Below, piece by piece: positions 1-64,000 of a stretch of 64,000 nt of DNA. Made by a program: the position numbers and the translations under genes. The DNA lies in the NCBI GenBank assembly GCA_944393665.1, contig CALYAX010000002.1:1-64000 (forward strand), given 5' to 3'. The notes below the pieces were generated by a model, which was not told where the DNA came from, did not search any database, and worked only from the letters and a program-made list of their open reading frames with translations. The stretch comes from an uncultured Alphaproteobacteria bacterium. Its GTDB lineage: Bacteria > Pseudomonadota > Alphaproteobacteria > RF32 > CAG-239. Positions within the stretch are counted from its first letter, which is position 1. Each line of letters starts with the position of its first letter.

Positions 1-228
1 GGGGTTAGGGTCGCCGTTGGGGGCGCGTCCGCGGGAGGAGATGGTATAAGGGCGGGTACAGCGCGGGGTGTACAAGGCGTAATAATCCGGCTCTGGGGCA
101 GGACGGGAAGCCGGTTGTGGCTGGGAGGTTGCGGGAGCAGCACGCTTTCTTTTGGTTTTTTGGGGCGCGGAAACCGGCAGGGGTTCAGTATCGGGAGCGG
201 GTTGGGAGATAATTTTTTTCTTGGGCAT
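1..228 (-). CDS. Pro/Ala-rich protein of unknown function (3' end outside window)
   Basis: I do not recognise this gene. Reading leftward from an ATG at 228 the frame stays open to the window edge for 76 codons. It begins MPKKKIISQPAPDTEP and continues with Lys/Arg- and Pro/Ala-rich low-complexity sequence, including KTKRKRAAPA, as in a disordered basic N-terminal tail. An in-frame ATG at 237 would add MNA. Neither start has a clear Shine-Dalgarno. The start codon lies only about 25 nt beyond an intrinsic terminator that ends a structured minus-strand RNA region, so expression may depend on read-through. The real domain probably lies beyond the window. Confidence 0.5.
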   Translation of the reverse strand, partial: MPKKKIISQPAPDTEPLPVSAPQKTKRKRAAPATSQPQPASRPAPEPDYYALYTPRCTRPYTISSRGRAPNGDPNP

Positions 229-255
229 AGCGTTCATCCGGTTAAAAAGTTGATA

Positions 256-284
256 CAAAAAACCGCCTTTGGATTAAAGGCGGT
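256..284 (-). terminator. Intrinsic terminator just before the Pro/Ala-rich gene
   Basis: On the minus strand CCGCCTTT and AAAGGCGG form a perfect stem followed by TTTTTTG. It lies about 25 nt before the start codon at 228 or 237, so it acts either as the end of the structured RNA or as an attenuator of the downstream gene. Confidence 0.7.
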
Positions 285-624
285 CGAGATGTTGAAAGGT
301 TATACAGGTATAACTCCGTCAGTCTTTAAGCCGCGCCGAAACGTGGCTCTGAACATACACAGACGGCATCTCGACCGGAGATCGAGAATATAAATAATAC
401 TGGTCAGTGTTTTAACCAGAGGTCGGCCGTCAAGTATGCTGTAATCGATGCCCGGCGGCGTTCCCCTACCTGTAAAGAACCTTTCAAAGTTCTCAAACCG
501 CTTGGTAAGCAGGTTCTGGGACTGAACGCAATTCTGAGTCCTGCGCCCAGTTTATCTGCTCCGCCGCAAAAAATCAAGCCTTTTGCTTGGGGCAGATGTT
601 TTACTTGTTTACTTCCTTAGGGTA

Positions 625-662
625 AACAAAACCCCCGCTTGTTGAAAAAACAAGGCGAGGGA
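625..662 (-). terminator. Intrinsic terminator inside the structured RNA region
   Basis: Read on the minus strand, CCCTCG-CTTGTT pairs with AACAAG-CGGGG and is followed by TTTTGTTT. It would end a first RNA of about 200 nt starting at the promoter near 823. Confidence 0.6.
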
Positions 663-829
663 GTTCAACAACTGCCCATACGAAACAGCCAATCTTATTC
701 GTCACCACGAGGGTGCTTATTTCGAAAGCTCCCTCAGAAAGAGGGTGGGGTTTCGCGTACGGGAAGCTGTTGAAGGCTCCGGCGGGTCTCCCCGTTAAGA
801 AACAGCGGCTGCCGTTTCAACCTGTGCGT

Positions 830-858
830 ATTATGACAATAAAATTTAAAATTGACAA
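830..858 (-). promoter_or_regulatory. Near-consensus sigma-70-type promoter for the structured RNA
   Basis: On the minus strand a -35 TTGTCA (853-858) and a -10 CATAAT (830-835) are separated by exactly 17 bp. The predicted transcription start is near 823. This strong promoter has no open reading frame behind it for about 600 bp, which supports an RNA gene. Confidence 0.65.
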
Positions 859-1426
859 GTGAAAAATAAAATTTTTCGCCGGGCCGGGGCAGAGCGGCAG
901 GAAAAAGAAATGCGGGGAGTGTTCCGGGCGTTCCTTTGGCTGGGCGCGGGGTGGAAAAAGGAGGGGCCTTTGAGCGGCGAGGGGGAAGAGTGTCATCAGG
1001 CGGTGCCGGGAGCGAAAAAAGGAGCGCACGGTGGCGGGAAATGAGGAGCAGTATCTCGGGGGGTGACGGGAAAAGGGGAGAACGAGCGTTCCGGGCAGGG
1101 CAAAGCCCTTATAAACCTTAGGGTTTAAGCCTTTTAGTCAGGTTGAAAGGCCTTTTTTTCAGTCTTATGTTGCATAAGATAATATATCTATTCCGGTTAT
1201 TTTTCAAAATTTAGGAAATTTTGATTAGGTTTTTTTGCAATTTTGGGGAATAGATGTAACTATTTATTAGTAATTATCAATTATTGTGAGAGTCGTATAG
1301 GTTGCTGCTCGTAAAAATTAATATACAAATAGGTGTGATTGGTCCAATGAGTAACCCTAATAAATGAATTGATTCAATTGTTGTTTATCAAGATCTTAGC
1401 CTAACCTTTAACAGAAAGTAACCCTC
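859..1426. other. Intergenic region, purine-rich then AT-rich; no supported gene
   Basis: The first 230 bp are strongly G/A-rich on the plus strand. The short frames there encode Gly/Lys/Glu-rich peptides with no ribosome site, so I do not call them. A plus-strand terminator sits at 1129-1159 without an obvious gene ahead of it. The remaining 270 bp are AT-rich and carry the unmapped promoter of the three-gene cassette starting at 1427. Confidence 0.5.
1129..1159 (+). terminator. Orphan plus-strand intrinsic terminator
   Basis: GCCTTT and AAAGGC form a stem followed by C and seven T. A smaller AAACC/GGTTT hairpin lies directly upstream (1113-1126). It either ends an unrecognised plus-strand transcript from the purine-rich 860-1120 region or insulates the cassette that follows. 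Confidence 0.55.
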
Positions 1427-2680
1427 ATGAAGACTAAATTTAATTACCTCAAAATTTATGAACGTTTTGTTGAACTCAGTGCCGGCGCTTTATTTATGAA
1501 AGCCGGATTGGAAAAATATAAAATTGCTTTTAGTCTGGTCCGGAGAAAACGTAAAGAAGTAGACCATGTTGTGTGGATTGCTCCTTCTTATTATCTGGCA
1601 ACGGAAGACTATGTTAACGATATTAAATCGGCAGCGGGCAGGCTGGCCGACAAAATTGTCTTTTATTCAATAGAAAACATTTCCCTGAACGATGCCAAGT
1701 ATCTTCACCTGTATAATCTGGCAACAGATTTCCGGGTTTTTTGCATTGTTGACGAAAGCATTACCATTAAAAACACCGAAGCGGGCCGCACCAAGCGTCT
1801 GCTGGCGATGAAACACAAATTTAAATACCGGCTTATTTTGTCGGGGACGCCGCTGACGCAGGGGCTGATTGACCTTTATTCGCAGGTTCAGTTCATGGAC
1901 TCGGCTATTCTGAATATGACCGAAACCCAGTTTATGCATAATTTTTTGCCGTTTTATGAAGATGATTTTGAAACCTGGCGCCGCTGGTCGAACCCGGAAC
2001 ATGAGGCGCAGCTGGTGGAGATGATCCGCCCGTATCTTCTGGCCTGTGATTTTGAGGATAATGTCAAGATTACCTATCACAACGCGGATTTTAAGCTTAC
2101 GCCCAAAGAAGCGGAGGTTTACCAGTTCGAAAAAGAAGATTTTTTGAAAAATAAGGAACAGGTTGCGTTTTTACAGGTTGTACAAAGATTTCAATATCTG
2201 TATACTATTTGCAAAAATAAAGTAAATGCTTTGTTTAAGCTGGTTGACGAAATTCTCGCCCGTAACGAGAAAGTGATTATTTATACTAAATTTTTGAGTG
2301 AGGTTAAGTTTTTTAAAGAAGCGGGCGGCTTCGGCGAACATAAATTTGTGGTGATGTCGGGGAATTCGAATAAAATAAAGGCGTTGAATAGATTTGAAAA
2401 AAATGTTGATATTATGATTTGTACGTATAAAGTAGAGTCACCCAGACTTAATTTGAAAGGGTGCAATAATATTATCTATTTTACCCAGACATTTGACTAC
2501 AAGGACAAAATTCAGACGCTTACCAGTTTTTACAATAAAGAAGAAATTAAGCTGAATATTTATGATTTTTGGGTTGATACAAGGCTGGAAAGCTTGATTA
2601 AAGATAATCTGTACCGTAAAAAGAATGTATTGAAAAACGTGTGCAGGATTATGTCGAAAGATGAGGCACTAAAACTATGA
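1427..2680 (+). CDS. SNF2-like helicase-fold protein with degenerate P-loop
   Basis: A 417-residue protein with the two-lobe layout of phage-type SNF2/DEAD-like helicases. Box II is VDES (about residue 108), motif III is SGTP (about residue 140), and a C-terminal lobe contains VIIYTKF and a motif V-like SPRLNLKG. Where a P-loop of the type MGLGKT is expected, near residue 25-30, the sequence reads AGLEKY: the lysine is kept, but the second glycine and the Mg-binding threonine are lost. The final motif lacks the usual QRxGRxxR arginine finger. It may therefore bind DNA or partners without being an active ATPase. It overlaps the next gene by 4 bp (ATGA) and is visibly richer in AT than most of the window. 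The ribosome site is weak. The helicase-family call is firm; the role is unknown. Confidence 0.75.
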   Translation: MKTKFNYLKIYERFVELSAGALFMKAGLEKYKIAFSLVRRKRKEVDHVVWIAPSYYLATEDYVNDIKSAAGRLADKIVFYSIENISLNDAKYLHLYNLATDFRVFCIVDESITIKNTEAGRTKRLLAMKHKFKYRLILSGTPLTQGLIDLYSQVQFMDSAILNMTETQFMHNFLPFYEDDFETWRRWSNPEHEAQLVEMIRPYLLACDFEDNVKITYHNADFKLTPKEAEVYQFEKEDFLKNKEQVAFLQVVQRFQYLYTICKNKVNALFKLVDEILARNEKVIIYTKFLSEVKFFKEAGGFGEHKFVVMSGNSNKIKALNRFEKNVDIMICTYKVESPRLNLKGCNNIIYFTQTFDYKDKIQTLTSFYNKEEIKLNIYDFWVDTRLESLIKDNLYRKKNVLKNVCRIMSKDEALKL

Positions 2681-3978
2681 AGATATATCTTGATAAAAAT
2701 GTTTTTGAAGCAACCATGGAGCGTATTAAATTTGCGTTTGATAACTTTGACAACATTTATGTTTCGTTTTCCGGCGGCAAAGACAGCGGTTTGCTGCTGA
2801 ATATGGTTCTGGACTATAAACGGAAGCATAATATCAAGAAAAAAATCGGCGTTTTTCATCAGGATTTTGAGGCGCAGTATCAGCTGACCACTGATTATGT
2901 TACCAAGATGTTTGAGGACAATATTGATGATATTGAGCCTTACTGGGTGTGCCTGCCGATGGGGTCGCGCTGCGCGGTCAGCAATTTTCAGATGTACTGG
3001 TATCCCTGGGATGATGAAAAAGAAGAACTGTGGGTTCGCCCGATGCCGAAAATGCCTTATATCATCAATCTGAAAAATAATCCTTTTGAATTCTATAAAT
3101 ATAAAATGGCTCAGGAAGATTTGTATGCCGAGTTTGGGCAATGGTATGCCAAACACCATGAGGGGACCAGTATCTGTATGGTGGGTATCCGTGCCGATGA
3201 GTCGATTAACCGTTACCGGGCTTATGCCAATACCCGCAAGATTTTAATGAAGAACTCCCAATGGACGACCAAAATGGGCAAGAACTTTTACAATGCCTAT
3301 CCCTTGTATGACTGGTCGACCAAAGATGTGTGGATTGCCTATGGCAAAAAGGGGTATGAATACAATCATATTTATGACTTGTATTATAAGGCGGGGCTGT
3401 CAATCAGCCAGATGCGGGTTTCTTCGCCGTATCATGAAAATGCCAAAGAGAGCCTTAATCTTTACCGGGTTTTGGAACCGGGTGTCTGGGCCAAAGTGGT
3501 CAACCGGGTCAACGGGGCAAATTTTGCCGCCATGTACGGCAATTCCAAGCTGATGGGCGTGGGCAAGATTACGCTGCCCAAGGGGCATACCTGGCGCAGC
3601 TATGTTAAATTTTTGTTAGCCACTCTGCCGGACTCGGTCCGTAAGAATTATGTGGCTAAATTTAAGACTTCTATCCGCTTTTGGTGGAAAAAAGGTGGCG
3701 TGGTGTGTGATGAGGCTTTGAAGGAGCTTGAGTCATGCAATTACCGTATCAGGCGTAATGGTCCGAGCGGGTACAGCAAAGACAAGGACAAAATCCTGTT
3801 TTTGGGGACTCCCGATGATACCGATGATATTAAGTCGACGATTGACATTCCCTCGTGGAAACGTATGGCGATTTGTATTCTCAAAAATGACCATTTATGC
3901 AAATATATGGGATTTGCGCAGACTAAAAAGCAAACTCAAAGAGAAAAAGAACTTCTGGAAAAGTATAAGAGTTTGTAA
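2677..3978 (+). CDS. ibrA: IbrA-type PAPS-reductase-family protein (DUF3440)
   Basis: A 433-residue member of the N-type ATP pyrophosphatase superfamily. The PP-loop SGGKDS sits near residue 32 in the context YVSFSGGKDSGLL, followed by a PAPS-reductase-like core and the long C-terminal extension typical of DUF3440/IbrA. In E. coli, IbrA and IbrB were described as prophage-carried co-regulators of eib genes. The fold is shared with DndC and with PAPS reductases, so adenylation-type or sulfur chemistry on nucleic acid is possible but not shown. It is translationally coupled to the SNF2-like gene upstream and 11 bp from the ParB-like gene downstream. Family assignment is strong; substrate unknown. 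Confidence 0.88.
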   Translation: MKIYLDKNVFEATMERIKFAFDNFDNIYVSFSGGKDSGLLLNMVLDYKRKHNIKKKIGVFHQDFEAQYQLTTDYVTKMFEDNIDDIEPYWVCLPMGSRCAVSNFQMYWYPWDDEKEELWVRPMPKMPYIINLKNNPFEFYKYKMAQEDLYAEFGQWYAKHHEGTSICMVGIRADESINRYRAYANTRKILMKNSQWTTKMGKNFYNAYPLYDWSTKDVWIAYGKKGYEYNHIYDLYYKAGLSISQMRVSSPYHENAKESLNLYRVLEPGVWAKVVNRVNGANFAAMYGNSKLMGVGKITLPKGHTWRSYVKFLLATLPDSVRKNYVAKFKTSIRFWWKKGGVVCDEALKELESCNYRIRRNGPSGYSKDKDKILFLGTPDDTDDIKSTIDIPSWKRMAICILKNDHLCKYMGFAQTKKQTQREKELLEKYKSL

Positions 3979-3989
3979 GGAACAAAACT

Positions 3990-4505
3990 ATGGAACAATT
4001 TGTCAGCCCTGTGTATAACGTTCAGGCTGTGCCTGTCGACAAGGTACAGGCGAATGATTATAATCCCAATCGCGTTGCCCCGCCGGAAATGAAGTTATTG
4101 GAGCTTTCTATCTGGGAAGATGGTTTTACCCAGCCGGTGGTTTGTTATTATGACAAAGAAGCCGATAAATATATTGTGGTTGACGGATTTCACCGTTACA
4201 CCATTATGAAAACCAGCGACAGGATATTTGCCCGCGAGCGGGGAAAGCTACCGATTGTGGTTATTGACAAAGATTTGGGCGAGCGCATGGCCTCGACTAT
4301 CCGTCATAACCGTGCCCGCGGCAGCCATAATGTAGATCTGATGAGCAATATTGTGGCCGAGCTGGTTGAAATGGGCAAAAGCGACAGCTGGATTTGTAAA
4401 AATATCGGCATGTCGGCTGATGAGCTGCTGCGCATGAAACAGGTGACCGGTCTGGCTGCTTTGTTTAAAGACGAGGAATTTTCCCGCAGCTGGGAAGTGA
4501 AGTAA
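3990..4505 (+). CDS. ibrB: IbrB-type ParB-like domain protein
   Basis: A 171-residue protein with a ParB/sulfiredoxin-type N-terminal domain: VDGFHRY around residue 69 stands for the ParB DGxHR box, and RHNRARG (about residue 108) for the second conserved arginine motif, followed by a helical segment. It is the usual partner of IbrA. ParB-type domains are now known as CTP-binding or nuclease-like folds, but no specific activity can be read here. An AAGGA ribosome site precedes the ATG. It ends the cassette and is followed by a strong terminator. Confidence 0.85.
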   Translation: MEQFVSPVYNVQAVPVDKVQANDYNPNRVAPPEMKLLELSIWEDGFTQPVVCYYDKEADKYIVVDGFHRYTIMKTSDRIFARERGKLPIVVIDKDLGERMASTIRHNRARGSHNVDLMSNIVAELVEMGKSDSWICKNIGMSADELLRMKQVTGLAALFKDEEFSRSWEVK

Positions 4506-4530
4506 CTTAAAATACAAATTGAGAAAAAAG

Positions 4531-4554
4531 AGGCAGCGTAAAGCTGCCTTTTTT
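4531..4554 (+). terminator. Terminator of the SNF2-like/ibrA/ibrB cassette
   Basis: AGGCAGC and GCTGCCT form a 7-bp stem around GTAAA, followed by six T. It closes the three-gene unit before the aldo/keto reductase. Confidence 0.85.
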
Positions 4555-4629
4555 GTTGGGGCGGGCTTTAAGCCGGGGCAGGGGAGATTATATTAGTCTT
4601 GATTTTAATATTCATTGAAGGAGAGGTTC

Positions 4630-5541
4630 ATGAAATACGTCAGGCTGAATAATGATTCCGAAATGCCGATTATCGGGCTGGGAACATGGCAATCAAAACC
4701 GGGAGAAGCTTATCAGGCTATCCGCTGGGCAATCAAGCTGGGGTACAATCATATTGACTGTGCGTCAATTTACGGCAATCAGGCCGAGATCGGGCAGGCG
4801 ATTGCCGATGCCATCCGCGAGGGGGATATCAAGCGGAAAGATTTGTTTATTACCTCCAAGCTGTGGAATGATTCTCACAAACCGGAAGATGTCAAACCGG
4901 CTCTTGAACAGACTTTGCGCGATTTGCAGGTGGATTATGTTGATTTGTATCTGATGCATTGGCCGGTAGCCCAGAAGAAAGGAACCACGCTTCCGCAGTC
5001 ATCTGATGATGTCATTCCGCTGCAGGATTTGCCGCTGGATTTGACCTGGGCGGCTATGGAAAAAGTTTTTCAGGAGGGATTGGCCGGGGCGATCGGCGTT
5101 TCTAATTTTAGCGCTAAAAAGCTTGGTGATTTGATTGAAAAAGCGGAGATTGTTCCCGCGGTTAACCAGATTGAAAATCATCCGCTGCTGCAGCAGAATG
5201 ATCTGATTGATTTCTGCCGGAAGAATAATGTTGCCGTGACGGCTTATTCGCCATTAGGTTCGGCGCATCCTGACGAGAGTGTCCTGGATAATCCGGTGAT
5301 TAAAGAAATTGCCGGGCGGCTGAATATTACGCCGGCGCAGGTGGTTTTGGCCTGGCAAATGCAGCGCGGTCTGATCGTTATTCCCAAAACGGTTCATGAA
5401 GAACGTTTGAAAGAAAATTTTGCGGCGCAGGCTGTTGAGCTTGATGAAGCCGATATGGCCAAGATAGCCCAGCTGGACGAGCATCACCGTTTTATCGACG
5501 GGAGTGTCTTTAATCAAGAAGATATCTGGGATGAAAAATAA
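4630..5541 (+). CDS. Aldo/keto reductase (2,5-diketogluconate reductase type)
   Basis: NAD(P)H-dependent oxidoreductase of the AKR superfamily, about 303 residues. It shows the opening strand MPIIGLGTW, the catalytic Asp and Tyr in DCASIYGN, the catalytic Lys in ITSKLW and the catalytic His in LMHWP, so the full tetrad is present. The cofactor end carries IPKTVHEERLKEN. I chose the ATG at 4630 because GGAGAGG lies just before it; an upstream TTG at 4615 is in frame but lacks a site. The stop codon overlaps the ATG of the CDSGH-type gene downstream by one base (TAATG), so the two are probably co-translated. The natural substrate cannot be told. Confidence 0.93.
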   Translation: MKYVRLNNDSEMPIIGLGTWQSKPGEAYQAIRWAIKLGYNHIDCASIYGNQAEIGQAIADAIREGDIKRKDLFITSKLWNDSHKPEDVKPALEQTLRDLQVDYVDLYLMHWPVAQKKGTTLPQSSDDVIPLQDLPLDLTWAAMEKVFQEGLAGAIGVSNFSAKKLGDLIEKAEIVPAVNQIENHPLLQQNDLIDFCRKNNVAVTAYSPLGSAHPDESVLDNPVIKEIAGRLNITPAQVVLAWQMQRGLIVIPKTVHEERLKENFAAQAVELDEADMAKIAQLDEHHRFIDGSVFNQEDIWDEK

Positions 5542-6230
5542 TGAAGCCTAATGCCGTCAAAATAAAGGTCACTCATCAGGGGCCGTATGAGGTGACCGGA
5601 CTTGACCGGGTGACTGAAGAAACAATTCTGCCGGATCAGGAAGGAGCTTCATGGGAGTATCGCCGCGGCCAGGCTGAAGAAAGCGAAGATAAGCCTATGG
5701 CCTTGTGCCGCTGCGGACACTCCAGTCATGCGCCGTTTTGTGACGGCAGTCATGAGCATGCTGAATGGGATGGCGAAGAAACCGCTTCTTTTGAACCGAT
5801 TATGGATGGCGCGGAGGCTTTTCCGGGGCCGAACCTGACGTTGTTTGATAATGAGAATTACTGTGCCTATGCCCGTTTTTGCGATGCCAAAGGCCGGATC
5901 TGGAATTTGGTCGGAATCGGTTCGGAAGAAAGCGATAAGCTGGCGATACGGGAGGCTTTTCATTGTCCGGCCGGGCGGCTGATGATGTATAAAAATAACG
6001 GTGAGGCTTTGGAGCCGGAGTTGGATCCTGAGATCAGCCCGTTGAAAGATCCGGCAGCAGAATGTGACGGTCCCTTGTTTGTTAAGGGGGGAATTCAGGT
6101 AGAGAGTGAAGCAGGCAGGGCCTATGAACTGCGCAACCGGCAGACTTTATGCCGCTGCGGGCAGAGTTCCAACAAGCCGTTTTGCGACGGTTCTCATGCC
6201 AGCGTTCATTTTCATGCCCGGCATGGATAA
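5541..6230 (+). CDS. Twin CDGSH iron-sulfur domain protein
   Basis: A 229-residue soluble protein with two CDGSH-type [2Fe-2S] sites, CRCGHSSHAPFCDGSH near residue 56 and CRCGQSSNKPFCDGSH near residue 202, each giving the 3Cys-1His ligand set. Between them lies a DUF1271/Fer4_19-like region containing a further conserved-looking Cys. Such bacterial proteins are assigned redox or iron-sulfur transfer roles. It is coupled to the aldo/keto reductase, which suggests a shared redox function. It ends seven bases from the convergent lpxK stop. Confidence 0.9.
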   Translation: MKPNAVKIKVTHQGPYEVTGLDRVTEETILPDQEGASWEYRRGQAEESEDKPMALCRCGHSSHAPFCDGSHEHAEWDGEETASFEPIMDGAEAFPGPNLTLFDNENYCAYARFCDAKGRIWNLVGIGSEESDKLAIREAFHCPAGRLMMYKNNGEALEPELDPEISPLKDPAAECDGPLFVKGGIQVESEAGRAYELRNRQTLCRCGQSSNKPFCDGSHASVHFHARHG

Positions 6231-6236
6231 GCAAAA

Positions 6237-7187
6237 TCAGTTTTTGATTAAAAATTCGCAGAGGTCATCGGGATTTTGCCATTCAATCGTAATATCCAGC
6301 GTGTTGAAATGCGGCCAGAGACGTGCCGGGATTTTTACGATGTCTTTGAGCGTGGTATAAAGTCCGGCACCAGTTTCCTGAGCCTCTTTAATCAGGCGGG
6401 AAAGTTCGGTCTCGGTATAAAAATGGTGGTCGGGAAAGTCGTGAGCGGCCACGATTTCAAAACCAACTTCCCGCAAGGACTGATAAAATTTTTCCGGCCG
6501 TCCGATACCGGCAAAAGCAATGACTTTTCCGGTTTTTTTACCGGGCATAACCGGAACCACCCGGCCTTTAAAGACCGGAAGACCGTGGAATTTTCCGGCC
6601 AGGTCGAATTTATCTTCGCCGATGATAATTATTGCGTCGGCCCGGGACAAACCCTGATTTTTGAACTCGCGCAGCGGGCCGGCCGGGATACACATACCGT
6701 TACCGAAACCAAAGCCGCCGTCAACCACCAGCAATGATAAATCTTTGTATAATCCGGGATTTTGAAAGCCATCGTCCATTAAGATATAATCGGCGCCGTT
6801 GCTGACGGCTTTGCAGGCACCTTGATAACGGTCGCGGTTGACAACCACAGGTGCCTGGCGTGCCAAAAGGAGCGGTTCATCACCCACCTGGCAGGCTGTA
6901 TGGATCTGCGGCTCAACCAGAACATCCTGCAGAGTGCCGCCGTATCCGCGGGTTATGAAGCAAGGGGAAAGACCTCGTTTTTGCAGCATGGCCGCCAGAG
7001 AAATGGCAACCGGCGTTTTTCCGGTGCCTCCGGCAGTCAGATTGCCGATGCAAATTACCTTGGCTTTGACCTTTCCGGGTTTGGCAGAGCGAATCCGGCA
7101 GGCTGTTGCCAAACCGTACAGGCAGCCGAAAGGCCAAAGCAGCACAGAAAGCAAATTTATGTTTTTCCAATGGCCTGGTGTGCGCAT
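6237..7187 (-). CDS. lpxK: Tetraacyldisaccharide 4'-kinase LpxK
   Basis: Phosphorylates the 4' position of the lipid A disaccharide at the inner membrane. The P-loop GGTGKTP sits about residue 50 after the hydrophobic N-terminal anchor LLSVLLWPFGCLYGL. The downstream LMDDGFQN motif is the family's conserved DDGxQ box. I place the start at 7187, where ATG follows the waaA stop by one base (TAAC-ATG) with AAAGGA upstream. A longer frame reaches an ATG at 7226, but it overlaps waaA and lacks family similarity. Last gene of the fliN-like/DUF374/waaA/lpxK operon. Confidence 0.93.
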   Translation of the reverse strand: MRTPGHWKNINLLSVLLWPFGCLYGLATACRIRSAKPGKVKAKVICIGNLTAGGTGKTPVAISLAAMLQKRGLSPCFITRGYGGTLQDVLVEPQIHTACQVGDEPLLLARQAPVVVNRDRYQGACKAVSNGADYILMDDGFQNPGLYKDLSLLVVDGGFGFGNGMCIPAGPLREFKNQGLSRADAIIIIGEDKFDLAGKFHGLPVFKGRVVPVMPGKKTGKVIAFAGIGRPEKFYQSLREVGFEIVAAHDFPDHHFYTETELSRLIKEAQETGAGLYTTLKDIVKIPARLWPHFNTLDITIEWQNPDDLCEFLIKN

Positions 7188-7188
7188 G

Positions 7189-8448
7189 TTAAATAAATCC
7201 TTTAACTTTATCCATAATCCCGTCAAGCACCCGCGCTTCGCTGCCGGCCCAGTTATAGGCTAAAGAACGTTTGGCTTCCAGGAGTTCTTTTTGCTGCAGA
7301 AGCTGCAATACTAATTCTTCAAGCTCGGTCGTATCATTAATCTGCATAACGGCGTCGGCTTTTTTGGCGCGGTTAATCGCATCAGTAAAATTATGCATAT
7401 AAGGCCCGACGATAACGGCATCTCGCACCCGGGAAGGCTCAATAAAGTTTTGTCCGCCGTGAGGGATTAATGAGCCGCCGATAAAAACAATGTTGGCCAA
7501 ATCATACCACAGGCCCATTTCGCCAATGGTGTCGGCGATATAAATATCTGTGGACCGGGTGACCGGCTGTTCGCTGGAGCGAAGAGCCGTTTTTAGGCCA
7601 AGATCATTGATTTTGCGGCTGATTTCCTCTCCGCGCTGCGGATGGCGGGGAGAGATAATTGTCAGCAGGCCGGGGATTTTTTCTGCCAGGCGTTTGTGAA
7701 CTTTGGCAATGCGGACCTCTTCATCGTCATGGGTGGAGCTGGCAAGCCAGAGCGGGCGTCCGTCGATTTGCTGTTCCATTTCCGTTTTGGCTTTTTGGTC
7801 AATGGGCAGCGGCAGTCCGGCATATTTAAGATTGCCGAGACAAAGCGACTCTTTTGCTCCCAAAACGCGGAGGCGGTAAGCATCTTCTTCTGACTGGCCG
7901 AGGCAGAGTGTAAAGCAGGAAAGAAGTTCTTTGCTGATAAAGTCAAACTGCTGCCAGCGTTTGAAAGTTTTATTGGAAATGCGCCCGTTTATCAAGATTA
8001 ACGGAATATTTTTGCGCCTGATGGAAGACAGCATGGCCGGCCAAAATTCTGACTCAAACCACAAAGCAACATCAGGATGCCAGTATTTGACAAAGCGGGT
8101 GGTAAAAATGGGATTGTCAATCGGAATGAACTGGTGAAAGGCCCGTTCGGGAAGCCGTTTGTTCATTACATCGGCAGAAGTTACCGTCCCGGTGGTGACA
8201 ATAACATGAGCATCGGAATAAGTTTCCAGAATACGTTGAATCAGCGGCAGCATTGAGACAGATTCACCAACGGAGGCGCCGTGCAGCCAAATCAGTTTGC
8301 CCTCGGGCCGTTTGAGCCGGGGCCGGCCGATACGCTCGTTAAAGCGTTTAACGTCTTCTTTTCCGTTTTCCTTGCGTTTGTTGATATAGCGTTTGATAAC
8401 CAGAGGATAGAGAATGGTGATCAGGGCATTATAAATTTTTATAAACAT
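7189..8448 (-). CDS. waaA: 3-deoxy-D-manno-octulosonic acid (Kdo) transferase WaaA
   Basis: Adds Kdo residues to lipid IVA at the cytoplasmic face of the inner membrane. The 419-residue length is normal for the family. An N-terminal membrane anchor is followed by the GT-B N-lobe with WLHGASVGE (about residue 55; the glutamate is the family's catalytic base), the motif WFESEFWP, and the C-lobe GGSLIPHGGQNFIEP typical of Kdo transferases. The start overlaps the preceding stop by one base (TGATG). It sits between an acyltransferase and lpxK, a lipid A assembly order common in alphaproteobacteria. Confidence 0.95.
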   Translation of the reverse strand: MFIKIYNALITILYPLVIKRYINKRKENGKEDVKRFNERIGRPRLKRPEGKLIWLHGASVGESVSMLPLIQRILETYSDAHVIVTTGTVTSADVMNKRLPERAFHQFIPIDNPIFTTRFVKYWHPDVALWFESEFWPAMLSSIRRKNIPLILINGRISNKTFKRWQQFDFISKELLSCFTLCLGQSEEDAYRLRVLGAKESLCLGNLKYAGLPLPIDQKAKTEMEQQIDGRPLWLASSTHDDEEVRIAKVHKRLAEKIPGLLTIISPRHPQRGEEISRKINDLGLKTALRSSEQPVTRSTDIYIADTIGEMGLWYDLANIVFIGGSLIPHGGQNFIEPSRVRDAVIVGPYMHNFTDAINRAKKADAVMQINDTTELEELVLQLLQQKELLEAKRSLAYNWAGSEARVLDGIMDKVKGFI

Positions 8449-9221
8449 CAGGCAACGCCTTTCCAGCTGTGGTCGCGTTTAATTTTAACGCCGCCTGCCG
8501 GATCGGGACGCGTCGGCTCTATTCCTAACTGGCGGTCGGTTTCATAACAAGCGTTATTTAAAAGATCTTCAAATTTTTGGCGGAAAGTTTCCAATTCTTC
8601 ATCAGAAGCATCTGCCGGCACATAAAATGGTTCGGTGACGCGGACAATGCCTTTTGAGAAAGGTAACGGAATCATCATCTGGTCCCAGGCTTTTTTGATG
8701 ATCAGATTGTTTTTGATGCCGTAAGTAATTCCAAACAACGGTTTTCCAGTCTTGCGGGCATAAAACAGCGGTGAAAGAGTCATTTTCATGCGCGGGCCGC
8801 GCGGGCCGTCGGGGATGATACCGATACTTTCGCCTTTTTGCAGCGAGCGCATGAGTTCCATGGCTGCGCCGCGGGCATTGTCATTGCTGGAACCGCCGAC
8901 AGTTCCAAAGCCGTATTTTTCAAGAACGCCGGCGATCAGGCGTCCGTCCTGGTGCAGGGAAACCAAGGCATTAAGAGGACGCTCTTTATTCCAGAAAAAA
9001 GGAAACATAAGAGCCCGGCCATGCCAGCCGGTTAAAATCAGGCTCTTTTCTTTATCCCAGGTCTGATAAAATTCTTTGACGCCGGTCATTTTCCAGCGCG
9101 TTGTTTTGCCGATAAAACGCGAATAATAGTATATCAGGCTGGAAATCAAACTGATAACCAACGGTCCTTTGGTGACTTTTTTAAACAATTTTTTAAGTGA
9201 TTTTTTGAATTCAGAGTTCAT
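8448..9221 (-). CDS. DUF374 lysophospholipid acyltransferase-like protein
   Basis: A 257-residue membrane-associated acyltransferase-like protein of the DUF374 family, regularly found beside waaA and lpxK in alphaproteobacteria. Visible family blocks are LTGWHGRALMFPF (about residue 60), LVSLHQDGRLI, GSSNDNARGA and IPDGPRGPR, with a hydrophobic N-terminal segment around residues 20-35. A role in lipid A or phospholipid acylation is inferred from family and neighbours; the acyl donor and acceptor are unknown. AGGA lies just upstream of the ATG and the gene starts five bases after the fliN-like stop. Confidence 0.85.
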   Translation of the reverse strand: MNSEFKKSLKKLFKKVTKGPLVISLISSLIYYYSRFIGKTTRWKMTGVKEFYQTWDKEKSLILTGWHGRALMFPFFWNKERPLNALVSLHQDGRLIAGVLEKYGFGTVGGSSNDNARGAAMELMRSLQKGESIGIIPDGPRGPRMKMTLSPLFYARKTGKPLFGITYGIKNNLIIKKAWDQMMIPLPFSKGIVRVTEPFYVPADASDEELETFRQKFEDLLNNACYETDRQLGIEPTRPDPAGGVKIKRDHSWKGVA

Positions 9222-9226
9222 CGTTC

Positions 9227-9478
9227 CTATTTGCCGTTTGTGTCGGTAACGCTGATACCGATAGTTTCTTTTTCGGTGATGACGACTTCACCGTGGCCGA
9301 TGAGGACGTCATTGGCATAAATGTCCACGTAATCATTAATATCACGGTCAAGTTCGACAACCGCGCCGCGGCCAAGCTTAAGCAGCTGATGAACACGCAG
9401 ATCCGCAGTTCCGAGAGTGACGGAAACCTCGACTTCAATATCATCGTTAGAAAGCGGGTTGGCAACACGGGCAGACAT
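9227..9478 (-). CDS. FliN/SpoA-domain protein
   Basis: An 83-residue stand-alone SpoA domain of the FliN/FliM C-terminal type. The motif pattern VEVSVTLG...LLKLGRGAVVELD...NDVLIGHGEVV matches the C-ring protein FliN throughout. Start chosen at the ATG at 9478, preceded by TGGAGAAA. It leads the minus-strand lipid A operon and there is no other flagellar or type III secretion gene in the window. It could be a genuine FliN displaced from a flagellar cluster or a repurposed SpoA adaptor. The domain call is strong, the cellular role is not. Confidence 0.8.
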   Translation of the reverse strand: MSARVANPLSNDDIEVEVSVTLGTADLRVHQLLKLGRGAVVELDRDINDYVDIYANDVLIGHGEVVITEKETIGISVTDTNGK

Positions 9479-9739
9479 TATTTTTCTCCAGTAATTTAAT
9501 TTTGGCCTTATCATATACGATATTTTTCATTCTGCAAATTCTTTCTTGATACTTATTAAATACATATCGCGTACAGAATGCAAATCGGCGGTAAATGCTA
9601 AATTAGTTGTGGATTAAACAGTTTGCGATTGCCCGCCGGGGCTAAATATGGCAAAAAAGTTATGTCTTCTGCATTGCAGAGCCGATAATGTTTTCTTATA
9701 TATAAGTAAGATATTTAAAAAATTTTTAAGGTGGAGCAT

Positions 9740-12112
9740 ATGGCTGTCAAAAAAGAAAAATATCCGGTTCTTCCGCTGCGTGATATCGTGGTTTATCCCA
9801 AGATGATCGTGCCGTTGTTTGTGGGGCGGGAAAAGTCGATTAACGCTTTGCAGGAAGTGGTTGATAATGACCAGAATATTATTCTGACAACCCAAAAAGA
9901 TGCTGCAATTGAGGAGCCGACCAGTGATGAAGTTTATCATGTCGGAACCATCGGCACGGTTTTGCAGTTGCTGCGGCTGCCGGACGGGACTGTCAAGGTT
10001 TTGATTGAGGGGCTGGAACGGGTTAAAATTGACAAGTTTTATAAAAATCCCGATTTTATGGAAGCCAGCGTTACCATTCTGCCGGAAAACGAAAGCAACG
10101 ACCAGGAGCTGGAAGCTTTGGCGAGGGCGGTGCTGACGCAGTTTGAGGAATATGTCAAACTTTCGAAAAAAACGTCGCCGGAGGTTTTGGCCGCGGTCAA
10201 CCAGATTGAAGACTATTCAAAGCTGGCCGATACCATTGCCTCACATCTGGCTCTGAAAATTGCCGACAAGCAGGCTTTGCTGGAGGGGACGACTCTTAAT
10301 GAGCGTTTTGAAAAGATTCTGGGCTTTATGGATGCTGAGATTACGTTGCTGGAAGTGGAAAGCAAGATCCGCAACCGGGTTAAAAAGCAGATGGAGAAGA
10401 GCCAGAAAGAGTATTATCTCAACGAGCAGATGAAAGCAATTCAGAAAGAACTCGGTGACGGTGACGAAGATGCCGAGATCAGCGACTATCTGAAAAAAAT
10501 TGAAAGTACCAAGCTTTCCAAAGAAGCCAAAGAAAAAGCCCTGGCTGAAGTCAAAAAGCTGAAAAACATGAGCACGATGTCGGCAGAAGCGACGGTGGTG
10601 CGCAATTATCTGGATGCGCTGCTGGATTTGCCATGGAAAAAGTTTTCAAAGGTTAACAAAGACCTGAATAAGGCGATGGAAGTTTTGGAAGCCGATCATT
10701 ATGGTCTTAAAGAAGTGAAAGAACGTATTGTCGAATATTTGGCGGTACAGGCGCGGGCGAATAAAATCAAAGGTCCGATTTTGTGTCTGGTCGGCCCTCC
10801 GGGCGTGGGAAAAACCTCTTTAGGCAAATCGATTGCCAAGGCAACCGGACGTTCGTTTGTGCGTGCCTCTTTGGGCGGAATGCGCGATGAAGCGGAAATC
10901 CGCGGCCACCGCCGGACTTATATCGGTTCGATGCCGGGTAAAATTATTAAAGGAATGAAAAAGGCCGGAACATCTAACCCGCTGTTTCTGCTTGATGAAA
11001 TTGACAAGCTGGGTAATGACTACCGCGGCGATCCGAGCTCGGCTTTGCTGGAGGTGCTGGATCCGGAACAGAATAATTCTTTCAATGACCATTATCTGGA
11101 AGTGGATTATGATTTGTCGGATGTGATGTTTGTTACCACCGCCAACTCATACAATATGCCACGGCCGTTGATGGACCGTATGGAAATCATCAGCCTGTCG
11201 GGTTATACCGAAGATGAAAAGATCCAGATTGCCAAGCGCCATTTGCTGCCGAATATTTTCAGCGAAATGGCCATTAAAAAGGGCGAGCTGGAGGTGGAAG
11301 ATAGTGCCATCTGTAATATTATCCGCTATTATACCCGTGAAGCCGGGGTTCGCAACCTGGAGCGGGAACTTTCTAAAATCGCCCGCAAAGCGGTGAAAGA
11401 AATCCTGACTTCAGATGAAAAGAAAGTGGTGGTCAGTCCGGATAATCTGGATAAGTATCTGGGCGTGATCAAATATCGTTACGGCGTGGCAGAAGAGACC
11501 GACCATGTCGGCGTTACCACCGGTCTGGCCTGGACCGAGGTCGGCGGTGATATTCTGTTCATTGAGGCTGTTGATATGCCTGGAAAAGGCAATATCAAGC
11601 AGACCGGAAAACTCGGCGATGTGATGAAAGAATCGATTGAAACGGCTTTTTCGGTGGTGCGGTCGCATTCGGTTGATTTAGGAATCGATCCGTCAGTTTT
11701 TGAAAAGACAGATATCCATGTCCATGTTCCGGAAGGAGCAACCCCGAAAGACGGGCCTTCTGCCGGTATTGCCATGTATACGACACTGGTTTCGGTTCTG
11801 ACCAAAATTCCGGTGCGCAAAGATGTGGCGATGACCGGAGAGATTACGCTGCAGGGCAGGGTGCTTCCTATCGGCGGTTTGAAAGAAAAACTGCTGTCGG
11901 CGCTGCGCGGCGGAATTAAAACGGTTATTATTCCGAAAGATAACGAAAAAGATTTGAAAGAAATTCCCGACAATGTTAAGGAATGCCTGAAAATTATTCC
12001 GGTTTCGGAAGTCAGCGAAGTATTGAAAATAGCGCTGAACGGTGAGGTTAAGCCATATGTGCCGCTGCCGGGACACCCCAACGGTGAGGAAAATAAGGTT
12101 TCGGTTAATTAG
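9740..12112 (+). CDS. lon: ATP-dependent protease Lon
   Basis: Serine protease of the AAA+ class that degrades misfolded and regulatory proteins in the cytoplasm; about 790 residues, normal length. The N-terminal LON substrate-binding domain opens PVLPLRDIVVYPKM. The AAA+ module has the P-loop GPPGVGKTSLG, Walker B FLLDEIDKLG and the GGMRDEAEIRGHRRTYIG block. The protease domain has the catalytic PKDGPSAG serine and, later, the catalytic lysine in the LKEKLLSALRGG region. ATG at 9740 follows AAGGTGGAG directly; an in-frame GTG at 9731 lies inside that ribosome site. It has its own terminator and precedes hup, a common proteobacterial order. Confidence 0.98.
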   Translation: MAVKKEKYPVLPLRDIVVYPKMIVPLFVGREKSINALQEVVDNDQNIILTTQKDAAIEEPTSDEVYHVGTIGTVLQLLRLPDGTVKVLIEGLERVKIDKFYKNPDFMEASVTILPENESNDQELEALARAVLTQFEEYVKLSKKTSPEVLAAVNQIEDYSKLADTIASHLALKIADKQALLEGTTLNERFEKILGFMDAEITLLEVESKIRNRVKKQMEKSQKEYYLNEQMKAIQKELGDGDEDAEISDYLKKIESTKLSKEAKEKALAEVKKLKNMSTMSAEATVVRNYLDALLDLPWKKFSKVNKDLNKAMEVLEADHYGLKEVKERIVEYLAVQARANKIKGPILCLVGPPGVGKTSLGKSIAKATGRSFVRASLGGMRDEAEIRGHRRTYIGSMPGKIIKGMKKAGTSNPLFLLDEIDKLGNDYRGDPSSALLEVLDPEQNNSFNDHYLEVDYDLSDVMFVTTANSYNMPRPLMDRMEIISLSGYTEDEKIQIAKRHLLPNIFSEMAIKKGELEVEDSAICNIIRYYTREAGVRNLERELSKIARKAVKEILTSDEKKVVVSPDNLDKYLGVIKYRYGVAEETDHVGVTTGLAWTEVGGDILFIEAVDMPGKGNIKQTGKLGDVMKESIETAFSVVRSHSVDLGIDPSVFEKTDIHVHVPEGATPKDGPSAGIAMYTTLVSVLTKIPVRKDVAMTGEITLQGRVLPIGGLKEKLLSALRGGIKTVIIPKDNEKDLKEIPDNVKECLKIIPVSEVSEVLKIALNGEVKPYVPLPGHPNGEENKVSVN

Positions 12113-12131
12113 AATCTTTTTCAAGGAACGA

Positions 12132-12158
12132 GCCCGTCTTTTCAGACGGGCTTTTTTT
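12132..12158 (+). terminator. lon terminator
   Basis: GCCCGTC and GACGGGC form a 7-bp stem around TTTTCA, followed by seven T. Confidence 0.9.
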
Positions 12159-12310
12159 ATCTGTGCGACTCTTTTACAGAATCGCAGTTTGATTCTGTTC
12201 AAATGGTTGTGTTTCGTGAGTTTGGGGCATTTTTGAGGGCTAAAACCGGCATATTTATGTGTATAAATATAAGAAAATAACGTTTTTTTGTTTGTAACCA
12301 TTGATTTTGT

Positions 12311-12339
12311 TTGACTAAAGACTTTTTTGGCGCTTAAAT
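12311..12339 (+). promoter_or_regulatory. Probable hup promoter
   Basis: TTGACT (12311-12316) and TTAAAT (12334-12339) are spaced by 17 bp. They lie about 65 bp before the hup start codon, in an AT-rich gap that follows the lon terminator. Confidence 0.5.
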
Positions 12340-12403
12340 TTTCTTGTGGTTAGAGATTTATCTCCACATTGGTTTATAACTTATATTAGAGGGAGTCCTC
12401 ACC

Positions 12404-12676
12404 GTGAATAAGAACGAATTGATTGCTAGCATGGCTAGCGAAACCGGCCTTACCAAAACTGATTCTGCTAAGGCTCTTGATGCTTTTGTTGCTTCCATCA
12501 CCAAAGCTCTGAAGTCTGGCGATGAAGTTCGTCTGGTTGGTTTCGGTACTTTTGCTGTCAGCAAACGTGCTGCTACCACCGGCCGTAATCCCCGCACTGG
12601 CGCTGCCATCAAAATCCCGGCACGCAAACAGGCTAAGTTCAAAGCTGGTAAAGCTTTGCAGGATTCTGTAAACTAA
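12404..12676 (+). CDS. hup: DNA-binding protein HU
   Basis: Small basic nucleoid protein of 90 residues that bends and compacts DNA as a dimer. It has the standard MNKNELI opening, the core VRLVGFGTF and the DNA-binding arm GRNPRTGAAIKIPARK. The start codon is GTG at 12404, eight bases after the strong site GAGGGAG. Codon choice is noticeably biased compared with neighbours (many GCT, AAA), as expected for a highly expressed gene. It has its own promoter and a double terminator, so it is monocistronic. Confidence 0.97.
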   Translation: MNKNELIASMASETGLTKTDSAKALDAFVASITKALKSGDEVRLVGFGTFAVSKRAATTGRNPRTGAAIKIPARKQAKFKAGKALQDSVN

Positions 12677-12684
12677 TATAAACC

Positions 12685-12711
12685 GGAGCCGGATTTTTCG
12701 GCTCCGTTTTT
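12685..12711 (+). terminator. hup terminator
   Basis: GGAGCCG and CGGCTCC form a 7-bp stem around GATTTTT, followed by GTTTTT. Confidence 0.85.
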
Positions 12712-12720
12712 ATAGTTTTG

Positions 12721-12751
12721 AAAAAGCTCCTTGAAAAAGGAGCTTTTTTTA
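12721..12751. terminator. Second, bidirectional terminator after hup
   Basis: AAAAGCTCCTT and AAGGAGCTTTT form an 11-bp stem with a GAAA-type loop and T tracts in both directions. It backs up the hup terminator and could also end a minus-strand RNA coming from 13040. Confidence 0.75.
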
Positions 12752-13037
12752 GTTTAAATGCTTAAACTAATGCTGGGTATGATTGATTTTTCTTGCTTTT
12801 CTGGGGAAACAATTTTAAGGTCTTATCAGGCAGGTCGCTTCGGTTGATTTGCTCAGGGCTTCGAAAACCCTTTGTAATCCTAGTCGCAGCATGACGACTT
12901 AAAAATTTATGCTGACTTCTTACCTTATTGCAGGGTGGATGTCGGCGAATAAGGTTTCGGCCAAATAAGCCGAGCCGTTTAGGATTATACGGTTTTCGAA
13001 CATCCGCCCGCCTTTTAGAAGAGCGGGTTTTGTTTTG
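12752..13037. other. Hairpin-rich intergenic region, possible small RNA
   Basis: About 290 bp without a convincing protein. It holds several perfect stems: AGGG/CCCT, AGTCG/CGACT, CCTTATT/AATAAGG, TCGGC/GCCGA and CCGT/ACGG. A terminator-like hairpin CCCGC/GCGGG followed by TTTTGTTTT lies at 13007-13037. On the minus strand TATAAT sits near 13040 and the bidirectional terminator lies at 12721-12751, so an RNA of about 290 nt could run in either direction. A 105-codon minus-strand frame crosses it but starts inside the glycosyltransferase gene and has no ribosome site. The RNA family was not recognised. Confidence 0.4.
13007..13037 (+). terminator. Terminator-like hairpin upstream of the GT2-GT8 gene
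   Basis: CCCGC and GCGGG form a stem around CTTTTAGAAGA, followed by TTTTGTTTT. It ends about 28 bp before the start codon at 13065, a position compatible with attenuation. Confidence 0.6.
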
Positions 13038-13064
13038 TATTATAACATAAAGGATGTTTGAAAT

Positions 13065-15191
13065 ATGACTAAAACTCACTTACCGGTTCAGGTATCAATA
13101 ATTGTTCCGGTCTATAATGCCGGAAAGTATCTTGAGAGCTGTTTGAACAGTCTGCAATCCCAGACTTTAAAAGAAATTGAAATTTTGTGCATAAATGACG
13201 GGTCGGCTGATAATTCAGAAACGATTCTGGATATTTATTCCCGCAATGATTCCAGAATTAAGGTGATTACTACGGCAAACCGCGGTCCCGCGGCGGCCAG
13301 AAACACCGGTTTGGATAATGCCTCCGGGGCGTACATTATGTTTTGTGATGCCGATGACAGTTATTGTCCTTCAATGTGTGAAGAGATGCTTGCCGTTTTG
13401 GGCGATAAAAATGTTGATATCGTAATGTGTGATACAAATTTGTATAACCGCCAGGGAAAAATCACCCATAATGCTTATTATTTTCCTTTTCAGTCAGGCC
13501 GTCACACTTTAAAGCAAGATATGAAAGCCGGTTTGAATGTTTATTTATGGAATAAAATTTTCAGAAAATCCAAGATTGATCTGTTTGGCATACGTTTTCC
13601 GGAAGGGCATAAAAGCGATGATAATTTATTTGTTTATCAATATGTTGCCTGTTCGGAATCTGTCTATTTTTTGAATCAGAGGCTGTATAATCATTTTGAC
13701 CGTGAAAATTCAATTATGGATTTGTATCATAGCGCGGGGATAAAATTTCAGGATATTCTGGATAAAATGGATATTATGGAAATTTTTTATGTTTTTTTGA
13801 AAAGAAACGCTTTATTTGGCAGCAATAAAGAAATGTTTTCCCAATTATTTTGGAATGAACTTTTCTATGCCTGGATTAATGTTCCCAATCAATGGGCTGA
13901 GAACTTTTTATCCAGGTGTTCGGAGGTTTTGGCGCGTATTGATGATAAATCCTGGCGGACTGAAGATATTAAAAATTTTTTATATGAAAAAATTGAAAAT
14001 CACAATTTTTTTGAGGCCTCGCAAGCTTTAGATATGTTAGTGGTTCAGAACAAGCGTACGCGGCGGAGATATGTGGTTCAGGAAGAAATTTTTCCTGCGT
14101 TTTTGAAGAATGATATTCCGGTGGTGTTCAATTTTGACGATGCTTATTGCAAGTATTTTTCAGTTGTTCTGCAGTCGATTTTAGCTTATGCCGATAAGGC
14201 TGAAAATTATGATCTGATTGTTTTAAATGATGATATTTCACTAAAGAATCAGGAAAAGTTGTTGGTTCAAATTGCTCCATACCCTAATGTTAGCCTGCGG
14301 TTTTATAATATGGAAGCTTATAAAGAAAAATATCAGATCGGAAAATGGTTCATCAAGCCGCATATGAAACCGGCAGTTTATTACCGCTTGTTTATTGCAG
14401 AAGTTTGTAAAAATTTTGACCGGGTAGTTTATTTGGATTCCGATTTAATTTTGAATACGGATATTGCCAAGTTGTATGCATTATCCTTGCATGGAAAATC
14501 TTGCGCGGCGGTGAGAGATACGTTTGTTTCTCATCTTTCTCCGGGGAATGAGTTGTGTTTTCCGGGATTTTGTTCTTATGCCCGGAATATTTTAAAAATT
14601 TCTGACCTGTCGTCATATTTTAATTCCGGTGTGATGCTGCTGGATATAAAAAAAATGAGGAAAGGGCAATTTTTGGAAATATTCTTGGAGACTGCAAAGA
14701 AGAATCATAATTTTTTTCACGATCAGAATGTTTTGAACAGCGCCTTTTACAATGATGTCTTTCTTCTGGAAAATTGCTGGAATACGCAAATTAACAGCGG
14801 AAGCGTATTGGATCTGTTGCAAATCAAAAAATTATCCGATATTAAAATTATTCATTTTTGTTCTAAGAACAAACCTTGGAAAGACAGCAGGGGAATGTTT
14901 GCTTATTTATGGTGGCAACATGCGCTAGGGTCGCCGTTTTATGATGAAATAGTGACGGAAAAAATTTCTGAAGAAGTTAATCGTAAGCTTGCTTTACAGA
15001 TTCAGTTTTTTAAATTTCCAAAAAGTATTCTGTTTTATCGTAAGTATAAATTGCGGTACTGGCGTACCAAGATTTTGTCCTTTTTGTTTTGGGGGCCTAA
15101 ACACCTAAAATACCAGCAAAAAATGATGTTGTTAAAGAAAGAGCTCAAAGAAGCAAAAGCTTTTTTTAAAGGCAGGGAAGCTTGTATTTGA
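13065..15191 (+). CDS. Two-domain glycosyltransferase, GT2 fused to GT8
   Basis: A 708-residue protein with two GT-A catalytic domains. The N-terminal GT2 domain starts VSIIVPVYNAG with INDGSADNS and the DxD-type FCDADDS near residue 97. The C-terminal half is GT8-like: it begins around residue 345 and has VVYLDSDLILNTD (DxD) plus FNSGVMLLD and a final HFCSKNKPW. A basic, amphipathic tail follows, which suggests membrane association. It probably adds two different sugars to a cell-surface glycan; donors and acceptor are unknown. AAGGATG lies before the ATG. It stands alone between two terminators, in an AT-rich sequence like many polysaccharide genes. Confidence 0.88.
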   Translation: MTKTHLPVQVSIIVPVYNAGKYLESCLNSLQSQTLKEIEILCINDGSADNSETILDIYSRNDSRIKVITTANRGPAAARNTGLDNASGAYIMFCDADDSYCPSMCEEMLAVLGDKNVDIVMCDTNLYNRQGKITHNAYYFPFQSGRHTLKQDMKAGLNVYLWNKIFRKSKIDLFGIRFPEGHKSDDNLFVYQYVACSESVYFLNQRLYNHFDRENSIMDLYHSAGIKFQDILDKMDIMEIFYVFLKRNALFGSNKEMFSQLFWNELFYAWINVPNQWAENFLSRCSEVLARIDDKSWRTEDIKNFLYEKIENHNFFEASQALDMLVVQNKRTRRRYVVQEEIFPAFLKNDIPVVFNFDDAYCKYFSVVLQSILAYADKAENYDLIVLNDDISLKNQEKLLVQIAPYPNVSLRFYNMEAYKEKYQIGKWFIKPHMKPAVYYRLFIAEVCKNFDRVVYLDSDLILNTDIAKLYALSLHGKSCAAVRDTFVSHLSPGNELCFPGFCSYARNILKISDLSSYFNSGVMLLDIKKMRKGQFLEIFLETAKKNHNFFHDQNVLNSAFYNDVFLLENCWNTQINSGSVLDLLQIKKLSDIKIIHFCSKNKPWKDSRGMFAYLWWQHALGSPFYDEIVTEKISEEVNRKLALQIQFFKFPKSILFYRKYKLRYWRTKILSFLFWGPKHLKYQQKMMLLKKELKEAKAFFKGREACI

Positions 15192-15204
15192 TAACCGAAA
15201 TTTC

Positions 15205-15238
15205 ATACGGAGGTGTTACAGCCTCCGTATTGTTTTTT
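15205..15238 (+). terminator. Terminator of the GT2-GT8 gene
   Basis: ATACGGAGG and CCTCCGTAT form a 9-bp stem around TGTTACAG, followed by TGTTTTTT. Confidence 0.85.
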
Positions 15239-15336
15239 CTTAAAAGATGAGGTGAAGAAAACTTTTTGCGATTTTTTTTAATTTTTCGCTTGATTTATTA
15301 TTTTTATAAGGGTATAACGTCTCTCGTAAACACGAT

Positions 15337-15412
15337 GGGCGCTTAGCTCAGCTGGAAGAGCATCTCGTTTACACCGAGAGGGTCGGGAGTTCGAACCTCT
15401 CAGCGCCCACCA
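15337..15412 (+). tRNA. tRNA-Val (anticodon UAC)
   Basis: A 76-nt cloverleaf with encoded CCA. The acceptor GGGCGCT pairs with AGCGCCC, the D-arm is GCTCAGCTGGAAGAGC, the anticodon stem-loop CTCG-TTTACAC-CGAG gives UAC, and the T-loop is TTCGAAC. A TTGATT-17-TATAAC promoter precedes it and a terminator follows. Its 3' end is repeated about 220 bp downstream. Confidence 0.97.
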
Positions 15413-15670
15413 ATTAAAATAAAAAACCCCGCATTTTGCGGGGTTTTATTTTTTAGGTGAGTCGCTATCGCATTAGCCAAAACTGGTTAGGCTAATGCGG
15501 AGAGGTTAATCCTGCGGCATCTAATTTCGCTGCGGTCACTGTCGTTCCGCTGGCTCAATAAGATGATACGCAGATGTTGCAGATAAAATCACCGTTAGAG
15601 GTGATTTTACTTAGCCATCTCAGCGCCCACCAGTTAAAATAAAAGTCCCGCATTTTACGGGGCTTTATTC
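15398..15670 (+). repeat. Direct repeat of the tRNA-Val 3' end and terminator (att-like scar)
   Basis: The last 15 nt of the tRNA (TCTCAGCGCCCACCA) with the next ~35 bp, including its terminator, at 15398-15450 recur at 15618-15670 with a handful of substitutions and a one-base indel. The 167 bp between contain two strong hairpins (GCATTAGCC/GGCTAATGC and TAAAATCACC/GGTGATTTTA) and no gene. This is the pattern left by integration at a tRNA 3' end or by decay of a tandem tRNA copy. Confidence 0.75.
15424..15455 (+). terminator. tRNA-Val terminator
   Basis: ACCCCGC and GCGGGGT form a stem around ATTTT, followed by TTTATTTTTT. Confidence 0.85.
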
Positions 15671-15756
15671 TATCCAGATTTTACAGTTGTTATATTCATT
15701 ATATTTGATAACAACAGAGAAGTTTTTGTAAAAAAATGAATTACAAGTTGGGAAAT

Positions 15757-16023
15757 TTATCTTAACTGGCTGTCTTTTGAACCGCGGCGGTTATAGAGAC
15801 TGACGGCTTTTTGTTCGCGGTCGGCTTCTTCCTGGCAGCGGATGCATAATCTGACTCCCGGAATGGCCTGGCGTCTGGCTTCGGGGATTTCTTCGCCGCA
15901 TTCCTCGCAATATTCAAGACTGACACCGCAAGGAACATTTTTGCGGGCGCGTTTGATTTCATCGTTAATAGAATCCTGTATTTGGTCGCTGACGGCATTA
16001 TCGCCAGCCCATCCGACAGCCAT
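15757..16023 (-). CDS. TraR/DksA-type zinc-finger protein
   Basis: An 88-residue protein of the short DksA/TraR class. A four-Cys zinc finger of the form CEECGEEIP...CIRCQ lies around residues 38-63, preceded by a helical N-terminus. Such proteins bind the RNA polymerase secondary channel and mimic the effect of ppGpp and DksA, or act in ribosome and stress physiology. It is shorter than DksA (about 150 residues) and lacks the long coiled coil, like TraR and YbiI. AAGGAGA precedes the ATG at 16023. It is a single gene in a divergent arrangement with the sigma-factor operon. Confidence 0.85.
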   Translation of the reverse strand: MAVGWAGDNAVSDQIQDSINDEIKRARKNVPCGVSLEYCEECGEEIPEARRQAIPGVRLCIRCQEEADREQKAVSLYNRRGSKDSQLR

Positions 16024-16170
16024 GGTGATCTCCTTTTTTTCTATAAATTATAATCATGTCTTTTTCCAAATTCAATAATTTAGTCTTATCTTAAAGTTTA
16101 GAGATTATAATTAAAAAAATTTTGAACAATTGGAAAGGAGGTGTCGTTTTATATGTCAGAGGAGGTTGAA

Positions 16171-16425
16171 ATGGAAGATATTTCATTGTTAATCAGAGAG
16201 GCAAAGCCGCTCTACTTTGCACGAAAACGGCGCCGTAACCAGATAAAAGCGGCTCTGGCGGTTTTTATCTGTGCTGTGGGGCTTGGCTGGTTTTCTCCGC
16301 GTGAGGCTTCATATTTATATGATTTTAATAATAATGAGCCGGAAATTTATCTGACCGAAAACGGTTCGATAATCGAGGAAATGGGTTTGCCGGTTGATGC
16401 TGACGGATTTTTGAAGATTGTATAA
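16171..16425 (+). CDS. Small single-pass membrane protein upstream of an ECF sigma factor
   Basis: I do not recognise this family. It is 84 residues long from the ATG at 16171, which has AGGAGG eight bases upstream; ATG 16153 and GTG 16141 would extend it but are less well placed. A basic cytoplasmic segment (FARKRRRNQIK) precedes one membrane helix (AALAVFICAVGLGWF, about residues 28-45), and the C-terminus is acidic and probably periplasmic. The sigma gene starts three bases after the stop. Position and topology make it a candidate anti-sigma or sensor, though it lacks a zinc-binding ZAS motif. Confidence 0.65.
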   Translation: MEDISLLIREAKPLYFARKRRRNQIKAALAVFICAVGLGWFSPREASYLYDFNNNEPEIYLTENGSIIEEMGLPVDADGFLKIV

Positions 16426-16428
16426 AGC

Positions 16429-16932
16429 ATGATGAAAGAAATTATAGAAGCCAACCGCAGCCGTATCCGGGCGATTATCCGTAAACTGACAGGCGGTGAT
16501 AATGAAGATATCGAACAGGAAGTTTATATTAAAACCTGGCGGAATCTGGATAAATATCAAGAACAAGGCAAATTCAGACAATGGATCGGGCTTTTGACGG
16601 CCAATGTCTGCCGTGACTATTTTAAGTCTAGCCAATTTAAACAGGAATCCCGGCAGGTTAATAATGCAGAAATTTTGGAAAATTTGCGGGTAGGGGGCAG
16701 ACAGGAAGAAATTGTCGATGCCAAAGCCCGTCAGAAAATTATTTTGAAAGCAGTTGACAGTCTGCCTGCAAAACTGCGGCAGGTGGTTATCTGGTATGAG
16801 TTTGAAGACTTGAGCTATGAACAGATTGCCAAAAAAACCGGTGTGCCGGTTGGGACTGTTAAATCGCGGTTATTTCACGCCCGCAAAATTTTAAGTGAAA
16901 AACTTGTTTTGTTAAAAGGAGAATCAAGATGA
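16429..16932 (+). CDS. ECF-type RNA polymerase sigma factor
   Basis: A 167-residue sigma-70 family protein with region 2 (EDIEQEVYIKTWRNLDKY, about residues 24-42) and a region 4 helix-turn-helix (LSYEQIAKKTGVPVGTVKSRL, about residues 125-145). Regions 1 and 3 are absent, as in extracytoplasmic-function factors. It lies between a small membrane protein and a Spy/CpxP-like periplasmic protein, overlapping the latter by 4 bp (ATGA), so it probably responds to envelope or metal stress and activates its own operon. I could not identify a convincing ECF promoter upstream. Confidence 0.92.
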   Translation: MMKEIIEANRSRIRAIIRKLTGGDNEDIEQEVYIKTWRNLDKYQEQGKFRQWIGLLTANVCRDYFKSSQFKQESRQVNNAEILENLRVGGRQEEIVDAKARQKIILKAVDSLPAKLRQVVIWYEFEDLSYEQIAKKTGVPVGTVKSRLFHARKILSEKLVLLKGESR

Positions 16933-17420
16933 ATAAAACTTTAATGACGGCTTTTTGCGCCGCAAGTTTATTACTGGGAACTTCGGCTGTTATGGCTCAG
17001 GATGCCGAAATGGCTCCGCCGCCCCCGCCGCATGAGGAAATGGGGCCCCGCCCGCATGAGTTTGGCGGCCGTCATGCCGCAAAAATGCAGGATCGTCTGG
17101 CTGACGAGCTGAATTTGACGGAAGCTCAGAAAGCTGATTTGCAGAAAGTCCGCGAGGAAAACCGCGAGAAAATGAAACCTTTGATGGAGCAGATGAAAGA
17201 ACTGCGCAAACAGATGGACCAGCTGCGCAAAGCTGATATGGAAAGTTTTGAAAAGGTTTTGACCCCTGAGCAGTTAAAGGTATTTGAAGAAATTAAGGCC
17301 AAACGCCATGCGGATATGAAACAAAGAATGGAAAAACGCCAGAAAGACTTTGGAAAACACCACGGTCCCCGGGGAGAAAAAGGTGCGGAAATGCTGCCTC
17401 CACCGCCTCCCGCAGAATAA
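16929..17420 (+). CDS. Spy/CpxP-like periplasmic LTxxQ protein
   Basis: A 163-residue secreted protein with signal peptide MNKTLMTAFCAASLLLGTSAVMAQ (cleavage after AQ, about residue 24). Two LTxxQ-type motifs, LNLTEAQKADL (about residue 62) and LTPEQLKVF (about residue 117), flank a Met/Lys/Glu-rich helical stretch. Both ends are Pro-rich (PPPPPHEE and PPPPPAE). The family includes the periplasmic chaperone Spy, CpxP and metal-resistance sensors. Overlap with the ECF sigma gene implies a stress operon in which this product could be effector or inhibitor. A terminator follows directly. Confidence 0.85.
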   Translation: MNKTLMTAFCAASLLLGTSAVMAQDAEMAPPPPPHEEMGPRPHEFGGRHAAKMQDRLADELNLTEAQKADLQKVREENREKMKPLMEQMKELRKQMDQLRKADMESFEKVLTPEQLKVFEEIKAKRHADMKQRMEKRQKDFGKHHGPRGEKGAEMLPPPPPAE

Positions 17421-17437
17421 ATATTTATTTGAAAGAG

Positions 17438-17463
17438 CACCCTGGATTTCAGGGTGTTTTTTT
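17438..17463 (+). terminator. Terminator of the sigma/Spy-like operon
   Basis: CACCCTG and CAGGGTG form a stem around GATTT, followed by seven T. Confidence 0.9.
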
Positions 17464-17590
17464 ATGGAAAAAGACAATCGCCCGATAAGCCTCCGCCGCA
17501 CTTCCTAACAGAAAATAAGCGGCGGGTAAAATGCGAAAAAAGGTTGTTAATTTTTAAGATTACTCTATGATGACAACGGAGAAAATAAAT

Positions 17591-19354
17591 ATGTTTGCAA
17601 AACTTGTCGATAAATTTAATTCGCTGTATCTGGTTAAAAACTACCGTAAAATCCTGCCGTTTGTCCGGCCGTATCTGGGCAGGGCGCTGCTGGCGCTGCT
17701 GATTACCATTCCGATCGGGGGAATGGACGCGGTGATTGCCTGGTCGCTTAAACCTTATATGGATGTGGTAATGATTCAGCAGCAGTCTGGCTATACGGCT
17801 TATCTGCCGCTGCTGATTATTGTTTTCAGCTTACTGCAGAGTCTTTTAAATTATCTGGCGACCTACATGAATACCTGGGTGGGACAGAAGATCGGCATGG
17901 ATATTAAGATGGTTTTGTTTGATAAGCTGATGAAGTATCATGCTGCCTTTTTTGACCGCCGGAATTCCGGTGATATTTTGTTTCGCTTTAACAGCGATGT
18001 TGATCTGGCCTGCAGCGGGCTGCTTTCTAATTTGAAATTGTTTACGACCCGGTTTTTCTCTTCTTTGTCTTTAATTGCCGTTTTGTTTTATAATTCCTGG
18101 CAGCTGGCGGTGGTAGCCGTCGTCATTTTGCTGGTTGCGCTTTATCCGCTGACGACAGTGCGCCGGAAAATTAAAACCCTGATGGATAAAACAGTTTTTT
18201 CCAGCGCGGCGGTTATCACCAATTATAATGAAACTTTCAGCGGCAACCGGATTATCAGTTCTTATAATTTGTATGAATATCAGGGAAATAAGTTCCGCAA
18301 AACACTGCGGGCGGTTTTTCATTTCGGCATGAAAATGGTGCAGCGCACCGGCATGATGTCGCCGATGATGCATTTTATTGTTTCGCTGGGTATTGCCGGA
18401 GTAATTTGGTTTGGCAGTTATTTGATTGTGCACCAGCAAATGACAGCCGGCAACTTTGTGTCGTTTATTACGGCATTGATTATGCTGTATAACCCGATTA
18501 AGGCTATCGGCAACAGTTTTAACCAGGTTCAGATGTCCCTGATGGCGATTGAAAGGGTTTTTGACCTGTTGGAAACCCGGCCTGCCATTATGAGCAAACC
18601 CGGAGCGGTTAAGTTAAATCAGGTTAAAAATGAAATTAATTATAAAGATGTCTGTTTTGAGTATAACAAAGGGCACCCGGTTCTCAAGCATATTAACCTG
18701 AAAATCAAAGTAGGTGAAACAATTGCTTTTGTGGGCAATTCCGGCGGCGGTAAAACCACGCTGGTCAACCTGCTGCCGCGTTTTTATGATCTGACTTCCG
18801 GTGCGATTACCATTGACGGCGTTGATATTCGTGATATGGAACTGGAGTCTCTGCGCGATAAAATTGCGATTGTTTTTCAGGATAACTTTTTGTTTTCGGG
18901 CACTATTTTGGATAATATTTTGTTGGGCAGAACCGATGTGCCGCAGCAACAGATTGATGAGGCAATTAAACATGCCTGTCTGGAAGAGTTTATTAAATCT
19001 CTGGATCAGGGGCTTAATACCCAGATCGGCGAAAGAGGGGTATTGCTCTCCGGCGGTCAGAAACAACGAATCGCTATTGCGCGGGCATTTATCAAAAATG
19101 CGCCGATTGTTATTCTGGACGAAGCAACGTCTGCATTGGATAATAAGTCCGAAGCAGTGGTGCAGCAGGCGATTGATAATCTTATGCAGGACCGGACGGT
19201 GTTTATTATTGCCCACCGCCTGTCAACGGTTAAAAATGCTGATAAAATTGTGGTGGTTAATTACGGCGAACTGGTTGAAATGGGGACGCATGAAGAGCTG
19301 CTCGCCAAAGAAAACAGCATTTACGGCAGTTTATATACAACTCAGCTGAAGTAG
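17591..19354 (+). CDS. MsbA-type lipid A/multidrug ABC exporter
   Basis: Half-transporter with fused membrane and ATPase domains, about 587 residues, matching MsbA length. Six membrane helices fill the first 320 residues. The nucleotide-binding domain has Walker A GNSGGGKTT, signature LSGGQKQRIAIARA, Walker B IVILDEATSALD and the H-loop IIAHRLST. MsbA flips lipid A-core across the inner membrane; other members export drugs or peptides. waaA and lpxK elsewhere in the window fit the lipid A role. ATG 17591 has CGGAGAA upstream; ATGs at 17567 and 17570 lack a site. The next gene follows after six bases. Confidence 0.9.
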   Translation: MFAKLVDKFNSLYLVKNYRKILPFVRPYLGRALLALLITIPIGGMDAVIAWSLKPYMDVVMIQQQSGYTAYLPLLIIVFSLLQSLLNYLATYMNTWVGQKIGMDIKMVLFDKLMKYHAAFFDRRNSGDILFRFNSDVDLACSGLLSNLKLFTTRFFSSLSLIAVLFYNSWQLAVVAVVILLVALYPLTTVRRKIKTLMDKTVFSSAAVITNYNETFSGNRIISSYNLYEYQGNKFRKTLRAVFHFGMKMVQRTGMMSPMMHFIVSLGIAGVIWFGSYLIVHQQMTAGNFVSFITALIMLYNPIKAIGNSFNQVQMSLMAIERVFDLLETRPAIMSKPGAVKLNQVKNEINYKDVCFEYNKGHPVLKHINLKIKVGETIAFVGNSGGGKTTLVNLLPRFYDLTSGAITIDGVDIRDMELESLRDKIAIVFQDNFLFSGTILDNILLGRTDVPQQQIDEAIKHACLEEFIKSLDQGLNTQIGERGVLLSGGQKQRIAIARAFIKNAPIVILDEATSALDNKSEAVVQQAIDNLMQDRTVFIIAHRLSTVKNADKIVVVNYGELVEMGTHEELLAKENSIYGSLYTTQLK

Positions 19355-19360
19355 GAAAAG

Positions 19361-20035
19361 ATGTCTGCAACAGTAAAATACTGTATTTGGGATGTGGGAC
19401 AGGTGGTCAGGCGTTTTTCTTTGCAGCCTCTTGATAAATTGATGAGGAATTTGAGTGAATTACCGGAACAATATGCGGAGTCCGGCGGGGTTCTGAAATT
19501 TGATTATAAACCGGTGATGAAAGGTGAGGAAAGTTTTGAAAAATGCTGCCGTCGGCTGGCTGATTTTTGTGGTGTCAACTGGAATGACGGGCTGACGAAG
19601 CAGATTGATCAGGCACTGCATGATGGGAATGGTGCCTTTTTTGAAGAAACCAAACAGGTAATGGCAGCGTTAAAGAAAAAGAAAATCGCGAATTGTATGC
19701 TGTCAAATGCTTTGCCTAATTTGGTCGATACCGGTAATGTTTTTGGATTGGTGGAAGATATCCATGTTTTTTGTTCTTTTGATTTAGGTTTGTTAAAACC
19801 GGACCCCAAGATTTATGAAACTGTGCGTGAAAGGTTGAAATGCCGGTTTGAGGAAATGATTTTTGTTGATGATAAGCCTCAAAATGTGGTCGCTGCGGCT
19901 AATCTTGGAATTAAAGGAATAGTTTTTAAATCGGAAACAATTATCGCGGAAGTAGAAGCTCTTGCGGGCAGCCTTGATTTGCTTGAGGGGAATGAATATT
20001 TTAATCGAAGGATTAAAAGAGGAGAAAGCTTATGA
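19361..20035 (+). CDS. HAD-family phosphatase (YihX-like)
   Basis: A 224-residue haloacid-dehalogenase hydrolase. Motif I is CIWDVGQV near residue 8 (nucleophile Asp; the second Asp is Gly, as in YihX-like sugar phosphatases with DxGxV), motif II is MLSNA, and motif IV is IFVDDKPQN followed by AAANLGI. A helical cap lies between motifs I and II. Related enzymes dephosphorylate glucose-1-phosphate or other small phosphates; the substrate here is unknown. It lies six bases after the MsbA-like gene and overlaps the next small membrane gene by 4 bp. Confidence 0.88.
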   Translation: MSATVKYCIWDVGQVVRRFSLQPLDKLMRNLSELPEQYAESGGVLKFDYKPVMKGEESFEKCCRRLADFCGVNWNDGLTKQIDQALHDGNGAFFEETKQVMAALKKKKIANCMLSNALPNLVDTGNVFGLVEDIHVFCSFDLGLLKPDPKIYETVRERLKCRFEEMIFVDDKPQNVVAAANLGIKGIVFKSETIIAEVEALAGSLDLLEGNEYFNRRIKRGESL

Positions 20036-20415
20036 GAGTTGTTTTATTTATTGTGATTCTGTTTTGTTTGGTACAGGGCGGAAGTGCCGATGCGGCGGCG
20101 GTTTCGATTATGCACCAGATTTATGCGGCGCTTTACTACATGATGGCGCTGATTGCTTTTTGTACTTTAGCGCTGATGGGGCCTGTTAAAGGTTTTTGCT
20201 GCAACTGGGATTGGCACGGAGCTAAAGGGGATAAGGAAAAACCGCACGGACCGAAACACCATCACGGACCTCATCATGCGGAAAAAGCCGAAGAAAGCAT
20301 TATCCCGGAAGAATATGAAGAATTGGCAGAACTGGCTCAGGAAGATGAAGAACTTTCTCAAGCGCCACGGCCGCATGGGCCAAAAAGCAAAGCCCGGATC
20401 CGGATTCGGAAATAA
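20032..20415 (+). CDS. Small membrane protein with His-rich linker, paralogue A
   Basis: A 127-residue protein of no known family. It has a hydrophobic start (VVLFIVILFCLV), a short polar stretch containing HQIYAA, and a second helix (LYYMMALIAFCTLALM), giving a hairpin in the membrane. A His/Lys/Pro-rich segment (PKHHHGPHH) and an acidic then basic tail follow. The first 50 residues align with the next gene (MxVxLxIxxLFxLV...QIYAxxxYxxAxxAFxTxAL), so the two are paralogues. Start ATG overlaps the HAD stop (ATGA). The His-rich part could bind metal, which is inference only. Confidence 0.7.
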   Translation: MRVVLFIVILFCLVQGGSADAAAVSIMHQIYAALYYMMALIAFCTLALMGPVKGFCCNWDWHGAKGDKEKPHGPKHHHGPHHAEKAEESIIPEEYEELAELAQEDEELSQAPRPHGPKSKARIRIRK

Positions 20416-20421
20416 TCAAAA

Positions 20422-20450
20422 AATCCCTGTCAGGCAGACGGGGATTTTTT
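20422..20450 (+). terminator. Terminator between the paralogous small membrane genes
   Basis: AATCCC-GTC pairs with GAC-GGGATT, followed by TTTT. Confidence 0.75.
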
Positions 20451-20519
20451 ATTGCCGGCCAGCTTGATAACCTCCTGTGGGGTGAATATCTATTAGGAAA
20501 CATCATAAGGAGGAGAGAG

Positions 20520-20822
20520 ATGAAAGTTATTTTGGTGATTATCGCCTTGTTTACGCTGGTTATCGGGGCCAGTATTAATGATATGGCCGTAAATATTCTG
20601 GAACAGATTTATGCCGGAATGTTTTATATTATTGCGATGATGGCGTTCAGCACTTTTGCGCTTTTGTTTAAGGACAGCGGCATGAACCCAAAGTGGAAAA
20701 GCTGGCTGCGCCGGGAATGCGGCCTGGAAGATGAAAACGGCCGGATTTTGGAGCAAAAAAATAACGGGACAACCCCGGATGTGATTATTGTTGATTTGAG
20801 CGAAGACAATAATGCGCGCTGA
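20520..20822 (+). CDS. Small membrane protein, paralogue B
   Basis: A 100-residue protein with the same N-terminal membrane hairpin as the preceding gene: VILVIIALFTLVIGA, then EQIYAGMFYIIAMMAFSTFALLF. It lacks the His-rich linker and instead carries WKSWLRRECGLED and an acidic tail. A very strong ribosome site (AAGGAGGAGAG) precedes the ATG. It has its own upstream and downstream terminators, so it is probably transcribed separately. No function can be assigned. Confidence 0.7.
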   Translation: MKVILVIIALFTLVIGASINDMAVNILEQIYAGMFYIIAMMAFSTFALLFKDSGMNPKWKSWLRRECGLEDENGRILEQKNNGTTPDVIIVDLSEDNNAR

Positions 20823-20838
20823 CCGAAAGTTCTTTGGT

Positions 20839-20866
20839 AAAAACCCCGGATTGTCCGGGGTTTTTT
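20839..20866. terminator. Shared terminator between small membrane gene and sirtuin gene
   Basis: AACCCCGGA and TCCGGGGTT form a 9-bp stem around TTG, followed by TTTT; the sirtuin stop codon lies at its right edge, so both convergent transcripts can use it. Confidence 0.85.
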
Positions 20867-21584
20867 AACGGGTTTCGGCTTCTTTAATCAGGCTGTCTAC
20901 AAAAGGCGGAAAGGTTTTTCCGGCCGGTCCGTAGATATGATGGTCAAAATAGTAATTATTTGAGGTGGGTTCGAGGGTGAATTCCCAGGTTTCAGCCCCG
21001 TGAGCTTTGGCAATCTGCACAAAAGCCGCCGCCGGATAGACAACGCCGGAAGTGCCGATTGAGATAAACAAATCGCATTCCGCAAGCAGGCGGTCGACTT
21101 TATCCATGTAAAGCAGGTTTTCTCCGAAAAAAACAATATTAGGTTTCATCATTCCGGAAACCGAACAATGAGGGCAGGCGGTTTCGGTGGTAACATCGCT
21201 CCAGCTTTCCATTATCCGGCTGCAATTTAAACAAACGGCCTGGTTTATTTGACCGTGAATATGCCAGACTTCTTTTGAACCGGCTTTTTCGTGCAGGGTG
21301 TCAACATTTTGTGTAATCACGCTGACCGCGGCGGGATACTCCCGCTGAAGACGGGTAATGGCAAGATGGGCCGCATTGGGGCGTGCCGTTTGAATCTCGG
21401 TTTTGAGATTGTTATAGAAATCGTGCACCAGCTCGGGGTTACGTTCAAAACCTTCGACGGATGCCACATCTTCAACTCTATGGTTGTTCCACAGGCCGTT
21501 TGACGAGCGGAAAGTGGCAAGCCCGGATTCGGCAGAAATTCCGGCACCGGTTAAAATGACAATATTGCGGTAACTCTCGGCCAT
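20865..21584 (-). CDS. cobB: NAD-dependent protein deacylase, sirtuin
   Basis: A 239-residue Sir2-family enzyme that removes acyl groups from lysines using NAD. It shows GAGISAESGLATFR (residues 13-26), the NAD/catalytic block TQNVDTLHEKAG, the catalytic His in WHIHGQ (about residue 109), and a zinc knuckle with CLNC and CPHC. The FGENL and GTSGVVYPAA blocks complete the Rossmann core. Length matches class III CobB. Its ATG at 21584 has no strong ribosome site. It is a single gene, divergent from queH. Confidence 0.95.
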   Translation of the reverse strand: MAESYRNIVILTGAGISAESGLATFRSSNGLWNNHRVEDVASVEGFERNPELVHDFYNNLKTEIQTARPNAAHLAITRLQREYPAAVSVITQNVDTLHEKAGSKEVWHIHGQINQAVCLNCSRIMESWSDVTTETACPHCSVSGMMKPNIVFFGENLLYMDKVDRLLAECDLFISIGTSGVVYPAAAFVQIAKAHGAETWEFTLEPTSNNYYFDHHIYGPAGKTFPPFVDSLIKEAETR

Positions 21585-21663
21585 GATGATAAAAACTCTT
21601 TATTAAATCAATTTAAGGTGTATTATAGGCTCCTAAAAAAGAAATTCAATCAGGTTGTGAGAA

Positions 21664-22203
21664 ATGCCTCAAAATTTATTGTTGTTGTCCTGTTGCGCTC
21701 CCTGTTCCTGTGCGGTTATCCAAAAGCTGGCAGAAGAGGGGCGCCAATTTGCGGTGGTTTTTTATAATCCGAATATTCAGCCGGAAGCCGAGTACCGCAA
21801 ACGCTGCGCCGAAAATAAACGGGTGTGCGATTTATACGGTGTTTCTTTTATTGAATTGGAATATGACCATGACCGCTGGTGCGCTCTTACGCGCGGTCTT
21901 GAAAAAGAACCGGAACGCGGCCGGCGTTGCGATGTTTGTTTTGAAATGCGGCTCAGGCGGGTTATGGAATACGCTCTAACTCATGGCTTTGATGCGGTGG
22001 CTTCGGTTTTGGGTGTATCGCGGTGGAAGGATCTGGACCAAGTCAACCGGGCAGCCAAGCGGGCAGAGGAAGAAACCGGCGGTGTTTATGAGCTGGTAGA
22101 GGGCCGTAAAGGAGGCATGCAGGAACTGCGGGCACAACTCATACGCGAACTAGGCCTGTATAACCAGGAATACTGCGGCTGTCCGTTCAGTTATCGCAAA
22201 TAA
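21664..22203 (+). CDS. queH: Epoxyqueuosine reductase QueH
   Basis: Catalyses the last step of queuosine synthesis in tRNA, reducing epoxyqueuosine. This is the QueH (DUF208) type, unrelated in fold to QueG. The 179 residues contain the paired N-terminal SCCAPCSC (about residues 9-16), the central CDVCFEMRL and the C-terminal YCGCPFS; these are the iron-sulfur and metal ligands of the family. Length is normal. It stands alone, with no other queuosine gene in the window. Confidence 0.93.
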   Translation: MPQNLLLLSCCAPCSCAVIQKLAEEGRQFAVVFYNPNIQPEAEYRKRCAENKRVCDLYGVSFIELEYDHDRWCALTRGLEKEPERGRRCDVCFEMRLRRVMEYALTHGFDAVASVLGVSRWKDLDQVNRAAKRAEEETGGVYELVEGRKGGMQELRAQLIRELGLYNQEYCGCPFSYRK

Positions 22204-22301
22204 TTGCGGATAAATAGGGTTTGGGGCGATTAAAAAGCTTGTCATAAAGCGCGGCAGAGGATATGCTAGGCGCAGATGTGAACGATAAGGAAAATGCCTG
22301 C

Positions 22302-23198
22302 ATGATTTATGATTGTTTTCCATTTTTTAATGAACTTGATTTATTGGAAATCCGCCTGAATATATTGGATCCGATAGTTGATAAATTTGTGCTGGTGGAG
22401 TCGACCCAGACTTTTAACCGTCAGCCCAAACCTTTGTATTATCAGGAAAATAAAGAGCGTTTTGCCAAGTTTGCCGATAAGATTATCCATATTGTCTGCG
22501 ATGAAGATCTCTCGCATGAAGATAATCCCTGGGTGATTGAATATGTGCAGAAAAACTATATGGAAAAAGGCTGGAGTGCCTGTCAGGATGATGACATCAT
22601 TTTGATCTCCGATCTTGATGAAATTCCTAATCCCGAGAAAGTGCTGGAATATAAAGACAAGCCGGGCATTAAGTGTTTTCAGAATAACTTTTACTACTAT
22701 TATCTGAACTACTTCTGTGTCGATGAGCCGATTTGGTATAAGGGAACCCGCATGTGCAAGTTCAAAGATACCAGGCACGGGCTTGATAATGTCAAAGTCG
22801 GCATGAACAGCAGACTGCCGGCTATTTATAAGCAGGGGACAACCCCCAACAAAATCCGTTATTATAAAAACGGTCCCTGGGTTAAAAACGGCGGCTGGCA
22901 TTTTAGTTATCTGGGCGGTGCCGAAACCATCCGTAAAAAAATACTGTCGATTTCCCATACTGAATTTCATAAAGATGAATATACCGATATTGAGAAAATC
23001 AAGGAAAGAGTGATGGCGGGAGAGGATCTGTTCGGCCGCGGCAAACATTTCCGTTCGGTACCGATTGACGACAGTTTTCCGAAGTATATCCGTGATAATA
23101 TTGATAAATATCAAAATCTTATCATTGAATCTGAACATCTTAAACCAAGTTTTGGCGATAAGGTTAAGATTTTCATCAAAAAATATATCTCTAAATAA
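22302..23198 (+). CDS. GT17-like glycosyltransferase
   Basis: About 298 residues, resembling glycosyltransferase family 17 (beta-1,4-N-acetylglucosaminyltransferase-like). The opening MIYDCFPFFNELDLLEIRL and the following VLVESTQTFN are hallmarks; a DxD-type motif appears as LISDLDEIPNP (about residue 105) and the C-terminal part has GGWHFSYLGG. I choose the ATG at 22302, where family similarity begins; an in-frame ATG at 22263 with AGAGGA upstream would add 13 residues. It is the first of five tightly packed genes and probably builds a surface glycan. Donor sugar uncertain. Confidence 0.85.
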   Translation: MIYDCFPFFNELDLLEIRLNILDPIVDKFVLVESTQTFNRQPKPLYYQENKERFAKFADKIIHIVCDEDLSHEDNPWVIEYVQKNYMEKGWSACQDDDIILISDLDEIPNPEKVLEYKDKPGIKCFQNNFYYYYLNYFCVDEPIWYKGTRMCKFKDTRHGLDNVKVGMNSRLPAIYKQGTTPNKIRYYKNGPWVKNGGWHFSYLGGAETIRKKILSISHTEFHKDEYTDIEKIKERVMAGEDLFGRGKHFRSVPIDDSFPKYIRDNIDKYQNLIIESEHLKPSFGDKVKIFIKKYISK

Positions 23199-23210
23199 GG
23201 ACGATAAGTT

Positions 23211-24020
23211 ATGCGCTATCTGTTGACTTTTGGGAACAAGGGCTATAAGACGCCTATGAAACTGCTGGCGAAATCGGCGCAGGCTGTCGGCAGCGTTGAC
23301 AAGGTTATTTTTTGGGACGATGAAAAAGTCAGGGCTATGCCGTTTTATGAGGAAAACAAAAAGATTCTCGACCAGAAGCGCGGCTGCGGTTATTGGTTAT
23401 GGAAGCCTTTCAGTATTTTAACTGAGGTCAAAAAGCTTAAAAAAGGCGATTTTCTGATTTATTCTGATTCTAAAATGCTGGCGCTGCAGAATTTTGATAA
23501 GCTGTATGAGCTTTGCGAGCAAGAAGGCGGCGTATTGCTGTTTTCTAATATTCCGCAGACAATCGGCTGCTGGTGCAAGCGCGATGCGCTGATTTTGACC
23601 GGAATGGACAGGCCTGAAGTGGTCAGTTCATTTGATTTTGCCGCAATGATGTCGGTTTGGCAAAATACGCCCAAAGCGATTGCCTTTTTGGAAGAATGGC
23701 TCAATTTTTGTTGTGACGAACGGATTTTGACCGATATGCCCAATACGCTTGGACAGCCGAATTATCCGCTGTTTATCGATCATCGCCATGATCAGGCGGT
23801 TTTTTCTTTGGTGGCGCTTAAACAAGGGATTAAGCCTCATCGTATTCCCAACCAGTATGGCAAACGTTATAAAAAATGCGAGGCTTTTAAAGAAGATACT
23901 TACGGCGAACTGTTTCAGGCTCATTTTGCGTTACAGGCGGTTGCCCGTAATCTGAAAGTTTTTCCGCAGCTGGTAAAAGTTTTGTGGCAGGATTTATTTT
24001 CCCGGAAGGATAACTCATGA
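23211..24020 (+). CDS. Putative GT-A-type glycosyltransferase (unclassified)
   Basis: A 269-residue protein that I cannot place in a numbered family. It begins with MRYLLTFGNKGY and has a GCGYWLWKP motif (about residue 61) followed by LIYSDSK, a DxD-like site, as in nucleotide-diphospho-sugar transferase-fold proteins found in polysaccharide clusters. A second conserved-looking block is DHRHDQAVFSL (about residue 185). It starts 12 bases after the GT17-like gene (AAGGACGATAAG before ATG) and overlaps the next gene by 4 bp. Role in surface glycan assembly is inferred from fold and context. Confidence 0.7.
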   Translation: MRYLLTFGNKGYKTPMKLLAKSAQAVGSVDKVIFWDDEKVRAMPFYEENKKILDQKRGCGYWLWKPFSILTEVKKLKKGDFLIYSDSKMLALQNFDKLYELCEQEGGVLLFSNIPQTIGCWCKRDALILTGMDRPEVVSSFDFAAMMSVWQNTPKAIAFLEEWLNFCCDERILTDMPNTLGQPNYPLFIDHRHDQAVFSLVALKQGIKPHRIPNQYGKRYKKCEAFKEDTYGELFQAHFALQAVARNLKVFPQLVKVLWQDLFSRKDNS

Positions 24021-24895
24021 TCCCAGAGACCAAGACAACTTTGTTTTATACCTGTGTGAACACCCGTTTTTGGGGGTTTGGCATGATTTATCCGCTGTTT
24101 GTATTATTGACCAATCCTAATTCTTTGGTTGAAATCGGGGTGGAAAACGGAATGCGGTTTAAACGCAAATATAAACCGGTAATCGAATTTTATGAACGGC
24201 GTTTTCCGGGAAGGGTGCGGTTTACCGGGGTCAGGTTTGAACGCTGGGGGCTTCTGGGCAAGGAAAAGATTGTGCCGAACACAGTGCGTTTTGTTACCCA
24301 GCCGACTCTAAAAGCCGATTATTTGTATATCGGCGATGCAGATATTTTTGTGACAGAAGAAATTACTTCGCAGCATTTGGCGAATATTGCCAAATATAAT
24401 CTGGATTTCAGTAATGTGGTAAGAACCGGCAAACGCCGCCTGACCGGCCTGCATTTTATAGAATATGACAAGATGTATCCGCTGCCGAGCCTGCGGGGAC
24501 TGAACATCAGGAAGAAAAATGATGAAGAAGTATTGTATGAAATGATGGACCGCAAAGGATATAAAATGCCGCCCGCAGAGGCGCAGTTTCGTCCCGCCCA
24601 CGGGCTGCATATCAGTATGTATTCTTCGGCACCGTTTGAATTTGTGGAAGGCCCTGATAAGGTGGTTGATTTTCCGGCCTGGTTTATGAGTGTCAACAGT
24701 AAACACAATATGGGACATCAGAATATGGCCGCCGATGTTGACAAGTATTTTGACTTGCGCAAACGACCGGAGTTTGTGGAGTTTGTCAGCGGTCTGGTTC
24801 GCAAGGAAGATGCAGATATGCGCCGTATTCTGCAGGTTACCGATGCCTGTGCCTACTACTACAAAAATGTAATTTTACCGCAGCAGGGAGCTTAA
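24017..24895 (+). CDS. Putative glycosyltransferase-like protein of the glycan cluster
   Basis: A 292-residue protein of no family I can name. The pattern ADYLYIGDADIFV (about residue 100) looks like the strand and DxD of a GT-A glycosyltransferase, and a His/Asp-rich patch with PAHGLHISMY lies later. It contains no membrane helix. The ATG overlaps the previous stop (ATGA) and the next gene begins five bases after its own stop, so it is part of the same transcript. Its glycosyltransferase nature is inferred. Confidence 0.6.
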   Translation: MIPETKTTLFYTCVNTRFWGFGMIYPLFVLLTNPNSLVEIGVENGMRFKRKYKPVIEFYERRFPGRVRFTGVRFERWGLLGKEKIVPNTVRFVTQPTLKADYLYIGDADIFVTEEITSQHLANIAKYNLDFSNVVRTGKRRLTGLHFIEYDKMYPLPSLRGLNIRKKNDEEVLYEMMDRKGYKMPPAEAQFRPAHGLHISMYSSAPFEFVEGPDKVVDFPAWFMSVNSKHNMGHQNMAADVDKYFDLRKRPEFVEFVSGLVRKEDADMRRILQVTDACAYYYKNVILPQQGA

Positions 24896-24899
24896 AACA

Positions 24900-25820
24900 A
24901 TGGATTTGACAATCGCCGTGTTATCCTGGCGCCAGCCAAAGACGCTGCGCAATACTCTGGAGAGTTATCAAAAAAACGGTTTACTGGATTTGGCTGAGCA
25001 GAAACTGGTGTTTTTTAACGAAGTTTCGCCTGAAGATGTCAAAATTGCCAGGGAGTTTGGTTTTGAGGTTTTGTCTGCCAAACAAAATATTGGCATCGGG
25101 CTGCCGTTTCAACAGCTGGCGGAAAGAGCCGATAAGAAATATTTTCTGTTTTTGGAAAATGATTTTATGCTGATTGAAAAACCGGAAGTGACTGCTGAGC
25201 GCCTGAAAACGGCGGCTGATCTGCTGGATAACGGGATAGATGCAATCCGGCTGCGTCACCGCTATCATTACGGCGATCCGAATATGTATTTAAAGCTGGT
25301 ATGGAATGGCACGTTTGAGCCGGAGATGCCCCATATTGACGGGGCGTATTACTGGAAAGACATCAGTAAGGTATACGGGGAAGATAAATGTGAAAAGATT
25401 AACCGCGGCGGAGAAGATATTTTCGTCATGCCGTCAGATTTTGCCGCTTATACCAATAATCCGACAATGTATCGGACGGAGTTCATTAAAAAATTAATCC
25501 TGAAGCAAAAATTTTCTCCGATTGATGTGATAGAAAATAAAATCCAGGAAGAATGGCGGGCCGCACATTATAAAGTGGCCTTCGGCACCGGATTGTTTAA
25601 GCACCACCCGATTGAGATGAGCGGTTCGGCTTTTGCCAATTTTAAGCGGGTGAAGTCACCGGTGAAAAACTGGACGCATTATTTGGTACGGTTTGGTTTG
25701 CGCGGACAGGTGCTGAATCTGTTCTTGTTGCAGTTTCTGCCGACGATTTTTAAAATTAACATCAATATCGCCAATAAATTTATGATTAACCTGTCGCTGG
25801 GAAGATATGAAAGTGTCTGA
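24900..25820 (+). CDS. GT2-like glycosyltransferase
   Basis: A 306-residue protein with a GT2/GT-A type start (MDLTIAVLSWRQPKTLRNTLESY), the NIGIG nucleotide-site pattern, and a DxD-like FLFLENDFMLIEKP near residue 85. The C-terminus has an amphipathic or membrane-facing stretch (VLNLFLLQFLPTIF). It overlaps the deacetylase gene by 14 bp and so is strongly coupled to it. It likely contributes a sugar to the same surface glycan as its neighbours; the donor is unknown. Confidence 0.78.
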   Translation: MDLTIAVLSWRQPKTLRNTLESYQKNGLLDLAEQKLVFFNEVSPEDVKIAREFGFEVLSAKQNIGIGLPFQQLAERADKKYFLFLENDFMLIEKPEVTAERLKTAADLLDNGIDAIRLRHRYHYGDPNMYLKLVWNGTFEPEMPHIDGAYYWKDISKVYGEDKCEKINRGGEDIFVMPSDFAAYTNNPTMYRTEFIKKLILKQKFSPIDVIENKIQEEWRAAHYKVAFGTGLFKHHPIEMSGSAFANFKRVKSPVKNWTHYLVRFGLRGQVLNLFLLQFLPTIFKININIANKFMINLSLGRYESV

Positions 25821-26787
25821 ATCTATTCAAAAAATTGACGGTGCCCTCTGGATGCTGCACCGGGTTGCTCCGGACCGGCCGGAAACCGTGTTTCAGAAAG
25901 TGGACCAGGAAACACGGATTACCCCGGAATACCTGGAAAAACTCATTGTAGAGGCTAAGGAGGCCGGTTATCGTTTTTTATCGCTGGATCAGTTTCTTGC
26001 CAATAAACATGCCGGAAAGGGCAGTGAGAAAGATATTGTGGTGACAATTGATGACGGTTATCGCGATATTTACCAATATGCCTGGCCGATATTTGAGAAA
26101 CATCAGGTGCCGTTTGTCTTTTATGTGGCGAGCGATTTTATTCAATTTGGATTTGAGCACTGCAAGCGTCCTGAACTGGACGGCGGCCAGCTGGCGATGG
26201 ATATTATTTATCATCATCAAAACTTTGAAATCGGCGGAAAGAAATATCCGGCGGCGAGTTTGGAGGAAAAAGCAGCTTGTTTTAATGCCCTGTGGAAAAA
26301 ATTCAAAAGAATCAAGCGTTTCAAGCCTTGGGCTTCAGGCCGGAAATTGTTGCAAAATCTGCTGCCGGGATATGAGATGGATTTTGCTAAATATAAGGCA
26401 GAATATGTTTGTTCTCCGGAGGAACTGCGGGAAATGAACCGCTCTCCGTTGTGTACCATCGGGTCACATGCCAAGTCGCATACGCCGTTGTTTAAGATTT
26501 TTTTACGGACACATTTACGGCGCGAATTATCAGAAAGCCAGCAGTTTTTGGAGAAAGTTCTCGGTGAAAAAGTGGAACATTTCAGTTATCCTTACGGCAG
26601 TTATTGCAAAAAAGTTGACGGATTGGTGCGCCGGTATTATAAATCGGCGGCTGCCGTGGGGTCAGCCTCACATGAAGGGGATGTTTACTGCGCCGGGGAT
26701 GATGATTATATTTTGCCGCGGGTTCATGTCAAAACAGGGCTTAATCCCTTGACACAGGTTAAAATGCCCGCTGCTTTAAGAAAATAG
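25807..26787 (+). CDS. Polysaccharide deacetylase (NodB homology)
   Basis: A 326-residue carbohydrate esterase family 4-like protein. Motif 1 is VVTIDDGY (about residue 80; catalytic and metal Asp), the metal-binding motif 2 is SHAKSHTPL (HxxxH, about residue 221), and motif 3 is FSYPYGSY. The family removes N- or O-acetyl groups from polysaccharides. There is no signal peptide, so it probably acts in the cytoplasm or on a lipid-linked precursor. It closes the five-gene glycan operon, overlapping the GT2-like gene by 14 bp. Confidence 0.88.
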   Translation: MKVSESIQKIDGALWMLHRVAPDRPETVFQKVDQETRITPEYLEKLIVEAKEAGYRFLSLDQFLANKHAGKGSEKDIVVTIDDGYRDIYQYAWPIFEKHQVPFVFYVASDFIQFGFEHCKRPELDGGQLAMDIIYHHQNFEIGGKKYPAASLEEKAACFNALWKKFKRIKRFKPWASGRKLLQNLLPGYEMDFAKYKAEYVCSPEELREMNRSPLCTIGSHAKSHTPLFKIFLRTHLRRELSESQQFLEKVLGEKVEHFSYPYGSYCKKVDGLVRRYYKSAAAVGSASHEGDVYCAGDDDYILPRVHVKTGLNPLTQVKMPAALRK

Positions 26788-26801
26788 AGCAACTATTTGA
26801 T

Positions 26802-27470
26802 TTATCTTTTGTTTTTTATCCAAAGATAAAGTTTTTGGAACCAGTGCGGTGCAGTTCCGGCAGCAATGAAATTGGTGCAAATGCGGTCAATTCCCATTTC
26901 AATACAAATTCCCATGCGGTGATGCCCGTTATCGATACTGTCTTTAGCTCCGCAGGTACGGCACAGCATGATTGAAATGGGATAGTCGTCGCTGAAACCG
27001 TCTTTAAGTGATTCGACCAGGGCCTGGTATTTTTTCAGGCGTTCTTCTTCGGGGATAACCCAGCGTTTGTTCGTAATGGCATAGGCATTGGCGGCGGTCC
27101 GGCGTCCGCGTTCCAGTCCCAGCTCGCGGAGGCGCCCGGCGCTCAGGTGGTAAATATTGCTGTTAAAGTATTTATACTGATAGCGAAATTTTTTCAGAAA
27201 CAGCGGGATAATGTGCCAGCGGGGAATAACGCTGATAAAACAAAACCGGACCGGAACATGGCTCTGGCCGGAGGTGAGGGCTTTTTCAACCAACTGGCGT
27301 CCGCGGACCAGCGTATCACGGGTGCCCAGTTTTTGATTGCCGATCAAAACCGTGATTTCGTCATCGGAAGCGACGGCAGATGCCAGGTTTGCCGGCGTGT
27401 CAGCCAGGGAAATAAGATCCTGCGGTTCAATATCATAAATTTCTGATGAATAGCCGATATAAGGTTTCAT
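26802..27470 (-). CDS. Protein with ParB/Srx-like NGHHR motif, glycan-cluster associated
   Basis: A 222-residue soluble protein that I cannot assign. Near the C-terminus it has CGAKDSIDNGHHRMGICIE followed by MGIDRI, resembling the DGHHR box of ParB/sulfiredoxin-fold proteins. Upstream lies a basic, aromatic-rich stretch around residue 90-100 (FLKKFRYQYKYF) and a C-terminal tail with Trp/Lys (LYLWIKNKR). It is convergent with the deacetylase gene, only 14 bases apart. Such small proteins are often seen beside polysaccharide genes; function unknown. Confidence 0.6.
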   Translation of the reverse strand: MKPYIGYSSEIYDIEPQDLISLADTPANLASAVASDDEITVLIGNQKLGTRDTLVRGRQLVEKALTSGQSHVPVRFCFISVIPRWHIIPLFLKKFRYQYKYFNSNIYHLSAGRLRELGLERGRRTAANAYAITNKRWVIPEEERLKKYQALVESLKDGFSDDYPISIMLCRTCGAKDSIDNGHHRMGICIEMGIDRICTNFIAAGTAPHWFQKLYLWIKNKR

Positions 27471-27618
27471 TTCAGTCGTTTCTTCTTAAAGTTCAGTAGT
27501 TAAGATGTAGCAGTTTCTGCCTGACGGGTCAACCGCAAAATAATTTTGTCAGCAAGTTGTGAAAGGGGTTGCACGGCAGAACAGCGGCGGTTAAGATTAT
27601 ATAAAGGAGGGCAAGCAA

Positions 27619-28548
27619 ATGTTTTGGAGCAAATGGTTTGAACCTAAGCCGTTTAATCAGGGATATCTGCCGGAGGAGGGCGGCCATAGGGTTTTTTATC
27701 ATGAATACGGTAATCCTGACGGACAGACGGTTTTAGTTTTTCATGGCGGTCCGGGAGGAAGCTGCAAGGCGCGTCATGTTAAAAGCATGGGTAATTGGAA
27801 AAATTACCGGATAACCATGTTTGACCAGCGGGGCTGCGGATTGTCGGAGCCCGCCGGGGAAATTAAAAATAATACGACCGGGGATTTGGTTAAAGATGCC
27901 AAACGGCTGCTGGATTATTTGGGAATTGTCCGGCCGGTTATTGTGCGTGGCGGTTCGTGGGGCTCTACCCTGGCACTGTTGTTTGCCGAGCGCTATCCGG
28001 AAATGGTTGAGAAACTTTTATTGTCGCAGATTTTTCTGGCGGACGGTATGATGGCTGACTGGGAAAACAAGGAAGCCGCGTTGTTTTACCCTGAATTTGT
28101 CGGCCAGCTGCAGGAGGCAGCCAAAAACAGCAGCAGTATTGCCGAATATTTTGCCGGGTTAATAAACTCTGACCATCCGCAGGATCAACTGCTGGCAGCT
28201 AATACTTACGGTTGGTGGGAGAGGGTGCGTTCATCCCTGAATCCCAAATGGAATACTCTTGAACAGTTAGATGAGGCCGAGCTGGCAAGCCAGCGGATTT
28301 ATATTAATTATGCGGCGCAGAATTTTATGCTCAAAGACAATGAAATTATCAAAAATGCTTACAAGATTGCCCATATCCCGGCCGTGATTATTCATAACCG
28401 GCTGGATTTTTCCTGTCCGTTGAAAGGAGCGTATTTGTTGCACAAGGCGCTGCCAAAATCAAGATTTGTGGTGGTTCCGGAGCATGGACATGTGGGCAAG
28501 CTGTTACACAAAACTATTAAACAGGAAATGAAAAAGGAACTGGTATGA
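27619..28548 (+). CDS. pip: Proline iminopeptidase
   Basis: Alpha/beta hydrolase of peptidase family S33 that removes N-terminal proline from peptides. The 309 residues include the oxyanion motif HGGPGGS (about residue 42), the FDQRGCGLS block, the nucleophile elbow GGSWGSTLAL (about residue 110), the acid in HNRLDFSCP and the catalytic His in PEHGHVG. GGAGG lies 8 bases before the ATG. It overlaps the phosphatase gene by 4 bp. Confidence 0.92.
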   Translation: MFWSKWFEPKPFNQGYLPEEGGHRVFYHEYGNPDGQTVLVFHGGPGGSCKARHVKSMGNWKNYRITMFDQRGCGLSEPAGEIKNNTTGDLVKDAKRLLDYLGIVRPVIVRGGSWGSTLALLFAERYPEMVEKLLLSQIFLADGMMADWENKEAALFYPEFVGQLQEAAKNSSSIAEYFAGLINSDHPQDQLLAANTYGWWERVRSSLNPKWNTLEQLDEAELASQRIYINYAAQNFMLKDNEIIKNAYKIAHIPAVIIHNRLDFSCPLKGAYLLHKALPKSRFVVVPEHGHVGKLLHKTIKQEMKKELV

Positions 28549-29150
28549 CGAAAGAATTCTACATATTCCGCCATGGACAGAGTACTTATAATGCTGAAGG
28601 AAGGACCCAGGGCCGGACAAATGATTCGGTTTTGACAGAGAAGGGCAAACAACAGGCGACAGAAGCCGGAAAAATCCTGCAGAACCGGGGAATCGAGCTG
28701 ATTGTGGCATCGCCTTTGAAGCGGACTTTACAAACGGCGGATTTGGTTGCTGCCGAGATCGGCGGTGTTCCGGTAACGACTGATGAACGTTTTATTGAAG
28801 TTGATGTCGGCGAAATCGAGGGAATGTACAAGAAAGATATCTGGGAGAAGTTTGGCGAAACTTACGCTTTGTGGTGTTCGCCCGGCGAAGCAAATCTGGA
28901 TTTGTGTTTTAAAGGCGGCGAAACCCGCCGTCAGGTTCGAAAAAGGGTTTTTGAGGGGCTGAATGATTATGCCAAACACAATTCGCACCAGGTTATCGGC
29001 ATTGCTTCACACGGTGTTATGATGAGGCAGATTGTTCAGGCAATCAATCGTGACAGTTACAGTATTGATAATTGTACGATAATGCATTTGCGATATGAAG
29101 ACGGAACGTATGTTTTGGTGGAATGTTTGAATTCACGGGATGAAAAATAA
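28545..29150 (+). CDS. Histidine phosphatase family protein
   Basis: A 201-residue member of the phosphoglycerate mutase/histidine phosphatase superfamily. The catalytic RHGQSTYN lies at about residue 9, SPLKRTLQTAD carries the second phosphate-binding Arg, a middle Glu follows in EVDVGEIEGM, and the second catalytic His is in IASHGVMMRQ. The substrate, possibly a sugar phosphate or nucleotide, cannot be read. Start codon overlaps the iminopeptidase stop (ATGA) and its own stop overlaps the next ATG (TAATG), forming a three-gene translationally coupled unit. Confidence 0.9.
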   Translation: MTKEFYIFRHGQSTYNAEGRTQGRTNDSVLTEKGKQQATEAGKILQNRGIELIVASPLKRTLQTADLVAAEIGGVPVTTDERFIEVDVGEIEGMYKKDIWEKFGETYALWCSPGEANLDLCFKGGETRRQVRKRVFEGLNDYAKHNSHQVIGIASHGVMMRQIVQAINRDSYSIDNCTIMHLRYEDGTYVLVECLNSRDEK

Positions 29151-29485
29151 TGGAAGATGAACTGATTCTTAAAGAAAATCCAACTTTGGGTGATTTGCAG
29201 CGTTATGTCCGGAAGATGAAAGAAATGCGCCAGCTTAATCTGACGGATCCCAGGCTGGATTGTATGATGCTGGCTGAAGAAAGCGGCGAGTTAATTTCCG
29301 CGGTCAGAAAGCATATGAAAGGCGGATCAGTCGGCAGCGGCTCACAAACCGGAGAAATCGAGCTTGAGATGGCTGATGTTCTGATTATTTTATTGGGAAT
29401 GGCCAATATGCATGGTGTGGATTTAGAACAGGCGCTGCGGCGAAAAGAAGAAATTAATAAGCAGAGAATTTGGAAAAGAATATAG
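29150..29485 (+). CDS. MazG-like nucleotide pyrophosphohydrolase
   Basis: A 111-residue all-alpha NTP pyrophosphatase-like protein. It shows the EExxE and ExxD metal-binding pattern: AEESGELISAV (about residue 44) and LEMADVLIILLGMANM (about residue 74). Such small enzymes hydrolyse noncanonical NTPs to NMP and PPi, cleaning the nucleotide pool. It is coupled to the phosphatase gene upstream; the pair could act in sequence on a nucleotide. The substrate is not determinable from sequence. Confidence 0.85.
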   Translation: MEDELILKENPTLGDLQRYVRKMKEMRQLNLTDPRLDCMMLAEESGELISAVRKHMKGGSVGSGSQTGEIELEMADVLIILLGMANMHGVDLEQALRRKEEINKQRIWKRI

Positions 29486-29558
29486 AACCGTTGTTTTGGC
29501 GCAGCCGAAGTATAATTCCCGTTTAAAATTAATTTTGCTCGTTGTGAGAGCGCAAATC

Positions 29559-29593
29559 AAAAACCGCCGGTAAATTCAGCCGGCGGTTTTATT
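29559..29593. terminator. Bidirectional terminator after the MazG-like gene
   Basis: ACCGCCGG and CCGGCGGT form an 8-bp stem around TAAATTCAG, with T runs on both sides. It ends the iminopeptidase operon and, on the minus strand, the 23-residue peptide gene whose stop lies inside it. Confidence 0.85.
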
Positions 29594-29647
29594 GATACAC
29601 ATAATCCAAATATATAATTCAAATAATATTAGTAAATTAATAAACAT
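29576..29647 (-). CDS. Very short hydrophobic peptide gene (23 aa)
   Basis: From an ATG at 29647, preceded by the near-perfect site AAAGGAGGTG, the minus strand encodes a 23-residue peptide. It starts MFINLLILFELYIWIM, which is one membrane-spanning stretch, and ends with a short polar tail. The stop falls within an intrinsic terminator. Size, hydrophobicity, ribosome site and terminator recall type I toxin peptides, but no antitoxin RNA is proven. A second short peptide gene lies 230 bp away on the plus strand. Confidence 0.55.
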   Translation of the reverse strand: MFINLLILFELYIWIMCINKTAG

Positions 29648-29708
29648 TTATTTCACCTCCTTTTACTATTCATAAGAAAGATTATGCGACAAAAAGATGA
29701 ACGATAAA

Positions 29709-29737
29709 GTCGGGCTCCCCCGCTACAATCCCCGACA
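29709..29737. other. Inverted repeat in the gap between two short peptide genes
   Basis: GTCGGG and CCCGAC (with extra C pairs on the inside) form a hairpin in either strand, between the divergent starts of the 23- and 27-residue peptide genes. It could be part of a leader, an operator or a small RNA. The rest of 29648-29878 is AT-rich and shows no further gene. Confidence 0.4.
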
Positions 29738-29878
29738 AATAAAGGACTTTAGAACTTTGTCAAAGGTTAATGAATCTTTGCAGGGTTATAGAGTCTGTAT
29801 GAGGAAAATGTTTGGGAGCTTAAAAGATTGGTGAAATTTTCAAATTATAACTTTGTTGTAATTTTTAAGGAGGAAATT

Positions 29879-29962
29879 ATGATTTTAAGAATATGTAAGT
29901 TTATGCTGATTAAGATTATTGATGAGATGCTGAATTATGTATTGAAGAATTTTCAGCGCTGA
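29879..29962 (+). CDS. Very short peptide gene (27 aa)
   Basis: From an ATG at 29879, seven bases after AAGGAGG, the plus strand encodes 27 residues starting MILRICKFMLIKIIDEML and ending in a basic tail. The peptide is amphipathic (alternating Leu/Ile with Lys/Arg/Asp). A terminator follows at 29980. It has no identifiable homologue that I know. The strong ribosome site and terminator argue that it is expressed; it could be a toxin-like or signalling peptide or the coding part of a small RNA. Confidence 0.5.
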   Translation: MILRICKFMLIKIIDEMLNYVLKNFQR

Positions 29963-29979
29963 GAACGAGCAAAATCTTC

Positions 29980-30012
29980 AAAACCGGGCAAATGTACCCT
30001 CGCCCGGTTTTG
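29980..30012 (+). terminator. Terminator after the 27-residue peptide gene
   Basis: AAAACCGGGC and GCCCGGTTTT form a 10-bp stem around AAATGTACCCTC. The T run is short (TTTT), so strength is uncertain. Confidence 0.65.
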
Positions 30013-30086
30013 AGATGCTTAAATTTGAAACTTAATTTTCAGCAAATTAAGGATTTGCAATGCTTAGCGGGTTATTAGCCAGATTT

Positions 30087-30518
30087 TTAGCGATGATTGA
30101 GCCATTCTTTTAGCAAAATTAAGCCTTGATGGTTAGATTCCCTGATATCCGAGAGTTTTAGAGCCTCATCAATATCAAACCATTGTGCTTCAGAAATTTC
30201 ATCATTAAAACGAAAATCCGTTTGCAAGGCTTTTGCAATGTAATCGAAAAAGATAAAGTGAGCGTTTCTTTTGAAGACCGGCGGAGAGATGAACTCTTCC
30301 ATAAATCGCAACAGGCTGATAACTTCTATATCAATGTCTAATTCTTCTTTGGTTTCGCGTTTTACCGCTTCTTCCAGCGTTTCTCCAGGTTCTACGTGAC
30401 CGCCGCAAATTGTCCAGTTTTGCCATTTGGGTGATTTAATCAGCAGAACCTGATTGTTTTCATTGAGAATATAAGGGCCGACAACGACTTCAATTCCCTT
30501 AGGGTAAGTATTATTCAT
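30087..30518 (-). CDS. Nudix hydrolase
   Basis: A 143-residue Nudix protein. The Nudix box reads GGHVEPGETLEEAVKRETKEE followed by LDI (about residues 39-62), with all catalytic glutamates kept and the last Gly replaced by Asp. The family cleaves nucleoside diphosphates linked to another group X. It is the last gene of the operon that begins with the pseudo-sulfatase-like protein; the small membrane protein gene ends three bases before its start. Substrate unknown. Confidence 0.88.
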   Translation of the reverse strand: MNNTYPKGIEVVVGPYILNENNQVLLIKSPKWQNWTICGGHVEPGETLEEAVKRETKEELDIDIEVISLLRFMEEFISPPVFKRNAHFIFFDYIAKALQTDFRFNDEISEAQWFDIDEALKLSDIRESNHQGLILLKEWLNHR

Positions 30519-30521
30519 GAT

Positions 30522-30869
30522 TTATCTCCGGTTTATCAGAAGTTTAAGCAAATTCATCAGGAAAACGACGATTAAAAAGGTCAGCATGCGGCTGAGGATT
30601 AAAAACATTGTGGTTCCGTGACCCACAATAAGATATTGCAGAACAACGGCTGTAACAATTGCGCAGCCGGCGATAATCAACCAGTAATTTTTATTGCCGT
30701 AAAAGAGAAAACCGCAAACGGCAGCGGTGACCGGCAAAATCGGGTTTTGGATATAGACAAGGCAAGCGGCGCAAAGGCTCTGAATTATCTTAATGTGCAG
30801 GATATATCCGGCAGCGACGGCCAGCAGGCCGGCCATGAGAATAGTTAAATAAGTCGATGTTTTTGACAT
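30522..30869 (-). CDS. Small four-helix membrane protein, unknown
   Basis: A 115-residue integral membrane protein with four hydrophobic segments (about residues 7-25, 43-58, 62-81 and 88-108). Segment one is followed by LHIKIIQSLCAACLVY, placing two close cysteines near a membrane face. No family recognised. AAAGGA precedes the ATG. It sits between the HD hydrolase and Nudix genes in the same direction. The layout recalls small vitamin K epoxide reductase-like or DUF proteins, but I cannot support that. Confidence 0.65.
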   Translation of the reverse strand: MSKTSTYLTILMAGLLAVAAGYILHIKIIQSLCAACLVYIQNPILPVTAAVCGFLFYGNKNYWLIIAGCAIVTAVVLQYLIVGHGTTMFLILSRMLTFLIVVFLMNLLKLLINRR

Positions 30870-30895
30870 GATACAATCCTTTCTTTTTAGAGTTC

Positions 30896-31462
30896 TTAAT
30901 TTTTTCCGCTGCGCAGAAAGTTGATTATTTGTTGACAGATGTCTTTATCCGGGCAAGAAAGCTTTTCAATATTGCATAAGGCGTTCGCTGAAAACTCTTC
31001 TATAAGAGGCTGTTTATTGCGCTTTTCCTGTTCATAATAGGCGGCGGTGACAACGTTGTCCATTTTATCAAGGCATTTGACAAAGCGGGATTCCGGTGTT
31101 GACTGGGTTTCAAATTCAATAAACCAATCCAGCAGTTCCGGGAATTCCAGTTCCTGGGCAAGCTGGCGCGCGGCGGCAAGTTCTGTCTGATATTTTTTGT
31201 CTGCGGTCATTTCTTTGGGCAGGATATCAGAGGCATAAATTTCCGGCAGATCATGCGTCAGCGCCAATTCAAGACAGTGGCAGCGGTCGAGGTGTCCGGG
31301 AGCAAACAAAAGTACTTCCAGGGCAATCGCATACATATGTTCTGCATCGCTTTCCGGAGAGGCAACTTCTCTTTTTATCCAGCCGCTGCGGCGCAGATCT
31401 TTAATTCTGCCCAGAGTTCGGACCAGATTGGTTATTTGATGCGGATTCAGGGGCTTATTCAT
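30896..31462 (-). CDS. HD-domain hydrolase (YfbR/HDDC2-like)
   Basis: A 188-residue HD-fold phosphohydrolase related to the 5'-nucleotidase YfbR. Metal ligands are seen as DAEHMYAIAL (about residue 40), THDLPEI (about residue 69) and the Asp in CLDKMDNV (about residue 131). YfbR removes phosphate from deoxynucleoside 5'-monophosphates, so a similar role is possible. Its start overlaps the end of yejF by 8 bp, so it is co-translated with the peptide transporter. Confidence 0.85.
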   Translation of the reverse strand: MNKPLNPHQITNLVRTLGRIKDLRRSGWIKREVASPESDAEHMYAIALEVLLFAPGHLDRCHCLELALTHDLPEIYASDILPKEMTADKKYQTELAAARQLAQELEFPELLDWFIEFETQSTPESRFVKCLDKMDNVVTAAYYEQEKRNKQPLIEEFSANALCNIEKLSCPDKDICQQIINFLRSGKN

Positions 31463-33056
31463 GTTTTTGTTCTTCCATGGCGGCGGAAATCAGCCGGCGG
31501 GTGTATTCCTGCCGGGGCGCTTCGAAAATTTGTGTTGTCGTCCCCTGCTCTACGATACGGCCGTCTTTCATAACGGCGATATAGTCTGAAACAGCGCGGA
31601 CAGCCCGCATATCATGAGAGATAAAGAGATAAGACAACCGCCGTTTTTGTTGAATTTTTTTTAATAAATCAATGATTTGCGCTTGAATGGTAACGTCAAG
31701 AGCTGACGTTGGTTCGTCTAAAACCAGCAATTCCGGCTCTAAAATGAGTGCCCTTGCCAGGGCAATGCGCTGCCGTTGGCCGCCGGAAAACTGATGCGGA
31801 TATTTTTCAAGATCATTTTTACTTAAGCCAACCTCAGTCAGAGCTTTGATAATGCGTTGTTTTTTTTCTTCTGAGGAAAGGCTTGAAAAATGAACTTCCA
31901 GCCCTTCTCCGACAATTTGGGAAAGACTCATGCGCGGATTGAGAGAGTTATAGGGGTCTTGGAAAACCATCTGGATATTGCGCCGCAACGGACGGAGTTG
32001 ATTTTTATGCAGTTTATCAATAGGTTGCCCGTTGAAAATAATCTGCCCGGAACTTTGAATCAGGCGGCAGACAGCTTGTCCCAGCGTGGTTTTACCCGAA
32101 CCGGATTCACCGACAATGCCCAGCGTTGCGCCTCGCGGGAGGTGTAAAGAGACATTGTCAAGGGCATTCAGCCATTGGGTTACCTTTCCCCAAAAATTCT
32201 TTTTCAACGGATAGCGAACTGTCAGATTATGAATGTCCAAGATGTTATCTGAGCTTATAAAATCATGATTATTCATAATATTAAAAGAATTAATTAAAGT
32301 TTTTGTGTAATCATTTTCCGGCGCTTCAAAGATTTGTTTTGCGGTATTGGATTCAATAACCCTTCCCTCTTTCATGACAATGACCCGGTCGGCAATACGG
32401 CGGATAAGATTAAGGTCATGACTGATAAAGATGATTGCCATACCAAAGCGGCGGCGTAATTTTAACAGCAAATCAATAATTTGCGCTTGAATGGTTACGT
32501 CAAGAGCTGTCGTGGGCTCATCGGCTATTAAAATATCCGGATGGTTGGCAACCGCCATTGCAATCATGACTCGTTGGCGTTGTCCGCCGGAGAGCTCGTG
32601 GGGATAAGAATTCAGTTTGGCCCTGGCATTGGTTATTCCCGTCAGTTTTAAGAGTTTGAGCGTTTGCTGCCGGGCCTGGGTGCGGCTGGCCTGTTGGTGG
32701 AGCATAATCGTTTCGGAAATCTGCTGTTCAATGGTATGCAACGGATTGAGTGAAGACATCGGTTCCTGAAAGATAAAACCGATTTTGGAACCCCGGTATT
32801 GCCTCAGGCCGGGGTTGTTAATCAGTTCTGTCCCGTTTAAGCGGATAGAGCTTGATTTTCCGTGATAAGCCCTGGGGTAAGGGAGCAAACCCAGGACAGA
32901 TAACGCGGTAAGTGTTTTGCCTGAGCCGGATTCACCGACGATGCCAAGAATTTCGCCGCGGTTAAGCCGGAATGAAACATCGCGCACGGCAAGTTTATCG
33001 GCTGCGCCATGAAAGCCGACAGACAAACGGGTGATTTCCAGCAGCGGCGCGGTCAT
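31455..33056 (-). CDS. yejF: Peptide ABC transporter double ATPase YejF
   Basis: A 533-residue protein with two tandem nucleotide-binding domains. Walker [14 protein letters not shown] (about residue 40) and signature [15 protein letters not shown] belong to the first, [14 protein letters not shown] (about residue 315) and [15 protein letters not shown] to the second, each with Walker B ([22 protein letters not shown]). This double layout is typical of YejF, which powers uptake of peptides such as microcin C. It overlaps yejE by 4 bp. No yejA or yejB homologue is in the window. Confidence 0.92.
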
Positions 33057-34093
33057 TGGTTTCTCCTGGCATCGAAAGCATCGCGAACGCCCTCGCCGAT
33101 GAAAATCAGCATTGTCAGCAGTCCGGAGAGCAATATAAAAATTGACAAGCCGATCCAGGGAGCCTGGAGATTATCTTTTCCCTGACGGACCAGATCACCC
33201 AGCGAAGGATAATCGCTGGACAGGCCCAGACCTAAAAAATCCAGGGCAGTCAGCGCGACAATCGCTTCGGCAAGCAGAAAAGGAATAAATGTCAAAGCGG
33301 CAACAACGGCGTTAGGCAGAATATGACGGAAAATAATCCGGAAATCGCTTACTCCCAGGGCTTTGGCTGCTTTAACAAACTCAAAATTGCGGGTACGCAG
33401 AAATTCTGCCCGGACCACGCCGGTCAGGCTCATCCAGGTAAAGCAAAGCATGATAAAAAGCAGCGTCCAGAAAGTGGGAACAAATATGCTTGCAATGATG
33501 ATTAAAACAAAAAGCTGGGGCAACGCCTCCCATATTTCCAGAAGCCGCTGAAAAAAGAGATCGGTTTTTCCGCCGAAATAGCCTTGAACCGCACCGGCAA
33601 AAACACCCAGAACCGAGGAAAAGGCAGTTAAAAGAACTGCAAAAACAACTGAAATTCTCAGGCCGTAAAGCATGCGGGTCAGAATATCCCTGCCCTCATC
33701 GTCAGTGCCCAGCCAGTGCCGTTTTGAAGGGGCCGAGGGCGTGGGCGTATCCAAATCATAATCAACCGTATTAAAAGAGTAAGGCAACGGCGGAAACAGC
33801 AAAAAACCATTTTGGCTGATATTTTCTGCGATGTAGGGATCGTGGTAATCGGCAGGAGTTGGAAAGTCACCGCCGAAAGTTTGCTCACTGTAGGAATTAA
33901 AGACCGGAAAATAGTAATTTCCCCGGTATTTAACGAGCAGCGGCTGGTCATTGGCCAGCAATTCGGCAAGCAGGCTGAGCAGAAAAATCAAGCTGAATAC
34001 GGCTAGTGACCAAACAGCCCGGCGATTGGCACAAAAAATCTGCCAGCGGCGCCGGGTCAGTAGTGATAAGTGTTGGTTAAGCCATGCTTTCAA
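33053..34093 (-). CDS. yejE: Peptide ABC transporter permease YejE
   Basis: A 346-residue inner-membrane permease of the OppC type. The periplasmic N-terminal insertion with PADYHDPYI and HWLGTDDEGRDILTRMLYG is characteristic of YejE; five later helices include the EAA motif region AAKALGVSDFRIIFRHILPN that contacts the ATPase. It is followed by yejF with a 4-bp overlap. The partner permease YejB and binding protein YejA are not adjacent: the upstream gene is a different membrane protein. Confidence 0.92.
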   Translation of the reverse strand: MKAWLNQHLSLLTRRRWQIFCANRRAVWSLAVFSLIFLLSLLAELLANDQPLLVKYRGNYYFPVFNSYSEQTFGGDFPTPADYHDPYIAENISQNGFLLFPPLPYSFNTVDYDLDTPTPSAPSKRHWLGTDDEGRDILTRMLYGLRISVVFAVLLTAFSSVLGVFAGAVQGYFGGKTDLFFQRLLEIWEALPQLFVLIIIASIFVPTFWTLLFIMLCFTWMSLTGVVRAEFLRTRNFEFVKAAKALGVSDFRIIFRHILPNAVVAALTFIPFLLAEAIVALTALDFLGLGLSSDYPSLGDLVRQGKDNLQAPWIGLSIFILLSGLLTMLIFIGEGVRDAFDARRNQ

Positions 34094-34104
34094 CCTGTGT
34101 TTCC

Positions 34105-36522
34105 TTATTTTTCATTTTCCAACCGGGATGCAGCTTCTTCTTCCGATAATTTCCGGGCCGGGATATGTTCTGCCGGAGCCTGATGTGTGACCGGGAGGTC
34201 TGCGACGAAAGGCGGGATAACATCATCAGGCTGGGGTTGTGACGGTGCGGGTTCTTCTTTATCAATAACCTTGACTTTAAGTTCGATGGCAGAATCAATT
34301 TTCAAAATTTCTCCGGCTGATGCTTCCGGTTGAGGGCCGGCTGCGGGAGCCGGAACGTCATTTTTTGTTTCCGAAGCGGTTTCAGTCTCAGTCCGGGGTT
34401 CGGTTTTTAAGGACAAGTCTGCAGGAACACTTTGCTCCGTCTGGTTTTGAGCTGAAGTTTCAGCTGTTTTTTCAGAGGCTGCAGAAATGGTTTCGTTTTG
34501 AGATTCTGCGGGAAGTTCTTCCACCGCCGGCGTTGCCGGAATCTCCTTTACTTCACTCACAACCCCGGGCTGAGGCGCCGCTGACAAGACGGAAGTTGTC
34601 AGGCTGTTGGATACTTTGTTAGCTTTCGCCCAGCCGCCGTACCAGGTTATGAAATTATTTATAGCAGCAGTGATTTCTGCTTCGCTGATGGTTTCAGCGG
34701 CAAATTTTGCGGCAATTTCTTTTTGCAGAACCGGAACCATTGGCAGGTTTTCAAACGGCCGGCAGGGAACTTTTTTATACAGGTAACTTTTTAGAATTGC
34801 GGGAGCCAGACAGAGTTCGTCATGAATGGTATAGTTCGTTTGCAATGGGTCATGGATTGCCATGGTTACGGTTTGGGAGGTTTTGATTTTTTCAAAAGTG
34901 TCGGTAGGCTGCCGTGTGCCAAATTTGGGAGTATTCAGGCCCTGAAGGACAATAACCGAACTGTCAAGTTTTCCTGCGGCGGCCAGTTGCTGGATAAAGT
35001 TTTCCAACTGACCGAAGAGGCAGGCGGTTTGTTCGGCATAGGCCTGTTTTTGGGCACTCAGGTCTTTGGCGGCGCCGGAACTGATCCAGTCGGCCATCGG
35101 TTTGAGTTTACAGAAACTGTCATACATATAGAGATCTGACGGCAGGTCAATAACTGCAAAATAAGCGGCATCAGAGCTCTCATTGTTAATATCGCGCAAG
35201 ATTAAATCAAGCGTTTGAAAAGAATTGGCAACATAAAGCTGGGAGGTTTTGAAGTTGATTGCCGGAACATTGTTGCCGCTTGCAATGAGTTTAAACAACG
35301 GGGTCAGAACCGAAAAATCATCTGTCAGACCGGCAGATTCAAGCCATTGGGCTCCGAGAAGCGCCGATTTTTGCAAGGTTGTGAAAGAGGTATCAGTGAA
35401 ATTCATCGGCAAGTTGGCTTTAACCACGCATTTGCTGACCGCCAGTTCATTATTGACATAACAGGTTTCTATTCCGCGGCTTTGGTAGACCTTGAGTTCA
35501 TAATTGTTTTTGCGGAAACTGTCAAACAGCTTGTTGTCTTTCAGATAGATTTTGGAATCAGAGATGTTGTTGAAATTCCAGAAACTTTTGAGCAAAACAT
35601 TATTGAGCGTATATTCAGACGGATCCTTGCCGAAATTTACCGGATTAAAGGTTTCCGTCAGATTGAGGAACGGATTGCTCTGGTCAATATAGGCATGCGG
35701 ATAAAAGTTAAAATTGTTGTTGGCATAAAAGCCGAGCATACTGTCTTTTGCGGTTTGAATAATTTGGTTGTATTCCCGCTGCCCGCTTTTAACACTGATT
35801 AATTCATTCAGGCCGGCATAAGATCCGAGGCCGGGAAAAGCCAGATAAATAAAACGTTTGGATGCTGCTGATTTTTCCGGCGCGGCAGCCGCGGTTTTAT
35901 AGGGTTCGTAAGCCGTTTTAAAATTGCGGCTGACAGGATTGAAATAAGCTTCAGAGAGCAAGCCGGCCCAACTGAGCAGGACAATGCCGGTAAAGTAAGC
36001 CATTGTCGAGCGGCGTGAGCGCAGCAGAAAGATCCACATGGCAAAGGCTGACAAAACAGCGGTAATGATATGGGAAGAGGTTATAAATACCGCCGAAAGG
36101 TCCGCATTAAACAGCGCCCCTAAAGATGAAGCCAGAAAAGAACCGCGGTCAAAAAGCGCAAACTGATTAAATACGGCGAAAATCAAAAAGCCGAAAGCGG
36201 CAGCGGGAACCAGGTTCTGGGCCCAGCGGCTGAACGAGAACAGCCAGGAAATTATCAAGGCTGCCGCAAAAATGGCTGCGATGATGTAAAAAGCCTCAGA
36301 AGTCAGATTCTGAGCCGGCGTAAACAGGCTGTAGCTCCCTGCCCCGGCAAAAAGCGTGAAATCGATCCCTACAAAAATACCGGACAGCACAGCGCTGAGT
36401 AAAAAATCTGCCCAATACTGGCGCAGGTTCCGTTTACGCCGTTTGGTGCGGATTTCTTCCTGTTCGCGGCTGACGGCTTTGGCAGAAAGCTGCCGGCGGT
36501 CATCGATGATAATATCTTCCAT
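34105..36522 (-). CDS. Large membrane protein with degenerate sulfatase-like domain
   Basis: An 805-residue protein. Five membrane helices fill residues 35-210, followed by a periplasmic domain that looks like the alkaline phosphatase/sulfatase fold of YejM/PbgA-type proteins (FIYLAFPGLGSYAG as first strand, SVIVLQGLNTPKFGT where active members have a metal-binding SDHG). The metal ligands of true sulfatases are not visible, so it looks catalytically dead, as PbgA is. The last 170 residues are Pro/Glu/Ala-rich and probably disordered. It starts the yejEF operon, 11 bases ahead of yejE. A regulatory or lipid-sensing role is inferred. Confidence 0.6.
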   Translation of the reverse strand: MEDIIIDDRRQLSAKAVSREQEEIRTKRRKRNLRQYWADFLLSAVLSGIFVGIDFTLFAGAGSYSLFTPAQNLTSEAFYIIAAIFAAALIISWLFSFSRWAQNLVPAAAFGFLIFAVFNQFALFDRGSFLASSLGALFNADLSAVFITSSHIITAVLSAFAMWIFLLRSRRSTMAYFTGIVLLSWAGLLSEAYFNPVSRNFKTAYEPYKTAAAAPEKSAASKRFIYLAFPGLGSYAGLNELISVKSGQREYNQIIQTAKDSMLGFYANNNFNFYPHAYIDQSNPFLNLTETFNPVNFGKDPSEYTLNNVLLKSFWNFNNISDSKIYLKDNKLFDSFRKNNYELKVYQSRGIETCYVNNELAVSKCVVKANLPMNFTDTSFTTLQKSALLGAQWLESAGLTDDFSVLTPLFKLIASGNNVPAINFKTSQLYVANSFQTLDLILRDINNESSDAAYFAVIDLPSDLYMYDSFCKLKPMADWISSGAAKDLSAQKQAYAEQTACLFGQLENFIQQLAAAGKLDSSVIVLQGLNTPKFGTRQPTDTFEKIKTSQTVTMAIHDPLQTNYTIHDELCLAPAILKSYLYKKVPCRPFENLPMVPVLQKEIAAKFAAETISEAEITAAINNFITWYGGWAKANKVSNSLTTSVLSAAPQPGVVSEVKEIPATPAVEELPAESQNETISAASEKTAETSAQNQTEQSVPADLSLKTEPRTETETASETKNDVPAPAAGPQPEASAGEILKIDSAIELKVKVIDKEEPAPSQPQPDDVIPPFVADLPVTHQAPAEHIPARKLSEEEAASRLENEK

Positions 36523-36590
36523 GATTACAACCTCTTTACAAATCGCTAAATCTCTGCCTATCTAAGCATATTCTCTGTAATTTTTAAAGC

Positions 36591-36624
36591 AAAAATCCTC
36601 GGAGTGGAAAACTCCGAGGATTTT
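36591..36624 (-). terminator. rpsD terminator
   Basis: AATCCTCGGAGT and ACTCCGAGGATT form a 12-bp stem around TTTCC, followed by TTTGC on the minus strand. It also stands in front of the divergent-facing 805-residue gene's leader. Confidence 0.8.
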
Positions 36625-36644
36625 GATTCTGATTTGATGTCCGA

Positions 36645-37256
36645 TTAACGGGAGTAGTATTCGATAACCAGATTGGGTTCCATGATGGAAACATACGGAA
36701 CATCATCAAATTTAGGTACAAAGCTGTATTTGGCAATCAGTTTTTTGCTGTCAACTTCCAGGTAACCCGGAAAGTCGCGGCTGCCCGACTCGATAGCGGC
36801 AATCACCATGGGGAGCTGTTTCGATTTCTCGCGAACTTCGATAACATCACCCGGTTTAACCAGGTAAGAAGGAATATTTACCTTTTTGCCGTTAACGGTA
36901 ACATGGCAGTGGTTTACAAACTGACGAGCCGCAAAAATAGTCGGAACAAATTTGGCTTTATAAACCAGGTTGTCCAGACGGGACTCAAGTAGGCCGATGA
37001 GATTTTCAGCGGCGTCGCCGGTGCGGCGGATAGCTTCTTTGTAGTATTTGCGGAACTGTTTTTCAGAAACATTGCCATAATAGGTCTTGAGTTTCTGTTT
37101 AGCGGCCAACTGAACACCGTAGTCGGTCGGTTTTTTACGGCGCTGGCCATGCTGGCCGGGCGCATATTCGCGTTTGGCTACCGAGCTGTTGGGATTACCC
37201 CACATCGGGCCATATTGGCGTTCTTTCTTTTTCTTTGCAGAAACGATACTTTTCAT
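36645..37256 (-). CDS. rpsD: 30S ribosomal protein S4
   Basis: A 203-residue ribosomal protein that binds 16S rRNA early in 30S assembly. It has the basic N-terminal domain and the S4 RNA-binding domain ([14 protein letters not shown]...[30 protein letters not shown], split by short gaps). It stands alone, away from the alpha operon, as is usual in alphaproteobacteria. A long AT-rich leader lies upstream (37257-37400) and a strong terminator follows. Confidence 0.97.
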
Positions 37257-37469
37257 TATAAATTTCCTTATTTTTTTACAATTGCTTTATTGTCCCGGTA
37301 GTTTTAGTTCCAAATAACTAAACGAGGCGGTTGGTTCCGTCTTCATTCCCGGAAGTGGCTGCAATTTATAACATTAATTACGGAAAAGCAAGCATTTTTT
37401 TGCAAAATTGTTGTAGATTTCAAGGTAAAATCGTTTACAATAAGAGAAATATGAAATAACGGAGCCGCA

Positions 37470-39221
37470 ATGTCGTACGATATTTTATTCCAACAAGCTC
37501 TCAGCCTGCATGAAGCGGGACAATTGGCCGCCGCTGAGCAGATTTACCGCCAAATTCTGGAAACAGCGCCGGAACAGCCGGATGTGCTTAACCTGTTGGG
37601 ACTGGTTGCCCAGGCCAAAGGCGTGCAAAGTGAAGCCTGCGGTTTGTTTTCCCGCGCTTTAAAAGCCGCTCCGGACCGGGCACCGTATTATTTCAATCTG
37701 GCTTTTTCTTTTAAATTGGACAATAAGCCGCTGGAAGCTCTGGAAAATCTTCAAAAAGCGCTGGCTCTTGATCCGGGAATTGCCGCCGCTTATGATGAAA
37801 TTGCTTTAATTTATGAACAGCTGGGGCAAATTGACAAAGCGCGGGAAAACTGGAAAAAGGCTCTGGAAACCGATAAATCATTGATCAGTGCCCGGGCCAA
37901 CCTGGCGCGGAGCCGGCGCCACGAGAGCAAAGCTCTGGCTATTGAGGAGCTGGAACAAGCCGCCTCCGCCTGCCCTGACGCTGCCGTTGTCTGGTATTAT
38001 TTAAGCCAGCTTTATTTGGAAACCAATCAGGATGCCAAAGCCTGGAATGCGGCCGGAAGAGCTAAAGAGCTGGCGCCGGCTTCTGATGAAGCGCGGGTTG
38101 TTTTGGGGCAGCTGGCGCTCAGGGAAAAACAGACTGAAAAGGCAAAGATTTATTTTGAAAAAGCCGTTCTTTTAAATCCGCAAAATATTGCCGCACTGCT
38201 CGGGCTGGCTGATGTTTTATCCCGGCAGGATGATCCGGCTGCCGAAGAAAAGTATAAGCGGGTGCTGGAACTGGATCCTAAAAATTTTAACGCGCATGCC
38301 AATTATGCGGATTTGCTTTACCGGCAAAAGCGGCTTACCGAGGCCTTGGAGGAATACCGCGCGGCGGTGATTCTTAATCCCAGGTCGGCAGAGGTCAGCA
38401 ACAATCTGGCGGTTATTCTGCGGGACCAGCAAGAGTATGATCAGGCTTTGGGGTTGTTGTTTAATGCTTTGGCACTTAATCCGGGGCTGGAAGAAATCTC
38501 TGTCAATTTGTTGGAGACCTTAACCCTATATGCTGCAGAAAATCAGGAAGAAGCTTTAAAAATTGCCGAAAAATGGTTTAAAAATACCCCCGAAAACGTT
38601 TTTGCGGAACATGCGCTCAAAGCGCTCAGAGGAGAAGAAGTTGCGGATAATAAAATTTTTAGCGCGAAGTATTTTGAACATTTTGCTGATAATTACGAAC
38701 TGGTGGTTAAGAATCTTGGCTATTCAGCTCCGCTGGCTATGGGAGAGCTTGCAGGAACTGTTGTCGGTTCCGTTGTGGATTTGGGGTGTGGTACGGGGCT
38801 GGTTGGTGAAATTATTAAAAGCCCTCAAAATCATCTGACCGGGGTTGATTTGGCTCAGAAAATGCTTGATGCCGCAGCCCGGAAAGGGATTTATGACCGG
38901 CTGGTAAAAGCCGATGCCGTTGAGTTTTTGCAGCAGCATCCTGAATTTGACTGGATTTTTGCGGCTGATGTCGCCGGCTATCTCGGAAATTTGGAGCCGA
39001 TGATTGCGGCGGCAAAAGGAAAGCGGCTGGTGTTTTCGGTTGAAAAATGGTGTGGGGCCGAGGATTATAAGCTGTCAGTGAGCGGACGTTATCAACACAA
39101 AGCGGAATATGTGGAAAATTTACTGACCAAATACGGTTTTAGGGATATTGTAAAAAAGGAAACTGTTTTGCGCCAGGAAAACGGCCAAGCGGTTGAGGGG
39201 ATTATATTTTATGGCAAATGA
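37470..39221 (+). CDS. TPR-repeat protein with C-terminal SAM methyltransferase domain
   Basis: A 583-residue protein. Residues 1-370 hold about nine tetratricopeptide repeats (for example AAEQIYRQILETAPEQPDVL, ALENLQKALALDPGIAAAY, AKIYFEKAVLLNPQNIAAL). Residues 410-583 form a class I methyltransferase: AKYFEHFADNYE, then VVDLGCGTGLVGE (SAM motif I, about residue 433) and TGVDLAQKMLD. TPR-methyltransferase fusions of this kind are common in alphaproteobacteria; the substrate is unknown. The Nudix gene follows after 12 bases. Confidence 0.88.
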   Translation: MSYDILFQQALSLHEAGQLAAAEQIYRQILETAPEQPDVLNLLGLVAQAKGVQSEACGLFSRALKAAPDRAPYYFNLAFSFKLDNKPLEALENLQKALALDPGIAAAYDEIALIYEQLGQIDKARENWKKALETDKSLISARANLARSRRHESKALAIEELEQAASACPDAAVVWYYLSQLYLETNQDAKAWNAAGRAKELAPASDEARVVLGQLALREKQTEKAKIYFEKAVLLNPQNIAALLGLADVLSRQDDPAAEEKYKRVLELDPKNFNAHANYADLLYRQKRLTEALEEYRAAVILNPRSAEVSNNLAVILRDQQEYDQALGLLFNALALNPGLEEISVNLLETLTLYAAENQEEALKIAEKWFKNTPENVFAEHALKALRGEEVADNKIFSAKYFEHFADNYELVVKNLGYSAPLAMGELAGTVVGSVVDLGCGTGLVGEIIKSPQNHLTGVDLAQKMLDAAARKGIYDRLVKADAVEFLQQHPEFDWIFAADVAGYLGNLEPMIAAAKGKRLVFSVEKWCGAEDYKLSVSGRYQHKAEYVENLLTKYGFRDIVKKETVLRQENGQAVEGIIFYGK

Positions 39222-39233
39222 AAGGAAAAAATC

Positions 39234-39869
39234 ATGGCTGATGAGCTGATCGACATTTACGACGAGAATATGAACCATTTGGGCACGGCCATGAAGTCGC
39301 AAGCCCATCGTGAGGGATTGTGGCATAAGGCATTTCATTGCTGGATTATCAGCGGAAATAAAGTCTGGCTTCAATTGCGGGGAAAAAATAAAAATTTGTA
39401 TCCCGAGCTGCTGGATATTTCCGCTGCCGGGCATTTGGGCGCCGGAGAGGAAGCCAAACAGGCAGGAATACGGGAAATTCGCGAAGAAATTGGTCTTGAG
39501 GTTTCAGAAGAACAATTAGTCAAGCTGTTTACTTACAGGCTGGCGGAAGATACGCCGGCCATGAAGGTTCGGGAGTTTTGTCCGACGTATCTGCTGGAAA
39601 CTGAGAAAAAGCTTTCAGAACTGGTTATGCAACCGGAGGAAGTGGACGGAATCTATGAAGCCTCTGTCAGCGATATGGTCAAATTGTTCGGACATAAGAC
39701 CGAAAGCGTAAAAATTAATGGCTGGGAAAGGCAGGATAACGGAGTATCTCTTGAAGAAATCCGCAATGTGTCGATTGACAGTTTTGTTCCGCACGGAGAA
39801 GCTTATTTTCTTAAAATTATGTCAGCACTGGAGCGATATGTTGAGGGGAAAGACAAAAGTGTTGCCTAG
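39234..39869 (+). CDS. Nudix hydrolase (YfcD/isopentenyl-diphosphate isomerase-like)
   Basis: A 211-residue Nudix protein resembling YfcD and IPP isomerase-like hydrolases: it begins ELIDIYDENMNHLGTAM, has HKAFHCWII, and a Nudix box GHLGAGEEAKQAGIREIREE followed by IGL (about residue 65) with all catalytic residues. The C-terminal extension is longer than in minimal Nudix enzymes. It is probably co-transcribed with the TPR-methyltransferase gene and ends at a shared terminator. Substrate unknown. Confidence 0.88.
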   Translation: MADELIDIYDENMNHLGTAMKSQAHREGLWHKAFHCWIISGNKVWLQLRGKNKNLYPELLDISAAGHLGAGEEAKQAGIREIREEIGLEVSEEQLVKLFTYRLAEDTPAMKVREFCPTYLLETEKKLSELVMQPEEVDGIYEASVSDMVKLFGHKTESVKINGWERQDNGVSLEEIRNVSIDSFVPHGEAYFLKIMSALERYVEGKDKSVA

Positions 39870-39889
39870 TTTTTGTCTGTTGTAAAAAT

Positions 39890-39924
39890 AAAACCGCCCT
39901 CACCTTTGATGAGAGCGGTTTTTT
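39890..39924. terminator. Shared terminator, Nudix gene and outer-membrane barrel gene
   Basis: AAACCGC-CTC pairs with GAG-GCGGTTT with T runs in both directions, between two convergent genes. Confidence 0.85.
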
Positions 39925-39939
39925 AAGTTTGGACCGGAA

Positions 39940-40530
39940 TTAAAAGCTATAGCGTACACCGGCTACAACTTCATTCAGGTTGTCGAGGTACTTGGTGTCA
40001 ACATAGCTGTAACGGTACATGACACGGGCTGACATGTTTTCGTTAAAGTTATACTGAACACCGGCACCGGCACGCCATGCCATGTGGTTTTTGTCATACT
40101 TGCCTTCCGGCAGGCCTTTAACACGCATGTTCAGGTTGGCGGCACCGATTGAAGCAACCAGGTCGAATTTGTTCAGGCAATCCAGAGGCAGATAACCGTA
40201 CAAATCCAAACCGTATGAATAAATACGGGATTTTATTTTGTTTTCAAAAACAGCACCGCTTTCCCATACTTTAGTGGTACGGTTGCCAGACTGCTGATAA
40301 AAGGCTTCCAAACCGGCATATTCGCCAAGACGGACACCGACGTTGATATCACCGGAGTTGTAGTCTTTTTTCAGATTGTTGGCAATGCCTTTGTTATCAG
40401 CATGGGTGTAGATGTAATCGACACCGATATACGGTTTGGCTTCATAACCAAACATTTGCTGGGCATTTGCATTTGCCGAGTAAGCAAAAATACAAGCAGC
40501 TGCACTTGCAAGTAATAATGTTTTTTTCAT
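39940..40530 (-). CDS. Outer-membrane beta-barrel protein, paralogue 1
   Basis: A 196-residue OmpA-like/porin-like barrel of the small Opa/OMP_b-brl type. Signal peptide MKKTLLLASAAACIFAYSANANA precedes YEAKPYIGVDYIYTHAD. Alternating strands such as GVRLGEYAGLEAFYQQSGNR and SARVMYRYSYVDTKYLDNL end in a C-terminal Phe (VAGVRYSF), the outer-membrane assembly signal. Its C-terminal half is almost identical to the neighbouring paralogue. The leader before the ATG is also duplicated. Function (adhesin, porin or structural) unknown. Confidence 0.88.
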   Translation of the reverse strand: MKKTLLLASAAACIFAYSANANAQQMFGYEAKPYIGVDYIYTHADNKGIANNLKKDYNSGDINVGVRLGEYAGLEAFYQQSGNRTTKVWESGAVFENKIKSRIYSYGLDLYGYLPLDCLNKFDLVASIGAANLNMRVKGLPEGKYDKNHMAWRAGAGVQYNFNENMSARVMYRYSYVDTKYLDNLNEVVAGVRYSF

Positions 40531-40562
40531 GTTTTATAAACTCCATTTATAAATAAGTTTTT
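40531..40562 (-). repeat. Duplicated leader of the barrel genes (copy 1)
   Basis: About 30 bp directly upstream of the start codon (minus strand, beginning AAACTTATTTATAAATGGAG) recur almost unchanged before the other barrel gene at 41332-41363. It carries the GGAG ribosome site and a possible translation-control hairpin. Confidence 0.7.
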
Positions 40563-40681
40563 GGTTAGTTATTGTTAGCAAATATTTGCTTTACATTAGT
40601 CTAAACTGCTTGTTAGCGCAGTTTATGAGAGTTAGATAATCCTGCCGCCGGAGATTTAAAGGTGTCTAATAAATAGTTATG

Positions 40682-40720
40682 CAAAAAAATACCGCTTCGC
40701 GGTGAGCGAAACGGTATTTA
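40682..40720 (-). terminator. Terminator of outer-membrane barrel paralogue 2
   Basis: On the minus strand AATACCGTTTCGC and GCGAAGCGGTATT form a 13-bp stem with one mismatch, followed by TTTTTT. It separates the two barrel genes into separate transcripts. Confidence 0.85.
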
Positions 40721-40746
40721 CTCAGGATACACGGTTTGTTTTTAAG

Positions 40747-41331
40747 TTAGAAAGTATATCTCAAGCCGGCTGAAACCTCGTTCAGATTGTCGAGATATTT
40801 GGTATCGACGTAGCTGTAACGGTACATCACACGGGCCGATACATGCTCATCAAAGTTATACTGGAAGCCGGCACCGGCACGCCATGCCATGTGGTTTTTG
40901 TCATACTTGCCTTCCGGCAGACCCTTAACACGCATGTTCAGGTTGGCAGCACCGATTGAAGCAACCAGGTCAAATTTGTTCAGGCAATCCAGAGGCATAT
41001 AGCCATACAAATCCAAACCGTAAGAATACAGGCGGGTTTTCAGTTTTTCTGAGGTTCCGTCATCGTAATAAACATTGGATTTGCGGTTGCCGGACTGCTG
41101 GTAAAAGGCTTCCAAACCGGCATATTCGCCAAGGCGGGTACCGATATTAACGGCGCCGGAATTAAAATCTTTTTTCAAAACATCGGCATCGCCTTTATAA
41201 TCAGCATGTGAATAAACATAATCCAAACCAATGTAAGGTTCGATATCATGTCCGAAAATCTGCTGGGCATTAGCGGCGGTGGAGAAACAAAGAACGCAAG
41301 CGGCGCTTGCTAACAATAAAGCTTTATTCAT
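40747..41331 (-). CDS. Outer-membrane beta-barrel protein, paralogue 2
   Basis: A 194-residue barrel with signal peptide MNKALLLASAACVLCFSTAANA and mature start QQIFGHDIEPYIGLDYVYSHAD. Strand pattern and the C-terminal Phe (SAGLRYTF) match the paralogue downstream; residues from about 100 to the end are nearly the same, whereas the middle (VYYDDGTSEKLK) differs, as expected for a surface loop. It has its own terminator, and the ~30 bp before its ATG match those of the other copy. Confidence 0.88.
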   Translation of the reverse strand: MNKALLLASAACVLCFSTAANAQQIFGHDIEPYIGLDYVYSHADYKGDADVLKKDFNSGAVNIGTRLGEYAGLEAFYQQSGNRKSNVYYDDGTSEKLKTRLYSYGLDLYGYMPLDCLNKFDLVASIGAANLNMRVKGLPEGKYDKNHMAWRAGAGFQYNFDEHVSARVMYRYSYVDTKYLDNLNEVSAGLRYTF

Positions 41332-41363
41332 GATTTTATAAACTCCATTTATAAATAAGTTTG
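41332..41363 (-). repeat. Duplicated leader of the barrel genes (copy 2)
   Basis: Second copy of the 5' leader described at 40531-40562, with one or two changes next to the start codon. The 200 bp beyond it, to 41571, are AT-rich and hold no gene; both promoters (this gene and the glycosylase) should lie there. Confidence 0.7.
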
Positions 41364-41571
41364 GTATTGATAGTCCACTTTTTTAAAGGTAGTCCGATAG
41401 TCCAAGTCCATATTTATTTAGAGTTGCAGTTATGTTCTAACTACGGAAACGAGCGTATCAGCTAATAAGAATATATGCAACTAAAATTTTTAATTTTTTT
41501 AACAGGTCTATTGATAAAATATTAAGAATTGGCGTATAAACATATTATAATTTTAAAACGGGAGGACTCCG

Positions 41572-42207
41572 ATGGACTTTCAATGCCCCGACAAAAATTG
41601 TCACTTATGCCCGCGCCTGCTTGAATTTCGCGCCGGGAACGAAAAAAAATATCCCGCATACTATAACGGCCCGGTAGAGCCTTTCGGTTCTTTGGACGCC
41701 GAGGTACTGGTTGTGGGGCTGGCGCCGGGATTGAACGGGGCTAACCAGACCAACCGTCCGTTTACCGGAGATTATGCCGGCGATGTTCTTTATCCGGTCT
41801 TGTTGAAATACGGTTTTGCCTCCGGTTGTTATGAACGCCGCAAAGATGATAATTATCGGCTTATAAACGTGCGTATTACCAATTCGGTGCGCTGTGTTCC
41901 GCCGCAAAACAAGGTGACGGGAGAAGAAGTTAAAAACTGCGGCCGGTATCTGACGCAGGAAATTGCCTGCATGCCCCGCCTGAAGGTTATTCTGACACTG
42001 GGAAGCGTGGCTCATAATGCCGTTTTGGGTGTTTTGGGCTACCGCAAAGCTGCTTACAAATTTGCCCATAATGCCGTTCATCATTTGGAAAAGCATCATC
42101 TGCTGATGATAAACTCCTATCATACCTCGCGTTATAATATTAATACCGGTGTTTTGACCGAAGAGATGTTTGAAGCGGTTATCCAAAATATTAAAAGCCA
42201 CCTGTAA
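41572..42207 (+). CDS. Uracil-DNA glycosylase, family 5-like (UdgB)
   Basis: A 211-residue iron-sulfur uracil-DNA glycosylase. Motif A is GLAPGLNGANQTNRPFTGD (about residue 52), the form seen in family 5, with Gly-Leu in place of the catalytic Asp/Glu of family 4. Cys pairs CHLC (about residue 10), RCVPP and NCGRY supply the [4Fe-4S] ligands, and the C-terminal YHTSRYNINTG is motif B. It removes uracil and some other damaged bases from DNA. It is a single gene with GGGAGG before the ATG. Confidence 0.87.
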   Translation: MDFQCPDKNCHLCPRLLEFRAGNEKKYPAYYNGPVEPFGSLDAEVLVVGLAPGLNGANQTNRPFTGDYAGDVLYPVLLKYGFASGCYERRKDDNYRLINVRITNSVRCVPPQNKVTGEEVKNCGRYLTQEIACMPRLKVILTLGSVAHNAVLGVLGYRKAAYKFAHNAVHHLEKHHLLMINSYHTSRYNINTGVLTEEMFEAVIQNIKSHL

Positions 42208-42294
42208 TTGTTGATTGACAAAATTTCCGAATCGGATATGTTAGCAGTGCTTTATCTGATTAAGAAATTAAATGTCTAACTAAAATATTTCACT

Positions 42295-42684
42295 ATGAAA
42301 AAAGAGATTTTTGCCTGTGCCGACCGAGTTGCCCGCACTTGGCTTAATAATTGTGAAAATTTAACCGACGCCGTTAAAACAGCCATGAAGCTTGGCTACG
42401 GATTTGTGGTTAAATACGAAGAAACCGGAGATCATATGTATCCCTGGAAGTTAAAAATTATCGGCTGGAAGTTTCATTTGGTAGATTATGCCACAGCTAT
42501 CGGGCTGCTTCCCAAAAATGACCAGTTTCTGCCGTTTTACGAGGATGCTCACCGCCGGGCCCCCGAAGAGAAATTTTTGGTGGCGACTTCACCGGAAGGA
42601 CCGATGGTTTTTAGCCCGCGGGAGTTTGACGAAATAGAGGAGCTTCCGCTGGAAAAATACAATAAATTATTACGGACTGCATAA
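42295..42684 (+). CDS. Hypothetical protein, 129 aa
   Basis: I do not recognise this protein. It is soluble and of mixed composition, with an N-terminal helix (FACADRVARTWLNN), a conserved-looking YEETGDHMYPWKLKIIGWKF stretch and an acidic C-terminus. No Shine-Dalgarno is visible before the ATG at 42295, so the start is uncertain. It lies between the glycosylase gene and the terminator shared with the Rnf operon. Coding seems likely from codon use and length. Confidence 0.55.
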   Translation: MKKEIFACADRVARTWLNNCENLTDAVKTAMKLGYGFVVKYEETGDHMYPWKLKIIGWKFHLVDYATAIGLLPKNDQFLPFYEDAHRRAPEEKFLVATSPEGPMVFSPREFDEIEELPLEKYNKLLRTA

Positions 42685-42688
42685 AATA

Positions 42689-42722
42689 AAACCGATGGCG
42701 TTAAAACCATCGGCTTTATTTT
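42689..42722. terminator. Shared terminator between the 129-aa gene and the Rnf operon
   Basis: AAACCGATGG and CCATCGGCTTT form a stem around CGTTAAAA, flanked by T runs. It lies between convergent genes. Confidence 0.8.
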
Positions 42723-42732
42723 ACCTCGAGGC

Positions 42733-43308
42733 TTAATTTCCTACTCCGGCAAAGCCCATAAAAGCCATAGACAGCAGTCCGGCGGTAATCAGGGAAATCG
42801 GCGTCCCTTTCAAAGCGGGAGGCAGTTTGGTAAACTCCAGGCGTTCGCGCATGCCTGCAAAAAGAATAATTGCCAAAGTAAAACCGATGGAACTGGCCAG
42901 GGCATAGCAGACTCCGGCAACCAAGGTATAATTTTTTTGAATTGTCAGAATGGCAATGCCCAGAACGGCGCAGTTAGTGGTAATCAGGGGAAGAAAAATA
43001 CCCAAAGCCTGATAGAGTGCCGGCGAAGTTTTTTTGAGAATAATTTCAACCATCTGAACCAAAGCCGCGATAACCAGAATAAAAGTGACGGTGGTCATAA
43101 ATGTTAACTGGTATGGCTGCAGGAAAGTGTAATAGATCAAAAATGTAACGATGGTGGACATGGTAATGACAAACATAACAGCCATTCCCATACCGGCAGC
43201 AGTGGAAATTTTTTTCGAAACGCCTAAAAACGGGCAAATCCCTAAAAATTGCGACAGAATGATGTTGTTAACAAAAATCGCGGTAATGAAAATCATAAAA
43301 TAGGCCAT
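42733..43308 (-). CDS. rnfA: Electron transport complex subunit RnfA
   Basis: Integral membrane subunit of the Rnf complex (ferredoxin:NAD oxidoreductase that moves ions across the membrane). The 191 residues have six membrane helices and the NNIILSQFLGICPFLGVS signature, whose Cys is a ligand of the membrane [2Fe-2S] cluster shared with RnfE. The later TTNCAVLG gives the second. RnfA and NqrE are close homologues; the presence of RnfB in the same operon settles the choice. Last gene of the operon. Confidence 0.95.
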   Translation of the reverse strand: MAYFMIFITAIFVNNIILSQFLGICPFLGVSKKISTAAGMGMAVMFVITMSTIVTFLIYYTFLQPYQLTFMTTVTFILVIAALVQMVEIILKKTSPALYQALGIFLPLITTNCAVLGIAILTIQKNYTLVAGVCYALASSIGFTLAIILFAGMRERLEFTKLPPALKGTPISLITAGLLSMAFMGFAGVGN

Positions 43309-43310
43309 GA

Positions 43311-43907
43311 TTATTTTGCCTTTCGCAACTGGTTAACGGTAATGATTAAACCGGCCAAAGCTAAAAAAGCGCCCGGCGGCATGATAAAGAGGAGCATGGT
43401 GTCGGCTCCCTCGGCTAAAAAGTTCCAGCCAAAAAGAGAACCTGAACCCAGAACTTCGCGAATTGACCCCAGAAGCGCCAGAGCCCAGGTGAAGCCAATC
43501 CCCATTCCGACAGCGTCAAGCAGCGACTGCCAGGTATTGTTTTTGGCAGCAAAAGCTTCGGCACGGCCGAGAATAATGCAGTTGACCACAATCAGGGGAA
43601 TGTAAATGCCGAGCGCTCCGTGCAGTGCCGGCAGATAGGCCGCCATTAAAAGGTCAACCACAGTTACAAACGAGGCAATGATGACAATATAGCAAGGAAT
43701 ACGCACCTGGGAAGGAATGACGTTTTTGACCAGAGAAATAGCCATATTTGACATCATCAAGACAAACAGCGTGGCCAAACCCATGCCGAGACCGTTCAGG
43801 GCCGAAGTGGTGACGCCCAAGGTCGGGCACATGCCGAGCAGCATAACCAAAGTGGGGTTTTCTCTCAGAATTCCGCGGGTAAGATTATTCAGACTGGTTT
43901 TATCCAT
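43311..43907 (-). CDS. rnfE: Electron transport complex subunit RnfE
   Basis: A 198-residue membrane protein, homologous to RnfA with opposite topology; together they hold an intramembrane [2Fe-2S] cluster. [17 protein letters not shown] and [15 protein letters not shown] carry the conserved cysteines. Six helices are predictable. It starts two bases after rnfG's stop region and ends two bases before rnfA, so it is tightly coupled in the operon. Confidence 0.95.
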
Positions 43908-43909
43908 GG

Positions 43910-44500
43910 CTATTTCCCGGTGTTAAAGTTTTTATAAGCATCTACGGCGCGCTGAATTGCGTCAATCACGGCGCGCGAACTGATAGTGGCTGCGGTGACG
44001 GCATCGATATCCCCGCCATCCTGGCGAACCTTGAATTTATGTTTGGAAACATCAAAACCATTAAACTGGCTCTGGAATTTGGGTTCGGTAATTTTGGAAC
44101 CGAGCCCGGGCGTTTCCTGATGAGAGATGACTTTGTACCCTTTGATGGCTCCGTCGATATAAAAACCGACAATTAAATCAATCCGTCCGCCAAAACCGCT
44201 GTTGGTATAGGTTTTGATGGCAAAGGAATTGACAATGCCGTCTTTGCGGGCCGGATAAAGCTGTAATTTTGATTTTTTATCCGGTGTATAGATAGTCATT
44301 TTTTCAGCAAAAGGATCATTGTCAAAATCATTGACAACTTCGGCAATGGCATCGAGCTCGCGGCGGTTATTGGCCGCTTTGATCGGTTCTTTGGTATAGC
44401 GGTAAACCTCTGCCAAGATATAAGCCGAAGCAACAGCCACGACCAGGAGGGCTGCGGTCATTTTCAAAAATGTTTTCAGATCAGGGTGACGGTCAAGCAT
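43910..44500 (-). CDS. rnfG: Electron transport complex subunit RnfG
   Basis: A 196-residue subunit with one N-terminal membrane helix ([16 protein letters not shown]) and a periplasmic FMN-binding domain. FMN is normally bound covalently by ApbE to the Thr of an [S/T]GAT motif; here the corresponding site reads [13 protein letters not shown], with Ala in place of Gly. The Thr acceptor is kept. apbE lies at the head of the same operon. It overlaps rnfD by one base. Confidence 0.93.
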
Positions 44501-45501
44501 TATTTGCCTCCCTGCCCGTAAAAGCGCGGGCGGGCATATTTATCAATTAACGGCACAAAGGCGTTCATTATCAGAATAGCAAAGGATACGCCTTCGGGAT
44601 AAGCGCTGTACAGGCGGATGATGACGGTAAGTGCCCCGCAGCCGACAGCGAAGAGAATTTGCCCGTTTTTAGTCATCGGCGAGGTCGTATAATCTGTTGC
44701 CATAAAGATGGCTCCCAGCATTAATCCGCCGGATAACAAATGGGTTACCGGTTCATAACGGACATCTCCGGTTGCCAGATACAGGACTGCCGTGAGAACA
44801 AAAACCGTTGAAATATAATAAAACGGGATATGCCAGGTAATGACGCGGCGCCAGAGCATATAAGCCAGTCCGAGCAGCAACGCCAGGGCTGATACTTCTC
44901 CCAGGCAGCCGCCGGTATTGCCGACAAACATCTGCCAATAGCCGGGAATTTCCTGCAATGAGTGCTGACCGGCGGTTAATGCTGTCGCTGAGGTCTGGGC
45001 GTCAAGATGTTTAAGGATTCCCAAAGTTGTAGCGCCGGTCTGGGCGTCAGAGGCAAGAAGGTTCATAAATTCCGGCCGAGGCCAATGGGTCATTTGCACC
45101 GGAAAAGAAATAAAGAGAAAAACCCGGCCGACGAGAGCGGGATTGAACAGGTTTTTGCCCAGCCCTCCGTAGCAGAGTTTGGCAACTACGATGGCCATAA
45201 AAGCACCAATAAAAATCATTAAAACCGGCATTGAACTGGGCAAATTATAAGCGAGCAGCAGCCCGGTAATAACCGCAGACCAATCACCGGAGGTGTTGCC
45301 GGTTTTAAAGACATAACGGCTGAAAAGATACTCAAACATAACGCAGGCTGCAACCGAAGTAGCAATGACCAATAAAGCATTCAGCCCGAAAAACAAGACA
45401 GCGGCGATCATCGCCGGAATCAGGGCGATGACGACATCGCGCATAATTACCGGGGTTGTCCGGCTGGTAGTTAAGTGAGGAGCAGTCGAAATTTTAAGCA
45501 T
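44500..45501 (-). CDS. rnfD: Electron transport complex subunit RnfD
   Basis: A 333-residue membrane subunit with about nine helices. The covalent-FMN motif is canonical (DAQTGATTLG, about residue 155), so this subunit is a good ApbE substrate. FMATDYTTSPMT is the other family block. It carries electrons between the soluble cluster subunits and RnfG/RnfA-E. rnfC stops six bases upstream. Confidence 0.95.
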   Translation of the reverse strand: MLKISTAPHLTTSRTTPVIMRDVVIALIPAMIAAVLFFGLNALLVIATSVAACVMFEYLFSRYVFKTGNTSGDWSAVITGLLLAYNLPSSMPVLMIFIGAFMAIVVAKLCYGGLGKNLFNPALVGRVFLFISFPVQMTHWPRPEFMNLLASDAQTGATTLGILKHLDAQTSATALTAGQHSLQEIPGYWQMFVGNTGGCLGEVSALALLLGLAYMLWRRVITWHIPFYYISTVFVLTAVLYLATGDVRYEPVTHLLSGGLMLGAIFMATDYTTSPMTKNGQILFAVGCGALTVIIRLYSAYPEGVSFAILIMNAFVPLIDKYARPRFYGQGGK

Positions 45502-45507
45502 AGGCGT

Positions 45508-46830
45508 TTATTTTTTCCTCTTTAGTTCGGATTTAGCAAGTTTGCAGAAATCAAGCAATGGCAGGCGCGCCGGACAGGTATAGGCGCAGCAGCCGCATTC
45601 GATGCAATCGGAAACGTGGCAGCCGCGGGTTTCTTCGAACATATTTTCCCTTACAAGACGGCCGATTAAAAATGGTTGCAGACCGATGGGACAGACCTCA
45701 GCGCATTTGCCGCAGCGAATGCAGTCTGTACCAAGCTCTTTGTGCGTCATGGCGTCGGACAGCAAAAGTATGCCGGAGGTCAATTTGGTAACCGGGGCAT
45801 TGATGTTGAAAGCCGAAGTTCCCATCATCGGGCCGCCAAACAGGACCTGGGCGGTTTCATCGCACAAACCGCCGCATTTTTCAATCAGGAAAGAGGCCGG
45901 CGTTCCGACGCGGACTAAAAAGTTTCCGGGGTGTTTGCAGCAATCGCCGCTGACCGTGACAATACGTTCAAACAAGGGTTTGTTTTTGAGAACCGCTTCG
46001 TAAATGGCATAAACCGTGCCTACGTTTTGGACCAGACAGCCGGCGTCGGCGGGCAGCTTGCCGGAAGGAACTTCGCGGCCGGTGATAGCCGTAATCAGCT
46101 GTTTCTCGCCGCCCTGGGGATATTTAGTGGCACAGGCCTGGACATTGACACCGACATAGCGTTTGGTCAGTTTGGACAACGCTGCTATCGCCCGGGGTTT
46201 GTTTTCGTCGACAGCGATAATTGCGTTCTGAATACCGAGGACCTTGTTTATAATCTTGGAGCCGATGATGATTTGTTCCGCTTTTTCGACCATCAGGCGG
46301 TCATCAGCGGTCAAAAAAGGTTCGCATTCAATTCCGTTTAAAATGAGCGTATCAACTTTTTTATCCGTCGGAACGGCGGTTTTAATCGGGGTGGGATAAC
46401 CTGCCCCGCCCATGCCGACAATGCCGGCTTCGCGGATTTTGGCAACAATCTGTTCCGGCGTATAAGGAATATCGCGCACAATACCCGGCGAACGGTCAAT
46501 GGAAGGCTCCCATTCGTCGCCTTCAACCCTGATGGTAATCATATCTTCATGATAACCGAATTCGCCCTCTACCGCTTCGACTTTAATAACTTCTCCGGAA
46601 ACCGAGGAAAAAACATCGGCAGAAACAATTCCGTCGGCATCGGCAATATGGGTGCCGACTTTTACTTTATCGCCTTTTTGGACCAGGATTTTTGCGGGCG
46701 CGCCGATGTGCTGTTTAACCGGAATGTAAACAGTTTCCGGCAAACCGGCGTCCTGTATCGGCGAATCGGTGGTAATTTTATATTTGTCGGGGTGAATGCC
46801 GCCGATTGAAAAGGTTTTCAGTTTAGTCAT
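45508..46830 (-). CDS. rnfC: Electron transport complex subunit RnfC
   Basis: A 440-residue cytoplasmic subunit that binds NAD(H), FMN and two [4Fe-4S] clusters. The N-terminal barrel, the MGGAGYPT glycine-rich loop (about residue 140), the SLBB-type middle domain and two C-terminal clusters, CIRCGKCAEVCP (about residue 370) and CIECGCCAYTCP, are present. The C-terminal repeats found in some enterobacterial RnfC proteins are absent. It overlaps rnfB by 8 bp. Confidence 0.95.
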   Translation of the reverse strand: MTKLKTFSIGGIHPDKYKITTDSPIQDAGLPETVYIPVKQHIGAPAKILVQKGDKVKVGTHIADADGIVSADVFSSVSGEVIKVEAVEGEFGYHEDMITIRVEGDEWEPSIDRSPGIVRDIPYTPEQIVAKIREAGIVGMGGAGYPTPIKTAVPTDKKVDTLILNGIECEPFLTADDRLMVEKAEQIIIGSKIINKVLGIQNAIIAVDENKPRAIAALSKLTKRYVGVNVQACATKYPQGGEKQLITAITGREVPSGKLPADAGCLVQNVGTVYAIYEAVLKNKPLFERIVTVSGDCCKHPGNFLVRVGTPASFLIEKCGGLCDETAQVLFGGPMMGTSAFNINAPVTKLTSGILLLSDAMTHKELGTDCIRCGKCAEVCPIGLQPFLIGRLVRENMFEETRGCHVSDCIECGCCAYTCPARLPLLDFCKLAKSELKRKK

Positions 46831-47671
46831 CGGGGGTCTCCTTGGAGGCGGTTCCGCGCTGATAAATAATTGCTCCGGTGGGGCAAGCTGACGCCAAAGC
46901 CTCGCCGAATTCGCGCGGGTCGACTGTATCGGGAATGTAGGAAAGGTTGTTTTCGACCTTAACTTCGGGATTGATCTTGGTACATTTCAGGCAGGCAATG
47001 CAGGCTGCCGAGCAGTTTTTGCGGGCCACGGCGCCTTTCTGAGTATTCCGGCAGGCAACATAGACCTGCGACCCGTCGGCGGCAACCGGGCGGATTTCAA
47101 ACAAATGGCGCGGGCAGATATTCACGCAGGCGCCGCAGGAGGTGCATTTATCGCGGTCCACCACGGGAATACCGGTGACCGGGTCAATATGCAGGGCGTC
47201 AAATTTGCAGACTTTAACGCAGTCGCCCAAGCGGAGGCAGCCGTCCGGACAGCCGGTCTGGCCGCTGGAAATGCGGGCGGCGATCCGGCAGCTGGAAACG
47301 CCGTCATAGCATACTTTGGCAGGCGCATTTTCACAGGTGCCGTTGCAGCGCAGAACAGAAACGGTGGGCGCCTTTTCTACCGCAGCAAAGCCGAGCACGG
47401 AAGCAATTTGCTGCATAACTTTGGAACCGCCGACTGGACAGTAGAGGCCGGCAAAGGCAGCTTCATCGGCCTGGGCGCAGGCATTTGCAAAATCATGGCA
47501 GCCGGCTTTGCCGCAGCCGCCGCAGTTTGCCTGCGGGAGACATTCTTCCACAGCGGCAACTTTGGGGTTGTCCGCCACGGCAAATTTTTGGGAAACAAAG
47601 TATAGAACAACGGCGGCGGCTAATGCTATTCCGCCCAAAACCAAAATATTAAGTACGACAATATCTTCCAT
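46823..47671 (-). CDS. rnfB: Electron transport complex subunit RnfB
   Basis: The ferredoxin-type entry subunit, 282 residues. It has an N-terminal membrane anchor (NILVLGGIALAAAVVLYFV), the 4Cys motif CLPQANCGGCGKAGCHDFA (about residue 45), a FeS block with CNGTCENAPAKVCYDG, and ferredoxin-like clusters including CTSCGACVNICP (about residue 175) and the Cys-rich CIACLKCTK. RnfB is what separates Rnf from the related Nqr complex. It is longer than the E. coli protein (192 residues), like the RnfB of anaerobes with extra clusters. Confidence 0.95.
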   Translation of the reverse strand: MEDIVVLNILVLGGIALAAAVVLYFVSQKFAVADNPKVAAVEECLPQANCGGCGKAGCHDFANACAQADEAAFAGLYCPVGGSKVMQQIASVLGFAAVEKAPTVSVLRCNGTCENAPAKVCYDGVSSCRIAARISSGQTGCPDGCLRLGDCVKVCKFDALHIDPVTGIPVVDRDKCTSCGACVNICPRHLFEIRPVAADGSQVYVACRNTQKGAVARKNCSAACIACLKCTKINPEVKVENNLSYIPDTVDPREFGEALASACPTGAIIYQRGTASKETPDD

Positions 47672-47689
47672 AGAGTTCCTTAACCGGCG

Positions 47690-48103
47690 CTAAAGTTTGG
47701 ATATAGAAAAAGTAAAGCGTTTCTGAAAACGCTTCCGCTTCAAGAATAACCAGAAATAATACGGAATCAAGATAATTATTGCAGATATGCCCGCGGTTAA
47801 TTCGCCGGCTTTCAGCCAGGCGGCGATGACGATGGCCGCCATCATAAGGATCAGCGGCAGCCCATAGGCATAGAAAACCGCCAGCAGGCCGGACGAAGGC
47901 GTCATTGACAAGACTACCTTTTCGCCGGGAAAGTAAGCCGCAGCTTCATCAGTGGTTATGTCGATATTTTTATTTTGGCAGTCCATCAGCCCGCAGCCGT
48001 GGCGCGCATCACAGTTATGGCAGGCTGAGAAACTGGTTATCTGTACAGATACGCGACCGGGGTTGACGGCGGTGACAGTTCCCTGATGTTCAATTTTATC
48101 CAT
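47690..48103 (-). CDS. rseC: RseC/SoxR-reducing system protein
   Basis: A 137-residue membrane protein of the RseC family, which accompanies Rnf/Rsx operons and in E. coli takes part in reducing SoxR and in sigma-E control. The N-terminal cytoplasmic region has a cysteine cluster CHNC...GCGLMDC (about residues 28-43), followed by two membrane helices (about residues 72-110). It lies one base from apbE and 19 from rnfB in the same direction. Confidence 0.87.
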   Translation of the reverse strand: MDKIEHQGTVTAVNPGRVSVQITSFSACHNCDARHGCGLMDCQNKNIDITTDEAAAYFPGEKVVLSMTPSSGLLAVFYAYGLPLILMMAAIVIAAWLKAGELTAGISAIIILIPYYFWLFLKRKRFQKRFTFSISKL

Positions 48104-48104
48104 T

Positions 48105-49118
48105 TTATTCTCCTATTAAATTGCGGGCGGCGGTTGAGGTTTCCATGGTAATGGAATCATCCCGGCCGCGAATAAACAAAAGGGCCGGCAGATTAAGCTT
48201 TTCGGCCAGTTCCAGGCCGTCTTTCTCGCCCAGGGCCATAATGGCAGTGGCATAGGCATCGGCCAGCATACAGGTGGGATAAAAAACCGTAACCGAGGCC
48301 AGATTGTGTTCTACCGGGCGTCCGGTCCGGGCAGAAATAGTGTGGGCATAACGTTTTCCTCCTGAATAAAAGAAGTTGCGGTAATCCCCCGAAGTAGCAA
48401 CGGCATAATCCGTCAGGTCAAGCACAAAAGCATTGCGGAATCCGCTTTCTGAAGGCCTGGCTACGCCGATGTTCCAGGGATTAATGCCGTCCCGCGTGCC
48501 TGAAACCCTCACCTCTCCGCCGATTTCAACAACAAAATCATGATATCCTTCGCTGTGGAGCATTTCGGCAATACGGTCAACGCCGTATCCCTTGGCTATG
48601 GCTGATAAATCAATATAAACTTGCGCGTCGGTTTTTTGAAGAGTCGTGAAATTATCATCAAAATGCAGCTTGTTAAAACCGACATGAGGCAGAATTTCGG
48701 CAATCTGCTGCTCTGACGGCGTTTTGGTAACGGTGTTGACGCCAAATCCCCACAAATTAACCAGCGGGCCGACAGTGGGGTCAAAAGCACCATTGCTTTC
48801 TGCATACACTTTGGCAGCGTTTTGCAGCAAATAACCCAGCGACGGCGCCAGCTTTAACGGACGGTTTGAGGTTTCACGGTTGATCCGGCTGATTTCGGAT
48901 TCCGGGTCAAACATGGACATTGCGGCGTTAACCTCATTGAGAACAACTTTAACTTTGTTTTCTAATTTGTTGTTTTTATTTAATGTATTTATCTTTATGT
49001 TATAATAGGTGCCGAAGATTTTGCCGCTTATGGTCTGATAGCGGGAAGAATGTTCATGATAGTAAACCGCTGTTGCCATCAGCAGGATGAATATTGAAAA
49101 AATCTTAAAAAGCCGCAT
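48105..49118 (-). CDS. apbE: FAD:protein FMN transferase ApbE
   Basis: A 337-residue periplasmic flavin transferase that attaches FMN to Thr in RnfD and RnfG. It has an N-terminal membrane anchor (LFKIFSIFILLMATAVYY), the conserved LWGFGVN region, the DLSAIAKGYGVDR block (about residue 175), VVEIGGEVRVSG, HTISARTGRP and the magnesium-binding MLADAYATAIM near the C-terminus. It is the first gene of the Rnf operon and its position next to its two substrates is consistent with function. Upstream, 49119-49219 holds the promoters of this operon and the divergent phosphatidyltransferase gene. Confidence 0.93.
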   Translation of the reverse strand: MRLFKIFSIFILLMATAVYYHEHSSRYQTISGKIFGTYYNIKINTLNKNNKLENKVKVVLNEVNAAMSMFDPESEISRINRETSNRPLKLAPSLGYLLQNAAKVYAESNGAFDPTVGPLVNLWGFGVNTVTKTPSEQQIAEILPHVGFNKLHFDDNFTTLQKTDAQVYIDLSAIAKGYGVDRIAEMLHSEGYHDFVVEIGGEVRVSGTRDGINPWNIGVARPSESGFRNAFVLDLTDYAVATSGDYRNFFYSGGKRYAHTISARTGRPVEHNLASVTVFYPTCMLADAYATAIMALGEKDGLELAEKLNLPALLFIRGRDDSITMETSTAARNLIGE

Positions 49119-49219
49119 ATTATTAAGGTCCGGTTTGGATAAGTTGATAACTTGTTTTTACAACGGTTGAAAAGTGGATTACACTTCAGCCAATGTTTTA
49201 TTTAGAAAAGGATTATACT

Positions 49220-49912
49220 ATGCTAAGCAAGTTAAAAGCAACTACAAAGGCAATGATATCCCACCTGCGCGACAATGAAGCCGGCCGCAAACTGGCAAAA
49301 ATGCGCGAGGAATGGCGTTGCCTGGTGAATTCGGTTGGCCGCAGGTTTTATGAATGGGATGTCTCGGCCAATCTGGTCACTTTTACCGGATTTGCCATCG
49401 GCATGCTGGCGGTTAATTTTCTGGCGATGGAAATGTATCTGGCAGCGCTGCTGTGCATTTTAATCAACCGTTTCTTTGATGCGTTGGACGGAGCGATTGC
49501 CCGCTGCAAGGCGATTACCAGCTTCGGCGTTTTTCTTGACGCAACGCTGGATTATATCTTTTATGCCGGGGTTATTTTTGGCTTTGCGCTTGCTTTTCCG
49601 GCTCAAAATGCCGTCGGCGCCTGTTTTCTGATGTTTGGGTTTACGGCTTCTGCCTGCGCGATGCTGGCCTATGCCGTGGTTGCTTTTCAAAACCACCGCG
49701 ACGGCAGCCGCTGCCTGGAGCAATCGCCGTTTTATCTCGGCGGTTTGGCACAGGGATCGGAAACCCTGGTGGCTATGATTGTTCTGTGTATTGTTCCCGA
49801 CTGGTTTCTGCCGATTGCGATTATTCTCGGCTGCTGGTGCCTGGTCAAAGCGCTGACGGTGATTACCGCTGCTTATTATAACTTTGTTATTGCCGCCAAA
49901 GGAAATAATTGA
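49220..49912 (+). CDS. CDP-alcohol phosphatidyltransferase
   Basis: About 230 residues of integral membrane enzyme. The signature DGxxAR...GxxxDxxxD is present as DGAIARCKAITSFGVFLDATLD (split across about residues 93-115), which binds CDP-diacylglycerol and metal. Six helices surround it. The family makes phosphatidylglycerol phosphate, phosphatidylserine, cardiolipin or phosphatidylinositol; the acceptor is not clear here. ATG 49220 follows AAAGGA; an upstream ATG at 49193 lacks a site. Its stop overlaps the next ATG (TGATG). Confidence 0.88.
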   Translation: MLSKLKATTKAMISHLRDNEAGRKLAKMREEWRCLVNSVGRRFYEWDVSANLVTFTGFAIGMLAVNFLAMEMYLAALLCILINRFFDALDGAIARCKAITSFGVFLDATLDYIFYAGVIFGFALAFPAQNAVGACFLMFGFTASACAMLAYAVVAFQNHRDGSRCLEQSPFYLGGLAQGSETLVAMIVLCIVPDWFLPIAIILGCWCLVKALTVITAAYYNFVIAAKGNN

Positions 49913-51513
49913 TGACCGTCTGGCGGGGGTTTCTGGCTGCTGCTGCTGCGGCAGTATTGTTTCTGGCTGCTCCGGCAACAGCCCGGGAATATACCCAAAA
50001 AACCGACAAAGTCACGGTGACACTGTACACCAATTTTAATCAGATTAACCCCAATCAAAATCTGGAGGTGCTGATAAAATTTGCCATGCATGACGGCTGG
50101 CATATTTTTGCCCAGAATCCCGGCGATATCGGCGAGCCGACCAGGGTTAAATGGCAGCTGCCCCCGGGGTATGAGGAAAAAGAAGCCTCCTGGAGCCTGG
50201 AAGAAAAGTTTGAAACCGAAGGCATCGTTCAATACGGTTATGGCAAAACCGCTTATTATAAGACGACGATTATGCCAACGGGCGATGTGTTCCGCACGGC
50301 ACGGCTGCGGGTAGATATTTCCTGGCTGGCCTGCCGGGAAGAATGTGTGCCGGAAAAAGTAAGCTTTTATGTCGACCTGCCGGTAACCGGCCGGGATTTG
50401 CGGCCGACGGCCCAATGGGATAAGGCAGTTCAAACCGCCGAACATTCTTTTGTGCCTAGAATTGCCGAGATGGAAGTCAATTTGCGGCTGGCTGTTTTAA
50501 TGGCGTTTTTCGGCGGAATTATTCTCAATTTTATGCCCTGTATTTTTCCCATTTTAACGTTGAAAGCCATTTCACTGGCCCAAAGCCCGTATAATAAGAA
50601 AAAAAGCCGGATAGAGGCCTTGCTGTATACGGCCGGGGTGGTGGTTTCCTTTTTAATCATTGCCAGTATTTTGGCTGTTTTGCGGCTGCAGGGAGAGCAG
50701 ATCGGCTGGGGATTTCAATTGCAGTCACCATGGTTTGTGGGAATTATGATCGTTATTTTTACGGTGATTTTCCTGATGCTGCTCGATGTTGTGAATATTC
50801 GCAACCCCCTGGCAAATAAAGTGGGGCGGATTTCTTTTAAAAAGCAGATGCTCAATTCTTTTATGACCGGATTTTTTGCCGTTTTGATTGCCAGTCCGTG
50901 CACGGCGCCGTTTATGGGAATTGCCATCGGCTACACCCTCACCGCCCCGTTATATGTCTATTATCCGGTGTTTTTGGCCTTGTCGCTCGGTTATGCGCTG
51001 CCTTTTGCCCTGGCGGGGTTGTTTCCCAAAGCCATTCACCGGGTTTTGCCGCGTCCGGGCAAATGGATGGATATTCTCAAAAAAATATTTGCCATTCCGG
51101 TTTTTCTGACCATTGTCTGGCTGGGCTGGGTTTTGTATAATCAGGTGAACGTTCATTGGGAGCGCCAGCTTTCCCAGCTGAGCTGGAAAGAATACAACTC
51201 CGTGGAAGTGGCGCAGATGGTTGAAAATCATCAACCGGTGTTTATTGATTTTACGGCCAAGTGGTGCATTACCTGTCTGATGAACAAAAAAGTCGCCCTG
51301 CAGTCGGAGAAATTTATGAAAGCGGTTGCCGACCATAAGATTCACCTTTACCGCGCGGACTGGACCAATAACGATGAGAGTATCACCGCCGCTCTGGAGC
51401 GCTATGGCCGCAATTCAATTCCGTTGTATATTTATTATGACGGAAAGAGCGAAAAATATAAGATTCTGCCCCAGCTGCTGACGCCTTCGATTTTGGAAAA
51501 GGCGTTACAATAA
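49912..51513 (+). CDS. dsbD: Thiol:disulfide interchange protein DsbD
   Basis: A 533-residue protein that carries reducing power from cytoplasmic thioredoxin to the periplasm. It has a signal peptide (FLAAAAAAVLFLAAPATA), an N-terminal DsbD-alpha domain with WLACREECVPEKV (redox Cys pair), eight membrane helices with the conserved MPCIFPI and SPCTAPF cysteines, and a C-terminal thioredoxin-like domain with AKWCITC (about residue 445). Start ATG overlaps the stop of the phosphatidyltransferase gene by one base. Ends at a terminator. Confidence 0.93.
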   Translation: MTVWRGFLAAAAAAVLFLAAPATAREYTQKTDKVTVTLYTNFNQINPNQNLEVLIKFAMHDGWHIFAQNPGDIGEPTRVKWQLPPGYEEKEASWSLEEKFETEGIVQYGYGKTAYYKTTIMPTGDVFRTARLRVDISWLACREECVPEKVSFYVDLPVTGRDLRPTAQWDKAVQTAEHSFVPRIAEMEVNLRLAVLMAFFGGIILNFMPCIFPILTLKAISLAQSPYNKKKSRIEALLYTAGVVVSFLIIASILAVLRLQGEQIGWGFQLQSPWFVGIMIVIFTVIFLMLLDVVNIRNPLANKVGRISFKKQMLNSFMTGFFAVLIASPCTAPFMGIAIGYTLTAPLYVYYPVFLALSLGYALPFALAGLFPKAIHRVLPRPGKWMDILKKIFAIPVFLTIVWLGWVLYNQVNVHWERQLSQLSWKEYNSVEVAQMVENHQPVFIDFTAKWCITCLMNKKVALQSEKFMKAVADHKIHLYRADWTNNDESITAALERYGRNSIPLYIYYDGKSEKYKILPQLLTPSILEKALQ

Positions 51514-51536
51514 ACCTGAGACTCTCCGGATACAAG

Positions 51537-51562
51537 AACCCCGCGTTTGACGCGGGGTTTAT
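51537..51562. terminator. Terminator after dsbD
   Basis: AACCCCGCGT and ACGCGGGGTT form a 10-bp stem around TTG, followed by TAT; the T run is short. It separates dsbD from the convergent AsmA-like gene. Confidence 0.75.
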
Positions 51563-51578
51563 GTTGTTCCGGAAAAGC

Positions 51579-52376
51579 TTATTTTCCGAAAATGCCCATG
51601 CTTTTGATACGGTCTTTAACGCCGCCGACAACGTTGTTGAGATTGTCTTCGGCAACGCTTTTCAGATCGCCGAACTGGGTATTGACCACGGTTTGAGAGG
51701 CGGTTGAAAGAATTTTGCTCAGGACTTTAGAGATTGAGCCGGTAATGCTTTCGCCTTTCTTATCGGCGCCGATGTCAGTAATTTTTATCGCCGGCAGTTT
51801 CAGGCTGACGATGTTGTCCTGCCCGGCAACGGAAGTCATGGCCTGAAGTTCGCCCTCATTAATCTGAACCAGTTTGATAATGACCTTTTTAGCGGCCGCT
51901 TTGGCTTCAGCTTTACTTTCCTCTGTAGGAGCCTGTTCAGCAGTGGCAGCGTCGCGCTGTTCCACTTTTTGGGTGCCGGCGGTATTGGCGGCAATATTCT
52001 GCTGGAGTTGTTTGAGGTTGTTTTGGGTCAGCGAGAGCATTTCATAGGTGATAACCGGCTTATCCACGATGACTTCTTCAATGATGATGGTATCGGTTGT
52101 CAGGCTTTTGAGGTTAACTTTTACTTTGACGCCGCCCAGATTAAAGATATAGGGGCTTTTGTAATTTGCAGGGTTGGCAACGGTCAGGCCTTTAACGGCA
52201 CCCTCCCCGCTGGTGAGGGATAAGGAGAACCCGTCAAGCTTTACCTCGGTTCCGGTAATTTGCGAACCGTATTTGTTGACGACGGTTTTGACGATGGTTT
52301 CAAGCGACGGGGTAAAAATCCAGGCAGCTGCGCAGACAAGGGCAACCACGCCAAGGACAATATATTTTTTCTTCAT
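51579..52376 (-). CDS. AsmA-like membrane-anchored protein
   Basis: A 265-residue protein with one N-terminal membrane anchor (IVLGVVALVCAAAWIF) and a periplasmic AsmA-type domain (VVNKYGSQITGTEVKLDGF...VANPANY...IIIEEVIVDKPVITYE), with a central Ala/Glu/Gln-rich linker around residues 125-165. AsmA-family proteins take part in phospholipid transport to the outer membrane, though this one is short. GGAG precedes the ATG. Function is inferred. Confidence 0.75.
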   Translation of the reverse strand: MKKKYIVLGVVALVCAAAWIFTPSLETIVKTVVNKYGSQITGTEVKLDGFSLSLTSGEGAVKGLTVANPANYKSPYIFNLGGVKVKVNLKSLTTDTIIIEEVIVDKPVITYEMLSLTQNNLKQLQQNIAANTAGTQKVEQRDAATAEQAPTEESKAEAKAAAKKVIIKLVQINEGELQAMTSVAGQDNIVSLKLPAIKITDIGADKKGESITGSISKVLSKILSTASQTVVNTQFGDLKSVAEDNLNNVVGGVKDRIKSMGIFGK

Positions 52377-52490
52377 TGGTAGTTCTCCATAATTTAATGA
52401 TGTTACAAGTCTATATACTTTTGGCTGAGAGTATCAAGCTTTTTTTTACGGCGGAAATAAGAAAAATGAAATTGCGGGATTAAAAAATAA

Positions 52491-52515
52491 GAAAAGGCCC
52501 CGGTTCCGGAGCCTT
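52491..52515 (-). terminator. Terminator of the XRE-type operon
   Basis: On the minus strand AGGC-CCGG and CCGG-GCCT form a stem around AA with one internal mismatch, followed by TTTTC. Confidence 0.65.
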
Positions 52516-52528
52516 TATTGGGGCGGCG

Positions 52529-53032
52529 TTATTCGGCAAAAACCGTTTCAGGCAACAGTTCCTTATTAAAATAAGCCATCAGCAGACAGGCTTCATCAAG
52601 AGAAAAACGCGTCTGGTTAGCCTCGATGTTTTTTAACCGCCTTACGGAAATTCCGGTCAGCCGGGACAGTTCCTGGTGGCTGAGGTGGTGAAATTCTCTC
52701 TGGTTGCGCAGAATCCCGCTCCAACACAGTTGAAACATGTATTTTGAGTCGTTTGCCCGGGAGAGGTGCCATTGGCGGTCAAGGTTTTCCTCGTTATATT
52801 CCATGTTCAGATGAACCTGAAAGCCATAAGAATCAAGCATTAAAAAATACTTTAAAAGGTTCTTGTGCTCGCCGCGTTCAAAGGCATAAAGTTCCGCCGG
52901 GCCGGACAAATTGTTTTGCCTGGCGGTTTCTGCCGCGGAAAAGACCTCCCGCTTGCGGGCAAACCGGATTAACGAGCCTAATTCTTTGCGCAGGCGCAGA
53001 AGTTCATCTTTTAGAGTGATTGTTCTGCACAT
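52529..53032 (-). CDS. XRE-family-like regulator with two HTH-like segments
   Basis: A 167-residue protein. The C-terminal helix-turn-helix is clear: LSHQELSRLTGISVRRLKNIEANQTRFSLDEA (split, about residues 114-145). The N-terminal half also looks helix-turn-helix-like (LGSLIRFARKREVFSAAETARQNNLSGPAEL), possibly a degenerate second copy. It overlaps the upstream regulator gene by 22 bp, so the two are coupled. Targets unknown. It may be a phage-type or toxin-antitoxin-type regulator, but no toxin partner is seen. Confidence 0.7.
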   Translation of the reverse strand: MCRTITLKDELLRLRKELGSLIRFARKREVFSAAETARQNNLSGPAELYAFERGEHKNLLKYFLMLDSYGFQVHLNMEYNEENLDRQWHLSRANDSKYMFQLCWSGILRNQREFHHLSHQELSRLTGISVRRLKNIEANQTRFSLDEACLLMAYFNKELLPETVFAE

Positions 53033-53337
53033 TGCTCTTGCTCCCTTAAAAGCCGCTCTTTCTCAATTTGCAGAAACAAATTTTCTTCTTCAGGCAGAAC
53101 TATGAACGAAACAGCCGGTTTTACGCCATAAAAACAGCACAGCCGGTAATAGATAAACAGCCGTTTGCAGTTCCCTTTTTCTACTTGATTGATAATGCAG
53201 GTGCTTTTTAGCCCCAGTTTTTCCTGGATATCTTCCGGCCTCAGGCCCCTTTCTTCCCGCAGCTTGCGAAAAGCTTCGCCCAATTCGGTTTTGAAGCGCA
53301 TTAATGTGTGGTGATAAAGATTTCTTTTTTTACTCAT
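53011..53337 (-). CDS. XRE-family HTH regulator
   Basis: A 108-residue protein with a helix-turn-helix around residues 17-62 (LGEAFRKLREERGLRPEDIQEKLGLKSTCIINQVEKG, shown here as its pattern only in part). A hydrophobic patch (FYGVKPAVSFIVL) and a Glu/Gln-rich C-terminal helix follow. TATGGAGC lies 10 bases before the ATG. The gene begins just beyond an intrinsic terminator that ends a 160-nt leader, so transcription must read through it. It overlaps the next regulator gene by 22 bp. Confidence 0.75.
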   Translation of the reverse strand: MSKKRNLYHHTLMRFKTELGEAFRKLREERGLRPEDIQEKLGLKSTCIINQVEKGNCKRLFIYYRLCCFYGVKPAVSFIVLPEEENLFLQIEKERLLREQEQCAEQSL

Positions 53338-53360
53338 ATTTTAAGCTCCATAAGTTTTGT

Positions 53361-53397
53361 TAAAACAAAACCACCTTTCCAAAAATGAAAAGGTGGA
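53361..53397 (-). terminator. Leader terminator in front of the XRE pair
   Basis: On the minus strand CCACCTTT and AAAGGTGG form an 8-bp stem, followed by TTTTGTTTT. It lies about 25 bp before the regulator's start codon, so it can act as an attenuator or as the end of a small RNA. Confidence 0.75.
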
Positions 53398-53522
53398 GGA
53401 GCTAATTAACTGCCTGTGACAGCCCCGCTTATTCGAGCCGAAGCCTTATATCACGGACTCCTCCCGTGGAGGATTTTCGTTGGTAAGATGTTTACAAGAC
53501 ACCGCAGCCATCTCTGACTGCG
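53361..53522 (-). ncRNA. Candidate 160-nt structured leader or small RNA
   Basis: Between a putative promoter at 53529-53556 and the terminator at 53361-53397 lies about 160 nt with no protein frame but several hairpins: CGCAG/CTGCG, CCTCC/GGAGG, a small GC stem with TTCG, and CTG/CAG around a TCACAGG stretch. It precedes the XRE regulators on the same strand. It may be an independent small RNA or an attenuated leader. Length resembles 6S RNA, but I could not confirm the central bubble of that family. Confidence 0.45.
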
Positions 53523-53528
53523 AGAGTT

Positions 53529-53556
53529 ATATTAGCGCAATTTAATTAAATTTCAA
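53529..53556 (-). promoter_or_regulatory. Putative promoter of the leader and XRE operon
   Basis: On the minus strand TTGAAA (53551-53556) and TAATAT (53529-53534) are separated by 16 bp. The predicted start is near 53522. Confidence 0.5.
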
Positions 53557-53628
53557 TTAAAAAGAAAATAAATCTTTCTTATTATTCCGGCAGAGCTTGC
53601 GAGCCAGAGCGAAGCTGGTTATATTTAT

Positions 53629-53669
53629 CAATACAATAAAGCCTCCGCAAGGGAGGCCTTATTGTATTG
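53629..53669 (-). terminator. tRNA-Lys terminator
   Basis: A long inverted repeat: CAATACAATAA-GCCTCC pairs with GGAGGC-TTATTGTATTG around GCAAG, with a single mismatch. It starts within the CCA end of the tRNA on the minus strand. Confidence 0.75.
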
Positions 53670-53743
53670 GTACGCGCGCGGGGGTTCGAACCCCGGACCC
53701 ACTGATTAAGAGTCAGTTGCTCTACCAACTGAGCTACGCACGC
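53668..53743 (-). tRNA. tRNA-Lys (anticodon CUU)
   Basis: A 76-nt cloverleaf with encoded CCA. The acceptor is GCGTGCG with CGCGCGT (G-U at the first pair), the D-arm is GCTCAGTTGGTAGAGC, the anticodon loop CTCTTAA inside CTGA/TCAG gives CUU, and the T-arm is CGGGG-TTCGAAC-CCCCG. The 3' end is followed by the inverted repeat terminator. Confidence 0.95.
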
Positions 53744-53803
53744 ATAATCAATTGACAAGCGGGAATATAAACCGGCTTTAAAATTATTGCAACAATTTTT
53801 TTA

Positions 53804-54256
53804 TCAATATTTAATTTTATCTTCTTTTTGGTACCATTCCTTCATAATATCAACGGCTTCATCAACCTTGAGATGATGGAGTTCCAGAGTGTCTTTTTCG
53901 TAAAAGAGTTTATCTCTGAAGCCGATATCGTCAGCATCGTTGCGGTCCGCCGCATAATACACTTCGGCGATATTGGCCCATTTGCAGGCATTCAGGCACA
54001 TCGGGCAAGGCTCGCATGAGGTATATAAAATACAGCCGCTCAGGTCAAAAGTATTCAGGTTGCGGCAGGCATTGCGAATGGCCGTCACTTCGCCGTGAGC
54101 TGTCGGGTCATTATCCAAAGCCACGCGGTTGTGGCCCTCGCCGACAATTTCTCCGCGGGCATTGACAATAACTGTTCCGAAAGGCGAACTGCCCTGCTCT
54201 ACCGATAAACGGCTGAGTTCGACGGCGCGGCGAAGATTTTGGAGATGATCAATCAT
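53804..54256 (-). CDS. Nucleoside/guanine deaminase (CDA fold)
   Basis: About 150 residues of cytidine deaminase-like zinc enzyme, closest in pattern to guanine deaminase GuaD. The zinc-binding and catalytic HGEVTAI (HxE) and CEPCPMC (PCxxC) motifs are present, along with the C-terminal FRDKLFYE segment. The start is uncertain: I use ATG 54256 because GGGG lies before it; ATG 54268 is also possible and the far-upstream ATG at 54394 overlaps the histidine kinase gene. Role in purine salvage is inferred from similarity. Confidence 0.83.
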   Translation of the reverse strand: MIDHLQNLRRAVELSRLSVEQGSSPFGTVIVNARGEIVGEGHNRVALDNDPTAHGEVTAIRNACRNLNTFDLSGCILYTSCEPCPMCLNACKWANIAEVYYAADRNDADDIGFRDKLFYEKDTLELHHLKVDEAVDIMKEWYQKEDKIKY

Positions 54257-54311
54257 GTTAAACCCCATATTAGTTGATATGGAGCTTTTATAGCCTCGGC
54301 CAAAATATTTG

Positions 54312-55724
54312 TCAATGTTGCAAACGCAGCGAAAAGACGGTATATCTGCCGGGACAGGAGCGGACTTTGATTTCGGCTCCGAGAATACCGGCAATTTTTT
54401 TGACGATATTCAGGCCCAGTCCGGCCCCTTTACGGCGGTTATCCGGGATATTTCTGCTTTGGTAAAATTCATCAAAAATCTGTTTCTGCTCATCGGCATG
54501 GATACCGATACCGTTGTCCGAAACGGTGATATAAATATATTTTTCGCCTTTAAAACAGCTGATTTTAACGGTATTGCGGGCATATTTAAAAGCATTGCTC
54601 AGCAAATTGCGGACAATGCGTTCAATGAGCAGCGGGTCGCTAAAAATGGTTATGCTGTGCAGGTTGCACCGCAGTTTGAAATTGTCAAGGCAGGCAGTTT
54701 GCCGGTATTCCTGGCAGAGGCTGTTCAGCAGTGCGGCCAGGTCAAAACTCTGCGGCTGAAAATCCATGCCGCCGGAATCCAGTTTGGAAATATCGAGCAG
54801 GTTATCCAGCAAAGATTTGAGATTGGCGGCTGAAGCCTCGATTTTTTTGACAATATCCATTTGTTCCGGATTAAGTTTGTCTTCGCACAGAGCCGCGATG
54901 AACATATTCAGCGCCTGCATCGGCTGGCGCAGGTCGTGGCTGGCCTGAGCCAGAAAATAAGATTTGGCCAAATTAAGGCGATCGGCTTCCTGGCGGGCTT
55001 TTTCAAGAGCCAGCTGGATTTCTATCAGGGAGCTGATATCCTGAAAGGTTCCGGCAATACGTTCGCCGCCGGTATCATAGACCAGGCTGGCCTTAAACAG
55101 GCAATAAGCAATCTGGCCGTTAGAGCGTTTGACGCGTACCTGCCCTTCAACAGGGTGCCCAAATTTAAGAAGTTCGGTAATCTTTTGCTTATACAAAGGA
55201 AAATCCTCGTGAAGGAGCTGTTCCCTGATAAGGTTGCGTTTGGTGGAAATTTTAGCCGCGTCAATATCAAAAATCCGGTACATTTCCGCTGACCAGTAAA
55301 ATTTTTTGGCGTGCAGATCAAGTTCCCAGTAGCCGAGTCTGGCGGTGCGCTCGGCAAATTCCAGCCGCTGGCGGCTTTGGTGCAGGTGATGCGACAGCTG
55401 GCGGCGTTCGGTAATGTCTTCCAGGCAGCAGACAGCCTTGCCGTTGTGCGGATAAATAAAGACATTGTACCAGCGGGTCTGAAACTCCAGCGTAAAGGTT
55501 TCGGGATAATTTTGATAAAGCACCGATTTGAGGTGTCCGGCCAGCAGTTCGGCATTTTTGGAATCCAGCAGCCGGCGCAAATTTTTTCCCTCCGGAGGGC
55601 TGGCGTGAAAGATATAGGCCGCTTTGCTGCTGGCATAAAGAACCCGGCCGGAACCGTCCACCTCCAGAAATATATTCGTGGAGATGTTTAACAAGGTTTG
55701 CAATGTTTCGGTTTCGAGAGCCAT
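54312..55724 (-). CDS. PAS-domain sensor histidine kinase
   Basis: About 470 residues, soluble, with two PAS-like sensory regions (residues 10-110 and 125-240), the phospho-acceptor box FLAQASHDLRQPMQALN (about residue 262, His-D), and an ATPase domain with DNGIGI and GLGLNIVKKI. The SHDLRQPM form of the H-box is typical of a family of cytoplasmic hybrid or orphan kinases; no receiver domain is fused and no response regulator is adjacent. Start ATG 55724 follows CGGAGAAA; a TTG at 55739 is in frame. It starts 11 bases after the DUF4340 gene and so belongs to the ABC operon. Confidence 0.88.
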   Translation of the reverse strand: MALETETLQTLLNISTNIFLEVDGSGRVLYASSKAAYIFHASPPEGKNLRRLLDSKNAELLAGHLKSVLYQNYPETFTLEFQTRWYNVFIYPHNGKAVCCLEDITERRQLSHHLHQSRQRLEFAERTARLGYWELDLHAKKFYWSAEMYRIFDIDAAKISTKRNLIREQLLHEDFPLYKQKITELLKFGHPVEGQVRVKRSNGQIAYCLFKASLVYDTGGERIAGTFQDISSLIEIQLALEKARQEADRLNLAKSYFLAQASHDLRQPMQALNMFIAALCEDKLNPEQMDIVKKIEASAANLKSLLDNLLDISKLDSGGMDFQPQSFDLAALLNSLCQEYRQTACLDNFKLRCNLHSITIFSDPLLIERIVRNLLSNAFKYARNTVKISCFKGEKYIYITVSDNGIGIHADEQKQIFDEFYQSRNIPDNRRKGAGLGLNIVKKIAGILGAEIKVRSCPGRYTVFSLRLQH

Positions 55725-55735
55725 TTTCTCCGGAA

Positions 55736-56683
55736 TCAAATAAACTTATATTGAGCCAAAATTCTCCCGTTGACAGCAGGAATTTTGAAAAACCAGCCAT
55801 CATAGAGAAAACTGTTGTTTCTAATATAAGCATTGACTCCGGCGGTTGTAAGTGGGGCCGCGGATAAAGATATTTTAACCCAGTAATCGTGATTATTATG
55901 ATACAGGTCAACCGTAGTGATGAGGCCGCTGAAAGTGGTCAGTTCTATCCGGCGGCGGCGCGGATAAAGCTCTTCATCAAAATTCTGCGCAGATTTGACA
56001 GCTTCGGCAATGAAAAAGCCAAAACGCTCCAGCAGGCCGTCCAAATTTAATACCGGACGCCGCCCTGACATAAACGGCAGGCCGGGAGCCTGGCGCACCG
56101 CCTCTCTGGCTTTGCTGTCCCGGCCGAGGCTGACTTTTTCAATCAGATCCGCAGGGTATTCGAGTATCGGCTGCAGGAGCCAGGAATAAACTTCGCCGGG
56201 GAGCTGCCAAATACCGCTGATGAGCCAGATTTCTTGTGATTCCGGCGGCATGGCGAAGCGGTAATCCCGGTTGGCGGCGGCTTTGCCGATAATCATGCTT
56301 TTCAGCGGACGGTCATCCTGATAAACGGTTAACCGGGTGCCTTCTTTCTCCAGTCCGGCCTGGTTCACAGCCTGTTCAGAAAACGGCTGGCGGTGGAAAT
56401 AAACAGACTGGCGCAAGTCATTAAACAACTGGTTAATAACTGCCGAATCGGCGTAATAATAATCCGCCTCCTGTACGACCCAGGCATCGTTCTCCCTGAG
56501 CAGGGTTATGGTTTCGCGGGGGGCGGCAACGGTTATTTTATTAATAAGTTCCGGGCTGTCCCAAACCAGGCGTCCGTTGTCGTGACGGGGAAATTTTATC
56601 AGGGTATACCAGACGGCGCCGGCAGCAAAAACAACGGCGGCCAGCATGGTCCAGAAAGCAGGCAGCAAAATGCGTTTATTCAT
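55736..56683 (-). CDS. DUF4340 membrane-anchored protein
   Basis: A 315-residue protein with one N-terminal membrane helix (AFWTMLAAVVFAAGAVWYTL) and a DUF4340-type extracytoplasmic domain: ITLLRENDAWVV, YYYADSAVINQLFNDL and the WLISGIWQLP segment. DUF4340 proteins go with GldG-like subunits of an uncharacterised ABC exporter. It overlaps the end of the GldG-like gene by 8 bp. Function of the complex is not known outside gliding bacteria. Confidence 0.8.
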   Translation of the reverse strand: MNKRILLPAFWTMLAAVVFAAGAVWYTLIKFPRHDNGRLVWDSPELINKITVAAPRETITLLRENDAWVVQEADYYYADSAVINQLFNDLRQSVYFHRQPFSEQAVNQAGLEKEGTRLTVYQDDRPLKSMIIGKAAANRDYRFAMPPESQEIWLISGIWQLPGEVYSWLLQPILEYPADLIEKVSLGRDSKAREAVRQAPGLPFMSGRRPVLNLDGLLERFGFFIAEAVKSAQNFDEELYPRRRRIELTTFSGLITTVDLYHNNHDYWVKISLSAAPLTTAGVNAYIRNNSFLYDGWFFKIPAVNGRILAQYKFI

Positions 56684-58574
56684 GGGTATACTCCTTCGCG
56701 CGGCGGCGATTACGGTATTCCCGCCATTGGTTAATCAGCCAGATAATGCCAATCAGCCCCGCAGGCCAGGCGGCAAGGTTGAGCCAGATAATCCGGTTTT
56801 GGGCGTTTTGAACCCGGCGGTTGATTTTAAATTCAACTTCTTTGAGGCGGCTGCGGTTTTCATCCCGGCGGCGGGTCAATTCCTCTATCCGGCGATCGGT
56901 TGCCGCTGTTGAGAGCAACTGGTTGTTTTCCAGTTGCTGCAGCAGTTTCGAGAGCTCAAAATCAGCCTGGGCTGCTGCTGAATTGTAAAGCGTATATTCT
57001 TCAAGGTAATTTTGTTCGGCGCTGCGGCGCAAACCCGCGCTGATTGAAGGTTTCCGGTCAAAACCGCTTTGCGGCGTTATGCCGAGCAGTCCTGTGTTGC
57101 CGCTTAACTCGTCGATAGCCCGCTCAATGAAGTCGTAGTTGTTGTTAAACGGAATAAAGTCATACGGCCCCTGCCCGGCTGCCGCGGGAGCGGCGTTCCA
57201 TTCCGGTGAAAACAAAAAATCGCTGTCGGCTACCACAAGCAGTTTCCCGGGTTTGACTGATGCCGACAGGAACGGGAACATTTTCTGCACGTAATCCGTT
57301 CCGGCCAGAGGATGGGCGGAATATAAGGAGCGGAAATTCCCTTCCAGCAGGGCGGCCAAGACATAAGTCCGGTTATCGCCGGAAAAAGCGTCTTTGATTT
57401 CGGCCTTGGTATTATACATTGCCGTATCAGCGGGGACTGTTCCGGCCTGTCCGGTCGTTGAAATCAGTATATTTCCCGCAGCGGCAGGTTCCAGTTCCAG
57501 TCCTCCGGCGGATTTGAAGGTGAGCTTTTGGAGACCCGCGGTCAGGCCGGATTTTTGGTTCATCACAGACGAATCAAGATCAAGCCACAGCGGATAATTC
57601 CGAATGGCTGAACCGCCGGAATTTTGCAGCAAAGCGGGAGCCGCCAGCACAACATCGCCGATCACCCGGGTGTCCGAATAAGAAAGGCCTTTTGATTTTA
57701 AGAAATCATAAAGGTTGGAAAAAGACGGGGCAATATGGCCGTTAAGATTTAAAAAAGCCTCAGAAAACGGATCGAGCAGCAGAATCAGGCTGCCGCCGCG
57801 AAGCAGATACTGGTCGAGGGCGTAAATGCTCATCGGGGCCAGATTTTGCGGATTAAAGACCAGCAGTGTGCGGATTTGCAGAGGAATTTGAGCCGTGTCA
57901 GGACGGAGCAGAGTTACCTGATAATCATTTTTAAGAGTGGTTATAAACGGCCATTCGGAAACGCTGTCCAGCTTGTCGGCTGAAGATATAACCGGCAGCA
58001 ACGGCGAAATTATTCCGATTTCCGGCGCCGGGCCGTTATCCAGTTTGCTCAAAATACGGCTGACATCGTGCTCTAAATAGGCACTGCGCCGGGGATCAAA
58101 ATACGGGATAGTGCCGCTGTTGCCCAGTTCATCGGAAAAAACTGCCCCGAAATAAAGGCTGGAACTGCCGCTCTTATCAAGAAAACCGCGGATTCCAAAC
58201 CGCTGCGCGTCTTTTTCTGCCGCTTCGTAAGGCACGGTTTCAATTGTTTCAAGACTGATTTTGCCGCCGGAATGGTTTTGGTATTGCTCCAAAAATTTGA
58301 CCAGGTAGCGGGAATATTGTTCCAATCCGGGATAGCTCCGGCCGATTTCCGGGGACAGATAAAGGCGTATCAGAATTGTCCGGGGGTTTTGTTTTAACCA
58401 TGACAATGTCTGTTCATGCAGCGTATAGCGTTGTGCCGACGTCAGGTCCAGCTGGCGGGAACCGCTCAGTAAAACCGTACCGATATTGACAGCCGCGAAA
58501 GCAACAAGCAGCATGAGCAGAAGCAGGATCAGCGTATAGTTTTTATGCCAGTGAGGGAGCAGACAGGGTTTCAT
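56676..58574 (-). CDS. GldG-like ABC transporter auxiliary protein
   Basis: A 632-residue protein. It has an N-terminal membrane helix (LILLLLMLLVAFAAVNIGTVLL), a large extracytoplasmic ABC_transp_aux domain containing RLYLSPEIGRSYPGLEQYSRYLVKFLEQY (broken up by family insertions), and a C-terminal helix (IIWLNLAAWPAGLIGIIWLI) just before a basic tail. GldG is the partner of the ATPase GldA and permease GldF. It is preceded by the permease gene by three bases. Confidence 0.83.
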   Translation of the reverse strand: MKPCLLPHWHKNYTLILLLLMLLVAFAAVNIGTVLLSGSRQLDLTSAQRYTLHEQTLSWLKQNPRTILIRLYLSPEIGRSYPGLEQYSRYLVKFLEQYQNHSGGKISLETIETVPYEAAEKDAQRFGIRGFLDKSGSSSLYFGAVFSDELGNSGTIPYFDPRRSAYLEHDVSRILSKLDNGPAPEIGIISPLLPVISSADKLDSVSEWPFITTLKNDYQVTLLRPDTAQIPLQIRTLLVFNPQNLAPMSIYALDQYLLRGGSLILLLDPFSEAFLNLNGHIAPSFSNLYDFLKSKGLSYSDTRVIGDVVLAAPALLQNSGGSAIRNYPLWLDLDSSVMNQKSGLTAGLQKLTFKSAGGLELEPAAAGNILISTTGQAGTVPADTAMYNTKAEIKDAFSGDNRTYVLAALLEGNFRSLYSAHPLAGTDYVQKMFPFLSASVKPGKLLVVADSDFLFSPEWNAAPAAAGQGPYDFIPFNNNYDFIERAIDELSGNTGLLGITPQSGFDRKPSISAGLRRSAEQNYLEEYTLYNSAAAQADFELSKLLQQLENNQLLSTAATDRRIEELTRRRDENRSRLKEVEFKINRRVQNAQNRIIWLNLAAWPAGLIGIIWLINQWREYRNRRRAKEYTHE

Positions 58575-58577
58575 GAG

Positions 58578-59309
58578 CTAGCTCCTTTTATATTCGACTG
58601 CGGCGGTATTAATCCACAGCGCAAAGAAAATGACGGAAATGAAATAGACTAAATTGCCCGGGCTGAGCTGTCCGTTGAGAATATTCTGGTAGTGCTGGTC
58701 GAAGTTAACCGAATTGGAAATGCGGATAACCAGTTCATTGGAAATTTTGGCAGCGCGGATAAGGTAATCGAAACTGCTCAATTTGAGAAGCCAGCAGATA
58801 AAAACCGAAATGACATAAGCGGAAACCGGGTTGCTGTTGAAAGCCGACACGGTGCAGCCGACGGCACACAAAGCCCCGGCTGCCAGCAGGCAGGCCAGAT
58901 AACAAAAGACAATGTGCAAATTATCCAAAGGCTGAAGAGCTGCCGTGCTTATCCATAGCGGAACGGTCAAAACCAGCATAAGGGCGCAGAATGTCCAGGC
59001 GGCCAGGAATTTTCCGGCTACCAGGGGCAGATAGTTCACCGGCTGGCTCAGCAATAATTCCAAAGTGCCGTAGCGGCGTTCGTCTGCCCAAAGTTTCATT
59101 GTCAGCGCCGGGGCCAGTAATGTAAAAATCTCGGGCTGAAAATAAAACAGGGAAAAAAGACTGTCATTTGCCAGGTCAAAATAGCCGCCGCTGTAAAATG
59201 CCGCCGTCATTGACAGGGCCGCATAGATAACCAGGACAAAATAGCCCAGCCGGGTACGAAAATAAGAACCGAATTCTTTGGCAAACAAGCAGAAAACAGC
59301 AGATGACAT
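58578..59309 (-). CDS. GldF-like ABC transporter permease
   Basis: A 243-residue permease of the ABC-2 type with about six membrane helices (for example YFVLVIYAALSMTAAF, FCALMLVLTVPLWI, YLACLLAAGALCAVG). KLWADERRYGTLELLLSQPV is the characteristic cytoplasmic gate-loop pattern of ABC-2 permeases. It overlaps the ATPase gene by one base. Confidence 0.87.
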   Translation of the reverse strand: MSSAVFCLFAKEFGSYFRTRLGYFVLVIYAALSMTAAFYSGGYFDLANDSLFSLFYFQPEIFTLLAPALTMKLWADERRYGTLELLLSQPVNYLPLVAGKFLAAWTFCALMLVLTVPLWISTAALQPLDNLHIVFCYLACLLAAGALCAVGCTVSAFNSNPVSAYVISVFICWLLKLSSFDYLIRAAKISNELVIRISNSVNFDQHYQNILNGQLSPGNLVYFISVIFFALWINTAAVEYKRS

Positions 59310-60031
59310 CAGTGTTCTCCTTCATAAGTAATCGTACGAAAAGCAGCTTCCATGTCATTTTCCGGGGTGATTTTGCGCAGTTCCCCAGGTGTGGTGTCCC
59401 GGATCAGTTTGCCGCGGTTCATCAGAATAACCCGCCCTGCCAGAGCTTCAACCTCCTCCATGATATGGGTAGAAATTAAAACAGTATTGCGGCGGGCATA
59501 TTCTTTTATAAAATCGCGGACAGAAAATTTTTGATTAGGATCGAGTCCTTCGGTCGGTTCGTCAAGAATTAAAATCTGCGGGCGGCTTAACAGGGCTCCG
59601 GCAATACCGGTGCGCCGCTTATATCCTTTGGAAAGAGTGTCGCATTTTTGGTTGATGACTTCAGCCAGTCCCAGCGTTTTGACCAGAGATACCAAATTGT
59701 CCACAAAGTTCCGGCGGCTGAGGCCGCGCAGGCAGGCAATAAATTTAAGATATTCATAAACAGTCATTTCCGGATAAAGGGCGCCGTTTTCCGGGACATA
59801 AGCGATTTTTGCCAAAGCGGACCGGCGGTCTTGCCGCAGGTCTGATCCGTTGATTTCAACTGATCCGCAATCAGCTTCCAAAAAGCCGGCAATCAGCCGC
59901 ATCAGCGTGGTTTTCCCGGCGCCGTTGGGACCCAGCAGCGCCGTTACGCTGCCCTTATTGAGGCAGCAGTTGATATTATCGACAGCGCGGACCGGCCCGA
60001 AAGATTTGGTGAGATTTTTTATTACCAGCAT
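59309..60031 (-). CDS. GldA-like ABC transporter ATPase
   Basis: A 240-residue ATPase. Walker A GPNGAGKTTLMR (about residue 36), the signature LSKGYKRRTGIAGALL in place of LSGGQ, Walker B LILDEPTEGLDPNQ and H-loop STHIMEEV are present. The altered signature is common in the GldA/ABC-2 group. It is the first gene of the four-gene unit plus kinase, and the promoter should lie in the 60032-60178 AT-rich gap shared with the divergent mlaD genes. Confidence 0.9.
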   Translation of the reverse strand: MLVIKNLTKSFGPVRAVDNINCCLNKGSVTALLGPNGAGKTTLMRLIAGFLEADCGSVEINGSDLRQDRRSALAKIAYVPENGALYPEMTVYEYLKFIACLRGLSRRNFVDNLVSLVKTLGLAEVINQKCDTLSKGYKRRTGIAGALLSRPQILILDEPTEGLDPNQKFSVRDFIKEYARRNTVLISTHIMEEVEALAGRVILMNRGKLIRDTTPGELRKITPENDMEAAFRTITYEGEH

Positions 60032-60178
60032 AATCGGCTTTCAGTTGTTATATTTGCTTTATCTTAACAAATTATTTTTAAATTTTAACAATTATTTTCA
60101 AAATTCAAAATCATTGGTGACAAAATATTTATTTTACATTATTTATATAAGTGATTCAGAATCTGTTTTGGAGCGGTT

Positions 60179-60712
60179 ATGAAAATTAAAGAAGTATACA
60201 GCAAAGACGAAGAAAAATCGCTGAAAGTCGGATTGTGGGTTGCTTTGAGCCTGGTTTTGGTTACCGGGCTGGTTGCAACCGCACGTTCCAAAGTTTCACA
60301 TCTGGAAGACGGCAAATATTATGCCGTGCAGGCCCGGTTTAACCGTACCGACGGTTTGCTGGTGGGTGACCTGGTGCGTCTGGCCGGAATGAATGTCGGC
60401 AAGGTTGTCGACGCCAAGCTGGGCGACGGGTATAAAGCTGTCCTGACCCTGGAGATCAATGATAAGTTTAAACTTCCCGATGACAGCAGCGCCTCAATTG
60501 TCAGTTCCGGCATCATGGGACCGAAGTATATAGAAATCGAGCCCGGCGGGTCGGAAGACATGATTGCTCCGGGCGGAGAGTTTTCGTATACTCAGGACGC
60601 CATGGTGATTGAAGAACTGCTTGACCGTATTGTCAGTATCGGAAAAGCTAACCGCAATAAACAAAACAAGCCCTGCCCCGAATGTCCGGCAGCCGCTGAC
60701 AGCAAGAAATAA
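60179..60712 (+). CDS. MlaD-domain lipid-transfer protein 1
   Basis: A 177-residue protein with one N-terminal membrane anchor (VALSLVLVTGLVATA) and an MCE/MlaD domain: YAVQARFNRTDGLLVGDLVRLAGMNVGKV, then SIVSSGIMGPKYIEIEPG (about residue 105), followed by a flexible tail. MlaD proteins form hexameric rings that pass phospholipids between membranes. No MlaE or MlaF gene is adjacent. The second MlaD gene follows after 16 bases. Confidence 0.9.
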   Translation: MKIKEVYSKDEEKSLKVGLWVALSLVLVTGLVATARSKVSHLEDGKYYAVQARFNRTDGLLVGDLVRLAGMNVGKVVDAKLGDGYKAVLTLEINDKFKLPDDSSASIVSSGIMGPKYIEIEPGGSEDMIAPGGEFSYTQDAMVIEELLDRIVSIGKANRNKQNKPCPECPAAADSKK

Positions 60713-60728
60713 TTAAGGAGAATTTCAG

Positions 60729-61190
60729 ATGAATAAACGTCCGGTAGAAACCATTATGGGGCTGGTTGTGATTGCCGTTGCCGCCTTTTTTGCTTATTTT
60801 GCCTATAATGTTTCAGATTTACAGGTGGTTAAGGGGTATAATGTGACGGCCCGTTTTTTGAAGGTCGGCGGTTTGACTGTGGGATCAGATGTCCGGATTA
60901 ACGGAATTAAGGTCGGTACGGTTGTCGGACAGGATTTGGACGATGAGGATTATACTGCCGAAGTTAAAATGAGCCTGTCTTCCAATGTTCCGCTGCCGGT
61001 TGACAGCGAGGCTTCGATTGTCAGCGACGGTCTGGTCGGTGATAAATTTATTAAAATTGAGCCGGGCCATGCAAAAGAGATGCTTAAAAACGGCGATGTG
61101 ATTAAAAATACCAAAGATTTCAAAACTCTGGAAGATATGGTCGGCGAAATTATCTTTATGGTGACAGACAATGGTTCGGAAAATAAGTAA
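60729..61190 (+). CDS. mlaD: MlaD-domain lipid-transfer protein 2
   Basis: A 153-residue MlaD protein: anchor ETIMGLVVIAVAAFFAYFAY, then YNVTARFLKVGGLTVGSDVRINGIKVGTV and SIVSDGLVGDKFIKIEPG. Length and pattern are closer to classical MlaD than the preceding copy. AAGGAGA lies before the ATG. It overlaps the start of the DUF2155 gene by 20 bp, as in many alphaproteobacteria. Confidence 0.92.
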   Translation: MNKRPVETIMGLVVIAVAAFFAYFAYNVSDLQVVKGYNVTARFLKVGGLTVGSDVRINGIKVGTVVGQDLDDEDYTAEVKMSLSSNVPLPVDSEASIVSDGLVGDKFIKIEPGHAKEMLKNGDVIKNTKDFKTLEDMVGEIIFMVTDNGSENK

Positions 61191-62208
61191 TCTTTTAGCC
61201 GGAACAGCCTTATGTTCTGTTCTGCTGGCCGGTGTTGCCGGAGCCAGGGAAATTCAAACCAACATGGCCCGCATGCAGGCAATGGACAAAGTAACCGGGA
61301 AAGTCAGCGAGATTGATGTTCCGGTCAATGGGGAAACGGTTTTCGGAAGCTTTTCGATCGTGGTCCGTTACTGTGCGACCCGTTCTCCGGAAGAAACACC
61401 GGAAAACTTTGCTTTTGTCGATGTTGTTGACAACTATAAAACCGAAACCCCGGTTAATGTCTTTAAAGGCTGGATGATGTCATCTTCTCCGGCGCTGAAT
61501 GCCGTTGAACATCCGATTTATGATGTCTGGCTGTTGAAATGTTATGACGGGGACACCAGCAAAATGAAGCTGTTAACAGCCGAAGAGCTGAAAACCCGCG
61601 ACGAAACGATTAAAGCCCGGCCCAAAACCGACCAATTGTCGGCTGAAGCCCGCAAAGCCCTGGAAGATGAGCAGCGGGCCGCCGAGGAAGCCGAAAGAGC
61701 CAAACAGGCTGACGCTCTCAAAGCTGCTGAAATAACGGAAACACCTGCCGAAGAAATTCCGGAAGCTGCAAAGCCGGCATTTGTTGAACCGGTTGCTTTG
61801 GCTCCGGTTGAAGGCGCTCCCCAGCCGCTGTTTGTTCCGACTGTTCCGACAGAAGCTGTTGCAGTTCCGGCCGGGGCTGCAGAACCGGTTAATGCAGTGC
61901 TGCCGGCGGCAGAGGTATCTGTTACGGAAGATAAGGCTGTGGAAGTTAATCTCCCTGTTGAAACCGTTAATACAGTTGAAACAGAAATTTCAGGAAATGC
62001 TGTGGTTCCCATGTCCCCGGAACGTGAAGTTTTTGATCAGGATCTCTCCGAATCGTCAGCCGGACAGATGGCGGAAGATGGTTTGCTGCTTCCCGAGGCG
62101 GCAACTCAACCGGCTGATGTTGAGGAACAGCCGGCCCAGCTGATTAAATTTGAAGATGAGATTGAGGAAGACAGTTTTGATATTGATGCCGAGGCATTGG
62201 CAAATTAA
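61171..62208 (+). CDS. DUF2155 domain protein with long acidic C-terminal region
   Basis: A 345-residue secreted protein. The N-terminal region has a signal peptide (LAGTALCSVLLAGVAGA) and a DUF2155 domain of about 100 residues with VVRYCATRSPEE and VFKGWMMSSSPALNAVEHPIYDVWLLKC, two conserved Cys. The remaining 210 residues are Ala/Glu/Pro/Val-rich and disordered, with no domain recognised. DUF2155 genes usually sit next to mlaD in alphaproteobacteria, so a role in outer-membrane lipid homeostasis is likely but unproven. The start ATG 61171 overlaps mlaD. Confidence 0.85.
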   Translation: MVRKISNLLAGTALCSVLLAGVAGAREIQTNMARMQAMDKVTGKVSEIDVPVNGETVFGSFSIVVRYCATRSPEETPENFAFVDVVDNYKTETPVNVFKGWMMSSSPALNAVEHPIYDVWLLKCYDGDTSKMKLLTAEELKTRDETIKARPKTDQLSAEARKALEDEQRAAEEAERAKQADALKAAEITETPAEEIPEAAKPAFVEPVALAPVEGAPQPLFVPTVPTEAVAVPAGAAEPVNAVLPAAEVSVTEDKAVEVNLPVETVNTVETEISGNAVVPMSPEREVFDQDLSESSAGQMAEDGLLLPEAATQPADVEEQPAQLIKFEDEIEEDSFDIDAEALAN

Positions 62209-62221
62209 AAGTCTTCATAAG

Positions 62222-62260
62222 AAAGTCCCCGGTCCTGAAAGGTTCCGGGGACTTTTTATT
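62222..62260. terminator. Shared terminator between DUF2155 gene and trkH
   Basis: AAAGTCCCCGG and CCGGGGACTTT form an 11-bp stem around TCCTGAAAGGTT, followed by TTATTTTG. It lies between convergent genes. Confidence 0.88.
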
Positions 62261-62303
62261 TTGTCGCTGCCTTATAGAAAATCCCGGGTTTGTCCGGCGA
62301 TAT

Positions 62304-63737
62304 TTATCTCCAAAAACTTTTGGTAAAGATAACTAAAATTGTCATGACTTCCAAACGGCCCAGCAGCATGGTGAAAGCCAGCAGATATTTGGGGAAATCA
62401 CCAAGGGTACTGTAATTGCCTGACGGGCCGATAATATTGCCAATGCCGGGACCTGAATTGGTTATGCAGGCAATAACCGCACTGAAAGAGGTCGTAAAAT
62501 CAAGCCCGGTGAGAGATACCAGCAGCGTCAAAACAATAACGCTTAAACTATAAGCCGCTAAAAAGATAAAGATGGAATTAGCCACCTCTGAATTGATAAT
62601 ACTGCTGCCTATTTTAATCGGGACCATGCGGTTGGGTTCGGTGGTGGTTATAAAAGCCCGTTTGAGTGAGGCAAAAACAATCTGCCAGCGGTAAATTTTA
62701 ATGGAACCGGCCGTTGATCCGGTGCAGCCGCCGGTAAGCGCAAAAACGATAAAAGCTGTCCCCGCGAAGGCACCCCATTTCAGGTAATCTGTTGAAACAT
62801 AGCCGGTTGAGGTGACTATTGAAGTGATATTGAATGCCGCGTAGCGCAGAGCCGTCGTAAAATCATAAATTCCGTTCCAGTTAAGCCAAATAGTCATAAA
62901 TAAAATATAAGCGGCTAATACTTTCAGAAAGGTGAAAACCTGAACCGAACGCAGAGAATGGATATTATGGGTGGCCAGCAAACTGTGGTAAAAAGTCAGC
63001 GGAATAGCGCCCAAAATCATAAAAAAGGTAATTGTCCAGTCAATGGCGGCAGAATTGTAATAGCCGATGGAAGCATTCTTGGTTGACAGTCCGCCGGTTG
63101 CAATTGTCGAATTGGCATGGCAAAAGGCATCGAACCAGTTCATTCCCGCCAGACGCAGGGAAATAAAACAAACCGCAATCAAGGTGACGTAAACAAAGAT
63201 AATCCGTTTGGCAATATAGCTTATCTTGGGCATAAATTTTTCATTAACGTCGGAATTTTCACGCTGAAAAATCTGCATTCCGCCGATGCCGAGAAAAGGC
63301 AGCATGGCAATTGCAAAAATAACAATCCCTACCCCGCCGAGACCGTTCAGCAAGGCCCGCCACAGCAAAACTGATTTGGGAAGGGCTTCAACATTGGCAT
63401 ATATCGTGGCGCCGGTCGTACTGATTCCGGAAGCCGCTTCAAAAACGGCGTCGGCGGGGGCGGTTCCGTAGAGCATAAAAGGAATCGCTGCCAGCAAAGC
63501 GACCGAAAACCAGCTGATGGCCGTCAGCAGATAGGCCTGTTGAAGAGTTACCTTATTAATTTTGTTATTGTTGGCTAAAAACAGCGACAGGCCGATAAAT
63601 ACCGATATAATCGACGAGGTAATAAAATAAGACCAGTTGCTGCCGGTAGTGATAATGTCGAGCGCGGCGGGAAACAGCATTGCCAGACCGAGAACGCTGA
63701 TAAAGTAACCGCTGATCATTAATACCGGCTGCCACAT
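62304..63737 (-). CDS. trkH: TrkH-family potassium uptake protein
   Basis: A 477-residue membrane protein with about ten helices and four pore loops. The filter regions are recognisable as SGISTTGATIY, NSTIATGGLST, SIVTSTGYVSTD and TNSGPGIGN, and the transmembrane pore contains the conserved glycines. TrkH works with the NAD-binding regulator TrkA, which is not in the window. The nuclease-fold gene ends 23 bases upstream on the same strand. Confidence 0.92.
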   Translation of the reverse strand: MWQPVLMISGYFISVLGLAMLFPAALDIITTGSNWSYFITSSIISVFIGLSLFLANNNKINKVTLQQAYLLTAISWFSVALLAAIPFMLYGTAPADAVFEAASGISTTGATIYANVEALPKSVLLWRALLNGLGGVGIVIFAIAMLPFLGIGGMQIFQRENSDVNEKFMPKISYIAKRIIFVYVTLIAVCFISLRLAGMNWFDAFCHANSTIATGGLSTKNASIGYYNSAAIDWTITFFMILGAIPLTFYHSLLATHNIHSLRSVQVFTFLKVLAAYILFMTIWLNWNGIYDFTTALRYAAFNITSIVTSTGYVSTDYLKWGAFAGTAFIVFALTGGCTGSTAGSIKIYRWQIVFASLKRAFITTTEPNRMVPIKIGSSIINSEVANSIFIFLAAYSLSVIVLTLLVSLTGLDFTTSFSAVIACITNSGPGIGNIIGPSGNYSTLGDFPKYLLAFTMLLGRLEVMTILVIFTKSFWR

Positions 63738-63759
63738 GGCTTTACCTTTCTGTTACGGT

Positions 63760-64000
63760 TTAGTCGAGGGCTACGTTTTTAGAATAGTTCCCGTCGACCA
63801 GGGCTTTGTTGAGGTTGGTTTTGCCTGCAGAACAAATACCGGTGGCAATACCCTGATAAGTATAAGCCTCAATAACGCAATCAACCGGCCGGCCGTTAAT
63901 GGTGTGAATCAAAAAGTTTTTGGCAATGCGGCCCTTTTCGGTATTTGGATTGACATATATTCCGTAAAGGAAAATGGTTTCGCCGTTAATTTTGATTTCA
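63760..64000 (-). CDS. Thermonuclease-fold protein, C-terminal part only
   Basis: The 5' end lies beyond the window. The 79 visible residues read KINGETIFLYGIYVNPN near the edge, then LIHTINGRPVDCVIEAY, GIATGICSAGKTNLNKALVDGNY and a stop. This pattern matches the SNase/thermonuclease fold (LYGIDAPE, CxxxGxDLNxxLVxxG), but Asp and Pro of the active-site loop are replaced (LYGIYVNP), so it is probably not a working nuclease. It lies directly upstream of trkH in the same direction. Confidence 0.55.
   Translation of the reverse strand, partial: EIKINGETIFLYGIYVNPNTEKGRIAKNFLIHTINGRPVDCVIEAYTYQGIATGICSAGKTNLNKALVDGNYSKNVALD

Follow-up and report, generated by a model that had tools for sequence, protein, structure and literature searches.

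A phage-type SNF2–IbrA–IbrB cassette carried as an inherited chromosomal operon, probably with an inactivated SNF2 motor, in the CAG-239 family of Alphaproteobacteria

Introduction

What does a cassette that couples a SNF2-like protein to IbrA and IbrB do in the chromosome of an uncultured alphaproteobacterium? Sandt et al. (2002) reportedly described IbrAB as a co-activator of the eib genes carried by prophages in E. coli ECOR-9, and to our knowledge such co-activation of prophage genes is the only activity reported for the pair. Our literature search found no paper giving IbrAB biochemistry or dealing with IbrA, IbrB and a helicase together, although two papers treat DUF3440 alongside ParB. 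A link to phages has been seen at the level of expression: when phages were induced in the carbadox-treated swine gut, over-expression of ibrA reached 73-fold, alongside that of phage genes (PMC5550749). In E. coli K-12, the ybdNM operon adjoins citR and is repressed by CitR; YbdN is listed as a PAPS reductase/DUF3440 protein and YbdM as a ParB-like protein (PMC9068703). A preliminary description of the locus studied here had proposed a transferred module for sulfur-based DNA modification or anti-phage defence. We followed up this proposal.

Results

Layout of the cassette

We analysed a window of 64,000 nucleotides (the whole stretch of DNA under study). The source genome measures 1.74 Mb in 42 contigs, and because the window begins where contig C2 ends, it shows the neighbours of the cassette on the downstream side only. 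The features are as follows:

1427–2680, plus strand: SNF2-like gene, putative pseudo-ATPase (417 aa; two-lobed SNF2 fold, ATPase motifs probably lost)
1505–1519, plus strand: Walker A (motif I) position, GLEKY here versus GTGKT in phage
1751–1774, plus strand: motif II region DESITIKN, retained in the window copy
2513–2545, plus strand: motif VI position, without either arginine (alignment positions 367 and 370)
2677–3978, plus strand: ibrA (433 aa; PP-loop/PAPS-reductase-like core and C-terminal DUF3440 domain)
2770–2787, plus strand: IbrA PP-loop SGGKDS (residues 32–37; invariant in 67 sequences)
3990–4505, plus strand: ibrB (171 aa; ParB/Srx-like protein)
4182–4196, plus strand: IbrB DGFHR motif (D65, G66, H68 and R69 conserved in ≥97% of 158 sequences)
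4302–4322, plus strand: IbrB RHNRARG motif (likewise conserved in ≥97% of these 158)
4531–4557, plus strand: rho-independent terminator-like hairpin and T run 3' of ibrB (stem 4531–4549)

The SNF2 gene overlaps ibrA by 4 bp (2677–2680), ibrA and ibrB are separated by 11 bp (3979–3989), and a single terminator-like hairpin follows, so the coupling of the three genes noted previously was confirmed. The family calls were secure for SNF2 and DUF3440, and that of IbrB had PHROG support. The first protein matched SNF2-rel_dom (PF00176, 45.7 bits; cut-off 24.9) and the helicase group phrog_62, and the second DUF3440 (255.1 bits; cut-off 25) and phrog_2302 (IbrA type, E 1.9e-113). The third matched phrog_2159 (IbrB type, E 2.5e-80 over residues 2–170), its ParB_N score being 24.4 bits against a Pfam cut-off of 26.3. 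The helicase-fold partner of the preliminary description is thus right as to SNF2 family and fold, but the absence of its ATPase motifs had been overlooked. Downstream lie housekeeping genes for an aldo/keto reductase (AKR) and a CDGSH protein, then LpxK, KdtA, a DUF374-like protein and Lon (the last four assigned by reading the sequences); the housekeeping setting claimed for both sides is therefore seen on this side, the upstream side being beyond the contig end. GC content is 0.32–0.44 across the SNF2 gene versus ∼0.49 downstream, which gives the cassette an AT-rich 5' half.

The trio in phages and other bacteria

Do the three genes travel together elsewhere? A search of other genomes showed that they do. 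We found 80 viral contigs that encode a relative of IbrA; IbrB was nearby in all of them and a SNF2 gene in 67, and the order SNF2–IbrA–IbrB was found at 66 of these 80 loci and at 48 of 49 loci of the CAG-239 family. The adjacent trio is present in isolated phages (Streptococcus phages Pika and CHPC877, Lactobacillus phage phiAQ113) and is rearranged in Fusobacterium phage phiFN37 and in Flavobacterium phages. The proteins of Pika, CHPC877, phiAQ113 and phiFN37 are 43–47% (IbrA) and 63–70% (IbrB) identical to those in the window. In bacterial genomes outside the CAG-239 family, the SNF2 partner was present in 14 of 31. The SNF2 helicase appears to be optional, because helicase-free IbrAB pairs occur in ordinary chromosomes (Ruminococcus; E. 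coli K-12 ybdNM, PMC9068703). The closest viral IbrA (66% identity) came from a 124-kb viral contig with the order IbrB–IbrA, and no SNF2 gene was found in the 13 kb examined. Our search among the viral IbrA relatives found no phage donor of the exact trio, the nearest viral IbrA being the one without a helicase.

Inheritance within the CAG-239 family

The cassette was carried by 21 of 35 genomes of the source genus and by 17 genomes in other genera of the family, and all carriers have all three genes, some of them cut by contig ends. IbrA of the CAG-239 family forms one clade (SH-aLRT 96). In the source genus the usual site lies between M16 peptidase–Pgi–MutL–ZIP on one side and AKR–LpxK–KdtA–Lon on the other (exceptions include loci L065 and L067), and in other genera the cassette occupies different positions, shared among members of a genus, next to ordinary genes such as those for transport, sugar or flagellar functions. 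Of the 14 members of the source genus without IbrA, 13 could be placed in a 32-genome KdtA+Lon tree, where all of them fall into one clade (100/100); a single change suffices for the pattern of presence and absence. One loss is thus enough to explain all absences tested. The single IbrA clade, the mostly constant site and the single loss together indicate that the cassette is inherited and currently not mobile in the genus, and vertical inheritance is also the simplest explanation across the whole family.

The vertical pattern on the KdtA+Lon tree rules out the recent horizontal transfer that had been read from the AT-rich 5' half: the bias stands as composition, where it coincides with the fastest-evolving gene, and fails as a sign of recent transfer. 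In the host lineage the site is mostly constant within the genus, and the neighbours that we read were housekeeping genes rather than mobile or defence genes. Fixed positions with no link to mobile DNA, which the preliminary description had named as evidence against its proposal, are therefore largely what we found inside the CAG-239 family, though not outside it. Separately, two genomes of the family, represented by loci L054 (3608–4375) and L067, have a DNA methyltransferase-like gene (recognised by reading motifs) close to the cassette.

Loss of the ATPase motifs from the SNF2 protein

Can the SNF2 protein still work as a motor? Our alignment comprised 47 full-length copies from the family, 66 from viruses and 12 from other genomes. 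The Walker A signature GxxK[ST] was present in 66/66 viral and 11/12 other-genome copies but in 1/47 family copies, and the motif VI arginine pair (R..R) in 65/66, 12/12 and 0/47, respectively; 76 of the 78 viral and other copies kept both motifs. Motif II (DE) was found in all 66 viral and all 12 other copies and in 29 of 47 family copies, E110 being missing in 18, and motif III is gone from most family copies. Averaged over the family, retention was 0.25 in conserved ATP-site columns versus 0.66 in other conserved columns (Mann–Whitney p 0.0006, a guide value as columns are not independent). The protein thus has the fold and family of an active SNF2 ATPase and lacks both Walker A GxGK[ST] and the motif VI arginine pair. 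Judged from these residues, every full-length family copy examined has probably lost the ability to hydrolyse ATP, and motor function is probably gone.

Alternatively, the protein could still be an ATPase that uses non-canonical residues, given that D109 is invariant in the family and that K or R occupies the position of the Walker lysine in 46/47 copies. However, where Walker A should have G29 and T31 and motif VI its two arginines, the family has unrelated residues, not the same ones from species to species, and this variation points to lost constraint rather than to a substitute site. We consider a surviving ATPase very improbable, the least likely of the explanations weighed here.

Fold and constraint retained in the SNF2 protein

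The AlphaFold2 model of the SNF2 protein is confident (pLDDT 87.5) and matches two-lobed SNF2 structures in the PDB (TM about 0.7–0.78 to CSB, ISWI and Mot1). Several residues outside the ATP site are invariant in the family and differ from phage, e.g. S188, Q354, T355, K361, W382 and T385. In the four pairs with dS below 0.8 the dN/dS of the SNF2 gene was 0.03–0.15 (about 0.03–0.16 in the closer pairs), similar to LpxK/AKR, and that of ibrA in the same four pairs was 0.01–0.02. The SNF2 gene evolves fastest of the three. At equal IbrA identity (75–80%), mean SNF2 identity was 44% in the family versus 63% in the other set. In most family copies the SNF2 frame overlaps or nearly abuts ibrA.

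These data bear on the possibility that the SNF2 gene is a decaying passenger, which is kept through translational coupling to ibrA while IbrAB works alone. The motif loss in the family and the fast divergence of the gene would fit this, as would the helicase-free IbrAB pairs and a single genome (L062/L156) in which two frames make up the SNF2 gene, through either an assembly error or real decay. A passenger would, however, hardly be expected to show 47 full-length frames in the family, family-wide invariant residues outside the ATP site, dN/dS in the above range in close pairs and a confident two-lobed model, and we regard simple decay as unlikely. A SNF2 protein under constraint, with its motor inactivated, agrees better with these observations, and its fold and conserved non-ATP residues suggest that it has probably kept DNA binding.

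IbrA and IbrB

IbrA and IbrB show a different picture in the family, with strong purifying selection, intact active-site motifs and very slow evolution. About 60 IbrA columns are invariant across the 67 sequences. The predicted fold of IbrA is nearest to PAPS/APS reductases (CysH), the ATP sulfurylase CysD and FAD synthase, and a sequence search of the PDB with IbrA gave no match. The catalytic ECGLH motif of CysH (ECG[LIV]H) and any CxxC are absent from IbrA, and we rejected an identity as PAPS reductase CysH on the missing C-terminal ECGLH cysteine motif. From their conserved sites, both IbrA and IbrB look active in the family.

Is the cassette a defence or DNA-modification module?

The weak point of the proposed sulfur-modification or defence module is membership in any known system. 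IbrA scored 18 bits against the DndC equivalog TIGR03183 (cut-off 290.4), and a search of all 42 contigs, with the assembly's completeness put at 100%, gave no DndD. The ZorD equivalog of Zorya type I (NF041790) gave 15.2 bits against a cut-off of 1500, and none of the curated NCBIfam defence models was reached by the cassette proteins. PADLOC similarities (DndC, ZorD, DpdE and DrmD) were weak and partial. Proximity to defence islands found no support either in the window or among the neighbours read in several other genera. With a single IbrA clade, one loss, housekeeping neighbours and failed Dnd tests, a transferred module of this kind is unsupported.

Spelled out, the proposal would make IbrA and IbrB the writers of a sulfur-based or other DNA mark, and the SNF2 protein the part that senses DNA without the mark or processes it. 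Membership of the PP-loop and ParB superfamilies is common to this cassette and to DndC and DndB, respectively, and the PADLOC similarity to DndC and ZorD, although weak, goes in the same direction, as does the much faster divergence of the SNF2 partner than of IbrA, which might be expected of a target-recognition part. Moreover, an inactive SWI2/SNF2 domain has been described in DndH, and DNA binding has been proposed for it (PMC10853773). On the other hand, the DndC and ZorD scores fall far below curated cut-offs, no DndD was found in the genome, the genes that we read next to the cassette in several genera are of the housekeeping kind, and no Pfam nuclease domain was found in the three proteins besides the ParB-like fold. 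Vertical inheritance interrupted by one loss, together with the very low dN/dS of IbrA, also sets the cassette apart from most defence systems. DNA marking therefore seems improbable to us, though less so than decay of the SNF2 gene; IbrAB may still have a modification chemistry other than the Dnd type.

A structured RNA upstream of the cassette

On the minus strand upstream of the cassette, window positions 250–830 form a strongly folding region (RNA z-score -6.2) that ends in a terminator-like hairpin just before an XRE/HTH regulator gene (window 1–258, minus strand, truncated at the contig end). Contig C23 has a second full copy (85% identical), placed before a regulator gene that is intact (272 aa), and between the two full copies 11 of 177 pairs are compensatory. 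An Rfam search upstream of the cassette gave no known RNA family. A core of ∼110 nt (window 615–732, minus strand; L254–L268) recurs across the genus in up to nine places per genome and consists of a covarying hairpin with an AATAAG box on either side and, at the 3' end, a terminator-like stem, with double-sided changes in 8/24 predicted pairs. The HTH regulator has six matches in the source genome, and several copies of the core lie <1.2 kb upstream of its paralogues. The core is a candidate small RNA family.

Discussion

We propose that an ancestor of the CAG-239 family took up a phage-type SNF2–IbrA–IbrB cassette, which would then have become a vertically inherited chromosomal operon. The SNF2 protein of the family would no longer translocate on DNA and would serve as an ATP-independent scaffold, probably a clamp on double-strand DNA, that positions IbrAB. 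IbrA might activate a substrate with ATP, by the adenylation/pyrophosphatase chemistry of PP-loop enzymes, and IbrB might be a nucleotide enzyme of the ParB/Srx fold; together they could act on DNA or on a DNA-bound regulator and so control gene expression. We give this reading as a whole (a domesticated phage cassette, an ATPase-dead SNF2 scaffold, active IbrAB and gene regulation as the output) a probability of roughly 0.55. Its parts differ in strength: domestication together with motor inactivation is very probable, and gene regulation as the output of IbrAB is a tentative suggestion, in line with the co-activation of prophage genes reported for E. coli ECOR-9. An inactive SNF2 protein as the DNA-binding part is plausible because DndH has an inactive SWI2/SNF2 lobe (PMC10853773). 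A bolder version, in which throughout the family the ATPase-dead SNF2 protein is a permanent DNA-bound subunit of an IbrA–IbrB complex that derives from a phage cassette with an active motor and carries out new DNA- or transcription-linked chemistry, seems doubtful to us.

The IbrAB pair is widespread across phages and bacteria. As the same cassette comes with a seemingly live motor in phages and a dead one in the CAG-239 family, it offers a natural experiment that separates the role of the SNF2 protein as a motor from its role as a binding partner. It would also be a clear case in which a host has made phage machinery into an operon of its own, stably passed on by inheritance.

How does the cassette compare with known systems? 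Its SNF2 protein resembles the helicases ZorD of Zorya, DpdE and DrmD in SNF2-family similarity, but their models are about 750–1300 positions long and the protein here has 417 aa. Dnd phosphorothioation likewise combines PP-loop and ParB superfamilies and has in DndH an inactive SWI2/SNF2 lobe (PMC10853773), whereas IbrA fails the DndC model and is without CxxC, and the genome yielded no DndD; in DndH, the lobe is a single domain within a longer chain, while here both lobes make up a separate protein. E. coli IbrA/IbrB (the ECOR-9 island and the K-12 paralogues YbdN/YbdM) are also DUF3440 PP-loop and ParB-like proteins, but the description of K-12 ybdNM mentions no SNF2 partner (PMC9068703). 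The phage cassette is the nearest counterpart in composition, with the same three protein families, mostly in the same order and closely spaced. It differs in that the phage SNF2 protein has intact Walker A and motif VI, both of which are lost in the window copy, and in that the cassette in the window is a chromosomal operon without adjoining phage genes.
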